64,000 bases of DNA, taken from the NCBI GenBank assembly GCA_033065855.1, contig JAVXUO010000967.1, forward strand, positions 42,501-106,500, in the 5' to 3' direction. The notes below the pieces were generated by a model. The model saw nothing but the letters and a program-made list of their open reading frames with translations, did no database searches and was not told where the DNA came from. Positions 1 to 64,000 of the stretch are shown here, piece by piece (positions within the stretch are counted from its first letter, which is position 1; each line of letters begins with the position of its first letter). This stretch comes from Escallonia rubra. Lineage: Eukaryota; Streptophyta; Magnoliopsida; Escalloniales; Escalloniaceae. The translations under genes and the position numbers were made by a program.

Positions 1-1112
1 ATAACGAGTCGAGCTCCCCCCGATAGTATGAAATGTTGTGATGGGGATCGTCTCTCATCTCGTTGTGGGTTTCCTTCCGGCTGTACTCCCAGGCGCACAA
101 CCGAGGCCACACATTATCTGTTCCGTCCCTACGCCTGGGTGCGCCGGTAGCAAGGTGTTCATAAGACCACACCTGAGAGCAAAGACATTAAAAAAAGTAT
201 CGTCAACATTTATTGTCCATTCAACAAAAAAAAAAACAACAAAGCGCCCGTACTGAAGAATTGTATGATATACCTGCAATAGCGAGAGACATGCACATAT
301 CGCTTTGGAGTCGGGCCTCGTTGCCTTGTGCAATGCTCGGTACAGGTATGCAAGAGTTGCTGCACCCCAGGCATAATCCCCAACCTCAGCCAGGTTACGC
401 AAAAACGGTAAATATTTGACGCTGACCGTGTTCTTCGACGTCGTTGGGAATAATATTGCCCCCATCACCCACAAGAGGAAGGCTTGTGTGTAAAGCACAA
501 GGTCATGGCCCGTATAGTTTTCCGGCAAAACCCCGTAGGTATCTACCAACCACTTCAACTTGATACCACCACTGCTAAATCCATCCTGGGGTATCGAAGT
601 AAAGAAGTCCCTAGCGGTCCTCTTATTCGTTGCTTCGGACGGATGAGCTATTACCGGCCGCCCCGTCACCGGTAACCCTAAGATGAACCCTACATCTTCT
701 AGGGTAATTGTCATTTCTCCGAGAGGGAAGTGAAATGTATTCATTTCACTTCTCCACCTTTTAACAAAGGGCACTTATTAAGTGCCCGTCAAGGTGTTGA
801 AAGATCTGCCCATGCGTGAAAATCCCAAACCCAATCCCACGCAGTAATCTTTTCTGGGTTCTGTTCAATTTCCAGGCGTTGAAATTATCGCTTACTTCTA
901 CCGTGTTGACAAGTGCTCTTTCCTACGAATTAATAAATATTATTTAAGCAAAATAAACACTATACAACGTTCGCAACTGAAATACGTAAGCAAAATAAAC
1001 GATATAAACGATAAAATAAGTATCTTACTCCACCATCCCATATGAGCGTACTGATATGGGATGCTTGGTCGTATAATACGGACGAATCTTCTGGTCCAGG
1101 GTTGAAATCCAT
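1..1112 (-). pseudogene. PMD part of a PMD-C48 transposon gene (partial)
   Basis: The start codon at 1112 opens a short exon (reading MDFNPGPEDSSVLYDQ...ISTLIWDGG) that ends in a GTAAGA donor near 1030. Exon 2 ends at 274 (donor GTATAT) and exon 3 starts at 172 after CAG. Both junctions match the M3 and M4 copies. Conserved plant mobile domain blocks are visible, such as WRSEMNTFHFPLGEMTITLE, DVGFILGLPVTGRPVIA and YLYRALHKATRPDSKA. PMD proteins (MAIN/MAIL family and transposon relatives) act in plant nuclei, but their biochemical role in transposons is not established. A one-base insertion near 766 relative to M4 puts the start of exon 2 out of frame, so this copy is probably dead. The 3' part, including the protease, is outside the window. 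Confidence 0.8.
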
Positions 1113-1492
1113 TTTTTGCAACTGAAATAATGGAAAAAGGGCAAGGTTGGAAGCGTAAACATTCCCAAACATACAACGCTAGCATATTCAGCGCTAGCAT
1201 GTGATCAGATAATACGCAATACACATATATAATATATATGTATATACATTGACAAACGCTAGCATAGTGCCGATCTACTTGCCAACGCCGCAAGATGAAC
1301 TCTAGATTATGAACAAAGAAAGGATTAGTTTGTGAACTTACGTGATTGATGAGACGATTAAAGGATTTCTTGCAAAGAAATTGCGCCGATCTACTTGCCA
1401 ACGCCGCTGGTTTGATCGTGAGAAGAAGGAAGGGTTTGTTTGTGAGAAGAAGGAATGAATAGAAGTTTAGAAGGCTTCGAATGCTTGCCAAC

Positions 1493-1725
1493 GTCCGCTA
1501 CACTGTGTTGCGGACGCTGGGATAACGACAAAGTAACAGACGTGCATCGACTGATGTGACAACTGTCAGGGGGAAGTGGGTGGTTTGACGGAAACAGTCG
1601 TCCGCTAGACAGTGTAGCGGACTACTTTTTGTTGGCCCAAGAATGTCGTCTGCTACACAGTCTAGCGGACGGGTGAGCGAGGGCAAGATGGTAAAAAGAT
1701 CCGTCCGCTACACAGTGTAGCGGAC
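1493..1725. repeat. Four 23-bp palindromes of the giant MULE
   Basis: Imperfect palindromes with core GTCCGCTA...TAGCGGAC lie at 1493-1515, 1600-1622, 1648-1670 and 1703-1725, between the PMD gene and the terminal repeat. The same unit fills the non-coding parts of M2, M3 and M4. Confidence 0.9.
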
Positions 1726-1838
1726 GACTGACAGCGCCGCAAAAAAAAGTGATCTGGACCGTCCATCCCTTCGGGATGGACGGCCAGATCGCGCTGGCAA
1801 GATATCCTATTTTGCCTACGCTGTCAAGGGATCAGCTC

Positions 1839-1840
<2 letters not shown>

Positions 1841-1896
<56 letters not shown>
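1841..1896. repeat. (TA)n microsatellite at the M1 end
   Basis: Nearly pure TA repeat separating the M1 terminus from the second-family TIR element at 1897. Equivalent tracts flank every complete giant-MULE end in the window, so exact target-site duplications cannot be read. Confidence 0.95.
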
Positions 1897-1898
<2 letters not shown>

Positions 1899-2033
1899 CC
1901 GATCCCTGTCTACCGGTGGAGAAATTGTTATTTCTCCACCATAAATCTAACCGTCCACGTGTACTCGTGGACGACACATATGTGTTCTTTTTTTCTTGAA
2001 AAAGTTGCAACCGCTGCTCTTTCATGCGGTTGC
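1897..2033. mobile_element. Short element with second-family TIR sequence
   Basis: It starts AGCCGATCC...TGGAGAAAT, contains the inverted pair GTCCACGTGTACTCGTGGAC, and is bounded by TA repeats on both sides. The start matches the ends of the 1.7-kb element at 46091-47812. Only about 140 bp remain, so this is a truncated or MITE-like derivative. No coding capacity. Confidence 0.55.
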
Positions 2034-2054
2034 ATATATATATATATAATAGAT

Positions 2055-2400
2055 AACTTCGCCTGCTTATTTATAAACAACTAGTCCCAAGCTCGAATAA
2101 AAAGATGAGGGCTTATGAAATAATTTATTTCGTGTGTTAATATTTTTGCAACATAAACACATGAATGATAAGGAAATAAAAAATATATTTTTATATTCAG
2201 GCTCGGGCCCGGCTCTAAAGTTAGGGCCTAGGGCTTGGGCTTAGACAGGGCCTGAGTATCCCACATTTAGTCCTGGACCGGGCCCCACGGCCTGAAGCCC
2301 GGTTGGCCCGTTCTTCCCCTCTGGCCCACTAGGACCGGGTCGGCCCAAGCCCGACACCCATTAACACCTCTATTAGTGGGAGAAGAGATGACCATATTAG
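2055..2400. repeat. GGGCCCGG-rich low-complexity stretch, unclassified
   Basis: Bases 2190-2370 repeat short GGGCCCGG, GGGCTTGGGC and GGCCCA blocks. Such composition occurs at the ends of several plant non-autonomous DNA elements, but I found no matching inverted terminus. No gene is visible. Confidence 0.35.
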
Positions 2401-2404
2401 AAAG

Positions 2405-5400
2405 TAATCAGTGAATCCGTATATGTTCTAAAAGTAGTACCCGAAAGAACCTGATATTCAGCTTTGGTGCTAGAGTGAGCAACTGCAGACTCTTTCTTGC
2501 AAACCCAAGAGACAAGAAATTCACCAAGAAAGAAACAAAACCCAGTCGTTGACATCTGTCCATTGGGTCACTGGCCCAATGACCATCAGAATACACATGA
2601 ATGTGAACGAAAATGTAGAATGAAAATGCAGGCCAAGAAACATACTTCCTTTGACATATCTCTAGATGCAAAGTACGACAGAGTAATGTGTAGACGACCG
2701 ACGAGCAGCCATAAGCTGACTCACCAAGTGAACGACATATGAAGTATCTGGACAAGTGACCGTCAATTAAACAAGGCTGACTGCTAAGTGTCGGTAAACT
2801 CTATCTGTGGCATGATGCTTAACATTCAATTCCAGAGGAGTGAGGACGCTGACGTAATAAGAGATATCAACTCGTGATAATAAGTCAGATGCATACTTGG
2901 TCTGATTGATGTAAATACTACTCGAGTCTGAGGAAACTTCAAGTCCTAAAAAATAATCAAGAGAACCAAGGTCTTTTATCTCAAAGTGCTAGTGAAGAAA
3001 ACTCTTAAGAGCATGAATACCACCAACATCATAACCAGTGATAAATATTTCGTCAACATAGAAGAGCAACAATATAGTGCCACCAGTGGTAGTTCGAGTA
3101 AAAAGAACCAAACCATGGAGTTAGAGGTGAAGCTTAGTTAAGCAATAATGGTACTAAATTTGGCAAACCAAGCATGAGGGGCTTGTTTTAGGTGATAAAG
3201 AGCCTGACGAGTACGATATACCTTATCAGGAGGGTCATCAATTCTAATTGGAGGTTGCATATAAACTGCTTCAGTGAAGACACCATTGAGAAAGGCATTC
3301 TTATCCATTTAGGAAAGTGTCCATTTGCGAGTAGCGGCAATAGCAAGTAGAGACCTAACAGAGGTAACTCTGGCAACATGAAGTCTCCTCAAAATCATTA
3401 CTGTAATCCTTAGTTGACACCTTCGCAACCATACGAGCTTTGTAGTGCTGAGCTCAGCCAATGGAATGAGGAAAGCTAAAAAAGGCATCCAAGCTTACGG
3501 CCTTTCGCAATTGTATGTCCCCGTCTGAGGATCTCGCATAACATATCCTTGGTTACAAAACATAACTTCAAGACCCATGTCATAAAGTTTTCTAGCATAT
3601 AACGGATTTAATGAAAAAGAAGGTCAAGGAAGGTATCTTTGACATGACCAATGTCTATGGTAGATCCGTTAGCAGTATAAAGTGGAAGAGTAATAGAACA
3701 AGGAGATTTTTTCATGAAAAGAAAATGATTGGAATTCTTATGATTAGAGCAACTTCAATCGATGAACAAAAAGGCATTACGTAAAGTAATTGACATGACA
3801 TAAGAGCTAGCTAGTACGAGATGGAACCTGACTGATTAGCTCCTTAAGATCGACACTAGATGGGACCACAGTCTGTAAGGAAGACTGATGGGCATCAAAA
3901 TAGGTATCAGGATGAGCAACAATAGCATTTTGTGGTGTTGCAGGAGTCTTTGAGACTGACTTAGCAAACACTTTTCTCAAAATGTTGATGAGACTGATCT
4001 TAAGTATGATGCTAAAATTTGCAAAAGATGCTTGGTTTATTTTGTCTACAAGTTGAACGAGGAGCCTGAGAAATGATGGAAGGTGAAGGAGCAGAGGTAA
4101 CAGTCAACTGCAGAGGAGCAGAGGTCACAATCAACTCATCAACTGTAGAGGAACAGAGGAAATATGATAAGCAATGGATGCATGTGGAATAACAGCGATG
4201 AGAATAGACCTGGAAAATGGGTAAATGGGCCGAGTACAGGCATTACACGGTCAGGTACAAGTAAAAAGGGTATAGGTCAAAATTACCAGGTTTTTCTTGG
4301 GTAACCTTTTCCTGTAATCGTACCATACCCGTGCGGTTTGGTAAAACCCGCGGGTAAAAAATTAGTTTTGACAATTATTTTTCTATATCAAATAATTAAT
4401 TTCTTGAATGTTTTATCTTTTTCCTCTTTCTTCAATACACAGACAATTTGAAAGTTCCATATTACAAGTATCACTCTCCATGAAGATCCATCACACAACC
4501 ATTTCAACGTCTACACAACCACCATCAAGATCAACTAAAAGTCTACCCAACAACCACAAGATCCACTGAAAGTCTACCCAACAACCACAAGGTGACGAAG
4601 TGACAGAATGACGGTAGGTAACAGAATAAGGGAGTGACAGACTGGTGGCAATGGAATGACGGAGTAATCGACCGGTGGCGATAAAGTGACCGGTGGCAGT
4701 GGAGTTGCACTAGATCTGTGAGCAACTGAATGACGTGACACCATGGGGTGGAGTAGTGTATTCGTGACTTTGGTGGATCTGTGAGAAAGAGACTTGAGAG
4801 ACGGGATCTATGAGGTGAGAGACCTGAGAGGCGGGGACGACAGAAGTGAGAAGAAGGGATCTATGAGGGATCTGTAAGGGTGAGAAAATGAGAAGGTTTA
4901 ACACTAATATCACTTATATAGTCCTATAACCAGGTAACCCGGGTACCCGGTACTCGACCCAAATCGAACCGGAATTTACGGGTTGGTTCAAGTACTGTTC
5001 TGTTTTCAACGAGTCTCCTAATTATGTACCCGTGCCTGGGTTTTTTGAATAGGTACAGGTAGGCACGTGGGTTTGGGTCAGTTCTTGCCAGGTGTAGATG
5101 AGAACTTCAGAGCATCGAGACTGTAGAGTCTGGATTCGAGTTTCTTCGAAAATGAGTTCATCTAATGCGTTACTCAATGAGGGCAGAGGGCCGCGACCTA
5201 AGATAGATGCCCTGGTAGATTATAATTCATCATGAAGAGCCATTAAGAATTGCATAAGTCTCATGTTTTTGCGATACTAAAAAATTTCTTAGCATCCTTA
5301 GAAGGATTGATCCACTGAGGCTCAAACATAAAAAGTTGATTGCAAGTATAACGGATCTGAGAGTGAAAGGAATTGATAGACTAACTTGGTTCCTGATGTA

Positions 5401-5893
5401 AGCGTATAAGATGACTAAGTAATTAATATTGGTACGCAAGATCAGTAGAGGCGTATTGCTTGGTTAGAAGATCCCACTTCTTTGGAAGTACCATAACTAC
5501 CAAAAAAACATATTAATGGACACGACCAATTCGGTGGTAAGCCAAGTAAGAATCCGATTATTGATGTTTTCCCACCTTTCAAGATGTTACTCGAATGCAT
5601 CATCTGTTTCGTTGTCAAGCTATTTGGCGATGATACTAGAACTAGTAATGTAGTGCTAAATTTTACGTCATTTGAGAAAGCTTTTTGTAGCTTGTTCCCA
5701 GTGATTATAATTGGACTTATCAAGAATGATCAGAATGTGTTGAAGCACATCGTGTTATCTATGATAAACAAATATATGGAAAATATAGGAGATTAGTCAG
5801 ATTACACAAGATCGAGTATAAAGAAGTAGTGAATCGTTGCTACAAAATAGAGAATGGTTGGAAAAACCCTAAAACACACCTTCTGATACAATG
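2405..5893 (-). mobile_element. Ty1/copia retrotransposon fossil, minus strand
   Basis: Read on the minus strand from right to left: a tRNA-Met-like primer binding site complement near 5882 (TTCTGATACAATG), then gag-like sequence near 5200-5720, pol remnants, reverse transcriptase near 2900-3200 (FLGLEVSSDSSSIYINQTKY), and the RNase H part near 2470-2560 (SWVCKKESAVAHSSTKAEY). It is broken with many breaks, and no intact open frame of family size remains. A hAT element at 4205-5096 inserted into it. No LTR pair could be delimited. Likely old. Confidence 0.75.
4205..5096. mobile_element. Non-autonomous hAT element with perfect 8-bp TSD
   Basis: The ends are short imperfect inverted repeats (TAGACCTGGAAAAT at left; TACACCTGGCAAGAA read inward from the right). 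Both flanks carry GATGAGAA (4197-4204 and 5097-5104), an exact 8-bp duplication as hAT transposases make. The 892-bp interior has no transposase. It contains short runs of repeated CAACCACAAG and GTGACGGAGT-like units. It interrupts the copia fossil, so it is younger than that element. Confidence 0.85.
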
Positions 5894-6920
5894 ATAAATT
5901 GGAGACGCGAAACAATATTAGTACATTACAATTTTTTATCACATCAGTTGCTAAGGCCCATGAGGATTAAGGACGCGGGTTATGATTGTGTTGTCCTTTG
6001 TCCCATTATGCTTTAAATTGCAACTCATTTTCTAAAGAATAGGAGAGCAGATGGTGATGAAGTTGGCCGACGGCCGTTATCAATGTCACGATGGAGAGTT
6101 GGCGATGTAGTTGGCAGCAACAGTGGTCAATAGTTGTTGACTGTTGTGGTTGACAAAGTTGGCCAACAACGACAGTCTGGGGCATTGGAGTTGGCCACTA
6201 GGGTTGTCGGAGTACGCTGTCAGCAGACGACGGCAACGATGGTGGTTGCCGGCTGTAGGCTTGTGTATGTGTGTGGGTGGAGAGTGAAAAAACATATATT
6301 TTGGTTATGTTTTTCAAATCTATTTCGGTTAAGTTGGGAACTAACAAATCCATATAACCCCAATCGGTTAAATCTCCATTCATTCCACCTCCATTTGCTC
6401 CAAAACCACTTAGAGCCTCCCCAAATAAATAGCATGTGGGGTCGGGTGGTAGGGGGCTTTAATTAGGCCTATAAATTGCCATACCTAGTGATTGACATGT
6501 TAAAATTTTTTTTTTCATCTTAATTGTGTATAATTGTTTCCATAGTTATGGCCAAGATAATATTGAACCCCTAGGAACGTTCAGTAAGATAGGAAACTAA
6601 CTGCTTCAAGAATAATGACGGAGGCCTAAACTTAAGATATAAATTCAATTCAGAAGCACCCTGCGACTGATTACAAGTCATATTACACAAATGTTTGATG
6701 AACTAAAATTTCAAGCTTGAAGAACATGTAAGATACTTTATATACATGTTGCTTTCATGCAAGTCCTATTCTTGGGACCAATGGAACCTCATGTACCTCA
6801 GATCATGTAATTCCATGATGACATTTATGCATCTTGGGAGTTTCCAAGTATTGAAAGAGCATGTACTCATGCATGATAAACGCATACCAAAAGGTAACGC
6901 AATAAAAGAAAAAGAAAAAC
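5894..6920. other. No recognisable gene
   Basis: AT-rich non-coding sequence. The first part may be copia LTR remnant next to the primer binding site, but I cannot delimit it. Open frames around 6134-6466 are short, overlap on both strands and show no domain. Confidence 0.4.
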
Positions 6921-6924
6921 TCCA

Positions 6925-7065
6925 AGGGGTGGTGGAGAGGCAATGACAAAAGGCCTTAAGATATGTCCTCAAGGTCCTGAGTTCGGATCCTCATACTGAC
7001 GGGCTATATAAGTTACAGATCCGACTGTTTAAAAAATAATGAAAAAGAAAAGAAAAAGAAAAAGA
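6925..7065 (+). mobile_element. Possible tRNA-derived SINE
   Basis: The block GGTGGAGAGGCAATGACAAA...GAGTTCGGATCCTCAT...TATATAAGTTAC resembles a tRNA-like head: GAGTTCGGATCCT fits a pol III B box, and an A-box-like sequence lies about 40 bp upstream. An A-rich tail of GAAAAAGAAAAG units follows. No clear target duplication was found, so the call is tentative. Confidence 0.4.
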
Positions 7066-7731
7066 CACACTCAGAGAATTTAGAGAAGACCAAGGGAAGA
7101 AGATAAATTCCTAATCTTTCTCCAAAGAATTCAAACATGTAAAAAAATAGCCACATCAAAACAAACGATGAAGGAGGACGCTGCCATATGAACTTGTACA
7201 TGGCTGATATGAATATAAAATGCTCTAGCAGTGATTTATCTACCTGGTGTTTGTCGTAAAGGCTTTTATCCATTGACCCGAGGCGTAGAAAGATAATCAA
7301 GCTAAAGGCTGCGGCTAAAGCATTTGCAATAGGGTCCAAAAGGACCAAATTTATGCTACTATCTTGGCTGTGATGACAAGGATCTTGTTTTTACAAAAGC
7401 ATTTGGTTCAAGAGAAAATTCAAGAAAACAACCTCCAGCATCACGCTTTATGTAAATACGGTATATAGATGCAGTCCACTACATACAAGCAAGATGAATC
7501 CAACCTCAAACATTGTGCGTGAATTATGTACAAAACGTGTATATGAATACATAGATACTTTGTTCTTTATAAGAAAAGTTTTGGTTATTACTGAGATTGT
7601 TAGAACATAGTTATAACTCATGTATAATGATAACCAGTGATTATTAAATGATTTTAGTGACTTTTACTTTGTGACGCTAAGAATTGTCACTAAAAGTGGT
7701 AGTAGAAACGTCATTAAATAGAACTTCAAGG
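7066..7731. other. No recognisable gene
   Basis: AT-rich sequence without domain-bearing frames. The last 100 bp contain TTTAGTGAC and GTCACTAAAA motifs like the subterminal repeats of the CACTA element at 32330, suggesting a decayed relative. Confidence 0.4.
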
Positions 7732-7740
7732 TATTAAAAA

Positions 7741-7982
7741 GGGTTAATTACAAAAATGTACCCTGAGGTTTACATGTTTTTGCACTTTGCTCCCCGTGTT
7801 TACAACTTTTGCAATAGTGTCCCCCGAGGTTGACAAAACCATTGCAAACAGTTCCAAAATTGGACGTCCGTCCAATTTTGGACGTTAAGTCCTCATGTGC
7901 GGTGCACATGCCATTTTGGCATGGGCAAATTTGTAATTTCCCCTACCCATCTTCCCTTTCTCACTCTGTTCATCTCCCTCTC

Positions 7983-8038
<56 letters not shown>

Positions 8039-9376
8039 ATGCGGCAAAACCTTAGATTGCAAATGCAAGTGCCTCTGATAAAGTGGGAGTATGTATGGGT
8101 GTGCAAATTTCGAATACAATCCCTAAGATCTGGACGTTTTCTATGACAAGTTCTTCACTTAAAGATCTGGGTTCTTTATTGTTTAATTTAAATTGACAAG
8201 TTCTTCATTTAAAGATCTGGATTCTTCATTGTTTAATTTAAATTGACAAGTTCTTCAAGATCTGGATGTTTTCTACTTTTTGTGTTTCTCATTCCTCATT
8301 CCTTCTTATTCGTTGATCTTCATTCCCATCCCCGCCATTTGATGGACGGTCTCCAGTGGCTCTTTTTCACTGGCGCTGACAGCTCATCTTGCTGCTGCTT
8401 CACCTGCTCGTTACAAATCCTCAGCTTTGGCACCCCATCGCCTACCTCCGGTACAGCCAAATTCAGCCACTGAGTCCTCAACAACGACGTCATCGACGCC
8501 GACGATCTGAGTCCAAACTCCTCCGATCACCAACTCCTTTGTCTCCAGTCGCCACTGGTAAAAACTGCCTCGTCACAACCTGCCTCTCCGAATTCACGTT
8601 CATGATACCGAAATTGAAGCCGAAGACGGTACCAGCGGCCAGTAAAAACTGCCTCGTCGCCAGCTACCTCTCCGAGATCATGTTCATGATACCGAAATTG
8701 AAGCCGGAGACGGTGTCGGCTGCCAGCATAGGATTCGATCGAATTGAGGAATTCATTCTAGGAAATGGAAGTTTCCCGTGCAAAATCCAGAGTTATTGAG
8801 AACGATCTTGATCTTTATTTTATCACCATTTCTCGTTTCAAGCGGAAGCTGGATAATCTATTGTATGCATCCAAATAATCACAACCCTTGTTTAATCTTT
8901 GTGGTTTGCTAAGACGTTCATGGCTGGGGTCGCAAAATACGCTAGGTATTGATGTGCTTGTGCCTTTTGTTTGCTAGTGGGATTGATATTGTTGATGTTG
9001 TTCTGCAGAAGCGTAATACTAGTGGTGGGAGAATGAGGAAACTATTTTAGGGTTTCATCTGCTTGGTGTAGTTAGATCTGGTGTGTTGATAGTGGTAATA
9101 ATGATGGAGTTTAGAGCGAGAGAGAGAGAGAGAGAGAGAGAGATGAACAGAGTGAGAAAGGGAAGATGGGTAGGGGAAATTACAAATTTGCCCATGCCAA
9201 AATGGCATGTGCACCGCACATGAGGACTTAACGTCCAAAATTGGACGGATGTCCCCAATTTTGGAGCTGTTTGTAATGGTTTGTCAACCTCGGGGGACAC
9301 TATTGCAAAAGTTGTAAATACGGGGAGCAAAGTGCAAAAACGTGTAAACCTCAGGGTACAGTTTTGTATTTTACCA
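7741..9376. mobile_element. Long-TIR non-autonomous MULE (Pack-MULE-like)
   Basis: Inverted repeats of nearly 300 bp (about 7741-8037 and 9106-9376) share GGTTTACA...TTTTGCA, GTCCAATTTTGGACGTTAAG-type blocks and a (CT)n/(GA)n inner edge. The flanks carry an exact 9-bp duplication, TATTAAAAA, at 7732-7740 and 9377-9385, the size Mutator-like transposases make. The 1-kb interior is not TIR and includes GC-richer sequence at 8330-8730, which may be captured host DNA. There is no transposase, so it would depend on another element. The exact TSD suggests fairly recent insertion. Confidence 0.9.
8135..8799 (+). other. Pack-MULE interior: possible captured sequence with internal duplications
   Basis: Three tandem units of about 52 bp (GACAAGTTCTTCA...AAAGATCTGG) lie at 8135-8265. 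Two direct copies of about 83 bp lie at 8560-8722 (each with AAAAACTGCCTCGTC and ATGATACCGAAATTGAAGCC). A plus-strand frame at 8389-8799 stays open for 136 codons across the duplication but matches no family I recognise. It may be a fragment of a host gene, in either strand. Confidence 0.35.
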
Positions 9377-9407
9377 TATTAAAAATCATATCTTACAGCA
9401 CAAGGAC

Positions 9408-12400
9408 TGTAACATCTTAGAAATCCGGAGTTCCATTCTCCCGAACTCTCGGAGCATTAACCTATCACTTCACATCAAATCCTATTTATTGATACATACT
9501 TCAGAGCATCTAACTAAGCATTAACTCAAATTCTTCAAAATAAATATTACAAAAAGAACTGCTCAAACTTAAACTACTAAAATTTGGTTCTTTACAAACT
9601 CAAGTTTTTATAGAACGAGTTAACAGTACCGATCCACCCAAGAGTCTTATTATACAGTGGTAATGGGCTCTCTAGATTCTCACACAGGCTCTAAACCCAT
9701 TCCCGAGCATTCTATAGCTGATCATTACCTATAGAAAAGAATCAAACGAATGGTGAGCTTTTGAGAGCTCAGAAGGTCGTTCAAGGACAGCCAAAAGAAT
9801 TACAAACGATTCAAGAGTCCATACGATGATAAATTTTCAAAATATTTCAAATGATCATAAATAGTTTGATGATTTTCAAAACGATCATAAATAGTTACCA
9901 AAACAAATATCAACAATCAAAACACGTTCCAAAACGATCATTTTTAAAGCCATCATTTTAAAATGCATTGATGAATTTTTAAAGGATTTCAAAACAAATA
10001 TAGATACTTCAAAGGGAAATAAGGGAAGGATTTCATACAATCACAAATAGTTTGATCACAATATAGGGAATAGTTTCAACTCAATTCCCTTTAATCAGAT
10101 AACGAGACATCCATTTGAACATCATTTTTCAAAATAATCATTGTAAGATACAATGTAAGCAAATTCAGAGGTATTGATCCTAGGCAGAGGCAATGCCAGT
10201 TAGGCAATGCCCAGAGTACACATGCATGATGTACAATAACTAGTCATTTTCATCGATCAAGGAACTAGCCCTGCATAATTATAGATGTTCAGACCCCTTA
10301 TAACGTCACCCTACAGAATAGATTCCTAGGTCAACACAGAAAAAAATAATCATAGAATCAATAGAAAATTCAATGCTTGACATGCAATAAAAATGAGCAT
10401 CAACATGAATTCAATTAACCGAAATCAATTAGGGTTTCGATGACATTTAAACATGTTGATATCAATTCATCATTCAGGATTCAAGAATAGCCTCAAACAA
10501 ATAGCAAGAACAAATACGAACAATTGTCGAATTTAGGCACAACAATTCATAAGAAAGAATACAAACAATTATCGAATTTTCTCAGCATGTAATGACAGGT
10601 GAGCATCGATAAGATTTCCAAATAACCGATTTAGGTTCAATGTTGGGGTTTTCTTGGCAATAACATGCTAATATCAATGCAAATCTCAGTGTTCAACAAT
10701 AGCCATAAGTAAATCGAAAGAATACTTACGGACATAAGTTATCGAAATTAGGGTTCGAACAGAAGTCCTTGCTCAGGGTTCTGATAAAAACCCTTACTTG
10801 GACCCTAAGCTAAGCTAGTCTAACTGGAAAGTCTTTTGCTTTAACTTAAACGGAATAATCCCATTATTAGTATATAGGATATACCACGATATTCTGAATT
10901 CAATACTGACTCATGCATGCTCCCAGAACGGCCCCCTCATCGAGTATGTAAAATTACCAAAAACACCCTCTCATACTTAAATCACCAAAACAGCCTTCCT
11001 GTAAGTAAAATACTACAATATCCCTAGCGTATATGAATTTACCCAAAAATACCTTTTTATAGGTAAAATTACCAAAATACCCCCTTTGGTTGGCAAATTA
11101 CCAAAATACCCCTGGGGATTCTCAGCAACAGAAAAATCTCAAAATCACCTTCAAACACTATTTTAAGCATCCCAAAGTCATTTTTTGGCTCAAAAAATTT
11201 TTAAAAAAATTCACCCGAAAATCTCAAACCGGTGTTCGAACTAAGGGCTCAGAAGTCGGTTCTGCTAAAAATATCTATCAACCTTGGAATGGCATTAAAT
11301 TTTGGATACTGAAACATATCAATAATATAAGGATTTTCAGAAATTTTCAGATTAAAATAGCTTGGTTTGCTATGTCAAATAATTTAAGAATTTTTTTTAA
11401 TCGATAGCCTAATTTAGCATTCTTTGCAGACACCGAAAAAATTCCAAAATTTCCACAGCGTATGTCTCGTAAAAATATTGGGGGTCACTATTTTAAACTT
11501 TGTCAAATTCTGATTCTAACTATTTATAAAAATTTGTATAAGAATTGCTTAAATAATTCTCTATCTTTAGTGACAATTACATTTACTGTCTAGATTTAAG
11601 ACACACTAATTCACCTCGAAAATATACACTTGTCTTCTACCTCCCCTCTCCTTCTGCCGAACACACATAGACACAATGCACACACACATCAACTGCTACA
11701 CACAACTACGCACCATAACAGCTAAACACACACCCTAACACATTAAAAACACACAATTACACCCACAATTATACACATACACACCCGAACACACACTTGT
11801 TGTAAACACGCACGACACACACACTGTACACACCCAAAACACACACACTCATCCTCGGCAACACACATACACACTCCAAAGACACACTAACACACATTCC
11901 ACTAATTAATGCACACACATATATGCACAAACTCACACATATACACACATATTCTCACATATACATACACCGAGCACATACAACGTTTGCCTTCTTCCCT
12001 CCACTTCTATCGAACACTACCCACACCCATTAACCCCTAAACACACATATATTACACATTAACCTCCTATACTACACCCGTACACATACATATACTCACA
12101 AATCCCCCATAAATTCACACCCGAAGCTCACACACACACACACACACACAAAGTGTCTAAAACACAAACACGTAAACTGAAATCACCTGATATCACACTT
12201 AGAATAAAGAGGGAAGGATTACCCATGAGATTTCTCTCTCTCTCTCTCTCCCCCCTAATTTTTCTGCCCCAGTTTCCCCCTCTCTCTTCTTCCTCTGTTT
12301 TCTTCTTTCTTTCCTGTTCTGTTATGTTTTTTTTTCTGGTTTTCTTTTCCCGTTTCTTGTTTCTCCCGAATTTCTTTTTATTTATTTATTTTGTTTTCTA

Positions 12401-12710
12401 TTTTATCTAATCTATTATTTTATAATTATAATTCATTAGTCACCACACAAAAATGAGTAGGAGGTGGCATCTTTTTAACACACATTTCACAACAATTAGT
12501 CACATACACACCATTTTTCATAATTTACAAAAAAATCCCCAAAATTACAAATGACTCCAAAAGTTTTTGAAATTACATTTTTGTCCCAAAATCATTTTAA
12601 CATTTCATTCTCTACTACTCTCCGAGCATTGCTCAAAATTATCACTCATTTATTTTTTGGGTCACAGCTACCTATTTTAAACTGCTAAAAAAAAAGTACC
12701 GGATATTACA
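9408..12710 (+). mobile_element. Solo LTR, copy A (about 3.3 kb)
   Basis: It starts TGTAACATC and ends GGATATTACA, i.e. the TG...CA ends of an LTR, and is flanked by the 5-bp duplication AGGAC (9403-9407, 12711-12715). No coding sequence. Near its 3' part it has CA-rich (11640-12160) and CT-rich (12230-12360) tracts. Two more copies occur at 21146-27575 (inverted) and 24655-27524. An LTR alone with a target duplication is the usual product of LTR-LTR recombination in a retrotransposon. I cannot assign the parent lineage. Confidence 0.8.
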
Positions 12711-12759
12711 AGGACTCAACCTTAATACAAAATAAAATAAAATAAGTACATAGGAAATA

Positions 12760-15481
12760 TTATCAGCTGGTGCAAGCTGAGGAAGCTTTTTATCACCAAA
12801 AAGCTAGAATAAAATAGCTAATTTGGGTGACCAAAATATTGCCTATTTTCACAGAAAAATGCAAATTCATAGAAGTCAGATTACGATCTTGACTATAAGA
12901 ACAATGGAGGGTGATCAAGTGAATGGAGCTTTTGAACTACATTAGGTGGCCATTCAATATTTTTCACAGTTTCTGGGAACCCCAGCGCAACATCATCATA
13001 ACACAAAAGACAGACTAGCTAGTGTCATCAATAAACATGTGTCCATCCAAGAGCAAGAGATGTTGAAAACACCTATCTCTGAACAGGAAATCAGAGTTGC
13101 TATGTTATCTCTCAAGCATAAAAAAGCCCCTGGCCTGATGGATTTTCAGCTGAATTTTTTCTGGAAAATTTGGAGGTGGTCAAGCAAAATATGAATGTTG
13201 CAGCGCAAGAGATTTTCAACAAAAACAAAGGTATTAAGTTGTTTAGCAACACATCTTTAACCTTGATACCTAAGATTCCAGTTTCATGCACCATGAAAGA
13301 TTTCAAGCCCATTGCATGTTGCAATGTAATATACAAGTGTGTCCAAAATTTTATGTTCCAAAAATCAAAGTTGTCCTTCTTAACCTAATTAGTAGAAGAC
13401 AATATGCTTGTGTGGCACAAAGAAGTATAGCTGATAATGTTTTACTAAAGAAAGAGATGGTGAAGAGTTAACATAAATCTGGTGGAGTGCCAAGAAGTAT
13501 AATGAAAGTGGACATACAAAAAGCATATGGTTCAGTAGGTTGGGGAGTTCTTGGCAGTAATGGAGTTATGGAATTTTTAATTCAGTTTGTTGATTAGGTG
13601 ATGCAACGTGTTACCACTGCAAAGTATTCAATTAGTATGAATGGTTGCATGAAGGGGTTTTTTGCTGGTGCCAAAGGGCTAAGGCAAGGTGATCATGTGT
13701 CACTTTACTTTATGCTGCTCAACCTAATTTATCCTTTCACCCTAAATGTAAGGAACTCCAAATCAATCATATTTTCTTTGCTGATGATCTCTTCTTGCTA
13801 ACCAAGGCAGACCAAGATACAATAAGGCTGCTTAAGAATGCTTTGGATGAGTCTTAACATTTCTTAAGGCTTTTCCTTAACTTGAACAAAAGCTCTATAA
13901 TTTTTTCTAGGGTGGTTGATGGACCTGTTGAGAACTTGGCGAATATAACAGGCATTCATGTAGGGACCTTTCCTGTTACCTACTTGAAAGTACTTTTAAT
14001 ATCTACAAAGTTACAACATAAGGATTGCAAAGTGTTTGTTGACAAATTTATAAGGAAAGTCAATAAGTGGACAACAAAGTATTTGTCTTATGTTGGTAGA
14101 GTTCAACTAACGGTGTATGTATTGCTCAGTATGCTAGTGTATTGGTGCATTCTCTTCATCTTGCCAAAGAGAATTATTAAGCAAGTGGAAAGAAATATCA
14201 AATCATTCATATGGAATGGGAAGGAATAGAGGTGCACTGGGGCTAAAGTAGCTTGAAGGACTTATGTTTACCTAAATAGGAAGGTGGTCTTGGTGTTAAA
14301 AGATTAGAAGAGTGGAACAAAGCTGCTATCTGTAAATATCTTTGCGACCTAGCTCACAAAAAAGATTCTATCTAGATGAAATGGTACCATATGTTTATAA
14401 TTAAAGACAAACACATGTGGACCTTTATGCCTCCTAGGAGTCTCTCTTGAACTTGGTGCAAGATTCTAAAGATTAGGGAGTAGTTTTCCAAAATTTCCAA
14501 ATATCATATTAGTGATGGCAAAAAGACATGGCTGTGGCTGGAGAACTGGATGACGGATGGTAGCTTACTTCCAAACTATGGTCAAAGAATCATTTATGAT
14601 TCAAAATTACAAATAACAGCAAAGGTAAGTGAGATTATTCAGGGCAATGTATGGAGATTGCCATTTCTCAAATATCAAGCCTTAAGGGACCTCATTGATA
14701 GCTTCAGGCCATGCCTAGGCGAAATGTTGGGGAAGACGATAGTGTGATATGGTCCTTGCATGCTAGTGGAAAGTTTAACATCAAAACAACTTGGAATGGC
14801 ATAAGAATAAGGCCTAAGATAGTGCCCTGGGAAAAGTTTATATGGTTTACTTTCCCAGATATGCATTGACTGTATGGCTAGCTTGTAAGGGGGGATTGAG
14901 AACCAGATCAAAGTTGAAAGAGTGGAATATTATACAAGATGACATATGTGTTTTATGCTCTTCATAACCTGAGACTTTGAATCATATATTTGTCAAATGT
15001 CCTTTTGCTCAAGAGCTTTGGAGGCTGGTGTCAGGAAAGACTCCGATGGATCTACAGATAAATTCATAGAATCAAATGTTGCAAGATGCATCTAGGAAGT
15101 TTAGGGGGAAGAGCAAAACTAGGGAAATTGGTTTTGGCAGCTACAAGTTATGGACTCTGGATGGAAAGAAACACTAAGATTTTTTATCAGCAGATGACTA
15201 CTGCCAAGGGATGCTTGCAGGTTACCATACAATGGATCAAGTACAGAGTAAACAGTTGGAAGGTGCCTGCTACAACTGAAACAGAGAAATCTATGCAAGC
15301 TGGGGGATCAGTGAGCAACTACTGATAGAATAGGCAGTTTTTTTTATATAGGTTTTGATTTTAGTCATTTTTTGGTTAAAGCTTGCACAATGTGTTTTGT
15401 GGATTGGTGAGATTATAATGTGTATATATTTTTCGTGATCAATACAATAAGGAATTGTTACCAAAAAAGAAAAAAAAAGAA
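12760..15481 (+). mobile_element. LINE copy 1, 5'-truncated and degraded
   Basis: Homologous to the LINE at the right edge of the window (e.g. AAGCTAGAATAAAATAGCTAA here versus the equivalent stretch near 63077). Plus-strand order: end of the endonuclease-RT linker, reverse transcriptase (near 13090-13900, with IPVSCTMKDFKPIACCNVIY, FFAGAKGLRQGD and FFADDLFLL), then a zf-RVT-like segment near 14950-15030 and an A-rich tail at 15457-15481. Several frameshifts and stop codons split the frame (for example after 13388, near 13450 and near 13858), so it is dead. The endonuclease and ORF1 are missing. Confidence 0.85.
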
Positions 15482-16639
15482 ACATCACTAAATACATTTA
15501 GCTACTATTAATGATCAATATATAGGAAGATGTAACTATCTTCATACAATCAGGGTAGTATATATCCATCTTTATATAGTGTTAACTCTTTGTAATTTAC
15601 TCAAGTTGAACGTTTGTATTGCACTACAAAGGACCTTAAGGACATGCATATGTATTGCCTCGTTTTCTAAAAGTATTAGTTACCATTATTTGATTATGGC
15701 AAGAAAAGAAAAGGGTTAGAAAATATTTTTTCACTTGCAAAAGTGGGTGGAGAAAAGAAAGGAATTTCCAGTATGGATTAGTAAGGCAGTGGATAAATTG
15801 GAATATTTGCTCCGTAAAAGGTAGTCCCAATCAAATTACTAAGTCGTGTTTGATTTTTGAAACTTTATTGTCTCGGTGGGATAAATGATTTACTTCAATT
15901 TGGAGAAATGTTTTATTCTTTTGAAAATATGTAAGGAATGCCTTTCTCATTGCAATTTGATACGGACTACATACCCAATTAAAGTCACATGTTATGCTTT
16001 TTCTTTATTTTGTCATTGTTGGACTGTTTTGAAATAACATTTTAGTAGCAAAATTATTGTGAGAAAATACTAATCGTTCATTTTCTAGTTTTACAATGAT
16101 GATAAAAAAGATACTTTTAATGTGTATTTTTGCTATTTTCTATTTTTAAATTTGATTAAGATACCCAAACAATGCCGAATATATGCTTGCCTTGACTTTT
16201 ACACCCCATCCCATGTTGGAATTTTCTAACTTGATGTCAATTTTCTTTATTTTCGGTGTGGAAAGAGTGAAAATGGAAGGGAGAAGAACTGAGAGGAAAG
16301 ATGAAGAAGATGATGGAAGATTCGTTACTAATTTTCTCAATGCCTGTTCTATGTGCATGCCTTCTCTTTTTTAAGGAGGTTATAACCGATTTCCCATCTT
16401 TTTGAAATCATTTTTACAACTAAAAACAGAAACAAAATTACACGGCCGAAAGATATTAAACGCAATTAAAAAGAGACAGAGATCTCTTAGAAATGATGGA
16501 AATAATGCCCTTACTAGCTAAAACTTTGTGCTATGCATGGGAGCATAATCATTTTCTAACCTTTAATCAAATTAAAAGAAATTAGCTAGTAATCCCCTGT
16601 ACTTTACACGATGTGCAATTTCTCCCCCTCTACTTTATA
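15482..16639. other. No recognisable gene
   Basis: AT-rich sequence between the LINE tail and M2. A block at 16590-16680 (CCCCTGTACTTTACACGATG...) has the style of the MULE TIR at 7741 but is too short to call. Short overlapping frames on both strands near 16146-16374 have no domain. Confidence 0.4.
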
Positions 16640-16715
16640 ATTAAGCACTAAACCCACCACACTTCCAAAAGTTGGGCACTAACGCTGCGGTGCCTCCAGC
16701 GACTTTCTCGGCGTG

Positions 16716-17180
16716 ATGGCTTCTGATTCGTCGAGCAGCAGCAAATTTGTAGGCAACATGCACCTTGTAGGCAGACACTTCTTCAAGGTCATGATGCCTG
16801 GTTTTGATACAGAACTTGTAGGCCATCCCTCTTTCTTCTGTGTTTTCGTGTGTTAAAAGTTTGATCTTTGGTTAAAAACTAACCTATTTTTTGTATTGTG
16901 AATATGTTAGGACATACCGATAGCCTTTTCCGATTGGCTTACCACAATTTATTTCGATTCAACTTTAACCAGCCGCAAGGGGTCATGGCATGTAAGAATC
17001 AAGATGAAGCGCGGCCTCCAAGGTCAAATTACTTTCGCAGAGGGTTGGAACGAATTCATGCAGCAACATGGCCTCCAACTCGGGGACTTTGTAGTGTTTG
17101 AACACACGGGGAAGTGGAATTTTCAAGTGACGGTGTTTGATCGGAGCACTTGTGAAAAAACTTCTTTCCCCCAATGCTAA
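16716..17180 (+). CDS. Transposon-carried B3-domain protein, intact, one intron
   Basis: A 123-residue plant-specific B3 DNA-binding protein. Exon 1 is 16716-16817 and exon 2 is 16911-17180. The intron (16818-16910) has GT...AG ends and phase 0. The domain fills the protein: the opening FFKVMMPGFDTEL, then DIPIAFSDWL, SRKGSWHVRIK, ITFAEGWNEFM, LQLGDFVVFEH and FQVTVFDRSTCEK, all standard B3 blocks in order. B3 domains bind DNA in the nucleus. This one has no other domain, like REM-type single-domain proteins. It sits inside M2 next to the palindrome arrays, and M4 carries a second copy, so it belongs to the transposon. No lesion is visible. A plausible but untested role is binding element DNA. 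Confidence 0.85.
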
Positions 17181-17523
17181 ACCCTAAATTCTGTTATGAA
17201 TAAAATAGTTATGTTGATGTTCATGACTTTGGAGAATTTTAGGTTCTTTATTGTGCCGTTTGAGATTCCGTTGATATTGAGATTGTTGATTGTGAATCAT
17301 ACGTTTTTTTATTGTTAATCGATATTGAGATTGTTGATTCCGTCGATAAAACAAGTATTTGGTCAGCAATTTATTAAAATAGAATTATCGCCTTCCGCTA
17401 CAATGTCTAGCAGGCGGCGCAGCAGAAATTCCCAACATTTGAAAAATCGAAAGACGGGGTTCACTTATTAGAATGACATGTGGATAAGTGCTAGTTGGAA
17501 TGAAATCCTAACATACAGTAGGA

Positions 17524-17566
<43 letters not shown>

Positions 17567-17570
<4 letters not shown>

Positions 17571-18002
17571 TCTTCATTTGACATATACTCATCAGATAAG
17601 TACTGATCATTGGTTAAAATATTGTTTCTCTCGTTTGAATTGAGGTGCCTCCCACTAGCCTCGGCCATTTCTTCCGCAAGTTGAAGCATGTAAAATCGTT
17701 TTCTACGCAGCAACATTCCGGTTATTCTCCATACGAATTCGGCACACAACTTTCTTACACTGCTTAACATTACGCCTTGACATACTAAGTGAACGACGTT
17801 GCGACACAGGTGCTCTCAGTGTGGTGAGATCTTGGTGTAGTGCTTCTGATTCCTTAACTTGATATGCCCATTCTCTTCGTAAACCTGCATAATACTCTCT
17901 CGGATCCGTGTACTTCACTTCTTTGTAGTCGTCGTTCCTTTCACACAACAACCACACAGTCTCATGTCCCCGATAACTAGAACTACCAGGAACTCCTGCC
18001 AT
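17567..18002 (-). pseudogene. Gene X, M2 copy (unknown family)
   Basis: Homologous along its length to the intact 144-codon X gene of M4 at 53153-53587, from MAGVPGSSS to EYMSNEE. One extra base in the ...AACATTCCGG... stretch near 17716 (M4 has AACATCCGG) shifts the frame about two thirds through. It is divergent from the Y copy at 18368, with a 365-bp shared upstream region. No known domain. The middle is basic and rich in Arg and Glu (RIRMENNR). Confidence 0.75.
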
Positions 18003-18367
18003 TTAACTTATGTACATCTAATGCGATGAGCATGGCTAACATATATAAATAAGCCCCAACACACACACATACACAATATATTGTTGTGATAACTACACAA
18101 TAGCCTACCCATCTCTGGTGAGAAGACAAGTCTCTGGACACTGACACCTGCTTAATTGGTAGTTGGAGACAATAGCATGCCCATGTCAGTGAGAAGACAA
18201 GTCAAGACAAGTCTCTAGTCTCTTGCAGCGACTTGTCACATCTCATAAAGTTGAACCTGTAGCATCTAATAAAGTGGTCCCGTTTCAAAGTATATATAAG
18301 TACATGCATTGCATGAAGGGCAAAAGGCATAGAGTGATATACTCCCAGTTTCATAACAACTCTGGAA
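18003..18367. promoter_or_regulatory. Bidirectional upstream region of X and Y, M2 copy
   Basis: Closely similar to 53588-53959 in M4. TATA-like sequences face both genes: TATATATAAG near 18290 toward Y, and TATATAAATAAG near 18043, read on the minus strand, toward X. Several GACAAGTC and CATCTMATAAAG copies lie between. Confidence 0.5.
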
Positions 18368-18783
18368 ATGTCATATACTCCACGAGATATTTTTGAAGCA
18401 ATGGGTCGTTACTGGGCGGGCGAAGATGAATTTCACTATTCTTTCCGTCCAAGTTTGCGTTGCTCATCACGCTATGTTAATACATTACTGCAGAATGGTC
18501 GTATCGGATGAATTAATATGATGTCTTAGTAGCTGATTCACGGCGCATGAATATACCCATACCTCGACAAAAGGCAATCAACATGCCTCGAATTACATAG
18601 ATGGAGCTTGAAAGGGCACTGCATCGAATACGTGAAGAAAATAATAGAATGAGAGTTCGTCAAAGTAGCCATAACTTACGTCGTATGGCACGTGATGCAC
18701 ATGAAGATGACAACAACAATGAAGCACAAGTATACTTGAACATGAGCTTCGAAGTTGGATCTGTTTCCGATGCTTCGGTGTAA
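18368..18783 (+). pseudogene. Gene Y, M2 copy (unknown family)
   Basis: Matches the 143-residue Y frame of M4 (53960-54391). A one-base deletion near 18488 (TTACTGCAG versus TTACCTGCAG) breaks the frame. The last codons differ: TCA of M4 is TAA here, ending the frame at 18783. No ARGONAUTE fragment follows this copy, unlike in M4. Confidence 0.7.
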
Positions 18784-18870
18784 GATGAAGATGACTGAAC
18801 ATGCTCCAATGTTACGCTGTGTCAACGATGCTGCTTATTTGTAATTTAACACTTAGTTTTTCTTTGCAGG

Positions 18871-19275
18871 GCCGTCCGCTTTACTATGTATAAAGTGGTC
18901 CCGCAAAATGACAGATCTCCAACACTAGTTTTTTTTGTCTCTCTATGTCCGCTATACTATATAGCGAACGACCCTGTAGAAAATCAGATCGCCAACACTT
19001 GGTTTTTTTTTGTCTCTCTACGTCCGCTGTATAGTTAAGCGGACGGCCCTGCAGAAAGTCAGATATCCAACACTTAATTGTTTTTGTTTATCTCTATGTC
19101 CGCTATACTATATAGCGGACGACCCAGCAGAAAGACAATTTTCCAACACTTAGTTTTTTTTGTTTCTCTCTACGTCCGCTATATAGTATAGCGGACGGCC
19201 TTGTAGAAAGTCAGATCAACAACACTTAGTTTTTTTTTTCTCTCTACGTCCGCTATATAGTATAGCGGACGGCCC
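18871..19275. repeat. Palindrome array in M2
   Basis: Six units of about 75 bp, each with a 23-bp palindrome (GTCCGCT...AGCGGAC), followed by CTGCAGAAAG-like and AACACTTAGTTTTTT linkers. It lies between gene Y and the C48 exon. Confidence 0.9.
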
Positions 19276-19528
19276 TGTAGAAAGACAGAAACCAAAACTG
19301 GCCCACACTTTGTTTCCCACCGGTCAAAGCAAATCATAGATCAGTCAATGAACCAAAATGCTATCTCTGACAACAAATCAAACACTCAACTGAATTCAAC
19401 ACAACGATATCCAGTCAATCAAATCAATCGCATTCAACACCGATCAACTGATGTCAACACAAATCAAATCAATCACATTCAATATATGTTTATTAAAAAA
19501 CTGAATATAATGTTATAATGTTACAATG

Positions 19529-19828
19529 TCAATTGGGGCCCTCATCCCCTGCGAGAACCTCGTCATTACACGGATTTACAATAAACCTAATAGCTCTAGG
19601 CTGACCATTCATAATTTGTCAAGCCATCCTATACCTAAAGCCTTGTATGCATTCTTGGCTCCAAACGGTGTTCCTGAGGCTCTCAGACCGACAAATGTAA
19701 TCCATGTACATGCAGACGAAGACGCCGCAGTCCGAGGAATTATGTTGCTTGGGTCTACGCTTCTTCAAGCGGAAAATGAGCTTCGGCCTGCGCAGTACCC
19801 TCTCGTCACGCCTACCAGCAAATAGATT
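19529..19828 (-). pseudogene. C48 protease last exon (M2 remnant of PMD-C48)
   Basis: The minus strand encodes the catalytic-Cys exon of the Ulp1-like protease, with an intact splice acceptor (TTTCTCGCAG) and the stop codon at 19529, as in M4 at 51719-52030. The upstream exons are deleted, leaving the exon about 100 bp from the M2 terminus. The open plus-strand frame over the same bases is an antisense shadow. Confidence 0.75.
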
Positions 19829-20168
19829 CTGCGAGAAACATAATAAGCATTAAACATTAAACATACCAAACATAATAAGATTAATAAGTTTTACAATATG
19901 TCGCAGACGACTGACAGTTTTTGAAAAAGAAACGATCTGGGCTGTCCATCTTTCAGATCGCGCTTGCAAAATACCCTATTTTGCTAGCGCTCTCAACGGA
20001 TCAGCTCCCATATATATATATAAGATGACCACGTCACTGCTTACGTGGACATCCTCTTAGTTTGCCATGTGGACATTCATATTTTTTACTTTTTGAAAGC
20101 ATTTTAAATTTATTCACCCTTATGATAATGATTTGGATTCTTTTTTTTTTCCCTCTCTCTCCCTAGCG

Positions 20169-20489
20169 GTGCCCTAGCGGGAACACGTGGCCATACTTAA
20201 TTGGCTAATCTAAATCAGCTAACAACTAACACACTGTCAGCTAACAACTAACACACTGACCAATGTCCATAGACACAATCCTTATTTGACACTCAGCTTC
20301 CAACTCAACTCCTAATGCCGACTTGGCAGCTCACGTGTTATTTTACTGCTAATAACTCATACGACGACGTCTTCCTTAATTCAATTTCCCTCTTGGTAGC
20401 CGTTGTTCATCCCTGTCACTTTGGCAGCTTCAGGTTGTGGACGGCGAATATGAATTATGATGGGTGGCCTACCATTATTAGGCATAACA
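20169..20489 (-). repeat. 3' LTR of the gypsy fossil, truncated
   Basis: Matches 32086-32329 plus 37112-37170. On the minus strand it starts TGTTATGCC directly after a purine tract (AGAAGGAGAGGGGAA), as expected for the polypurine tract and LTR junction. Its outer part is missing. Confidence 0.75.
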
Positions 20490-21145
20490 TTCCCCTCTCC
20501 TTCTCCAGACCCCTTGTCCCCAAGGGTTAAAATTTGGAAAGCGTCGCTTGATGACATCCCAGTCCTCCCAGGTGTCCTCCCCATTCATTAGATTGGACCA
20601 TTTCACCAGAACTTGAACAATTGGTGCATTATTTCGTTAAACTAAGCGACGATCACAATTGGTGCATTATTTCGTTGAACTAAGCGACGATCAAGGACGA
20701 CAACCGGTTCCATAAACATTTGCCCTGCATCATCGACCTCTGGTAGTTCAGTGAGTGGCATAGCACATTTCCCCAATTTCTTCTTGAGGAGTGAGACGTG
20801 AAAAACATGATGGATAGCTGACGAAGAAGGTAATTTCAATTTGTACCCCACAGGTCCAATGTGTTCAAGTACCTCATATAAGGACCATAAAATTTGGGCG
20901 CCAGCTTTAAATTCCTGTGAATCGCAACCGAAGTTTGTCTATAAGGTTGCAACCTTAAATAGACATAATCTCCCACCTCGAACTGCCTTTCAGTCCTCCT
21001 AGCATCAGCATACTGTTTCATTCGGTTCTGAGCATTCTCGAGATTTTGCTTCAACTGACTCATGACAGCTTGTCTTTCCTTGAAAAATTGATCAAGGGTA
21101 GGAAGGGAAGTAGTCTCCACTTGTGCTGTACCTAGGGGCTTAGGT

Positions 21146-24100
21146 TGTAATACCCCGAAAGTTGGCACTTTCTAGCCGATTATTTCATTTCTTTAGCGAC
21201 GGTTTGTATAAGCAACATGTATCGTCGATTAACGTGACTGAATTTTATCGGCGATCTTTAGCAACAAATTTTAGGAATCATAAGTTATAACTTCATATAA
21301 CAATTATAGGTGATATTGATTGAAGCCTTTAGTCACGATTAGCTTAAAAAATATATTTTTTGAAGCCTTTAGTGACGATTAGCTTAAAAAGTGTATTTTT
21401 CGAAACCTTTAGCGGCGACCTTCAGTGACAAATTGGTGAGCGTTATAATTTATCATCCTTAGCGACAATATTAAGAAACCGAAAGTTATAATTTATGGAT
21501 AGCAATTGTAAATAATATTGATTGAGGTCTTTAGTAACGATTAACGTGACCGAATTTTTATCGGCAAGTTTTACTTACAATATTTTTTTCAAATACTTAG
21601 CATCGACGTGTATATTTTTAGCGACGAAATATTTTTCATAGCATTGATATACTTTAGCGACACTTTTAACGCAAGACAATATAGCGACTAATGAAGGGTT
21701 AAAAGAGCAACTAATATATATTTTTTTACTTTATTAATTAGAGTGATTAGAAAAGAAGAAAATAATTTTAAATCTGAGAATTTATTTAGTCAACCTTGTT
21801 ATTTTAATAATAGAGGAAGCAAGGGAAGAAATAAAGGGGAGGAATGAGCAATTAGTTACTTTCTTAATTGGGTTTTTCAGTTACGTTACAGGGAGATAGA
21901 AAGGAGTAGAAGAAGAAAAGAAAAAGGCGTGAGTTTTGGCCAGGACAAACAGAGAAGGAAAAGAAAAAGGAAAGAAAAGAAGAAGAAGGAGAAAGTGAGG
22001 GGGAGAGAGAAGAGAGAGATAGAGATTATACAGAGAGAAAAATAGGATATTCGTAAGAGAGACCGAGAATTATAGAGATAAGAGAAGCCACACAGAAAGA
22101 GGCAGAAAGAGGGGCCGCCGTCCCAAAATATGCGGCGAAAAGGAGTCCGATTCCGATAAGCCTCGAACCCTCTGTTCATATTAAATTACAACATTTTAGT
22201 GTGTGTGTGTGCCGAGTGTGAGGAAGAGGGAAGGGGCTGCGAAAGGAACTGTGCGTGATGTTTGTTTGTTAATGGAGCATCGTTGTGTAAATTATGTGTA
22301 TCCGTGAGTATTGTGTGTGTGAACGTTGGGTGTGTGAGTGTTTGCCCTTCTTTGTAGTGTTTGAGAAGTATGTGAGAAGTGTGAGCGTGGGGTCTGTGGG
22401 GTTAAAGCAGCCACCATGTAGTCCGTGGAGATCTTTCCTCAGTATATACCTAAGAAACTTGAGTAGAGACTAAACAGATGGAGACTAATACCCGAGAAAT
22501 GAGTCACCACCTGTGTTGTAATACTGTGTTTGGAAATTGTAGGGGTGATCTATTTCTTTCACTTGACTGCAATGCTTAGTTCTTATGCTTTTCTTGGAAT
22601 CATGTTATTGTTGTCAATTCTTGGGTGCATAGGGCCTTTGGCTAAACTGTCACATGCTTCCATTGAATTACATGTTCAATGGACAAATGGGTTCCCCAAT
22701 ATAGATAGGCTTGACTGCCTGCATGTGTGTGTTTGTGGGTTTGTTTAGGTAGTGCATGTGTGTGTGTAGAAAAGAAAAAGACCCACTGTCGTGAGGCAGT
22801 GGGTGTGGGATATATGTGTGTTATAAGTAGTTTGAGTGTGGGTGTTTGTGTGAGTTGTGGTAGTGTTCGATGGTAGAGTGAGTGAAAAAGGAGAAAAGGG
22901 GCTGCCTTGAAGGGGTCTGTGTGAAGGAAAATTCTGAGTTTTCTTGCAGAGAGATAAGGAAGCATAAGATGAGTGAACAGTGATGGGTATGTGCAGTGGG
23001 GTGGTACACTTTGTTTGAACAGTTGTACCACGTGGCTGTGGGGCATTGTGTGGTTGTAAAAAAATGCTGAAACTTTACAGGAAGATTCTTAAGGCAATAT
23101 TAGAATTACTGTTAAAATTTCATATTTTTCTGATATTGTTTGGTATTTTTAATAATTTTCGCAAGTTCAGTTTTTCTAAAATTCATTTGGAGTCTTTAGA
23201 ATTCTTAAAAAATTCTGGGAAATTTTATGTAATGTTTTTAAGATATAAATAAGTTTCAGTTTTGTAATTTTTAGAGTTGATTTGGTACTAAATACGTATC
23301 GCATTTAAGTTAACTAAACGGATGATTTTAAAATGGTTTTAAAACTTTTTAATTTTTGATTTTAATTTATATTTTATCCTTATATATTTTAAAGCTATTT
23401 TAAAATTTATGGGGCATTATTTTGAGCTGGAAATATAATGGCTATTTTTTTTTTGGCTTTTTTGGTATTTAAAGAAATTATTTTTAATTCAAAAATATTT
23501 GAAAATTCAGAAAATTTATATTGTAACTTGTTATGCTAGTTTAAGTTATAAAAGTATTTTATAAGGATTTACTATGAATCTTGGGGTATCTTAATGCCTT
23601 ATAGAGTGTGCGGGGTCTTCGGTTAGGTTGGTCGTCTGAGAGATCGCTTCAATTTGAGTTGTGTGAAGAGTGTCGGAGTGAGCATTGTTCATAGTGTTAA
23701 GATGTTAAGTTTTATACTGATAATCAAATTGTCAATTTAGGATAATTCAAGGAATTCTAAACGAGGTTGCGTAACATCGCATAGCGTGGATCGAGGTAAG
23801 GAATTTTCATCTGAACCAAACTCCTCATAATTGATTTCCTATATTCTTCTGATTAGTTATCGCTATTCCTTTGGATTCTGTTATGCTGATAAATTTGCAT
23901 TATTTGCCCCTAAACCCTACTTTGCGCTTAAACGTTTATTGAAAATCTGTATTGATGCTCAGTGTTTATTTCTCGTCGAGCATTGATTTATTCTTTGCAT
24001 TGTTGATTATTGCATTATGTATATTGACATGAGTTAGTGTATTGGGGAGTTATAAGGATCGTCTGTATCGGGGGTGGTATAAGCATGGTCTGTTATTGTC

Positions 24101-27100
24101 GGGAGATGCTAGTACCTTAATGGTCTAGCTAGTGTTCATATGAATATGTAACCGTATTATTAGTAAGCACTGCCTTTGCGGCTTTGCAAAGTGATTACCC
24201 TGCACTGCCTGTGTGACTTTACATTTCACTCATGATCAATATCATATGTATTAAGTTTCAATGTAATTGAAATTGTTACTATTTATATGTGCTTTGATGG
24301 ATTGAGTTGAAGCTCTTTCCCTATCGTTTTGAAGTGAATCTGATAATCTTTGTATTTCCATTTTCTTTCTGGATTGTTGAGCGATCTTACTGAGCACTTG
24401 AAAGCTCACTCCCTTTTTCTGTTCCCTTCTGCATGTAATAATCGCCAATAAATTACTTGGGAGAGTTAGAGCTTGGATTTGGAATAAATTTAATTTCTTT
24501 TATTTTGTTAGTTAAGCCCCAGCGAGGGAAAACATTTTGAAATTTCGTTTCGTATACTTAAACTTTTAAATTAATAATTTGGGAAATGTAGAGCTCTGAT
24601 ATGAATATTAATTGAGTTTCCTTAGTGGAATTGAGATAATTGGATGATTGAAAATGTAACGCCCCCGAAAATTCGGAGCTCCGACGCCCCAAACTCCCGT
24701 GTCGTTAACCTACCAGATCACATCAAACCTGTCAAATCTGTTCACTAACACATAATTCAAAACATTTAATCCGATACCATCTCAAAATTCTTCAAACACA
24801 AGCTTACAAGGCTGCTCAAACTTAAACTATTAAAACTTAAGTTCTTTACAAACTTGAGTCCTTATGAAACACGGTGACAGTACCGACCCACGCAGGGGTC
24901 TCACTACACTGTAGTGACGGGCTTACCGGAACCTCACATAGACTCTAACCCATTCCTGAACCTGCTATAGCTTATCCTCACCTGCAGATGGGAGTCAAAT
25001 GAAGGGTGAGCTTTTGAGAGCTCAGTAAGGTCGTACAATGACCAACAAATAATTACAACATGATTCCAAGAATCCCACTGACGAAGATTTCCAGAATACT
25101 TCAATAAACGCAAAAAATCAATGATTTCCAAAATGATCAAAATTCACCAGAAATAGATACTAATATAAACAATAATGCTCAGGATGGCTTTCAGAACGAT
25201 TAATAAAAGATTATCTTCAAAGCCATCATTCCAAAATACGATGATGGTTTTCCAAAGAATTTCAAAATGTACACAGATCATCTAAGACAGTTCTTTCCAA
25301 AACACATTGAAGATTTCTGAAAAACATTTCAACATGAGCACAAATTATTTCAGAGAATACTTTCCAGTCATTTCCGTAGCAGTCACGTCAATATACAAAA
25401 CATATAAAATAAAAAATCAACGTTGATCCTGGGGTGATTGCAATGCCATTCCGACAAGCTAACAGAGTGTACACATGCATGATGTACCATAATACTAGTC
25501 CATTTAGTTACTAGTCTGCATTCCATGCAGGATTCAGACCAGCCATATAACGCCCGCCTCAAAGCAGAACAGATTCCCAGGTCAACACAGAAAAAAATTA
25601 ACAATATCAATGAGCTTTAACTTACGCTCAAATCTCTAGAAACAGATCGGATTTTAATAACCATAACATACCGAATAAGTCATCATTCGGAATTTTCAAA
25701 AGAACACCACAAATAAACAGCAAAACGATTGCAAATAGTTATCGGATTTAGGCACAACATTTCGAAAGAACGGATATAAACAATTATCAAATTTTTCCGG
25801 CATGCAGTACAGGCGAGCATCACAAGATTTTCAAATAATCGATTCAGGTTCAACATTGGGGTTTTTCTGGGCAATAATATATTGATATCAGTACACAATT
25901 CAGAGTTCAGCATTAGCCATAAGTAAATCAAGGAGTACTTACGAGTACGAGTTATCAAAATAAGGGTTCGGACGAAAGTCTTTACCTAGGGTTCAGATGG
26001 AATCCATTACCAGGATCTACAGCTAGCTTATCCTAACCGGAAGTCTTTAACTTTATCCTAAACGGAATGATCAAATCATCAAAACATAGTCTACAGAATC
26101 ACTAAAATGGCCTTCCCGTAAGCAGAATCACTAAAATAAGCTTCACATATGTGAATTTATTCAAAAATACCTTTCTTAGGTTAAATTACCAAAATACCCC
26201 ATTCGGGTGGCAAATTACCAAAATGCCCCTATGGGTTTCCGGCACCGAAACAAATTCCAAAAAATCTTAAAATGCTATTTTAGCCATCTTGATATCGTTT
26301 TTGTCCTAAAAAGTATTTTAAAAAATTTTCGCTCGAAAAACCCGAACTGGTGTCCGGATCGAGCGCTAAAAGGTCAATTTCGTGAAAAATACCTTTCGGC
26401 CTTGGAATGTCACGAAATTTTAAAATAAGAAACATATCAGTAAAATAAGGTTTTCATAAAAATTTCAGATTAAAAGAACTTAATTTGCTATGCCAAATAA
26501 TTCGAGAATTCTTATTAACCGATACCTAGTTTAGCGTTCTTCACAGGCACCAAAAATTCTGAAAACATTCTAGGCCGTAGGTCTCATAACAATAATAGGG
26601 GTTAAAGTTTTTCACTTTGTCCAAATAAAATTTTAAACATGTTCTGAAAATTCGTAAAGAAACTGCTGGAAGAAATAAGCTTTAGCGACACTTTGCAGTT
26701 AACTTTAATTAATTCATGCTTCACTGTATTGTTCACCATCCCTGTTCTTCCCTCTCGGCAGCCAAATTTCCAGGTAACACACTCACAAATCCACTCACCA
26801 TTACACCCTCCTTCATTTTCCTTTCTATACATATATGTGTATATGTATATATGTCCAAAATTCATACTAATACACAACAACACACACCTATGCACCTTAT
26901 AATCTCACAATCACACACATATGAACACACACACTCACCCAAAACACACACACACACACATCCATTGTACCGTGAGCAAACACACATACATATTCCAAAT
27001 CACACTAAGAAAACATGGATTACCATTGAGAAAGAATCCTTCAATTTTCTCCACTTTTCCCATTCCCTCTCTCTCCTCTCTTTCTCCCCTGTTTTCCTTT

Positions 27101-27575
27101 CTTCTTCCCGAGCACAGTATTATGTTTCTTTCTCTGTTTCTATTTTTTCTTCTTGCTCTGTTTCTGCTTCTTCTCTTTTTTTCTTTTTTGCTTTTCCTTC
27201 TTCACCAGAATTTCCTTTCCACTTCTTATTAGACTATTTTTTTTCCTAGCTTAGTCATTAAGCTAATAGGAGATGGCTCCTTGTGTGATCATCTTCCCAA
27301 AAATTTGACACCTAGCTACAAATTTTCACAATTTGCAAAGTAGTCCTCTATTTTTTCCAAAATTACAAAAATGCCCCCAAAATGTCAAAATTACATTTTT
27401 GTCCCAAAAATTTTTGAAGCTTCGATACACTAGTAATACCCGGGCATTGCCCAAAATTACCGTCCATTTATTTTTTAGAGCCCGGATGGTTGTTTCACCC
27501 GCTCCCCAAGTTCGGGATATTATAAAAAATCGATCGATTGATTGGCTAATGCTCTGAAAATTTCAAGGTGTTACA
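21146..27575 (-). mobile_element. Solo LTR, copy B, split by copy C
   Basis: On the minus strand it starts TGTAACACC at 27575 and ends GGTATTACA at 21146. The flanks TAGGT and TAGGC are a 5-bp target duplication with one difference. About 50 bp from its 5' end it is interrupted by copy C (24655-27524). It is the same family as copy A, in opposite orientation, and is inserted in the gypsy integrase region. Subregions near 21190-21700 repeat TTTAGYGACGATT motifs. No coding sequence. Confidence 0.75.
24655..27524 (+). mobile_element. Solo LTR, copy C, nested in copy B
   Basis: It starts TGTAACGCCCCCG and ends GGGATATTATA. It follows copy A along its whole length, including TGAGCTTTTGAGAGCTCAG near 25010 and the CA-rich and CT-rich tracts near 26930-27200. 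The target duplication is poor (GAAAA and AAAAA). Because it splits copy B, it is the youngest of this nest. Confidence 0.7.
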
Positions 27576-29264
27576 TAGGCTTACTCCAATAAAGCACCTC
27601 ATAAGGAGTGGCCTGTACGGATTGGTGGTAGCTGGTATTATACCATAGCTCAGCCAATGATAGCCATTTCAACCAATGTTTGGGCCTATCACCTGTCATG
27701 CATATGAGGTAAGTTTCTAGGCATCTATTAACCCTTTTTGTTTGTCCATCTGTCTCTGGATGGTAGGCAGTGCTTAGTAAAAGAGTAGTACCCAAACTAC
27801 CCAATAATTTTTGCCAAAAATTTGATAGGAAAACCTTATCCTTTTCACTTACAATTGAAGTAGGGAGCCCATGCAACTTAACCACTTGGTCCAGGAAGGC
27901 TTGAGCCACTATCTTAGCTGTATAAGGATGAGGTAGAGGAACAAAATAGGCATATTTACTATATTTGTCCAACACCACAAAGATGACACTCTTACCACCA
28001 GAACTAGGCAAACCCTCAATGAAATCCATGCTGATATGAGTCTATTGTTGAGTTGGTATTGGTAGTGGTTACAACAAACCAGACATGTGCATTTGCTCAG
28101 ATTTATTTTTCTGGCAAGTGTCACATTGATTGATCATCACTTTAATTTGTTGCATCATGCCAGGCCAAAAGAATAGAGCTGATATCCTGTGGTAGGTTCC
28201 CTTGATGCCAAAATGTCCTCCTGACTTCCCTTCATGTAGCTCAGACAAGATGGCTTCTCTCAGCTGGTTACCACTGCCCACATAAAGCTTGCCTTTATAT
28301 CTGAGTATCCCATCATGGTAAGCATAAAAACTTGTAGCCATAGAGCTCATCACCAAGAGTGTAATAGCTGAACACTCAGGGGTGCCTTGAGTTTCTAGCA
28401 GCCTAGATAAAGCATCTGCCACTCTATTTTCTACACCTTTTTATACTGAATTTGGAAATCAAATCCCAACACTTTGGACAGAAACTTCTGCTGTACCAAT
28501 GAGGTCACACTTTATCCCAACAGATATTTGAGACTGTTGTGGTCAGTCCTCAATATAAATGGTTGATAGCTAAGATAGGGGCCCATTTGTCAATAGCTTG
28601 CACTATTGCCAGTAATTCTTTCTCATAGGTAGACATGGCTACATTTTTGGGTCCTAAATCCTTGTTGTAATAGGCAATAGGCCTCCATGCCTGCATTAAT
28701 ATAGCCCCTATACCACTTGCTTGCATCTATTTCCACCTCAAATTGCTGTGAGAAGTTGGGTAAGGCTAGCACTGAGGTTGTTGACATGGCCTGCTTGAGG
28801 TGTGAGAAAGCTTGATCTGCTTCAGAGGTCGAGTAGTAGGCATCCTTCTTCAGTAAGCAAGTTAATGGCCTACTGATGGCTCCATAGTTTTGAACAAACT
28901 TCCTATAATAGCCTGTGAGCCCCAGAAACCCCTTGAGATCTCTTATATTCCTTGGGGTAGGCCATTGCACCAATGCTTCCACCTTGTTGTTATCTGCAGC
29001 TACTCCAGCAGTAGACACTATGTGCCCTAGGTACTCTACCTGATTCTGTGCAAAAGAGCACTTACTCAGCTTAGCATAAAGTTGGTGATCCTTGAGCAAA
29101 AAAGTTGCAAAACAATACTCAAATGTACCTGATGACTATTGAGATCCTTGCTTTAGACCAAAATGTCATCAAAGAACGCCAAGATGAATTTCGTGAGGTA
29201 GTCTTAAAAAATAGTATTCATTAACATCTGGAAAGTAGCAGGGGCATTGGTGAGCTCAAAGTGA

Positions 29265-30480
29265 TGTAGGTCCCTAAACACACCTAAAGGAGGGGGGGTG
29301 AATATGTGTTTACGACTTTGAGCAGAAATTTAAAGCTTAATTTACAATGTAAAAACAGAGACAGTAAATATAAATCAACACAGAGATTTATACTGGTTCG
29401 TCCCCACCAGCCTACGACCAGTCCCCGAGCACTTCACACAAGGGAGACCTACTCGAGCCTTTCACTAAGCAGCTAGTTTCGGGTGCTAGCTCAAACCGCA
29501 GTACAGATCTGAAACCCTTCAAGGTTTCCAACAATTACAAGTGAAAAATAGATTACAATTGTGTTACAAAGCACACTCCTTTACGAGTAGATGTTACAAT
29601 GAATATTACAAAGCTAAGCTTTCTTAAGTGGGAAGAACTAAAACCTTTCACGTATTTAATCAAGAAGCTTGCTCTTCAATTTCTCAAAATATGAACTCAC
29701 TTAAAGAAAAGTATTTGAAAGATGAAATAAGATGAGAGAGTCTTTTGAGAAGAGTAAGAGAGAATTTTTCAGAGATTGGCGAAGTTAGCAATAAATGCTC
29801 AAGGAGTCCCATTATATACTAGAAGAGAATATGACCGTTTGAAAAGGGATAACATAAAGATTCATTCGAATGAAAAATATCTCTGAAGATTTCGGTCAAA
29901 TGACATGATAGAGCAGAGAAGGTTTAGAGACACTAAAAGATTGAGTCGAATGAAAACATCTTTTCATTCGAAAGAAAACTTTGCTTCGACTAAAAACTTT
30001 GGCTTCGACCGAAAACTTTTGGCTTCGATCGAAAACTTTGGCTTCGACCGAAAACTATTTTTATTACTTGATATGAAGACTCCTTTTCATTCGAATGAAA
30101 ACTCATTTGAGAGAAAATTTCTTGGTTTGTTCTTTACTTGATTTTTTGGGAGATCTTTAAGAAAGACTTAGAAAATTTACAACCATGAGAAATAAAATGA
30201 AGTCCCAAGTCCAGATCCAGTTCCACATCTGAATCCACGTTCAAGTCCTCTTTTTGGCCTATGAATATTGCATGTTTTGTTTGATAATGATTGGTCTTAA
30301 GAACTCTTAATAGCAGTTAGATTGACAATAAGGTTGGAATCATCAAAATAATATAACTTTGACATTTAAAGTCAACATGGGATTTGTTGGTGTTAGCCTA
30401 CTTGTTATTTTGCTACCATTGAAATCCGTGACAAACTGCAGTACTTGTAATTTTGCTACCATTTGCCACAGCCACCACTA
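29265..30480. mobile_element. Unclassified insertion within the gypsy fossil
   Basis: Sequence unrelated to gypsy pol replaces the reverse transcriptase region. It begins near CCTAAAGGAGGGGGGGTGAAT, a block common in plant retroelement-derived repeats, and includes a short tandem array at 29940-30110 (TTCGACCGAAAACTTTGGC units). The direct repeat GGATTTGTTGGTGTTAGCCT at 30380 and 30483 may mark its right edge. Ends and family are not resolved. Confidence 0.4.
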
Positions 30481-32344
30481 GAGGATTTGTTGGTGTTAGC
30501 CTACATTGCAACCTTGCAGCTAACTTAGGGTCCACATAAAGTAGTCTGTGGACCCTGTGTCAACCAAAATGGTAAATGATTTATTGTGGACCCAAACAAG
30601 CACATTCATGGTTGTGTGTGAGGTATTCCCAGCCAGAGCTTGTATGCTAATCTCAGTTTCCTCATTTTCACCTTCACTGATAGCAGCTTGCATTTCACCT
30701 TCTTCTGTTAATTCCACTTGGTCTGTTATATGGTCAGCAATCAACATTGCTATGGATCTTTTTGGGCACACCTTTTGGTGACCAGTGGTGAACTTGTTGT
30801 CACACCAAAAACACAAGCCCTGTTCTCTTTTGTTTTGGTGTTCCTCATGAGTCATGTGTTTTACAGGTAGGGTATGTCTATTGTGGGTAGGCTTGGGGTA
30901 GACAAAATGCATTTGGAACTGGGTGTAGTGGGGAAGTTAGATGTAACCGAGCTAGGAGTTGAAAGAACAGTAGGTGGTTTAGGGTTGAAGGTGTTGTTTG
31001 GCTTATAATTGGTTTGGGTGGGCTATTGGTTAGCAGATAGGTTGTGCCTGGTTTGTTTGAAAAGGTTAGAGATAGAAATCTCTTCCTTCCTGGCTATGTG
31101 AATTGCCTTAGTTAAGGTTGCCACTTTAAACTGCTCCAATCGACTTATTATTTCTGGTTTCAAACCCCCAATAAAGCTCTTAACAAAATAACCTTCATCC
31201 ATTACTCCAAACTCCTCCACAACCTGAGCTCGCAATTCCTCAAAATAATAGTAATACTCTCCTATTGTAGCCATCTATTTGAGTTGATTAAACTCTCCAA
31301 TTACACTGTCTCGGCTCACATCAAAAAATATAGTGTACAAATCCTTTACAAATCGACTCCAAGTTACTTTCCCAAGAGGTTTAATATAGGTAGTGTACCA
31401 ATATTCCACTTGATCCTTAAAGTGAACAGAGGCATACGCCACTTTGAACTCTTCGTGTAAGGGGCATAATTCAAAATATTGTTCACATTTGCAAACCCAG
31501 CCTCTAGGGTTATCTCCATTAAATCGGGGAAAACTCAATTTAGGGGGTTTGGGCAGTGTTTTCAAATTTTGGCTGACTCGAAACTGGAATCACACTCCTA
31601 TGAATTCCAACAGGAGGTGGTGTACTATTACCTTTATTCCTACCAGCTTTTCCTTGCTGCTTAGTTTTCATGAGAGCTTTCAGTCGTGCATTGATCTCCA
31701 TGACTGTAAACAGTATCTCAAACTTCATCTCAGAGTAATTTTTCTGCAGGTCCCCCAACGTCACGTCCAGAGATCCAAACCTCAAATCATAGGTCTCGAA
31801 CATTCTTTCCAGACCATCTGTTAGACCTAGCGAATCAGTTTCGATGTGTGATGTTTTGGATGAGCGCGGCATTTTCAGTGAAATCAAACCTGGCTCTGAG
31901 ATACCAAATGTAGTGAATATGAGAGTCACTACGATCAATTTCAGTAGGGTTGGTTAAGAATCCATAATAAGAATTGAGGGAGAAAAAGAATTTGTTTCAT
32001 TTCATAATTTTCTGCGTAATTCCATTCTCTCTCTTCTCGGTTATATGCTCTCTAACAAACTAACAGAATTTCAAACAAAGGCGGTGCCCTGGTAAGACAC
32101 GTGGCCATACTTAATTGGCTAATCTAAATTAGCTAACAACTAACACATAGACCAATGGCCATATGACACATCAATCCATACTTGAGACTCAGCTTCCAAC
32201 TCAGCTCCTAATGCTGACTTGGCAGCTCACGTATTATTTTACTACTAATCACTCATACGACGAGGTCTTCCTTAATTCAATTTCCCTCTTCATAGCCGTT
32301 GTTCATCCCTGTCACTTTGGCAGCTTCTACACTACAAGAAAAAC

Positions 32345-32720
32345 AGTCTTTAGCGACGGATTTTTGGCAACAAACGGCAATCCGTCGCTAAAATGTACAT
32401 TTAGCGACAGAATGAACCGTCATTAAAAATCCGTAGTAAAAATATTTAGCGACGGATATTCACGACGAACTTTTACCGACGGAATATCTGTCACTAAATT
32501 TTTTCCCAAATTTTCTATTTTCAATCAAATTTTTAAATGTTTTTTAAAAATTATTTAACGACGGGGTTGTGGCAACGAAACACATTCTGTCACTCAACGT
32601 GCCTTTCAGCGACGAAAAGATTCCGTTGCTAAAAAGTAGTCGCTAAAGTTATTGTTTAATGTGACAAATGTTTATTCCGTCGCAAAAAGTCATTTAAAAT
32701 TTTTAAAAATGACTTTTAGA
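32345..32720. repeat. CACTA subterminal repeats, left
   Basis: At least eight TTTAGCGACGGA-like motifs in both orientations. Arrays of this kind bind the CACTA accessory transposition protein in known elements such as En/Spm. A matching set is at 36890-37105. Confidence 0.75.
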
Positions 32721-33099
32721 GACCGTGTGTTTCCATTGTTAAAAGTTCTGCCTTTTAACCTAATTTTCTTCTCTCTTTCTCCCGCCGCTTTCTCTTTTCT
32801 CTCTCTCTTCTCTCTCTATTTTTGTCGGCGCCATCCCCCATCCTCCGTCCTCCGTCCACTGCCATCGTTCCCATCCCCGCCATTGTCCTCCATCCACTGC
32901 CACCGTCCTCATCGCCACCCTATTTTTTTATCATTATAATCACATGTTATTGTTATAGTGTATTATATTGTACGTATTATATTGTTATATTGTACGTATT
33001 ATATTGTTATTTTTATCATTATAATCACATGTTATTGTTACATTGTATTATAATTGTTGTACTTGTTGTTCATAATCTGTACTTGTATTCATTTTGATT

Positions 33100-33984
33100 T
33101 TGTCACGATATTCATGTTATAAATATTATGGTCGACGGCGACATTGGTTTGTGGTGGTGTTGTTCGGTTTGGTGTTTTGTGGCAGTGATGGGTTCAATTG
33201 CGGTGCTGCTACTACTAGATACCATAAGCACACAATGTCGCAATTGTAATGATCGCTACTGGAAACATATAGCATAGGCACGATGGTCATCTCTGTGCAT
33301 TTGGGGCTTCGTGTTGGGGGGGAGGCAGATGTGGTATATTTGTGTGTGTCGTGTGCATGTGTATTTGTCTATGTGTGAGGGGCTATGCGGTGCTGGAAGG
33401 GTGGTAAGACGTGGGTTGGGTGGGTTAGGGGAGGCTATCGTGGGTGTGTCTAACAACTTTGTGTCACGTTTATGGGTGTGGGTGTCTGCCTATGGGTATG
33501 AAAGGGTTGGTGACTGGGTGATGGAGACGGGGGATTGTTGGTAGCGGCATCATCAAAGTTTAAGGGGAAGCAATAAAACATAGGACCATTTTAGTAATAT
33601 CTTACTTAAATCCATTGTTAAACCATATGAGCATTTTATATTGCATGCCACGCGTGGTAGCATGTTTTAAAATTTTGCATGGATTATAGATGAAAATTGA
33701 GACCGGTTCTTATACTTAGTAGGCTTTTTCATCTTCATAAAATGTTTTTTTAATTGAATATCAAGCTTTAACATTTTTTAATTTGATATGAGGTATATTT
33801 CTGCGATTGAACCATTTAGTCACCAAACTTTGATTGTTCTTGCATCAATAGTACTTTCTTTATGCTAACTTCATTAGCAATATGATATTTGATTAGAGCT
33901 TTATTGATCTTTGCTAACTTCATTGGCAATATGATATATGACGTGGAACAAGCTGTACTAATTATCACACAACGCTGGCCAAGC
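33100..33984. other. CACTA interior without recognised gene
   Basis: GT-rich sequence at 33130-33540, then AT-rich sequence. Short frames on both strands near 33256-33544 lack domains. Confidence 0.35.
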
Positions 33985-34960
33985 CCCGAGGGGTAACCAC
34001 AAAAAAATAATTATGATTTACCCCGATTAACCCCTAACACATCCCTAGGTAAACCTAATTAACTATAATTAACCCGAATTAACCATGATTCACCCTAATT
34101 AAACTTAATTAACCCTGATCAACCCCGATCAACCCTAATTAACCCCGATTAACTATAATTAACTCCGATTCACCTTAATTAAACCTAATTAACTATTATT
34201 AAACCTAAATAACCCTGATTAACCCTAAGTAAACATAATTATCTCGATTAACCCTAATTAGCCCCGATTAACCCTCAATTAACTCCGATTAACCCCTAAC
34301 ACATTCTTAGGTAACCCTAATTAACCCTAACAAAACTCTAATTAAACCCTATTAATATATTCCTAATTATCCTAAATAAAATCTAACCCTAACTATATAC
34401 TTAAACCCTGGATTCAATCACATGTTGGACAATATTAACTCTACAAATGAACTCAACGATTCTGAAGTGACTCAATCCTAATTAACACATTAACTCTAAT
34501 TAACCTTAATTAGCTCTTACTTAAACCCTAATTCACAATAATTAAGTCTAATTAAACTAGATTAACCCTATTTAGGTTGAAATTGCCCTCATTAGCATTA
34601 ACCCTGTTTAGCTCAAATTAGCCCTTATTAGACCTTATTGGCCCTAATTAAAACTGATTAGCCCTAATTTGCCCTAATCAACCCTGTTTAGCTCTAATTA
34701 GCCCTAATGATCGATGATTAACGTAATTAAAACCTCATTGTCCTGAGAAATCGTAGACAAACCCTAATTAAACCCAATTAGGGTAATTCACTGTAATATG
34801 TTCTAATTAGGCTCAACTAGCCCTAAGTAGCCCGAATTAATCCCTGAATAACACTAATTGAGTCTAATTAAACGCAATTAACTGCAATCAATCCTAAATA
34901 GCTCGAATTGCCCTAATTGTCCCTAATTAACACATTAACTCGGTATTTTCACCTTAATTA
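33985..34960. repeat. Degenerate CCCTAATTAA repeat region
   Basis: About 1 kb of imperfect units such as TTAACCCTAATTAA, resembling a telomere repeat interrupted by AATTAA. The complementary version occurs at 35940-36310 on the other side of the SNF2 inverted repeat. Confidence 0.75.
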
Positions 34961-35051
34961 GCTATTATCTATTTAGGTTCGGTACAAAATCATTTGTTTA
35001 TAGTGAACTTGAGCAGAGAAATTAAATCATGATTCCTAAATCCATTAATAT

Positions 35052-35423
35052 CTAATGATCCACCAAATCGGGGTTCTCAATTAAACCCGGTGCTTTTGGT
35101 TGGTAAGTTATGGACTCAAAAAAAATTCTTAGCGCCTCATGTTGAACCATCTCATCTAAGATCTTATATTCCGAGAATTCATATAACACTTTTGGCTCGC
35201 AACTCTCCATGTCTGCAAAAGAGAAGACTTTTTTAGACAAAAGATATTTCTCAGCCTGTCGCAGACATTTTCTGCCCTCCATTGTTCCTGAGGTAATTAA
35301 ATGGTATATATACACAGTTTTCTTCTGACCAATTCTGTATGCCCGACATATGGCTTGCCTTTCAACTGATGGGTTCTGACCAATATCAAGCAAAACAACT
35401 CTCGACGCCCTAACCAGGGCCAA
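35052..35423 (-). pseudogene. SNF2 helicase C-terminal fragment, DRD1/CLASSY-like (left arm)
   Basis: An open frame of 123 codons without an ATG. It begins just before ASRVVLLDIGQNPSVE and includes helicase motif VI (RQAICRAYRIGQKK), then VYIYHLITSGTMEG, a QAEK...LSKKVFSF segment, KILDEMVQHEALRIFFE and a short tail to a stop. SNF2 ATPases remodel chromatin. The order of a PSVERQAI.RAYRIGQKK motif, a QAEKDRLSELVF-like segment and EDKILD.MV.H resembles the DRD1/CLASSY group used in RNA-directed DNA methylation, recalled from family knowledge. The ATPase lobes upstream are absent, so it is a captured fragment, not a working enzyme. The SNF2 call is firm; the subfamily is less sure. Confidence 0.75.
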
Positions 35424-35443
35424 CTAGGGCTAATTCAAGCTAA

Positions 35444-35845
35444 ATGAGGTTTGAAAGGCAAGCTATGTGGGGCATAAATTTGGTTGGGGCGTCGAGATTT
35501 GTGTTGCTTGATATTGGTTGCAATCCATCAGTTGAAAGGCAAGCCATATGTCGGGCATACGGGATCGGTCTGAAGAAAACTGTGTGTATTTATCATATAA
35601 TTACCTCAGGAACAATGGAGGGCAGGAAATGTCTGCAATAAGCTGAGAAAGATCATTTGTCTCAGAAATTCTTCTCTTCTGCAGACATGGAGAGTTGTGA
35701 GCCAAAAGTGTTATTTGAAGTCCCGAAAGATAAGATCTTAGACGAGATGGTTCAACATGACGAGCTAAGGAAAATTTTTGAGTCCATTACTTACCAACCA
35801 AAAGCACTGGGTTAACTTCAGAACCCCGATTTGGTGGATCGTTAG
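35444..35845 (+). pseudogene. SNF2 helicase C-terminal fragment (right arm, inverted copy)
   Basis: Inverted duplicate of 35052-35423. It keeps the motif VI region (NPSVERQAICRAYGIGLKK) and the KILDEMVQHDEL segment. A stop at 35639 and small changes make it more decayed than the left arm. A partial duplicate of the motif VI DNA (TTTGAAAGGCAAGCTATGTG) occurs just upstream at 35450-35478. Confidence 0.7.
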
Positions 35846-36310
35846 ATATTAAAGGATTTAGGAATGATGATTTCCTCTGCTCAAGTTCACTATAACCAAA
35901 TGATTTTGTACCGAACCTAAATAGATAATAGCTAATTAAGGTGAAAATGCCGAGTTAATGCGTTAATTAGGGGCAATTAGGGTAATTCGAGCTATTTAGG
36001 GTTGATTACAGTTAATTGCGTTTAATTAGACTCAATTAGTGTTATTCAGGGATTAATTCGGGCTACTTAGGGCTAGTTGAGCCTAATTAGAACATATTAC
36101 AATTAATTACCTTAATTGGGTTTAATTAGGGTTTATCTACAATTTTGAGGACAATCAGGGTTTAATTAGGTTAATTAGCGATGATTAGGGCTAATTATAG
36201 ATTAAATTAACAGTAAATTAGGGTTAATCAGTTTTAATTAGGGCTAATCGGAGTTAGCTCGGTTTAATTAGGAATAATTATTGTAAACTAGAGTTTAATT
36301 AGGGTTAATC

Positions 36311-36880
36311 AGTTTTAATTAGGCCGCATACGCAGCCTCCCCGGTATGACTGCACGTGCCGTGATAGGAGCGTCCCCACCCCGACTGCGTCTCCATAGGC
36401 GCAGACACCGACCGCGCTCGTCGTTACATGAGGACGAGGTTTGTCCAATTGCTGCAAAGGTTTATAGGAGGATCACAGCGCATAATCATGTATAACCACT
36501 ATATAGGTTTAATTAGTGAACACTATACGATTGCTATCGAGATTAATGCGTCAGTGCCTCTACATGCAGGGTGCTGCTACTGGACATGTCGAGCCGGATC
36601 TGGATCACAGTGCCCCCGTGGACGAGGACAATTAGCAGGACCCTTCAGGTCCGAAACTCGCCGAACCCTGATCAACCCTTCCCCTCCTAGCTTCTTGTAT
36701 CCCGCTCCCATGTTGCCCCCCCGACTTGTATTATCCTCCCCTACTCTATTAATGTACTCCGCTCATTTGCCCTCCTGAATTTTGTATACATTTTATTGTT
36801 GGAATGTGATTGTTGGATTGTGAATTATTGGATTCTGATTACAAGTTTAGGTATTAAAAAATATTTTTTAAAAAAAATAT
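36311..36880. other. CACTA interior, GC-richer, unassigned
   Basis: A short Arg-rich frame from 36346 (MTARAVIGASPPRLRLHRRR) and other short frames to 36778 show no family. It could be captured host sequence or an eroded element gene. Confidence 0.3.
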
Positions 36881-36889
36881 TAGTTTGAC

Positions 36890-37105
36890 TTTTAGCGAGG
36901 GACTAGATTCCATCGCTAAAAGTCTAACTAATTTTAAATGAACGAATTTTAGCAACGGGAATTCCGTCGCTAAAGTTTTAAACGAAAAACGTTTAGTGAC
37001 GAAATTTCGTCGCTACATATTTTAGGTAATTAATTATTCTGAAAAAATAAAAAATAAATTAAAATACAAAAAATAGAATTAGCAACGGAATATCCGTCAC
37101 AAATT
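36890..37105. repeat. CACTA subterminal repeats, right
   Basis: Motifs such as TTTAGCGAGGGACT, CCGTCGCTAAAG and TTTCGTCGCTAC mirror those at the left end. Confidence 0.7.
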
Positions 37106-37170
37106 GTAAGGCTGGTTGTGGACAGCGAATCTGAATTCTGATGGGAGGCCTACCACTGTTAGGCATAAGA

Positions 37171-37688
37171 CGCCGACGGAAAATTGGACGGCTGCATCTC
37201 CTAATTAGGGTTTTGGTTGTTGGGACTGTAATGCGCGCGGCGGCAAAAAAGGAGTTTGTGAGTACAATGGAAGTTGTGGGTGGGATTGTTTGGTGGTGGG
37301 GCAGGTTATGCACCGTGGTGGTGGTGGGTACAATTGAAGTGGGTTTGTGCGAAGGTGTTGGCCATGGTGGTGCGGACAGTGCTGACGGGTTCTTGACTAG
37401 AGCGGATGGTCAACGGGCGGTCGGTGAATACCGGACGACACTGATGCCGCCACTATCCGCAAACAATACCGCATGTATCCTTCATCCAACCCCAGAATTG
37501 AAGATACAATTAAAATTTTTTTTCAATGTTCCAAGAACCACTTAAGTTTCTTTCGTATCGTTTTTCAGTTTGGACTTAGATTGGTTTGGTTAATTTTTGG
37601 TGTAATTGACATGTAATTAGGTTTGGTGATGGATGAGGCTGGAATTTGTTTGATTTTGTTTTGAATTGATAATATGTGTGTGTGTGTG

Positions 37689-37769
<81 letters not shown>
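37171..37769. other. Flank between the gypsy fossil and M3, with a sequence shared with 46460-46600
   Basis: GT-rich non-coding DNA. Bases about 37560-37690 match 46470-46600 in inverted orientation, including TAATTTTTGGTGTAATTGAC. It ends in (TG)n and a (TA)n tract of about 70 bp (37698-37769) abutting M3. Confidence 0.6.
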
Positions 37770-37771
<2 letters not shown>

Positions 37772-37859
37772 GAGCTGATCCGTTGATAACGCTAGCAAAA
37801 TAGAAGAAGTTGCCAACGCGATCTGGTTGTCTATATCTTTTTTTTTATCAAAAGCTGTC

Positions 37860-38096
37860 ACTCGTCCACGACATAGTGTCGCGGACGGGATTTTTTTACC
37901 ACATTGCCCCTCCACTGTCGTCCGCTACACGGTGTAGCGGGCGACTTTTTGACCCTGACATGTGCCAGTCAAAAAGTTGTCCGCTACACTATCTAGCGGA
38001 TGACTTTTTGACTGACACGACTGATACACGTTAGTTTATTTCTGTACACTTTACATATGTCCCGTACACTGTCCGCCATACAGTATCGCGGACGAT
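37860..38096. repeat. Palindromes, transposase-side end of M3
   Basis: Four 23-bp units of the family (e.g. GTCCGCTACACGGTGTAGCG) between the TIR and the transposase leader. Confidence 0.9.
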
Positions 38097-38099
38097 TTG

Positions 38100-38704
38100 C
38101 ACCTATACCCAAATGTTGCCTAATTCTCAGCTCTTTTTGCATTTTCATCTCTATGAGATTCACTTGCTACCATTTTTAGCTCCCTTCAAGCTTCGAGTAA
38201 CACTTGCTTCAAGCTACACTCAAGCAAGGTAAGTTTGTGAATGGTGAAGTTTTCTTTATGGATTGAATGATAAAGTATATATATATATTTTTGGATGAAT
38301 ATATAGATTTTTTTGAGTTTATGTTTGTTGGGATTTATCAGCCTATTCATCAAAGTAATTTTAATTTACGATGTTCAAGAAATTAATTTGTTAACTTCGA
38401 ACAAATTTATTATAGTTAAATTTGAATGTTTTGAGATTCGTTAACTCCAAAAAAATTATTATAGTTAAATTCGAATTTTTGGAGATTATGTTTGTTGTAT
38501 TTTGGCATGATGAATTTGTCTATTTATCTTAGTAATTTTAATTTGCTATGTTCAATAACTTAATAATTGTTAAATTGGAGACACTTTTGAGATTATGTTT
38601 GGTATATTTGTCATGCTAAATTGGTCTATTCATCAAGGTAATTTTGATTTGATATGTTCAAGATACGTCATTTGATAGTTAAGCGTAATCTATCTCTACA
38701 TAGG
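38100..38704 (+). promoter_or_regulatory. Transposase leader with 5'-UTR intron (M3)
   Basis: A leader exon ends CTCAAGCAAG at about 38228 and is followed by a strong donor (GTAAGTTTG). An acceptor (CTACATAG) lies just before the coding region at about 38704. The same arrangement is seen in M4 (donor complement near 59217), so the 5'-UTR intron is conserved. Confidence 0.55.
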
Positions 38705-40985
38705 TCTTGTTTCACAATTTTTGATTTTGTGTCGAGCTCTAACACCCCCGTAGATGCTAGTGATTTGTATCTAGGACGGACATTTCAAACATTGGAAGAA
38801 GTAGAAGAATATTTTCGAGCGTATTCATTGAGGGTTGGTTTTGGCATTAGAATAAAGATTACAAGAACAAGCAACATAACAAAAAACAATATGCTCTCAC
38901 TTGTACGAGTGTCATAGGGGCAGACACCCACTGCAAAATGAGACACACGTAGATAATGATGACAGTGATGACGAAATAGGATATGCGAGAAGAAGACGGG
39001 ACTGCTTTGCGCTCACGAATTGCCAGGTCAAGATGTTCATAAGCCATAAACCCAAGCAAGATCATTGGCTTATTACTAGCTTGGAATTGACACACAATCA
39101 CCCTTTAGTAACCCCTTCTAAGGTGAGTCAGATGCATCAACACAAGAAGATGGGTAAGGTCGCAAGGAGCCTGATTCAAACAATGAGCAATGCGCAGATA
39201 GGACCTGTCGACATTGTTAATGTTCTTGCTGAATAGCCTGACGGAATTCAAAATCTAAACTTTAACACGACAGACGTTCGTAACGTGGTCTGAACCCAAA
39301 GACGAGCCGCGTATGGCCTCAATGATGCTCAATCCATAATGAGTCTATTGAAGCGGATGTAGATGGAGGACCCGCAGTTTAACTTCGATTATAAACTTGA
39401 CGGCGAGCATCAAGTTAGCACAATTTTTTGGGTCGGCGGTCGTTCGAGGCTTACTTATAAGCATTTTGGGGATATCGTGACTTTCGACACCACATACCGT
39501 ACCAACAAGTACTCGATGCCCTTCGCTCCTTTCACGGGCATCAATCTTCATTATCACTCCATCCTGTTCAGTTTCGCCTTGTTAAAGGACGAGAGCGAGA
39601 GTTCTTTTATATGGTTGTTTAAGGCGTGGCTAGAAGCCATGAACAACAAAGCACCCAAAGTTACCATCACCGATCAAGATTTGGCAATGAAAAAGGCTAT
39701 TGCTACCGTCTTCTCAGATACTCGACACAACTTGTGCACTTGGCACATAAGCAACAAATACCCTGAACGTCTGCATCACGTGTATGCAAAGTATCCAGAC
39801 TTTAAACATGATTTTGACAAGTACATTAACAAGTCGTTAATGATTGAGGAATTTGAGGAGAGGTGGGAAAAGCTTGTTGAAGATTACTCATTGTAAGACC
39901 ACGAGTGGCTCCAGCACTTGTACGAGCTCAAAGAGCAATGGATTGGCGTTTACACGAGGAGGTATTTTTTTCGGGCATGAAAACGACGGGCAGGAGTGAA
40001 TCTATGAATGCCACGTTCGATAGTTATGTGGGTATAGCTACCAATTTGAAGAGTTTCGTCACATCCACCCAAAAAGCGGTTGCCTCGTTATTCATGAAAG
40101 AAAGGGCTGCAGACTTTGCAAGTATGTACAAAACAAATGAGAAGGTTGCTTGAGACCCCGCTGGAGCTGAATGGTGCAAAAGTCTATACGCAGGAGATCG
40201 TCATGCTATACCAAGTAGAGCTGCGAAAATTGGGACAATACAGTATAAACAAGGTAGCAGATAAGTCTACGCGTGAGTACATGGTTTATTCCTTCATGAA
40301 TGACCTCGTCCCTGAGAAGCTGCACATAATGTATATGGTGCGCCATGACACATTGAGGGATTCAGTCACAGGTGTTTGTAAGAAGTTTGAGTTCCATGGC
40401 ATCCTGTATAGACACATTCTGCGCTTTTTCACCCAGAAGAATATCAAGACAATCCCCGATAAATACGTCATGCCACGGTGGACGAAATGTGCAAACAGGT
40501 TGCATGGTACCATTGCCTTTCTGGAGCATCCGTATACTGACTTTGAAGAATCAGAGACATTGCGGTATAATCATCTGGTGACAATGTTTACTTGTTTGTC
40601 CCTAAAGGGTGCTGCTAAAATGGCCTGATATAAACATCTCATCGTCGACCAGTTCGAATTAGTTTCGGTCAGGCATGTGGATGACACTGAGCCTACAATG
40701 GGATCAGAAGATGATGAGTCGATTGAGGAAGACGACAATGATATCCGGCCTTTGGATCCAATTATATCGCAAAAGAAAGGCCGCAAGAGATCTACGCGGA
40801 TGAAAAGCTCTATTGAACAAGCAACTCAACCTAAAAAGCTGAGAAGCTGTGCACTGTGCAACAAAATGACCGACCATGACAAGCGGAACCATTACAGGGC
40901 ACTGGGGATAAGTCCAGGGGGTTTGCAAGACAAGGAATAAGATGATGCCGAAGATGAGGAAGGAGAAGATGCAGTGGACCTTTAG
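38705..40985 (+). pseudogene. FAR1/MULE transposase, M3 copy, degraded
   Basis: Order: FAR1-type DNA-binding domain (LGRTFQTLEEVEEYFRAYSL, ... YECHRGR ... RDCFALTNCQVK ... LELTHNHPL), DDE core (FGDIVTFDTTYRTNKYSMPF, VTITDQDLAMKKAI), then a SWIM-type region and a C-terminal Cys/His knuckle (CALCNKMTDHDKRNH). In the SWIM region the second Cys (CRH in M4) is Tyr here (YRH). M4 shows ATG where this copy has ATT, so the start is lost. Frameshifts near 38890 and 39960, plus stop codons near 39235, 39292, 39361, 39895, 40151, 40627 and 40938, make it inactive. MULE transposases cut and paste the element from its TIRs. Confidence 0.85.
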
Positions 40986-41049
40986 TTGGACTTTTTGTAA
41001 TAATTTTGTTGTAATAATCTTCTTTCTTTTTTTCTTTGTGATTTTCTCT

Positions 41050-41530
41050 CCATCCGCCACATAGTCTAGTTGACATCGCAGCAGAAACATTGGACTTCAA
41101 TACTTAGAATTGTTTTGGTTGTTCAGGGCGTCTGTTACACTATATAGCGGACGGCGCAGCAGAAACATTGGACTTCAACACATGGAATTTCTTTGGTTGT
41201 TAAGGGCGTCCGCTACACTATATAGCGGATGGCGCGGTAGAAATATTAAATTTCAACACTTGGAATTTTTTGGTTGCTTAGGACGTCCGCTACACTATGT
41301 AGCGGACGGCGCAGCAGAAACATTAGAGATATAAGACTTACAATTTTTTTGGTTGTTTGGGGCGTCTGCTACACTATATGGCGGACGGCACAGCAGAAAC
41401 ATTGGACTTCAACACTTGAAAGTTTTTTGGTTGTTTAGGGCACCTAACATCAGTCTTTAAAACTTAGAATTTTTTTGGTTGTTTAGGACGTCCGCTACAC
41501 TATGTAGCGGATGGCGCAGCAGAAACATTG
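41050..41530. repeat. Palindrome array, centre of M3
   Basis: Six or seven units of about 70 bp: GTCCGCTACACTATATAGCG-type palindrome, GCGCAGCAGAAACATTGGAC linker and AACACTTGGAATTTTTTTGG. Lies at the 3' end of the transposase. Confidence 0.9.
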
Positions 41531-41616
41531 GACTTCAACACTTAGAATTTTTTTGGTTGTTTATTTGTGTTTTGTGGATTTTTGGTCATTTGTGTGTTCT
41601 GGATTTATGGCCATTT

Positions 41617-41943
41617 TTGTGTTGTGAATTTTTGGCCCTTATTGAGATAGGTTTGATGGTGGTAAGAAAATATTATGGCGTGGTTTTTTTGCCCTCATTG
41701 AGACAGCATGATGGTGGGGAAGAGATTGAAAGTATGGCTTTGTGGTTACACTGACACACCGTCTGTTACATTCTGTAGCAGACGCCCTAAACAAACAAAA
41801 AAATTCCAAGTGTTGAAGTCCAATGTTTCTACTGCGCCATCCGCTATACTATTGTTGTCTCAATGAGGGCAAAAAAACCACGCCATAATATTTTCTTACC
41901 ACCATCAAACCTATATCAATAAGGGCCAAAAATCCACAACACA
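41617..41943. repeat. Near-perfect 88-bp inverted repeat, centre of M3
   Basis: Arms 41617-41704 and 41856-41943 differ at about two positions. They contain AAAATATTATGGCGTGG and its complement. The spacer of about 150 bp includes a further palindrome. The arm sequence matches no family I recognise. It occupies the same central position as the ARGONAUTE inverted repeat in M4. Confidence 0.8.
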
Positions 41944-42050
41944 CAAATAAACCACCACAAAAAAAAAATTATATGTCTCAATCGAACTTCGAATAAATTG
42001 TTATTTAAAATAACATTGTTGTTTTAAAAATAATCGTTTAAAAGAAGTCC

Positions 42051-45000
42051 TCATTGAGCCGGATTCTCATCCTTAGACGGATGTAGAGAAAACCTAACTG
42101 GTCTAGGACGACCTCTATGAATTTGCCAAGCTATTCTATATCTAAAGGCCTCTACTTCTGCTACGCTCCAGACGGCCACCTTGAGGCTCTCACCCCGACA
42201 AATATAGTACATGTACATGCAGACAAAGACGCCGCTGTCCGAGGTATTAGCTTGCTTGGGCCTGCTCCTCTTCACTCAAACTTAGAACCGCGGCCTCACC
42301 GGTATTTCTACTTCGCGGAGAGAGTGGACCATGGCACATACAAGATTCTGTGGAGAAATAAAAAACAACGTAAGCTACGAGTTAACATTTACAGTATGCA
42401 AATTACAATAAGCATTAAACAACAATCGTAATATTACCACAGCATCCAACTGGAATTTCCAAAGCTGCTTCTCGTGCATTTGTCGGGTATCGTCATGGAG
42501 ACTGTCGAGGACTGATATGACCTTTTGAGTTGGTTCATAGCAAACCAAGTACCAGTGGCTATTACCTAGAAATAGTATTAGGAACACTTCCGCATCACGG
42601 GCGCTCACCGGACTATCCCTATTAAGAAATGCAAGGAGCGCATCGGACTGTTGCCACCGTTTCAAGGTTTGCATCCCCCTCCCTTCGACCCACTGTTTCC
42701 ATACTGATACGAGAATGCCATGAAAATACGCATCGAACAAAAAAATGCGCAGACGGTCATTCCGGGTATCCTAACTCCGCTCCCTCAGAATCTCCACGTA
42801 GGCAGAGATCACAGTGTCGCTCAACCAAGCCCCCGGAGTGACGGTGGACATTTCCCCCCACTCGCAAGTGTAATCCAAGCCATTCGGGCAAACGACAGTA
42901 TATGACGCTTTGTTCCGAGGGGCAGCGCTAAAGTAACGCTCGTGGATTAGCCAGGCTTTTGCCGGCCCTAGAGGCTTCAATGGATGCCCCTTGGGATAAG
43001 CGGGGGGGGGGGGTCGACCGTGGGATATTGCTCACCGGGGGCTTCGACCGGTGGATATCCCCCTTCGAGGGGGGCGAACGGGGGATATTGCCTTCCCGGG
43101 GCTTCGGCCGACTAATATTGCCCTTCGGGGGGGCCAGAAGGTCCCGCCCACGGAACGATGGGCATTGACTCGGAGAGATTGATGTCAGTGTATTGTCAGT
43201 CTTGTGTGACTTGACTCTGAGAGAGGGGTATTGGTTCCAACTCCAGAAGCAAAGCAAACGAGATGACACTGTACTCGTCCCATGGCGCTTGAGCCTGTCC
43301 CGCTACGGAGGGACCACCAACCCCCTGGCTCACCCCCGATGTCTGCCCCGAGGGATCACCGTATCCCTCACTCACATGGGGAGGCTGCTACCCCGGATAG
43401 TCCATTCCTGGGGAGACGCCCGGAGCGGGTCCCGTATAATGGCGCATAAAATCCCCATAGCCTTGGGCCAATGCATCAGCCCGTTGGCGAAGTTCCATGC
43501 TCATGGCATTCACCAAATCTTACTGCTCACTCAGCTTCTGGAAGAATGCGAGCGAGGCATTAACCTACATCCAAAGAGATAATAAGCATAACCACAAAGC
43601 GAACGAGATTGAATGTAAAACAAGAATCATTAAATCCAATTAAAAGCAAACATTAGGCAACTTACGAGATCAAATGCCCACTTCTCATCGATCTGACCCC
43701 TAGGGTGGTACATCTGCCCTCCTTCAAACCTTATTCGGGCTACTCTCTTCTGTGTGATGCGGTAGTACCACTCGTTGTACTGCTCGATGCTGATCATGGG
43801 GTTCGGCTCGGACACAATGGCCGCCAGCGTGTCTTGCAAAGAATTCCAAACCTCAATTTTTAGTGCGCACAAGTTGTGCGCATTCACCTTGCCAAACCGT
43901 CTGACACCCGGTGTGTTCCTATTAACCCTAATATCTGGGGCATCTACTGGCAAGCTCTGCAGGCAGTCGAAATGGCGCATTGTGCGATCTGGCAGCCACC
44001 CTTCCGCAACCTCGAAGTGGATCAGGGGTGTGCGCTGATCCACTTCGTAACCCGGAGAGCATGAAGACGAACGACTCTGTCACCCGTCGCTTGAGACGCT
44101 TATACAGTGCCCAACGCATTTAGCCCGGAGATAGCGAGTCGAGCTCCCCCCAATAGAGCGTAATGTTGTGATAGGGATCATCTCTCCGTGGGTAGTAGCT
44201 CAGCCTTTGGCTGTACTCCCAAGTGCACAACTGAGGCCACACATTATCGGTTACGTCCTTACGCTTGGGTGCGCCAGTAGCAATGTGTTCATAAGACCAT
44301 ACCTGAGAACAAAGACAAATTATAAATAGTATCGTCAAAATTTATTGTCCACCGACTAATAAACAAATATCGATAACTTAATCACAAAGAGTTATATGAT
44401 ATACATGTAACAGTGAGAGACATGCACATATAGATTTTGAGTCGGGCCTCGTTGCCCTGTGCAATGCTCGATACAAGTACGCAATAGTTGCTGTACCCCA
44501 GGCATACTCCCCAACCTCTTGCAGGTTATCCAACAACGGTAAATATTTACTGCTGACCGTATTCTTAGACGTCGTTCGGAATAGAATTGCACCTTTCACC
44601 CACAGCAGGAAAGCCGTTGTGTACAGCACAAGCATCCCATCGTGTAGTTTTCCGGTAGAACGCTATAGGTATCTACCAACCACTTAAAATTTACCCCACC
44701 AGTGCTAAATTGAGCTTCAGGTACAGAGGTAAAGAAGTCCCTAACGGCTCTCTTATTCGTCGCTTCCAACGGAGGAGCAATTACCGGCCACCCCGTCACC
44801 GGTAACCCTAAGATGAACCCTACATCTTCTAGGGTAATAGACATCTCTCCAAAAGGGAAGTGAAACATATTCATTTCACTTCTCCACCTCTCAATAAGGG
44901 CACCTATCAAGGCCCGGTCAAGTTGTTGAAATATCTGCCCGTGTGTGAAAACCCCAAACTCAATTCCACGCAGCAATTTTTTCTGTCGTTTGTTCAATTT

Positions 45001-45222
45001 TCAGGCTGCGAAATTATCGGATACTTCTATTGTCTTGAGGAGTGCTCTTTCCTACGAATTAATAAATGCAATTTAAGCAAAGAAAAATGGTATACAATGT
45101 TCGTGAGAATAAGGAAGTTGATAAAATAAGTATCTTACTCTACCATCCCATATGAGCATACTGATATGGTTTGTTTGGTCGTATAATACGGAGCGATCTT
45201 CTGGTCCAGGGTTAAAGTCCAT
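42051..45222 (-). pseudogene. PMD-C48 protease gene, M3 copy
   Basis: The start codon at 45222 opens the exon MDFNPGPEDRSVLYDQ. PMD blocks follow (WRSEMNMFHFPFGEMSITLE, DVGFILGLPVTGWPVIAPP, YLYRALHRATRPDSKS, EQYNEWYYRITQKRVARIRF). A linker with repeats like EAPGEQYPTV and LEGGYPPV lies at 42980-43140. The C48 part follows: SHWYLVCYEP (catalytic His), VLDSLHDD (Asp) and the last exon with the DSGVF block. The conserved Cys of the DCG block in M4 reads Ser here (NTSDSGVFVCMYM), so the protease would be inactive. A stop codon breaks the first linker repeat unit (CAATATTAG where the repeats continue), and the first C48 half is out of frame near 42740. Introns match M4. Confidence 0.8.
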
Positions 45223-45584
45223 TTTTTTTGCAAATGAAATTATGGAAAAACATCAATTTTGGAAGCTTTTATCAATCGCTCGCAAATTACCAACACTAGC
45301 ACATGCATAATACGCAATATATATATATATATATATATTATACCAACGCTAGCACATGCTCAATACATAATCAAAACTATGCATAAGACGCAATACTCAT
45401 AACAACTCTAGATTATGAACAAATAAAGGATTGGTTTGTGAACTTACGTGATTGATGAGACGATTAAAATATTTCTTGAGAAGAAATTGCGCAGATCTAC
45501 TTGCCAACGCCGCTAGAAAAATTTGTGAGAAGAAAGAATGAATAAGAGTTTCGAAGTTAGGTTTTTGTGTATTTATATGGACTG

Positions 45585-45947
45585 TCCGCTACATAATATA
45601 GCGGATAGTAAAGTCCGTCCGCTACACAATGCAGCGGACAATATTTATTTAGTATTTATTTAAAGCCCGTCCGCTACACAGTGTAGCAGACGGTGGGGAT
45701 AAGGACAAAGTAACAGTCGTAACAGTCGTGGGGGGACAGGACTGATGTGACAACTGTGAATCAAAAGGATGTGGATGACTTGACCACCGTCAGTCAAAAA
45801 GTCGTCCGCTAGACAGTGTAGCGGACAACTTTTTGACCGGCACATGTCAGGTTCAAAAAGTCGTCCGCTACACTGTGTAGCAGACGATGGTGGAGGGGCA
45901 ATGTGGTAAAAAAAAATCCCGTCCGCGACACTATGTCGCGGACGGCT
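45585..45947. repeat. Palindromes, PMD-side end of M3
   Basis: Six units between the PMD leader and the right TIR, e.g. GTCCGCTACACAATGCAGCG and a variant with GTCCGCGACACTATGTCGCG. Confidence 0.9.
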
Positions 45948-46054
45948 GACAGCTTTTGAAAAAAAAAAGATCTGGGTCGTCCATCCTTTCAGGATGAACG
46001 GCCAGATCGCGTTGGCAACTTTCCTATTTTGCTAGTGCTATCAACAAATCAGCT

Positions 46055-46090
<36 letters not shown>

Positions 46091-46094
<4 letters not shown>

Positions 46095-47812
46095 GATCCA
46101 CATCTACCTGTGGAGAAATAGCTTTTTTATCACCACCAATATAGTCGTCAACTTGTGAAAGTGGACGGCACATATTCCTTTTTTTTTACTCTAATTATTC
46201 CTGACTGTCACTCTTTGTCCCTTGTGCGCCTCTCAAGACTTCCTCGCGCGCCCCCCAAGACTAAAAGTTCAAAAATATAATGTCTAAGCTCTGCTAAGTG
46301 TGGCGGTTAATTACCGCTACGCTTAGTAACGGTTAGGAGAAAACAACTTCACTCACACTATCTCTCACACACACTCTCTCTCTCTCTGTAACTATTTCCC
46401 TTTTCCATTTCACACGTCCCTCTATAATCCTTTGTCTCTCCTTATTTGCATGCACACAACACACTTTACACATATTGTCGATTCAAAACAAAATCAAACA
46501 ATTCCAGTCTCATCCAACACCAAACCCAATTACATGTCAATTACACCAAAAATTAACCAAACCAATCTAATTCAAAACTAAAAAATGATACAAAAGAAAT
46601 GAAGTGATAATTGAAACATTGAAATGGATCTGAAAATAATAATAATAATAATAATAACCGTACCCACGGGCCACTGGGCCACCACCGTACCCATGGTGAC
46701 CCATCACCGCCACCTGCCACAGCTGCCAAACCCTACCTTCACCACAAACACCAAAGCCTACCACCACCCAACACCCACCGGGCCACCACCATACCCGCGG
46801 TGGCCCACCACCACCACCTGCCACAGCGCTAACCCCCACCTTCACCAAAAACATCAATGCCTACTACTACCCAACACCCAAAAAGTATAACATCCAACAC
46901 CCACCGGGCCACCACTATACCCATGATGACCCACCACTGCCACCTACCACAACCGATAACCCTCACATTCACCACAAACCATTAACGCCTACCATTAGCC
47001 GGCCACCCACCCAACACACCTCACAGCCGCCCATCATCGGCCATTGTCGTACCCATATCGCCCACATCTACTGCCATACCCACGAACCAACACCATGATA
47101 ACCACCAAATAACCCACCCATTAACACCACTTAACCCGTACCAACATCACAACATAAAAAAATCCAAAGAGACATCACAACCTTTGTCACAACCACCCCC
47201 ATAACCCCACCTTTATCTCAAATTACTCACCATATTGTGTAGATTGAAGCCAAAAACACCAAGATCTACATTAGATATGAGCCAAAACCACTGAGATGGT
47301 GGCGGTTTTGGCTCAAATCTGGCATGGACCTCGGTGATGGTGGTGCCGATGCCGATCCTGATGTTTGTGGTTTTTGTTGGTGGTAGAGGATAGTGATGTT
47401 GGTGGCGGTAGAGATTGTGGTGGTAGGGGTGATGGTGGTGGGGGAGGAGAGGAGCCGCTAAGCCGCCGTGGAGAAGAGAAAGAAGCTGTTGAAGAAGGAT
47501 AAAGAGAGAAGGAGTAAAATGGGGAAAGGGAATGGGTAATAGACTGGGACAGAGAGAGAAAGAATCAGTGAAGTGGATCTGCCTATTTAACCGCTACCAA
47601 GTGTAGCGGGTACACTTCCTAGCGGTTAGATAGGATTTTCCTATCTTGGGGTGCGCGAGGGACATTTTCAAAAACATTTGTGACAGCTACAAAGACCGGC
47701 GGTCAGGAAAGTTGGATTAAAAAAAAGTAATATGTGCCGTCCACTTTCACAAGTGGACGGCTAGATGGGTGATATAGAAATAACATTCCTCCAATGGTAG
47801 ATGTGGATCGCT
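46091..47812. mobile_element. Second-family TIR element between M3 and M4
   Basis: Inverted ends of about 200 bp: AGTCGATCCACATCTACC...TGTGGAGAAAT at left and the matching complement at 47600-47812. They share GTGAAAGTGGACGGCACATA and CTCGCGC blocks. TA repeats bound both ends. The 1.3-kb interior has no transposase. It contains CT-rich and ACC-rich repeats and a stretch shared with 37560-37690. TIR length suggests a MULE-like non-autonomous element; no TSD can be read in TA repeats. Confidence 0.7.
46657..46990. repeat. ACC-rich minisatellite
   Basis: About three imperfect units of roughly 115-120 bp (CCACCGGGCCACCACC...TACCC...CACCTGCCAC...TTCACCA). Frames across it (Pro/Thr or Gly/Val-rich) are repeat translation, not a gene. 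Confidence 0.7.
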
Positions 47813-47951
47813 ATATATATATATATATATATATATGGGAGCTGATCCGTTGAGAGCGCTAGCAAAATAGGAGAAGTTGCAAACGCGATCTGACTGTCCA
47901 TCCTGAAAGATGGACGGCCCAGATCGTGCCTTTTCCAAAAACTGTCAGTCG

Positions 47952-48290
47952 TCCGCCATACATTGTCGCGGACTGAATTTTTTAGCTTTTTATCCCTCCG
48001 CGCCTGTCCGCTACACTGTATAGCGGACAGCATTAAAGTCCTGATAGGAGACAGCAAAAAGACGTCCGCTACACTATTTAGCGGACAACAAAAAGACGTT
48101 TGCTATATCGTGTAGCACACGTCCCCTAGGCTGACACATGTCAGTCCTTTTCGGCAATGACGGTTATCTTGTCCTTATCTGTCACGTTAACAGTGTCCGC
48201 TACACTGTGTGGCAGACGTGATAGCCATCTGCGATACTGTATCGCAAACGTAATAGCCATCCGTGATACTGTATAGCGGACGTTCAATAT
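47952..48290. repeat. Palindromes, PMD-side end of M4
   Basis: Six or more units, including variants with GCGATACTGTATCGC cores, between the left TIR and the PMD-C48 leader. Confidence 0.85.
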
Positions 48291-48334
48291 ACGTTCAAAA
48301 AATAGTAACTACGGCACTCTTCTCCACTGTTTCT

Positions 48335-48893
48335 ACTCACAAAAATTTTCAGCGGCGTTGGCAAGCAGATTGGAGCAATTCCGTCTTAAGAACACCTTTA
48401 ATACCCTAAATCGATCATGTAAGTTCACAAAATCTATTCCTTGTTTTGTTTGTAATCGATAGTTGTGATGAATATTGCGTTTTATATATGTATGTTTTTG
48501 TTCATGTGCAAGCGTTTGTAAAATCCGATTCTGTATATGTATATATATCTATTATACATATGAGTATATATGCTAACATTGTATGCATTTTTTGCATGTG
48601 CTTGCGTTATATGTAATATGCATGTGCTAGCTTTTGTTTGTAATCGATAGTTGTGATGAATATTGCATTTTATATATGTATGTTTTTGTTCATGTGCTAG
48701 CGTTTGTAAAATCCGATTCCGTATATGTATATATATCTATTATACATATGAATACATATGCTAACATTGTATGCATTATGCATGTACTTGCGTTATATGT
48801 ATTATGCATGTGATAGCGTCGTATTTTTGCGAGCGGTTATCAAAATCCAAAACGTAAAATCCAAATTGAGAAGGTTTTTCCATAATTTTAGTT
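48335..48893 (+). promoter_or_regulatory. PMD-C48 leader with 5'-UTR intron and a 190-bp internal duplication
   Basis: A leader exon ends at about 48419 (CGATCAT) followed by the donor GTAAGTTCAC. An acceptor TTTTAG lies at 48887-48892, just upstream of the ATG at 48904. M1 and M3 keep the same donor. Inside the intron, GTTTGTAATCGATAGTTGTG begins two direct copies at about 48447 and 48637. The AT-rich (TATATGTATATATAT) segments are inside the duplication. Confidence 0.6.
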
Positions 48894-48903
48894 GCAAAAA
48901 ATG

Positions 48904-51900
48904 GAATTTAACCCTGGACTAGAAGACCCATCCGTGTTATACGACCAAGCCAACCATATCAGTACGCTCATATGGGATGGTGGAGTAAGATACATTATTT
49001 ATCAACTTTCTTATTCTTACGAACGTTGTATGTACCGTTTGTTTTGCTTAAATTGTATTTATTAATTCGTAAGAAAGAGAACTTCTCAACACCGTAGAAG
49101 TATCTCGCGAGTTCACATCGTGGAAACTGAACACCGCCCAGAAGAGGATACTGCGTGGAATTGGGTTTGGGATTTTCACGCATGGGCAGATATTTCAACA
49201 GCTTGACCGGGCCTTGATAGGTGCCCTTGTTGAGAGGTGGAGAAGTGAAACGAATACATTTCACTTCCCGCTCGGAGAGACGACAATTACCCCAGAAGAT
49301 GTAGGGTTCATCTTAGGGTTACCAGTGACGAGGCGGCCGATAATTGCTCCTTCGTCAGAAGCAACGAATAAGAGAACCGCTCGGGACTTCTTAACTTCAA
49401 TACCCCAGGATCAATTTAGCAGTGGTGGTATCAAGTTGAAGTGGTTGGTAGATACCTACGGGGTTTTGCCGAAAAAACTATACGGGCCGTGACCTTGTGC
49501 TGTACACACAAGCCTTCCTCTGGTGGGTGATGGGGGCAATATTATTCCCAACGACCTCGAAGAACAAGGTTAGCGTGAGATATTTACCGTTGTTGGGTAA
49601 CCTGGCTGAGGTTGGAGATTATGCATGGGGTGCAGCGGTTCTTTCGTATCTGTACCGAGCATTGCACAAGGCAACGAGACCCGACTCCAAAGCCATATGT
49701 GCATGTCTCTTGCTATTGCAGGTATATCATATAAATCATGTCTTCGTTATTGTTTCTTTTGTTTTTGCTTTTGTTGAATCAACGATATAAATATAATTTG
49801 CCCATGTTCTCAGTTGTAGTCTTATGAACACCTTGTTCCCGGTGCACCAACGCGTAAGGATGGAACCGATAGAGTGTGGCCTCGGTTGCGTGCTTGGGAG
49901 TACAACCGGAAGGAGAGTTGATCCCCATCACAACATCACGTACTATCAAGGGGATTTCGACCATCTATCTCTGGGCCAAATGCGTTGGGCACCGTACATA
50001 CGTTTGGCGCGACAGGTAGAAGAGTCGTTCGTCTTCACGCTCTCCGGGTTACAGCGCACACCCCTCATCCACTTCGAGGTCGCAGAGTGGCCGCTGCCAG
50101 ACCGAGCAATGCGCTATTTTGAGTTGGAGCAGGGTTTGCCAGTCGGTGCCCCAGATATGAGGGTTAATAGGGACCCACCGGATGTCGGGCGGTTTGGCAA
50201 GGCCAATGCGCAAGAATTGTGCGCGGCCGAACTAGAGCTTTGGACTTCTTGGCAGGACACACTGGCGGCCATCATCTCAGAGCCGGACCTCGTTATCAGC
50301 ATCGAACAATACGATGAGTGGTACTACCGCATCATGCGGAGGAGAGTAGCCCCAGTGAACTTTGAACGCGGGGAGAGGTATGCGCCTAGGGGTCAGATCG
50401 ACGAGCGTATGGCATACAATCTCGTAAGTTGCCCAACTAGTCTGACTTGTTTTGAATTTGTTGAATATAAATGTCTGATTAAAGTTGCACATTTGTTATC
50501 TCTTTGGATGTAGGTTAATGCCTCGCTTGCATTCTTCCAGAAGTTGAGTGAGCGGAAGGATCTGGTGAGCGCAATGGGCGAGGATCTTCACCAACAGGCT
50601 GCTGCACTGGCTTCAGGCTGCAGGAATTTTGTGCGCCAAGCATCGGGACAGTCTTCGGTCGACAGCCCAGGAATGGGTTGTACGGGCGTCAGCCCGTATT
50701 ACGTTGATCCCTCCGGGCAAGCTTCAGGGGTGAGCCAGGGAGCTGGTGGTCCTCTGTACCGGGGATGGGACATGCTCAAGCGTCGTGGGCTGATTACAGC
50801 GGCCCGACCTTCAATTTGTTCCCGGAACCCTAACCCATCTCTCAGAGTCAAGTCACGCAAGACTGGCCTTAAGGTTTCAACGAGGCACTGCCCATTGTCC
50901 CGTGGACGGGACCACTTGGCGCCCCCGAAGAGCAATATTAGCCGGCGGAAGAAATGGCCGGCGAGCAATATCAGCCGGCCGGGGCCACCGAAGGCAATTA
51001 TCAGCCGGCCGATCCGTTGGTTGGAGGCCAATTTCTTCTATTGCTCTTGTCCCCCGGCGGAGGGCAAGAGCAACCGGTCGACCCCCGAGGGCAATATCTG
51101 AAAGGGCATCCAGCCAGGCCCCTGAAGCCGCATAAACATGACCTAATCCGAGCCCGTTATTTTAGCGGGCCCCCCCCCCAGACGGAGTGTCGTATGACGT
51201 GGATCACCCGCATGGCTTGGATTACAATGCCTCGTGGAGAGAACTGTCCTCGCTGGCGCCGGGAACTTGGTTAGACAACTTTGTCATCTCGCACTACGTG
51301 CAAATTCTGAGGCAAAAGGGTCGGGAGCAGCCTAACTACGGTCCGTGCATTTTTATCTTCGATGCTTACTTTCATGGCATCCTAGTACAAGAGTATAACG
51401 ACTGGGACAAATCAAGGAAGGCGAGAAAGGGGAGAGCCCTGCCCTAGTGAGCGCAAGTGTGGCGGACGTGTTTCTAATCCCATTTATAGTGAATGCCCAC
51501 TGGTACTTGGTTTGCTATGAACCGGTAGCGAAGACTGTATCAGTCCTCGACAGTCTCTACGATGATACCTCCGTGATGGGTGTGATTGAAATGTACCAAG
51601 GCTTAGGCCAGTTGGATGCCATGGTAAGATCATGTTTACTTCTTATTGTAACTTGCATATTGTAGAACTGATTAATCTTATTATGTTTAATGTTTAATGC
51701 TTATTATGTTTCTCGCAGAATCTATTTGCTACCATGGTCAATGGTAAGCGTCGAGAGAGGGCACCGGTCAGGCAGAAGGTTGTTTTCCGATTGAAGAGGA
51801 GTAGGCCCAAGCAATTTAATTCCTCGGACTGCGGCGTCTTCGTCTGCATGTACATGGATTACATCTGTCGGTCTGAGAGCCTCAAGAATACGGTCTGGAG

Positions 51901-52030
51901 CCAAGAATGCATAGACTGCTTTAGGTATAGGATGGCTTGGCAAATTATCAATGGCCGGCCTAGAGCTATTAGATTTATTGTAAATCCGTGTAACGAGGGG
52001 GATCCCGCAGGGGCTGAGGGCCCCAGTTGA
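48904..52030 (+). pseudogene. PMD-C48 (plant mobile domain + Ulp1-like protease) gene, M4 copy
   Basis: Five coding exons: 48904-about 48984, about 49060-49721, 49814-50423, 50514-51623 and 51719-52030, with GT...AG ends. PMD blocks: WRSETNTFHFPLGETTITPE, DVGFILGLPVTRRPIIAPSS, YLYRALHKATRPDSKA, SIEQYDEWYYRIMRRRVAPV. A repeated Gly-Gln-Tyr-Pro linker (GEQYQPAGATEGNYQPADPL) follows at 50955-51020. C48 triad: His in NAHWYLVCYEP, Asp in VLDSLYDD, Cys in SSDCGVFVCMYM, with an upstream Gln (PKQF). C48 enzymes cleave SUMO or related tags. Lesions: one extra A near 49475, TGG to TAG at 49817-49819, a frame change in the linker, and a frame change near 51447. The catalytic residues are kept. Whether PMD and C48 are one protein is inferred from the continuous long exon 4. 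Confidence 0.8.
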
Positions 52031-52271
52031 CAATGTTTTCTTATAATAACATTATATTCACTTTTTTAATTATCCTTATCGTTGAATCTTATCGTTGAAT
52101 GCGATTGATGATTTCATTTTTGTTGACTGAGATGTGATCCGTGTTGAATGCGATTGATTTGATTCACTGATATCGTTGTGTTGTTGATTTGAGTGTTTGA
52201 TTTGTTCTGTGTGATTTGCTTTGACCAGGGGGAAACAAAGTGTAAAAACCAAGTGTTTGGACACTGTGTTT

Positions 52272-53035
52272 CTGTTGGGCTGTCCGCTATACTATATAGC
52301 GGACATAGATAGGACCCAAAAAAAAACTAAGTGTTTGTTGGAGACTCTCTTCCTTCTGCGGGACTGTCCGCTATATCGTATCGCGGACATAGATAGGACC
52401 AAAAAAAAACCAAAGTGTTTGTTGGAGACTCTCTTCCTTCTGCGGGACTGTCCGCTATATCGTATCGCGGACATAGATAGGACCAATAAAAAAAAACTAA
52501 GTGTTGGAGACTATCTTTCTTCTGCGGGACTGTCCGCTATATAGTATAGCGGACATAGATAGGACCAATAAAAAAAAACTAAGTGTTGGAGACTATCTTC
52601 CTTCTGCAGGACTGTCCCCTATATCGTATCGCGGACATAGATAGGACCAATAAAAAAAATAAGTGTTGGAGACTCTCTTCCTTCTGCGGGACTGTCCGCT
52701 ATATCGTATCGCGGACATAGATAGGACCAATAAAAAAAACTAAGTGTTGGAGACTCTCTTCCTTCTGCGGGACTGTTCGCTATATCGTATCGCGGACATA
52801 GATAGGACCAATAAAAAAAACTAAATGTTGGAGACTCTCTTCCTTCTGTGGGACTGTCCGGTATATCGTATCGCGGACATAGATAAGACCAAAAAAATCG
52901 GAGACTGACCTTCTGTTGGGCTGTCCGCTTTACTAGATAGCGGACATACATAGGACAAAAGAAAAACCAAGGTTTGGAAACTGTGATTCTGCGGTGCCGT
53001 CCGCTTTATTGTATGGCGGATGTAGTTAGAAACAT
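52272..53035. repeat. Tandem array of about 83-bp units, each with a palindrome
   Basis: Nine to ten units: palindrome (CTGTCCGCTATATCGTATCG...), ATAGATAGGACCAATAAAAA, AACTAAGTGTTGGAGACT and CTCTTCCTTCTGCGGGA. Units in the middle are nearly identical, pointing to recent tandem amplification. Frames here repeat LSMSAIRYSGQSRRRKR-like peptides and are repeat translation. Confidence 0.92.
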
Positions 53036-53152
53036 AAATTCCCAACATTTTACATGCTTCAAAAGACGGGTTTCGCTAATTAGAATGACATGTGGATAAG
53101 TGCCAGTTGGAATGAAATCCTAACATGCAATAGGAAGAGATATATATATATA

Positions 53153-53587
53153 TCACTCTTCATTTGACATATACTCATCAGATAAGTACTGATCATTGGT
53201 TAAAATATTGTTTCTCTCGTTTGATTTGAGGTGCCTCCTACTAGCCTCGGCCATTTCTTCCGCAAGTTGAAGCATGTAAAATCGTTTTCTACGCAGCAAC
53301 ATCCGGTTATTCTCCATACGAATTCGGCGCACAGCTTTCTTACACTGCTTAACATTACGCCTCGACATACTAAGTGAACGACGTTGGGGCACAGGTGCCC
53401 TCAGCGTGGTGAGATCTTGGTGTAGTGCTTCTGATTCCTTAACTCGATATGCCCATTCTCTCCATAAACCGCAATAATACTCTCTCGGATCCGTGTACTT
53501 CACTTCTTTGTAGTCGTCATTCCTTTCACACAACAACCACACAGTCTCACGTCCCCACAGACTAGAACTCCCAGGAACTCCTGCCAT
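53153..53587 (-). CDS. Gene X: 144-codon protein of unknown family, intact in M4
   Basis: Open from ATG at 53587 to the stop at 53153. N-terminal part WLLCERNDDYKEVKYTDPRE, then EWAYRVKESEALHQDLTTLR, PVPQRRSLSMSRRNVKQ, RRIRMENNRMLLRRKR and an acidic tail (EYMSNEE). The middle is strongly basic and likely helical, which would suit nucleic-acid binding (inference). It is related to gene Y: EW.YR...E.L..D......P.P......M.R............RIR.ENNRM is shared. A TATA-like TTATTTATATATG lies 40-50 bp upstream on the minus strand. A copy in M2 has one frameshift. I do not recognise the family. Confidence 0.75.
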   Translation of the reverse strand: MAGVPGSSSLWGRETVWLLCERNDDYKEVKYTDPREYYCGLWREWAYRVKESEALHQDLTTLRAPVPQRRSLSMSRRNVKQCKKAVRRIRMENNRMLLRRKRFYMLQLAEEMAEASRRHLKSNERNNILTNDQYLSDEYMSNEE

Positions 53588-53959
53588 TTAACTTAGGTAC
53601 ATCTAATGCGATGAGCATGGCTAACATATATAAATAAGCCCACACACACATACACAATATATTGGTGTGATAGCTACACAATAGCCCGCCCATCTCTGGT
53701 GACAAGACAAGTCTCTGGACATTGACACCCTGCTTAATTGGTAGTTGGAGACAATAGAATGCCCGTGTCATAAAGTTGACAAGTCTTTGGTGACAAGACA
53801 AGTCTCTAGTCTATTGCAGAGGCTTGTCACATCTCATAAAGTTGAACCTGTAGCATCTCATAAAGTGGTCCCGTTTCAAAGTATATATAAGTACATGCAT
53901 TGCACCGAAGGGCAAATGGCATAGAGTGATATACTCCCAATTTCATAATAACTCTGGAA
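53588..53959. promoter_or_regulatory. Shared divergent promoter region of X and Y in M4
   Basis: The 372 bp between the two start codons hold TATATATAAG at 53883 (about 75 bp before Y) and a TATA-like sequence for X near 53622-53634 (minus strand). In between are repeats of GACAAGTC (near 53705, 53778, 53795) and CATCTCATAAAG (53830, 53855). The whole block is well conserved in M2. Confidence 0.55.
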
Positions 53960-54391
53960 ATGTCATATACTCCACGAGATATTTTTGAAGCAATGGGTCG
54001 TTACTGGGCGGGCGAAGATGAATTTCACTATTCTTTGCGTCCAAGTTTGCGTTACTCATCAAGCTATGTTAATACATTACCTGCAGAATGGTCTTATCGG
54101 ATGAATGACTATGAGGTCTTAGTAGCTGATTCACGGCGCATGAATATACCCATACCTCGACAAAAGGCAATCAACATGCCTCGAATTACACACATGGAGC
54201 TTGAAAGAGCACTGCATTGAATACGTGAAGAAAATAATAGAATGAGAGTTCGTCAAAGTAGGCATAACTTACGTCGTATGGCACGTGACGCACGTGAAGA
54301 TGGCAACAACAATGAAGCACAACTATACTGGAACATGAGCTTCGAACTAGGATCTGTTTCCGATGCTCCAGTTTCAGATGAAGATGACTGA
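53960..54391 (+). pseudogene. Gene Y: 143-codon protein of unknown family, one nonsense codon in M4
   Basis: Frame from ATG at 53960 to TGA at 54389-54391, reading MSYTPRDIFEAMGRYWAGED, EWSYRMNDYEVLVADSRRMN, IPIPRQKAINMPR, RIREENNRMRVR and an acidic end (SDEDD). Its only lesion is TGA at 54218-54220, where the M2 copy has CGA. Related to X over the central 70 residues, so the pair arose by duplication and stands head to head. The ARGONAUTE fragment begins directly after its stop codon, so any Y transcript reading on would carry it as 3' UTR. Confidence 0.7.
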
Positions 54392-54541
54392 AGATCGAGT
54401 TCTTCTAAGGCTATAAGGCCTCCACTTAGGCCGGGGTTCGGAAAGGTCGAAACTAAGTGTCTGGGTCGTGCCAACCATTTTCTGGTCCAAGTTGCAGACA
54501 ATGATCTGCACCACTATGACGTGAGATCCTCAGCTGTGCAC
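54392..54541 (+). pseudogene. ARGONAUTE N-domain fragment, left arm of inverted repeat
   Basis: Translation in the frame of Y, just after its TGA: SSSSKAIRPPLRPGFGKVET, then KCLGRANHFLVQVADNDLHH and YDV. This is the conserved start of the plant Argonaute N domain (recalled consensus RPG.G..G.K..V.ANHF...), and RANHFLVQVAD is closest to what I recall of the AGO5/MEL1 group. After the codon for Asp the DNA reads GTGAGATCC, which could be an intron donor, hinting at capture of genomic DNA rather than a cDNA. Only about 45 residues are present, so no protein function is expected. Confidence 0.8.
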
Positions 54542-55028
54542 CTATTGTTTGTGTGTGGGTTTCCGTGGTGCGTGGATGTATTACGATAATACTTCCTCGC
54601 TAATCATGTATTGTGTTAGAGACTTTCTTTCTGTGGTGCCGTCCGCTTTATAGTATGGCGGATGTGGATAGAAACAAAAAAAACTCTCATACGGTGTCGT
54701 CCGCTCTACTATATAGCGGACGGCCAAGCAGAAAGACAGATCGCCAACACTTGGTTTTTTCTCTCCTACGTCCGCTATATAGTATAGCGGATAGCCCCGC
54801 AGAAAAAAAGTCTCCGACACTTAGTTTTTTTTCTCTCATATCTATGTCCGCTATATAGTATAGCGGACAGCCTCGCAGAATACATGACCAAGCAGAAATG
54901 TGCACAGCTGAGGATCTTACGTCATAGTGGTGCAGATCATTGTCTGCAACGTGGACCAGAAAATGGTTGGCACGAACCAGACACTTATTTTCGACCATCC
55001 CGAACCCCAGCCTAAGCGGAGGCCTTAT
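54412..55028. repeat. ARGONAUTE inverted repeat, 130-bp arms
   Basis: Arms 54412-54541 and 54900-55028 differ at about 8 positions by eye (about 94% identity). The 358-bp spacer has a TATTACGATAATAC stretch and three family palindromes. Arms point toward each other, so RNA from either strand folds back. Confidence 0.88.
54640..54880. repeat. Palindromes within the AGO inverted-repeat spacer
   Basis: Four units (near 54640, 54700, 54769 and 54846) with GTCCGCTATATAGTATAGCG cores. Two more partial tandem units (GTCCGCTATATAGTAGAGCT) follow at 55029-55080. Confidence 0.88.
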
Positions 55029-55030
55029 GT
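54900..55030 (-). pseudogene. ARGONAUTE N-domain fragment, right arm
   Basis: On the minus strand: RPPLRLGFGMVENKCLVRAN then HFLVHVADNDLHHYDV. The possible donor after YD reads GTAAGATCC here, a better match to the donor consensus than in the left arm. Conserved residues differ slightly from the left arm (Pro to Leu in RPG, Gln to His in VQV). Confidence 0.8.
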
Positions 55031-55370
55031 CCGCTATATAGTAGAGCTAGACTTTGGTGTCCGCTATATAGTAGAGCTAGACATTATAGCGTAATGCAAT
55101 TTTAATAAATTGGAATAAATTGGCGCCCGAAGACTTGTTTTAGCGACATTGTAGCATAATGCTGTTTTAATAAATTGGCACCCGAAGACTTGTTTTAGCG
55201 ACGGAATCAATAATCTCAATATCGATAAACAATAACTTACGTCCGATTCACAATCAACGATCTCAATATATCGACGGAATCTCAAACGGCACAATTAAGT
55301 GAGAAAAAATTCGGAAAAATAATGAACATGAACATAAATTTATTTTATTCATAATAAACATAATTTAGGG

Positions 55371-55836
55371 TTAACATTGGGGGAAAAAACTTTTTTCACA
55401 AGTGCTCCGATCAAATATAAAAACTTGAAAATCCCACCATCCAATGTGTTCAAATACTACAAAGTCCCCGAGTTCGAGGCCATGCTGGCGCACGAATTCG
55501 TTCCAACCCTCTACGAATTGCTTTTTTTGGGGTCGGTCGGGCTTCAGCTTGATTCCAACATGCCATGCCCCTTTGTGGCTAATTAATCTTGAAGTGTCAT
55601 AAATTGTGGTAAGTTGATTGGTAAAGGCTTCCGGTATATCCTAACATATTCACAATACAAAAAATAGGTTAGTTTTTAACCAAAAGATCAAACTTTTAAC
55701 ACACACGAAAACACAGAGAAAAGGGATGGCCTACAAGTTAATTCTCAAATCCAGGCATCATGACCTTGAAGAAGTGTCTGCCTGCCAGGTGCAAGTTGCC
55801 AATAAATTCGCCGCTGCTCGCCAATCCAGAAGCCAT
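55371..55836 (-). pseudogene. B3-domain gene, M4 copy, one nonsense codon
   Basis: Same gene as 16716-17180. Exon 1 is 55836-55735, the intron 55734-55641 and exon 2 55640-55371. Exon 2 is fully open: DIPEAFTNQLTTIYD, GAWHVGIKLKP, QFVEGWNEFVRQHGLELGDF, VVFEHIGWWDFQVFIFDRST. Exon 1 has TAA two codons before the donor (FEN-stop versus FDTEL in M2), so this copy needs another splice choice or is dead. Exon 2 keeps codon phase and length (270 bp) despite many substitutions relative to M2, which hints at past selection for protein. Confidence 0.8.
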
Positions 55837-56032
55837 CGAGGTATGGGAATGTCGCTGAAGGCGCCGCGGCATTGAGGGGAGGTGGGTGGTGTCGCCGGAG
55901 ATGTGGGTCACCGGAGATGTGGGTCGCCGTAGATGGGGTAGCGGCTTGGGTTAAATGTTCGAGACAGAGAGAGAAACGGATGGATTGATAAAGATGATTG
56001 CCCGATCTGATTAATATATATAATAGGATAGA

Positions 56033-56283
56033 GTCATCCGCTACATTGTATAGCGGACATAAAAGAAAACCAAAAGTTTTTCTGCGATGCCGTGCGCTAC
56101 ATTGTATAACGGACATAAAAGAAAACCAAAAGTTTTTTCTGCGATTCCATCCGTTATATTGTGCAGCAGACACGAAGAACAAAACAAATTAGTGTTCTGC
56201 ATATCCGTCCGCTACATTGTATAGCGGACATAAATACACCTGCAGACTCTGTAGATCCATCCGCTACATAGTGTAGCGGACGA
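56033..56283. repeat. Palindromes between B3 and transposase in M4
   Basis: Five units (near 56035, 56092, 56148, 56205 and 56259), GTCCGCTACATTGTATAGCG type, partly decayed. Confidence 0.88.
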
Positions 56284-56442
56284 GGCAAACAAAAATAAAA
56301 AATAAAACTTAAGACTTAGATTTGTGGCCTCTCATAGGTCAATCAGAAAAAAAAAATCCAGTATTCAGTCAAATAATTATTAGAAAAAAATTACAAAAAC
56401 TTATTACAAATGTCAAACAGACTTGATGGCTTATACAAAAAA

Positions 56443-58737
56443 TTAAAGGTCCACTGCAGCTTGTTCGTCCTCATCTTCGGCGTCATCTTCTTCCCCGTCT
56501 TGCAAACCCCCTGAACTTATCCCCAGTGCCTTGTAATGGTTCTGCTTTTCGTGGTCGGTCATTTTGTTGCACAATGCACACCTTCGCAGCTTTTTAGGTT
56601 GAGTTGCCGTTTCAATAGAGCTTTTCATCCGTGTAGATCTCTTGCGGCCTTTCATTTGTGATATAATTGGATCCAATGGCCAGATATCATTGTCGTCTTC
56701 CTCCCCCGGCTCATCATCTTCTGATCCCGTCGTAGGCTCGGTGTCAACTGCATTGGTGACGGAAGCTGCTTCCAACTGGTCGACGATGGGCTCTTGCTGC
56801 TGAGCTACCTCGAGGAGATGTTTATAACCGACCATTGTAGCAACAGCCTTTACCGACAAACGGGTGAACATCGTCACCAGATGATTATACCGCAACATCT
56901 CTGATTCTTCAAAGTCAGTATACGGGTGCTCCGGAAAGGCAATGGTACCGTGCAACCTGTTAGCACCTTTCGTCCACCGTGGCAAGACGTATTTATCGGG
57001 GATTGTCCTGATATTCTTCTGGGTGAAAAATCGCAGAATGTGTCTACACAGGATGCCATGGAACTCAAACTTCTTGCAAACACATGTCACCGAGTCCGTC
57101 AATGTGTAGTGTCTCACCGTATACATTATGCGCAGCTTCTCAGGAACGAGGTCATTCACGAGCGAATAAACCTTGTACTCACGCGTAGACTTTTCGGCCA
57201 CCTTGTTTATACAGTATCGTCCCGATTTTTGCAGCTCTACTTGGTATAGCAAGAAGATCTTCTTCGTATAGACTTTGGCACCGTTCAGCTCCAACGGGGT
57301 CTCAAGCAACATTCTCCTCTGTTTGTACGTGGTTGCAAAGTCTGCAGCTCTTTCTTTCACGAACAACGACGCAACCGCTTTCTGTGCGGATGTGACGAAA
57401 CTCTTCAAATTGGTAGCTGTACCCACATAACTATCGACCGTGGCATTCATAGATTCACTCATGCCCGTCGTTTTCGTGCCCGTAGAAAAATGCATCCTCG
57501 TGTAAACGCCAATCCATTGCTCTTTGAGCTCGTACAAGTGCTGGAGCCACCCGTTGTCTTGCAATGAGTAATCCTCAACAAGATTTTCCCACCTCTCCTC
57601 AAATTCCTCAATCGTTAACGACTTGCTAACGCACGTGTTAAAATCCTGTTTAAAGTCTGAAAACTTTGCGTACACGTGATGCAAACATTCGAGGTATTTG
57701 TTGCTTATGTGCCAAGTGCACAAGTTAGGTCGAGTATCTGGGAAGACGGTGGCAATAGCCTTCTTCATTGCCAAATCTTGATCGGTGATGATAACGTTGG
57801 GTGCTTTGAAGTTCATGGCTTCCAGCCACGCCCTAAACAACCATTCAAAAGAACTCTCGCTCTCGTCCCTTAACAAAGCGAACCCGAACATGATGGAGTG
57901 ATAATGATGATTGACCCCCGTGAAAGGGGCAAACGGCATCGAGTACTTGTTGGTACGGTATGTGGTGTCGAAAGTCACGACATCCCCAAAATGCTTATAA
58001 GCAAGCCTCGAACGACCGTCGACCCAAAAAATTGTGCTAACTCGATGCTCGTCGTCAAGTTTATAATCGAAGGTAAACTGCGGGTCCTCTATCTGCATCC
58101 GTTTCAATAGGCTCATTGTGGCTTGAGCATCACTGAGGTCATTCGCGGTTCGTCTATGGGTTCGGACCGCGTTACGAACGTCTATCGTGTTAAAGTTTAA
58201 ATTTTGAATTCCCCCGGCCTGTTCAGCAAGAACATTAATCATGTCGGTAGGTCATAGCCGCGCATCGCTCATTGTGTGAATGAGGCTCCTCGCGACCTTA
58301 CCCATCTTCTTGTGTTGATGCATCTGACTCACCTTAGAAGGGGTTACTAACGGGTGATTGTGTGCCAGTTCCAAGCTGGTAATAAGCCAATGATTTTGCT
58401 TGGCTTTATAGCTTACGAACATCTTGACCTAGCAATTCGTTCGAGCAAAGCAGTCCCGTCTTCTGCGCGAATATCATATTTCGTCATCACTGTCATCGTT
58501 GCCTACGCGTGTCTCATTTTGCACTGGGTTTCTGCCCCTATGGCACTCGTATAAGCGAGAGCATATCTTTTTCGTTACGTTGCTCGTTCTTGTAGTCTTT
58601 ATTCTAATGCCAAATCCAACCCTCAATGAATACGCTCGAAAACATTCTCCAGCTTCTTCCAATGTTTGAAAGGTTCGTCCTAGATACGGATCACTAGCAT
58701 CTACGGGGGTGTTGGAGCTCGACACGAAATCAGACAT
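56443..58737 (-). pseudogene. FAR1/MULE transposase, M4 copy, nearly intact
   Basis: The ATG at 58737 opens the FAR1-type domain (LGRTFQTLEEAGECFRAYSL, LYECHRGRNPVQNE, DCFARTNC, ELAHNHPL). The 599-codon core from 58242 is uninterrupted: DDE region FGDVVTFDTTYRTNKYSMPF and VIITDQDLAMKKAIATVFPD, a candidate catalytic Glu in FEERWENLVEDY, SWIM finger CVCKKFEFHGILCRHILRFF, then an acidic, basic-patched tail with CALCNKMTDHEKQNH. Three nonsense codons fall in the 230 bp between (TGA near 58476, TAG near 58430, TGA near 58254), where M3 has GGA, CAG and GGA. Otherwise complete, about 765 codons, usual for the FAR1/MURA-type lineage. Confidence 0.88.
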
Positions 58738-59340
58738 TGTGAAACAAGACCTATGTAGAAATATAGACTACGCTTAACAATCAAATGACATTTTCAACTG
58801 AAAATATTACCTAAAAATTATCTTGACGAATAGACCAATTTAGGATGACAAATATACCATATACATAATCTCAAAAGTCTCCCATTTTGCTAATTATAGA
58901 TTTATTGAACATAACAAATTAAAATTACTAAGATAAATAGACAAATTCATCATGCCAAAATACAACAAACGTATCTCAAAAAATTTGAATTTAAATAGGA
59001 TAGATGTGCCGAAGTTAGCGCCCCTCAAAAAAATCAAAATTAACTACAATAAACTTCTTTAAAGTTAACAAATTAATTTCTAGAACATCACAAGTTGATG
59101 AATAGAGTGACAAATTTCTTGAACATCATAAAAAATCTGTACTTTTTTGTCCAAAAAAATATATATATATTTTATCAGTCAATCCACCCAGAAAATATTT
59201 GAGATCAGAAACTTACCTTGCTTGACTGAAGATTGAAGCAAGTGTTACTCGAAGCTTAAGGGAAGCCGAAAATGGAAGCAAGTGAATCCGAAGAAGAAGA
59301 AATTTTTGCCGAAAGAGCTGAGAATTAGGGAACTTTGGGG
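58738..59340 (-). promoter_or_regulatory. Transposase leader and 5'-UTR intron (M4)
   Basis: AT-rich non-coding DNA. A donor CAAG|GTAAGTTTC on the minus strand near 59217 and an acceptor close to the ATG match the M3 arrangement. No gene. Confidence 0.5.
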
Positions 59341-59345
59341 TATAC

Positions 59346-59735
59346 GGGAAATAATGTCCGCGATACTATATAGCGGAAATCATTCCCGACACTCTGACAC
59401 GTGTAGAAATAAACTCCCTGAAATAAAGTCCTAACCGGACCTGACAGGTGTCAGCCTAGGAGACGTCCGCGACACTGTATAACGGATGCCTTTTTTGCTG
59501 TCCCGTGTCAGGGCTTCAATGTCGTCCGGGATACAGTATACCGGACGGTGCGGAGGGGCAAAAAGGTAAAGTGTCAGCCTAGGGGACGTCCGCTATACAG
59601 TGTAACGGACGTCTTTTTGTTGTCTCCCATCAGGACTTTAATGCCGTCCGCTATATAGTGTAGAGGACAGGCACGGAGGGGCAAAAAGGTAAAAGAGTCA
59701 ATCCGCGACACTGTATGGTGGACGACTGACAGTTT
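59346..59735. repeat. Palindromes, transposase-side end of M4
   Basis: Six or more units, including GTCCGCTATACAGTGTAACG and GTCCGCTATATAGTGTAGAG, between the transposase leader and right TIR. Confidence 0.85.
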
Positions 59736-59835
59736 TCGAAAAAGGCACGATTTGGGCCGTCCATCTTTCAAGATGGACCGGTCAGATCGCGCTTGCAACT
59801 TCTCCTATTTTGCTAGCGCTCTCAACGGATCAGTT

Positions 59836-59838
<3 letters not shown>

Positions 59839-59869
<31 letters not shown>

Positions 59870-60269
59870 AATGGAGTAATTTCTAGCATTATATGCTCAT
59901 CATATAGAGGAGGATGGCGGTCTATAGAAAGTTCAAGTTCTGTTTGGTGTGAAATTTCTTCCTCAAAATTCAAGTCGAACTCGTCAAAATTCAAATGGAT
60001 CTCAAGTTTTGATCTTCATTAATTCAATAGTGTATCAAGTTTCTTCATTCACAGTCAAGAGTGTACCAAGTTTATTCATCCAATTCAAGTGGGTCTTAAG
60101 TTTCATCTTCTAAATTATGGTGGTACATCGAGACTGCTATTTCATATTGTGTTAGAACTCCGATATGCTTTGGAGAATCGAAGTGGATGAAAGTTACTAC
60201 TAAACTTATGTTTGAGGAGATTCAAGAGCCAAAAATTGCTTATCATATTGGCAAAATTCACACAATACA
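59839..60269. other. No recognisable gene
   Basis: A TA repeat (59839-59868) followed by AT-rich sequence with repeated CAAGTTT and TTCAAGT motifs. No domain-bearing frame. Confidence 0.4.
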
Positions 60270-60444
60270 AAAAAGTTTTAGAGAGAAGCTCCACCTTCTC
60301 TCTAAAACTTTCGGGCACGATGCCACCGGCAAATGTTACATGACGATCGACGCGTCTTCGGGAAGCACCTAAACATGCTTTCGCAGGGGATTTTGTAGGG
60401 AAAGATTAGGAAAAACACATGGATACACAAATCCAACGACACAA

Positions 60445-61819
60445 ATGAAGAATGTTACAATAGCATTGGACTCCAACAAATTCTCGGACGTTGGAGATGT
60501 ACGACCGGAGGTCGTAATGGAATCAAGTGCTGATTTCGATGAAGAAAATCTACTACGGGAATAGATTTTGAAGTTAAAGCATAGAATGGATGAACTGGAA
60601 AGAGAAAATGAGGATCTGCGTCAAGAATTAAAGAAAGATTGGGAGGATGGAAGACCAAGATCTCCTATCCAAGAATGAACTACATTAATGGCGGTAACCG
60701 TCACCAACCGATTGGGGGGGCGTGAACAGACGAAAGAGGTGGAAGGCAACACGCGTGAAACTGATCAAAGGGGTATTAAAGCTGATGTGGCAAATCTGAC
60801 GATTGAAACAAGGCAACAAAGTGCAAATAGAGATATTAACTCTCTATTTAAAAATAGAAAATAGGAAATAAGGATCTCTTTCCACCGCAACCCTCTGGAA
60901 AACAAACAGAATTAAAACACAAAATAGGCAGCAGAATCTCCAATCGAAGCCTACATATGCCTCTATAATAGCACCGAATAGAGAATGCACTTTGGAAAAC
61001 ACGCTTGATTATGTTGAACCACAGAGAATCAATGGAAAATTGGGAGTGGAGTATACAACAGAAGATGTAGAAGAAGAAATTCAAGCGTGGCAAAATACAC
61101 TAATGGTCTATGTTCTGGGAGCAAGACCACCTGTGCGTGTAATGAGAGGATTTCTTGATCGAAAATGGAAGAAGCTTGGACAATTCTCAATAAGTCTATT
61201 AAAACCTGGCATCTTTCTAGTACGTTTTGATTCAACTGCTGCTTGTGATCATATATTAGACAGTGGTCCATGGTTTTTTTATAACAAGCATGTGATTGTA
61301 AAACCATGGAATGCATCGATGTCGGTGGAAAAAGATGATTTGAATTCAGTCCCTGTCTGGATTAAGTTGCCATTCCTACCACTAAAATTATGGTCAAAAT
61401 CAATGTTAAGTAGGATAGTAAGTACAATTGGGAAGCCATTGTTTATGGACCAAGTCACAGCCTCCAAAGAAAAAGTGTCATGTGCTAGAGTTTGTGTTGA
61501 AATCAATTGTGAGAATCAGTTACCTGAAGTAATTCCTTTGAAGGGGCCAAGAGATAAAATTGTATATCAGAAGGTAGAATATGAGTGGCTGCCAACAAGG
61601 TGTTCTATGTGTAATATTTTTGGACATCAGGAAATAAGATGTGTTAAGAAAAAACAGATGCAACAGAAATGGGTGAAGAAAAATGTAGACACTCAAGTGG
61701 AAGAAAAGATTAGCCCTAATGATGATAGCATGATGGCTAATTTGGATAAAGGAATCACTGATATACAAGGGGAACTTTCTGCTTGGCAGCAGGTCAGCAA
61801 GAAAAAGTCCAAGGAATAG
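60445..61819 (+). pseudogene. LINE ORF1 (RNA-binding protein, DUF4283-type with CCHC knuckle)
   Basis: The N-terminal piece from ATG at 60445 contains a coiled-coil-like stretch (KLKHRMDELERENEDLRQEL) and carries a TAG near 60562 and a TGA at 60676. The main frame at 60992-61819 (275 codons) is intact: DUF4283-like WQNTLMVYVLGARPPVRVMR, FLVRFDSTAACDHILDSGPW, then a zinc knuckle CSMCNIFGHQEIRC (C-x2-C-x4-H-x4-C). ORF1 proteins coat LINE RNA in the ribonucleoprotein. That the two pieces belong to one ORF1 is inferred from order. Confidence 0.75.
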
Positions 61820-62023
61820 TGAAGAAAAAAAACCAAAAGAGAGCTTGAGGAATGAAAATAGCTTTATGGCACTAACAAATTTGGAGAATACTGAAGGGAG
61901 TCTGAATATCATAGAAATTGAGCCTGAAGTGAATGTGAATATCATGGAGATTGTACCTGAGCATTCCCAGAGGAATAAGAAAAGCAAGGGGGATACCAGT
62001 AGAGGCAAGAATTCCAAATTAAA

Positions 62024-64000
62024 ATGACAGTCATATCAAGCTAGAACATAAGGGGACTGAATGATCCCCGAAGACACTATGAAGTGAAAAAGACACTAAA
62101 GAGACATGCAGTTGAGATTGTTGAACTATTGGAGACAAGAGTAAGAATAGAAAATATACCCCCTATTACTAAAAATTGGAGTCAGGATTGGGAATTTATC
62201 AATAATGAAAACAAAAAAAGGGTCTCAAGAATATGGATGGGTTGGAACATCACAAAGGTCAGAGTGAATGTGATTAAAGCATCAACACAACATATTACAG
62301 GGATAGTGAAGCCAGTGAATCAAGATCGGGAATTCTTTCTGACCTTTGTATATGGGAATAATAATGTAGCAAAAAGAAGAGCATTATGGGAATGCGTATG
62401 CAATGAGGCCAGACAGATTAGTCATAGACCATGGATTGTGGTGGGGGACTTTAATATGGTCAGATTTGAAGCAGAAAAGCAAGGGGGAAATGGACTATGC
62501 AGACAGGATGTAGAGGACTTTAATCAGTGCATCTATACTTGCCAGCTAGAAGATTTACCAACTTCTGGATTATTTTTTACTTGGTGTAACAAGAGAGAAG
62601 AAAACCTTATAATGTGTAGACTGGACAGAGCTATGCAGAATGAAGGTTGGTTGGAAAAATTTCCTAACACTCAGGTAGAAGCTCATGAACCAGAAGTCTC
62701 TGATCACTCCATGTTATTGATGTGGGTGGCTAGCAACTGTCAAAAGAGAAAGAAATCATTCAAAATTTTCAACTTCTTGATGAAGCATACAACATTCAAG
62801 CAGATTCTACAGTCTGTATGGAAGGAAAAGGTGGAAGGTAAAGCATGTTATCAACTAAGTACAAAGCTAAGGAGGCTGAAAACTGCTTTAAAAAGTTAAA
62901 TCATGAACACTATAGTCATATTTCATAAAGGACTGGTGCAAAATTTCAGGAACTACAGGAAATTCAGAAAAAGATTCTGCAACAGCAAGATCAAAGTCTG
63001 CTCAAACAGGAAAAAGAAGTCCATGAGCAATACTACCATTTATTACAAGCTGAAGAGGCTTTTTTCTATCAAAAAGCTAGAGTAAAGGAGCTGAAGCTAG
63101 GGGATGGGAATACAGCTTACTTCCACAAAAAAGTACAGATCAACAGATCACACAACAAAATTTTATCTATCAAAATAGTGGATAAAGAGCAAGTTACAGG
63201 GGAACAAGAAGTTCATCAAGTTGTCATTAACCACTTCTCTGAATTCTTAGGCACTCATCTGGTATGGCAAGAAGAAACAAGAGCTAGATTGGATGCTATT
63301 ATCAAGAATAGAGTGGCTACACAAGATCAAACAATGCTTGAAGAGAGTATAAGTGATCAGGAAATACAAGAGGCCATGTTCTCACTAAAATCTAATAAAG
63401 TTCCTGGATCTGATGGATCTAGTGCATAATTCTTCCAACAAAACTGGGAAGTGGTGGGAAGGGAGGTCACAGCTGTTATCAAGGAAATGTTTAATCATCA
63501 TGCATGTATCAAAGATTTTAATAGCACAATACTAGCTCTAATTCCTAAAATCCCTTGTCCAAGTACAATGAAAGAGTTTAGGCCTATGGCATGTTGTAAT
63601 GTTATATACAGATGTGCATCAAAAATACTTTGCACAAGAATTAAGAGAGTACTTCCCATGCTTATATCAAAAAGACAATCAGCCTTTGTGGAGAAGAGAA
63701 ATATAGCTGACAACATACTCTTAATGCAAGAATTAGTGAAAACTACCACAGGAGTGGGGGGAAGCCTAGATGTGTGATCAAGGTAGATATACAGAAGGCA
63801 TATGATTCAGTGGGTTGGGACTTCTTGCAAGCTGTTATAGAATGTATGCATTTTCCTAGAACCTTTGTGAAATGGATTATGCAATGTGTCACAAGTGATA
63901 GATTCTCCATCAGCCTCAATGGGAATATGGAAGGTTTTTTTGCAAGTGCAAAAGGGTTAAGGCAAGGAGATCCAATATCTCCTTACCTTTTTATACTAGC
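62024..64000 (+). pseudogene. LINE ORF2: endonuclease and reverse transcriptase, partial
   Basis: The AP-type endonuclease (62045-62750) keeps IRGLNDP, the catalytic Glu in ELLETRV, WIVVGDFNMV and the SDHS motif. Reverse transcriptase starts near 63180 (ISDQEIQEAMFSLKSNKVPG, STMKEFRPMACCNVIY, SAKGLRQGDPIS) and the window ends before the FADD motif. Lesions: TGG to TAG at 62042, a frame change near 62890, and GAA to TAA near 63427, plus a frame change near 63770. ORF2 nicks the target and primes reverse transcription there. Confidence 0.82.

Follow-up and report, generated by a model that had tools for sequence, protein, structure and literature searches.

A hairpin of captured Argonaute sequence carried by a Mutator-like transposon family of Escallonia rubra: a candidate suppressor of a host silencing gene

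Little is known of the ways in which transposons counteract RNA silencing. Slotkin et al. are said to have described in 2005 the Mu killer (Muk) of maize, an inverted duplication of MuDR that silences MuDR. Among the literature matches listed, rice miR820 is the one RNA-based plant example of counter-silencing: it is borne by CACTA elements and targets OsDRM2, whose repression has been demonstrated (PMC3459959). The miRNA measures 22 and 24 nt; Nipponbare has 5 copies of it, a BB genome at least 18 (PMC3459959). The preliminary description of the locus reported here had named miR820 and OsDRM2 as its precedent, and the paper bears this out. A search of titles and abstract openings (best-ranked matches, few subscription journals) returned no transposon hairpin directed against an Argonaute, and a text search of the literature with the peptide encoded by the hairpin arms gave 0 papers. 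Here we describe a transposon-borne sequence of Escallonia rubra whose RNA could suppress a host silencing gene; its structure is well supported and its function is putative.

The locus lies in a 64-kb window (the whole stretch of 64,000 nucleotides that was analysed), inside a Mutator-like element of 12,002 bp that we call M4 (47837-59838), which upholds the earlier proposal that it is transposon-borne. M4 is a Mutator-like element by its MULE transposase domain and its long terminal inverted repeats. The latter (47837-48086 on the + strand, 59588-59838 on the - strand) measure 250 and 251 bp, are 90% identical and both carry the terminal GGGA(G/A)CTGATCCG. The element is flanked by (TA)n on both sides, and both ends lie within (TA)n, where a target site duplication of about 9 bp would be indistinguishable. 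From left to right M4 contains pieces of a plant mobile domain (PMD) gene (49073-50513, + strand; Pfam PF10536, E 7e-21 and 1.1e-9), a Ulp1/C48 peptidase piece (51698-52030, + strand; PF02902, E 2.4e-6), two small genes g1 and g2, an exon for a B3 DNA-binding domain (55374-55640, - strand, convergent with g2; PF02362, E 6.2e-9) and pieces of a FAR1-type MULE transposase gene (56443-58767, - strand). The transposase pieces include an open frame of 602 aa in which both a MULE and a SWIM domain are recognised (PF10551, E 8.2e-32; PF04434, 2.9e-5), and a piece upstream of this frame has a weak FAR1 domain (PF03101, 4.9e-5, 24.4 bits for a cut-off of 28.1).

The genes g1 (53153-53587, - strand, 144 aa) and g2 (53960-54391, + strand) are divergent and paralogous, with 23/71 amino acids identical. 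No Pfam match was found for g1 at E 0.01, nor for the first part of g2 (frame 53930-54220). A sister element in the window (16687-19865) also has the B3 exon (16911-17177, + strand), and the orientation of its g1-g2 block relative to the neighbouring sequences is opposite to that of the corresponding region of M4 (51682-55867), with array repeats at the breakpoints. Several repeat structures were observed in the window. At 52244-52897, repeat units of about 81 bp that are based on the palindrome TCCGCTATAT..ATATAGCGGA form an array, to which those at 18912-19289 and 41077-41563 are related; these are putative binding sites. Nested long inverted repeats of 274 nt (95%) and 393 nt (88%) are present at 34748-36145, flanked by TAACCCTAAT-like short tandem repeats.

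The inverted repeat itself is located behind g2, whose TGA ends 4 bp before the Argonaute-derived sequence. Its two arms (54413-54541 on the + strand, 54900-55028 on the - strand) are convergent, 129 nt each, separated by 358 nt and identical at 121/129 positions (blastn E 8e-50 in a search within the window), in agreement with the two convergent copies of 130 bp and about 94% identity noted before. The RNA fold of 54392-55031 reaches -383.4 kcal/mol, compared to a mean of -182.7 for 20 shuffles (z -34), and pairs 121/129 left-arm bases with the right arm, as anticipated for a hairpin. A chance origin of the inverted repeat was rejected on the E value and the fold z score. The span first assigned to the repeat, 54392-55030, holds both arms; it also includes 21 nt that are found in the left copy only.

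Both arms translate into the start of the Argonaute N domain. Their ArgoN matches in Pfam have E values of 4.1e-4 and 2.6e-5; at 21.2 and 25.1 bits, respectively, they stay below the curated cut-off of 30.9 bits because the piece is short. The best PDB match of each is 'Protein argonaute 10' (entry 7sva, E 3.2e-6 and 1e-5), which we take to be the Arabidopsis protein. The Argonaute origin first proposed from the letters alone is thus supported by both searches. The capture breakpoint can be placed after 54395, since copies that have no hairpin share the sequence as far as this position. It is followed by Argonaute-derived sequence present in the left copy only (54396-54412, + strand), the match to the donor gene AGO-a described below starting at hairpin position 5. 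The left arm is AGO exon until 54520 and the start of the intron thereafter; the right arm is an inverted copy of exon and intron start. The loop (54542-54899, + strand) begins with AGO intron sequence and continues with TCCGCTATATAGTATAGCGGA array copies of the element, partly reversed. The AGO-a match extends to hairpin position 188 (about 54579), and a weaker one (79%) to position 243. Searches elsewhere gave 0 Rfam matches for the hairpin at gathering scores, 1 locus in viral contigs (a 9-residue match, judged spurious) and 99 pattern matches in prokaryote genomes, 0 of them confirmed.

The donor was sought in the same 566-Mb assembly from which the window is taken. A Pfam search for ArgoN gave at least 29 matches (150 of 436 candidates scored). 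The majority sequence of the hairpin copies is 92.4% identical over 184 nt to one gene, AGO-a (locus L065, contig C2974), and because this match crosses the exon-intron junction into the intron, genomic DNA must have been captured and not cDNA. The similarity to a host AGO gene expected from the preliminary description is close: 119/125 exon nt are those of AGO-a. The paralogue AGO-b, 56 kb from AGO-a, agrees at 114/125; the two genes differ from each other at 13 of these 125 nt. AGO-c, a third gene, has a similarity of 76% over 110 nt. Private changes over the 184 nt number 4 in the transposon, 10 in AGO-a and 13 in AGO-b, which points to a capture near the AGO-a/AGO-b split or to an unsampled paralogue as donor, and is also compatible with neutral evolution. 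The exons of AGO-a encode N and PIWI domains (Pfam), MID (PDB match) and PAZ-like frames (by eye). One MID exon is nearest to 'Protein argonaute 5' in PDB (3.1e-6, against 3.2e-4 for AGO1), whereas for the other AGO1 (1e-8) and AGO5 (2.8e-8) are nearly tied, so that AGO5 is likely, not proven. The N-peptide differs from that of the host's other AGO loci, which we take to be AGO1/10-like, as we take its motif to be that of AGO5. The AGO5/MEL1-like identity suggested earlier is retained in part: a likely AGO5-like donor is present in the same genome, one of its MID exons speaking for AGO5 and the other being nearly undecided with AGO1.

The preliminary description had a single copy of the hairpin, which is in fact a feature of a whole family. 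A 29-nt pattern made of the end of g2 and the start of the AGO piece (3 mismatches at most) occurs at 243 places in the assembly (125 on one strand, 118 on the other); the reversed control pattern occurs at 0. A similarity search with the hairpin found at least 40 main places (40 of 907 candidates scored), 38 of which cover all or nearly all of it at 89-100%. In the majority sequence of the 38 aligned rows the arms differ at 2/129 positions, compared to 2 to 14 mismatches in single rows, and the founder hairpin, judged from this consensus, is close to perfect. In two near-majority copies (L013 and L014), g2, the arms and the spacer together show 0 changes at their 713 non-CpG sites, and the stems are uninterrupted over 78 bp. 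One of the 38 rows, L010 (C2337:348057-351495), has the same hairpin as the window and was for this reason dropped from later alignments; its 3.4-kb surroundings align at 100% (rounded), as in a haplotig or a recent duplication. Two partial hairpins (L047 and L048) were left out of the arm counts.

A second sample of 10 copies was taken in list order from the 243 junction places, skipping those already fetched and ignoring the rest of the hairpin; all 10 match the pattern with 0 mismatches and do not, for this reason, represent the places at random. Nine of them could be assessed, the right side of L095 being cut by a contig end, and both arms are kept in 8. In the exception, L099, a right arm is absent from the 706 nt available. 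The loop is shortened to 119-237 nt in six of the 8 two-armed copies, compared to 358 nt in the window, and their left arm measures 86-89 nt; L096 has an uninterrupted stem of 106 bp.

Trees of the family fit a single gain of the hairpin. When 8 hairpin-less copies are included together with the window's sister element, a split with a support of 100/100 separates 35 hairpin-bearing rows from these 9 hairpin-less rows, and the list-order sample repeats the split with 11 and 8 rows. An earlier tree, which had no outgroups and included the two long rows L020 and L040, placed the sister element inside the hairpin clade; this placement was rejected, as all 9 hairpin-less rows fall outside in the fuller tree. 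L020 and L040 were left out of the 35-versus-9 tree, and L087, which has a long branch, out of the 11-versus-8 tree. In the latter, end branches are shorter in the hairpin-bearing copies (Mann-Whitney p 0.0025, for two sets that were picked differently). Hairpin-less junctions number at least 55, a count obtained with a pattern two mismatches off the hairpin-less junction, so that 243 to 55 is not a fair ratio.

The layout around g2 suits expression, and the hairpin would form the 3' untranslated region of the gene. A TATA-box-like core promoter, AAAGTATATATAAG, is suggested by its sequence context at 53878-53891 (+ strand); this 25-nt context is identical in 33/39 aligned rows and the ATG of g2 is present in 35/39. 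The first AATAAA after g2 lies beyond the hairpin (55104-55109, + strand). Such a signal is found 13-103 nt beyond the end of the right arm in 39/39 rows, and 34/39 have none before the end of the hairpin (5/39 have one), so most copies would give transcripts with a long hairpin at their end. We also considered the AGO piece as a coding fusion with g2, with which it is in the same frame, and rejected it, a stop codon lying between the two in 39/39 rows (TGA in 38, TAA in 1). Intact g1 is present in 21/39 aligned rows and intact g2 in 19/39; the g2 of the window copy has an in-frame stop. The long rows L020 and L040 were kept in the divergence, g1/g2, site-class and promoter counts, and raise the g1/g2 rates.

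The arms were also compared with the AGO exons as 21-mers. In either arm of the majority sequence, 18/109 21-mers are perfect to the AGO-a exon, and L013 and L014 have 18 such 21-mers per arm. At least one perfect 21-mer exists to AGO-a in 36/37 aligned copies and to AGO-b in 27/37, and all 10 list-order copies have one or more to AGO-a in at least one arm. The window copy has 0 to AGO-a and 2 to AGO-b; among the 109 21-mers of each arm, 28 in the left arm and 32 in the right arm are one mismatch off AGO-a. For the concern, raised at the outset, that the arms might be too divergent from every host AGO gene to guide cleavage, the outcome is mixed: it is less favourable for the window copy than for the family, with its 36/37 aligned copies.

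Capture, donor group, hairpin, position, copy number, arm retention in the sampled copies and match to the donor are shown by the sequence. The best explanation for them, to which we give a tentative probability of about 0.42, is that the hairpin of the transposon yields siRNAs that lower a host AGO5-like protein and thereby ease the silencing of the element. A Mutator-like lineage would have captured an exon of a host AGO5-like gene, with the start of the next intron, once and directly behind g2, and a second, inverted AGO copy would have arisen in the spacer. An mRNA that starts at the g2 promoter and reaches the poly(A) signal beyond the right arm would have a long hairpin as its 3' untranslated region. 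Dicer-like enzymes would cut its stem of about 129 bp into siRNAs of 21-24 nt, which would match the AGO5-like mRNA (AGO-a, and less well AGO-b) and lower that Argonaute. AGO5/MEL1-type proteins act in reproductive tissue, and the knock-down would probably take place there. A lower level of the AGO5-like protein would weaken the silencing of the element and make its spread easier. Transcription, dicing, AGO knock-down and a benefit to the transposon are thus the parts that we infer. A further step would be that this high-copy MULE lineage spreads by RNAi against a host Argonaute: siRNAs from the hairpin end of the g2 mRNA would cut the AGO5-like mRNA in the germ line, turning the RNAi of the host on one of its own effector proteins, and AGO-a and AGO-b would have drifted away from the hairpin faster than the hairpin has changed. 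We consider this extension rather unlikely. The counts behind the drift are small: over 184 nt, AGO-a has 10 private changes and AGO-b 13, compared to 4 for the transposon.

The same structure could be a case of passive gene capture, which we regard as a real possibility: a host fragment would have been picked up, the spacer would then have been inverted and duplicated by the repeat array in a lineage that happened to multiply, and the hairpin would be inert. MULEs tend to acquire fragments of host genes (PMC6446971; PMC13317346), and the present lineage also carries the B3 gene and other genes. Moreover, the second MULE of the window, element A (37770 to about 46057), has an inverted repeat of 96 nt and 96% identity (41613-41708 and 41853-41948) that is not derived from AGO; it adjoins an array, in a spacer comparable to that of the hairpin, and a 63-aa frame through it has no Pfam match. 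Inverted duplication may therefore be a habit of such elements. Compensatory evolution of the arms was looked for and rejected: mismatches average 6.97 between the arms of one copy and 7.08 between arms of different copies, and identical double changes are not in excess (6, compared to a shuffled mean of 4.21 and maximum of 10). Variants that break pairing are common (54521 G>T in 15/37 copies, 54925 T>C in 13/37). The arms depart from the majority letter at a rate of.023-.025. The loop array (.043) and the g2 promoter (.057) diverge more, but the 76-nt spacer is lower (.017) and g2 is close (.027); as similarity to the hairpin also served to select the copies, the figure for the arms is no proof of constraint. 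What passive capture leaves to coincidence is that the fragment comes from a silencing gene, takes the form of a hairpin and has near-perfect arms in near-majority copies; nor does it lead one to expect both arms in 8 of the 9 assessable list-order copies, even where the loop has shrunk.

The hairpin might also be harmful to its carrier, giving siRNAs by which, as with Mu killer, the family and perhaps the donor AGO gene too would become methylated, in an epigenetic conflict. We find this improbable. The precedent of Mu killer, an inverted duplication silencing MuDR, favours it, and so does the CpG and CHG decay seen in both arms and flanks. Within the arms (both summed, copies L011-L046 and the window), changes amount to 62/888 at CpG, 69/1292 at CHG, 39/2917 at other C/G and 55/4431 at A/T sites; this concentration at CpG and CHG suggests that the copies were probably cytosine-methylated in the past. 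In the loop array the other C/G sites are raised too (141/2415, compared to 97/5328 for A/T). In the arms, however, the remaining C/G sites show little or no excess (21/1476 and 18/1441, compared to 15/2175 and 40/2256 for A/T), which gives no clear CHH signature of the RdDM type there. Against it also stand the 243 junction places of the hairpin lineage and its sampled end branches, which are shorter than those of its hairpin-less relatives. It is very improbable that the host has domesticated the hairpin to tune the dosage of its AGO5-like protein, a role which near-identity to AGO-a and the many copies would suit, as the elements that contain the examined copies have decaying genes and are scattered over many contigs.

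If counter-silencing by the hairpin is real, this strategy arises repeatedly, in a different transposon superfamily, and can hit an effector of RNAi; if the hairpin is inert, the family offers a clean natural test of whether hairpins made by gene capture matter. Compared to known systems, the locus is related to several without coinciding with any. With Pack-MULEs and Kaonashi MULEs it shares gene capture and a Ulp1/C48 domain (PMC13317346), but Pack-MULEs are non-autonomous and without transposase and Kaonashi elements are of the non-TIR type, whereas M4 contains its own transposase pieces and TIRs and holds the captured piece as a hairpin. Like the MuTAnT elements of Medicago, MULEs of TA microsatellites, those of the window are inserted in (TA)n, the likeness being limited to the window's elements; the MuTAnT terminus is GGGGTTTGCTAGAACA (PMC4486113) and the ends of M4 are different, as given above. 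Mu killer is likewise a long MULE-related hairpin, but its arms are transposon sequence and silence the transposon, whereas here they are host AGO sequence. The teosinte pollen drive Tpd1 has a long non-coding hairpin with siRNAs against a host gene; its hairpin locus lies on chromosome 5, its target is a pollen lipase and its 22-nt siRNAs have been demonstrated (PMC11390486). VANC of the Arabidopsis VANDAL elements shares with our locus a transposon-borne counter-silencing function, here putative, within the MULE group, with tandem repeats as frequent targets, but it is a protein acting on the element's own DNA and not a candidate RNA against a host gene (PMC5735166). The closest system is miR820, in which part of a host silencing gene, exon and intron, resides in a DNA transposon, folds into a small-RNA precursor matching its donor and multiplies along with the transposon (PMC3459959). 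A captured silencing-gene fragment with a precursor-like fold is present in M4 as well; residence in a CACTA element is absent, M4 having a MULE transposase. There the target is a methyltransferase and the product a miRNA; here the target would be an Argonaute, the source is a long inverted repeat, found at 243 places. The kind is already known from miR820; the long hairpin, the putative Argonaute target, the MULE host and the hundreds of places are new.
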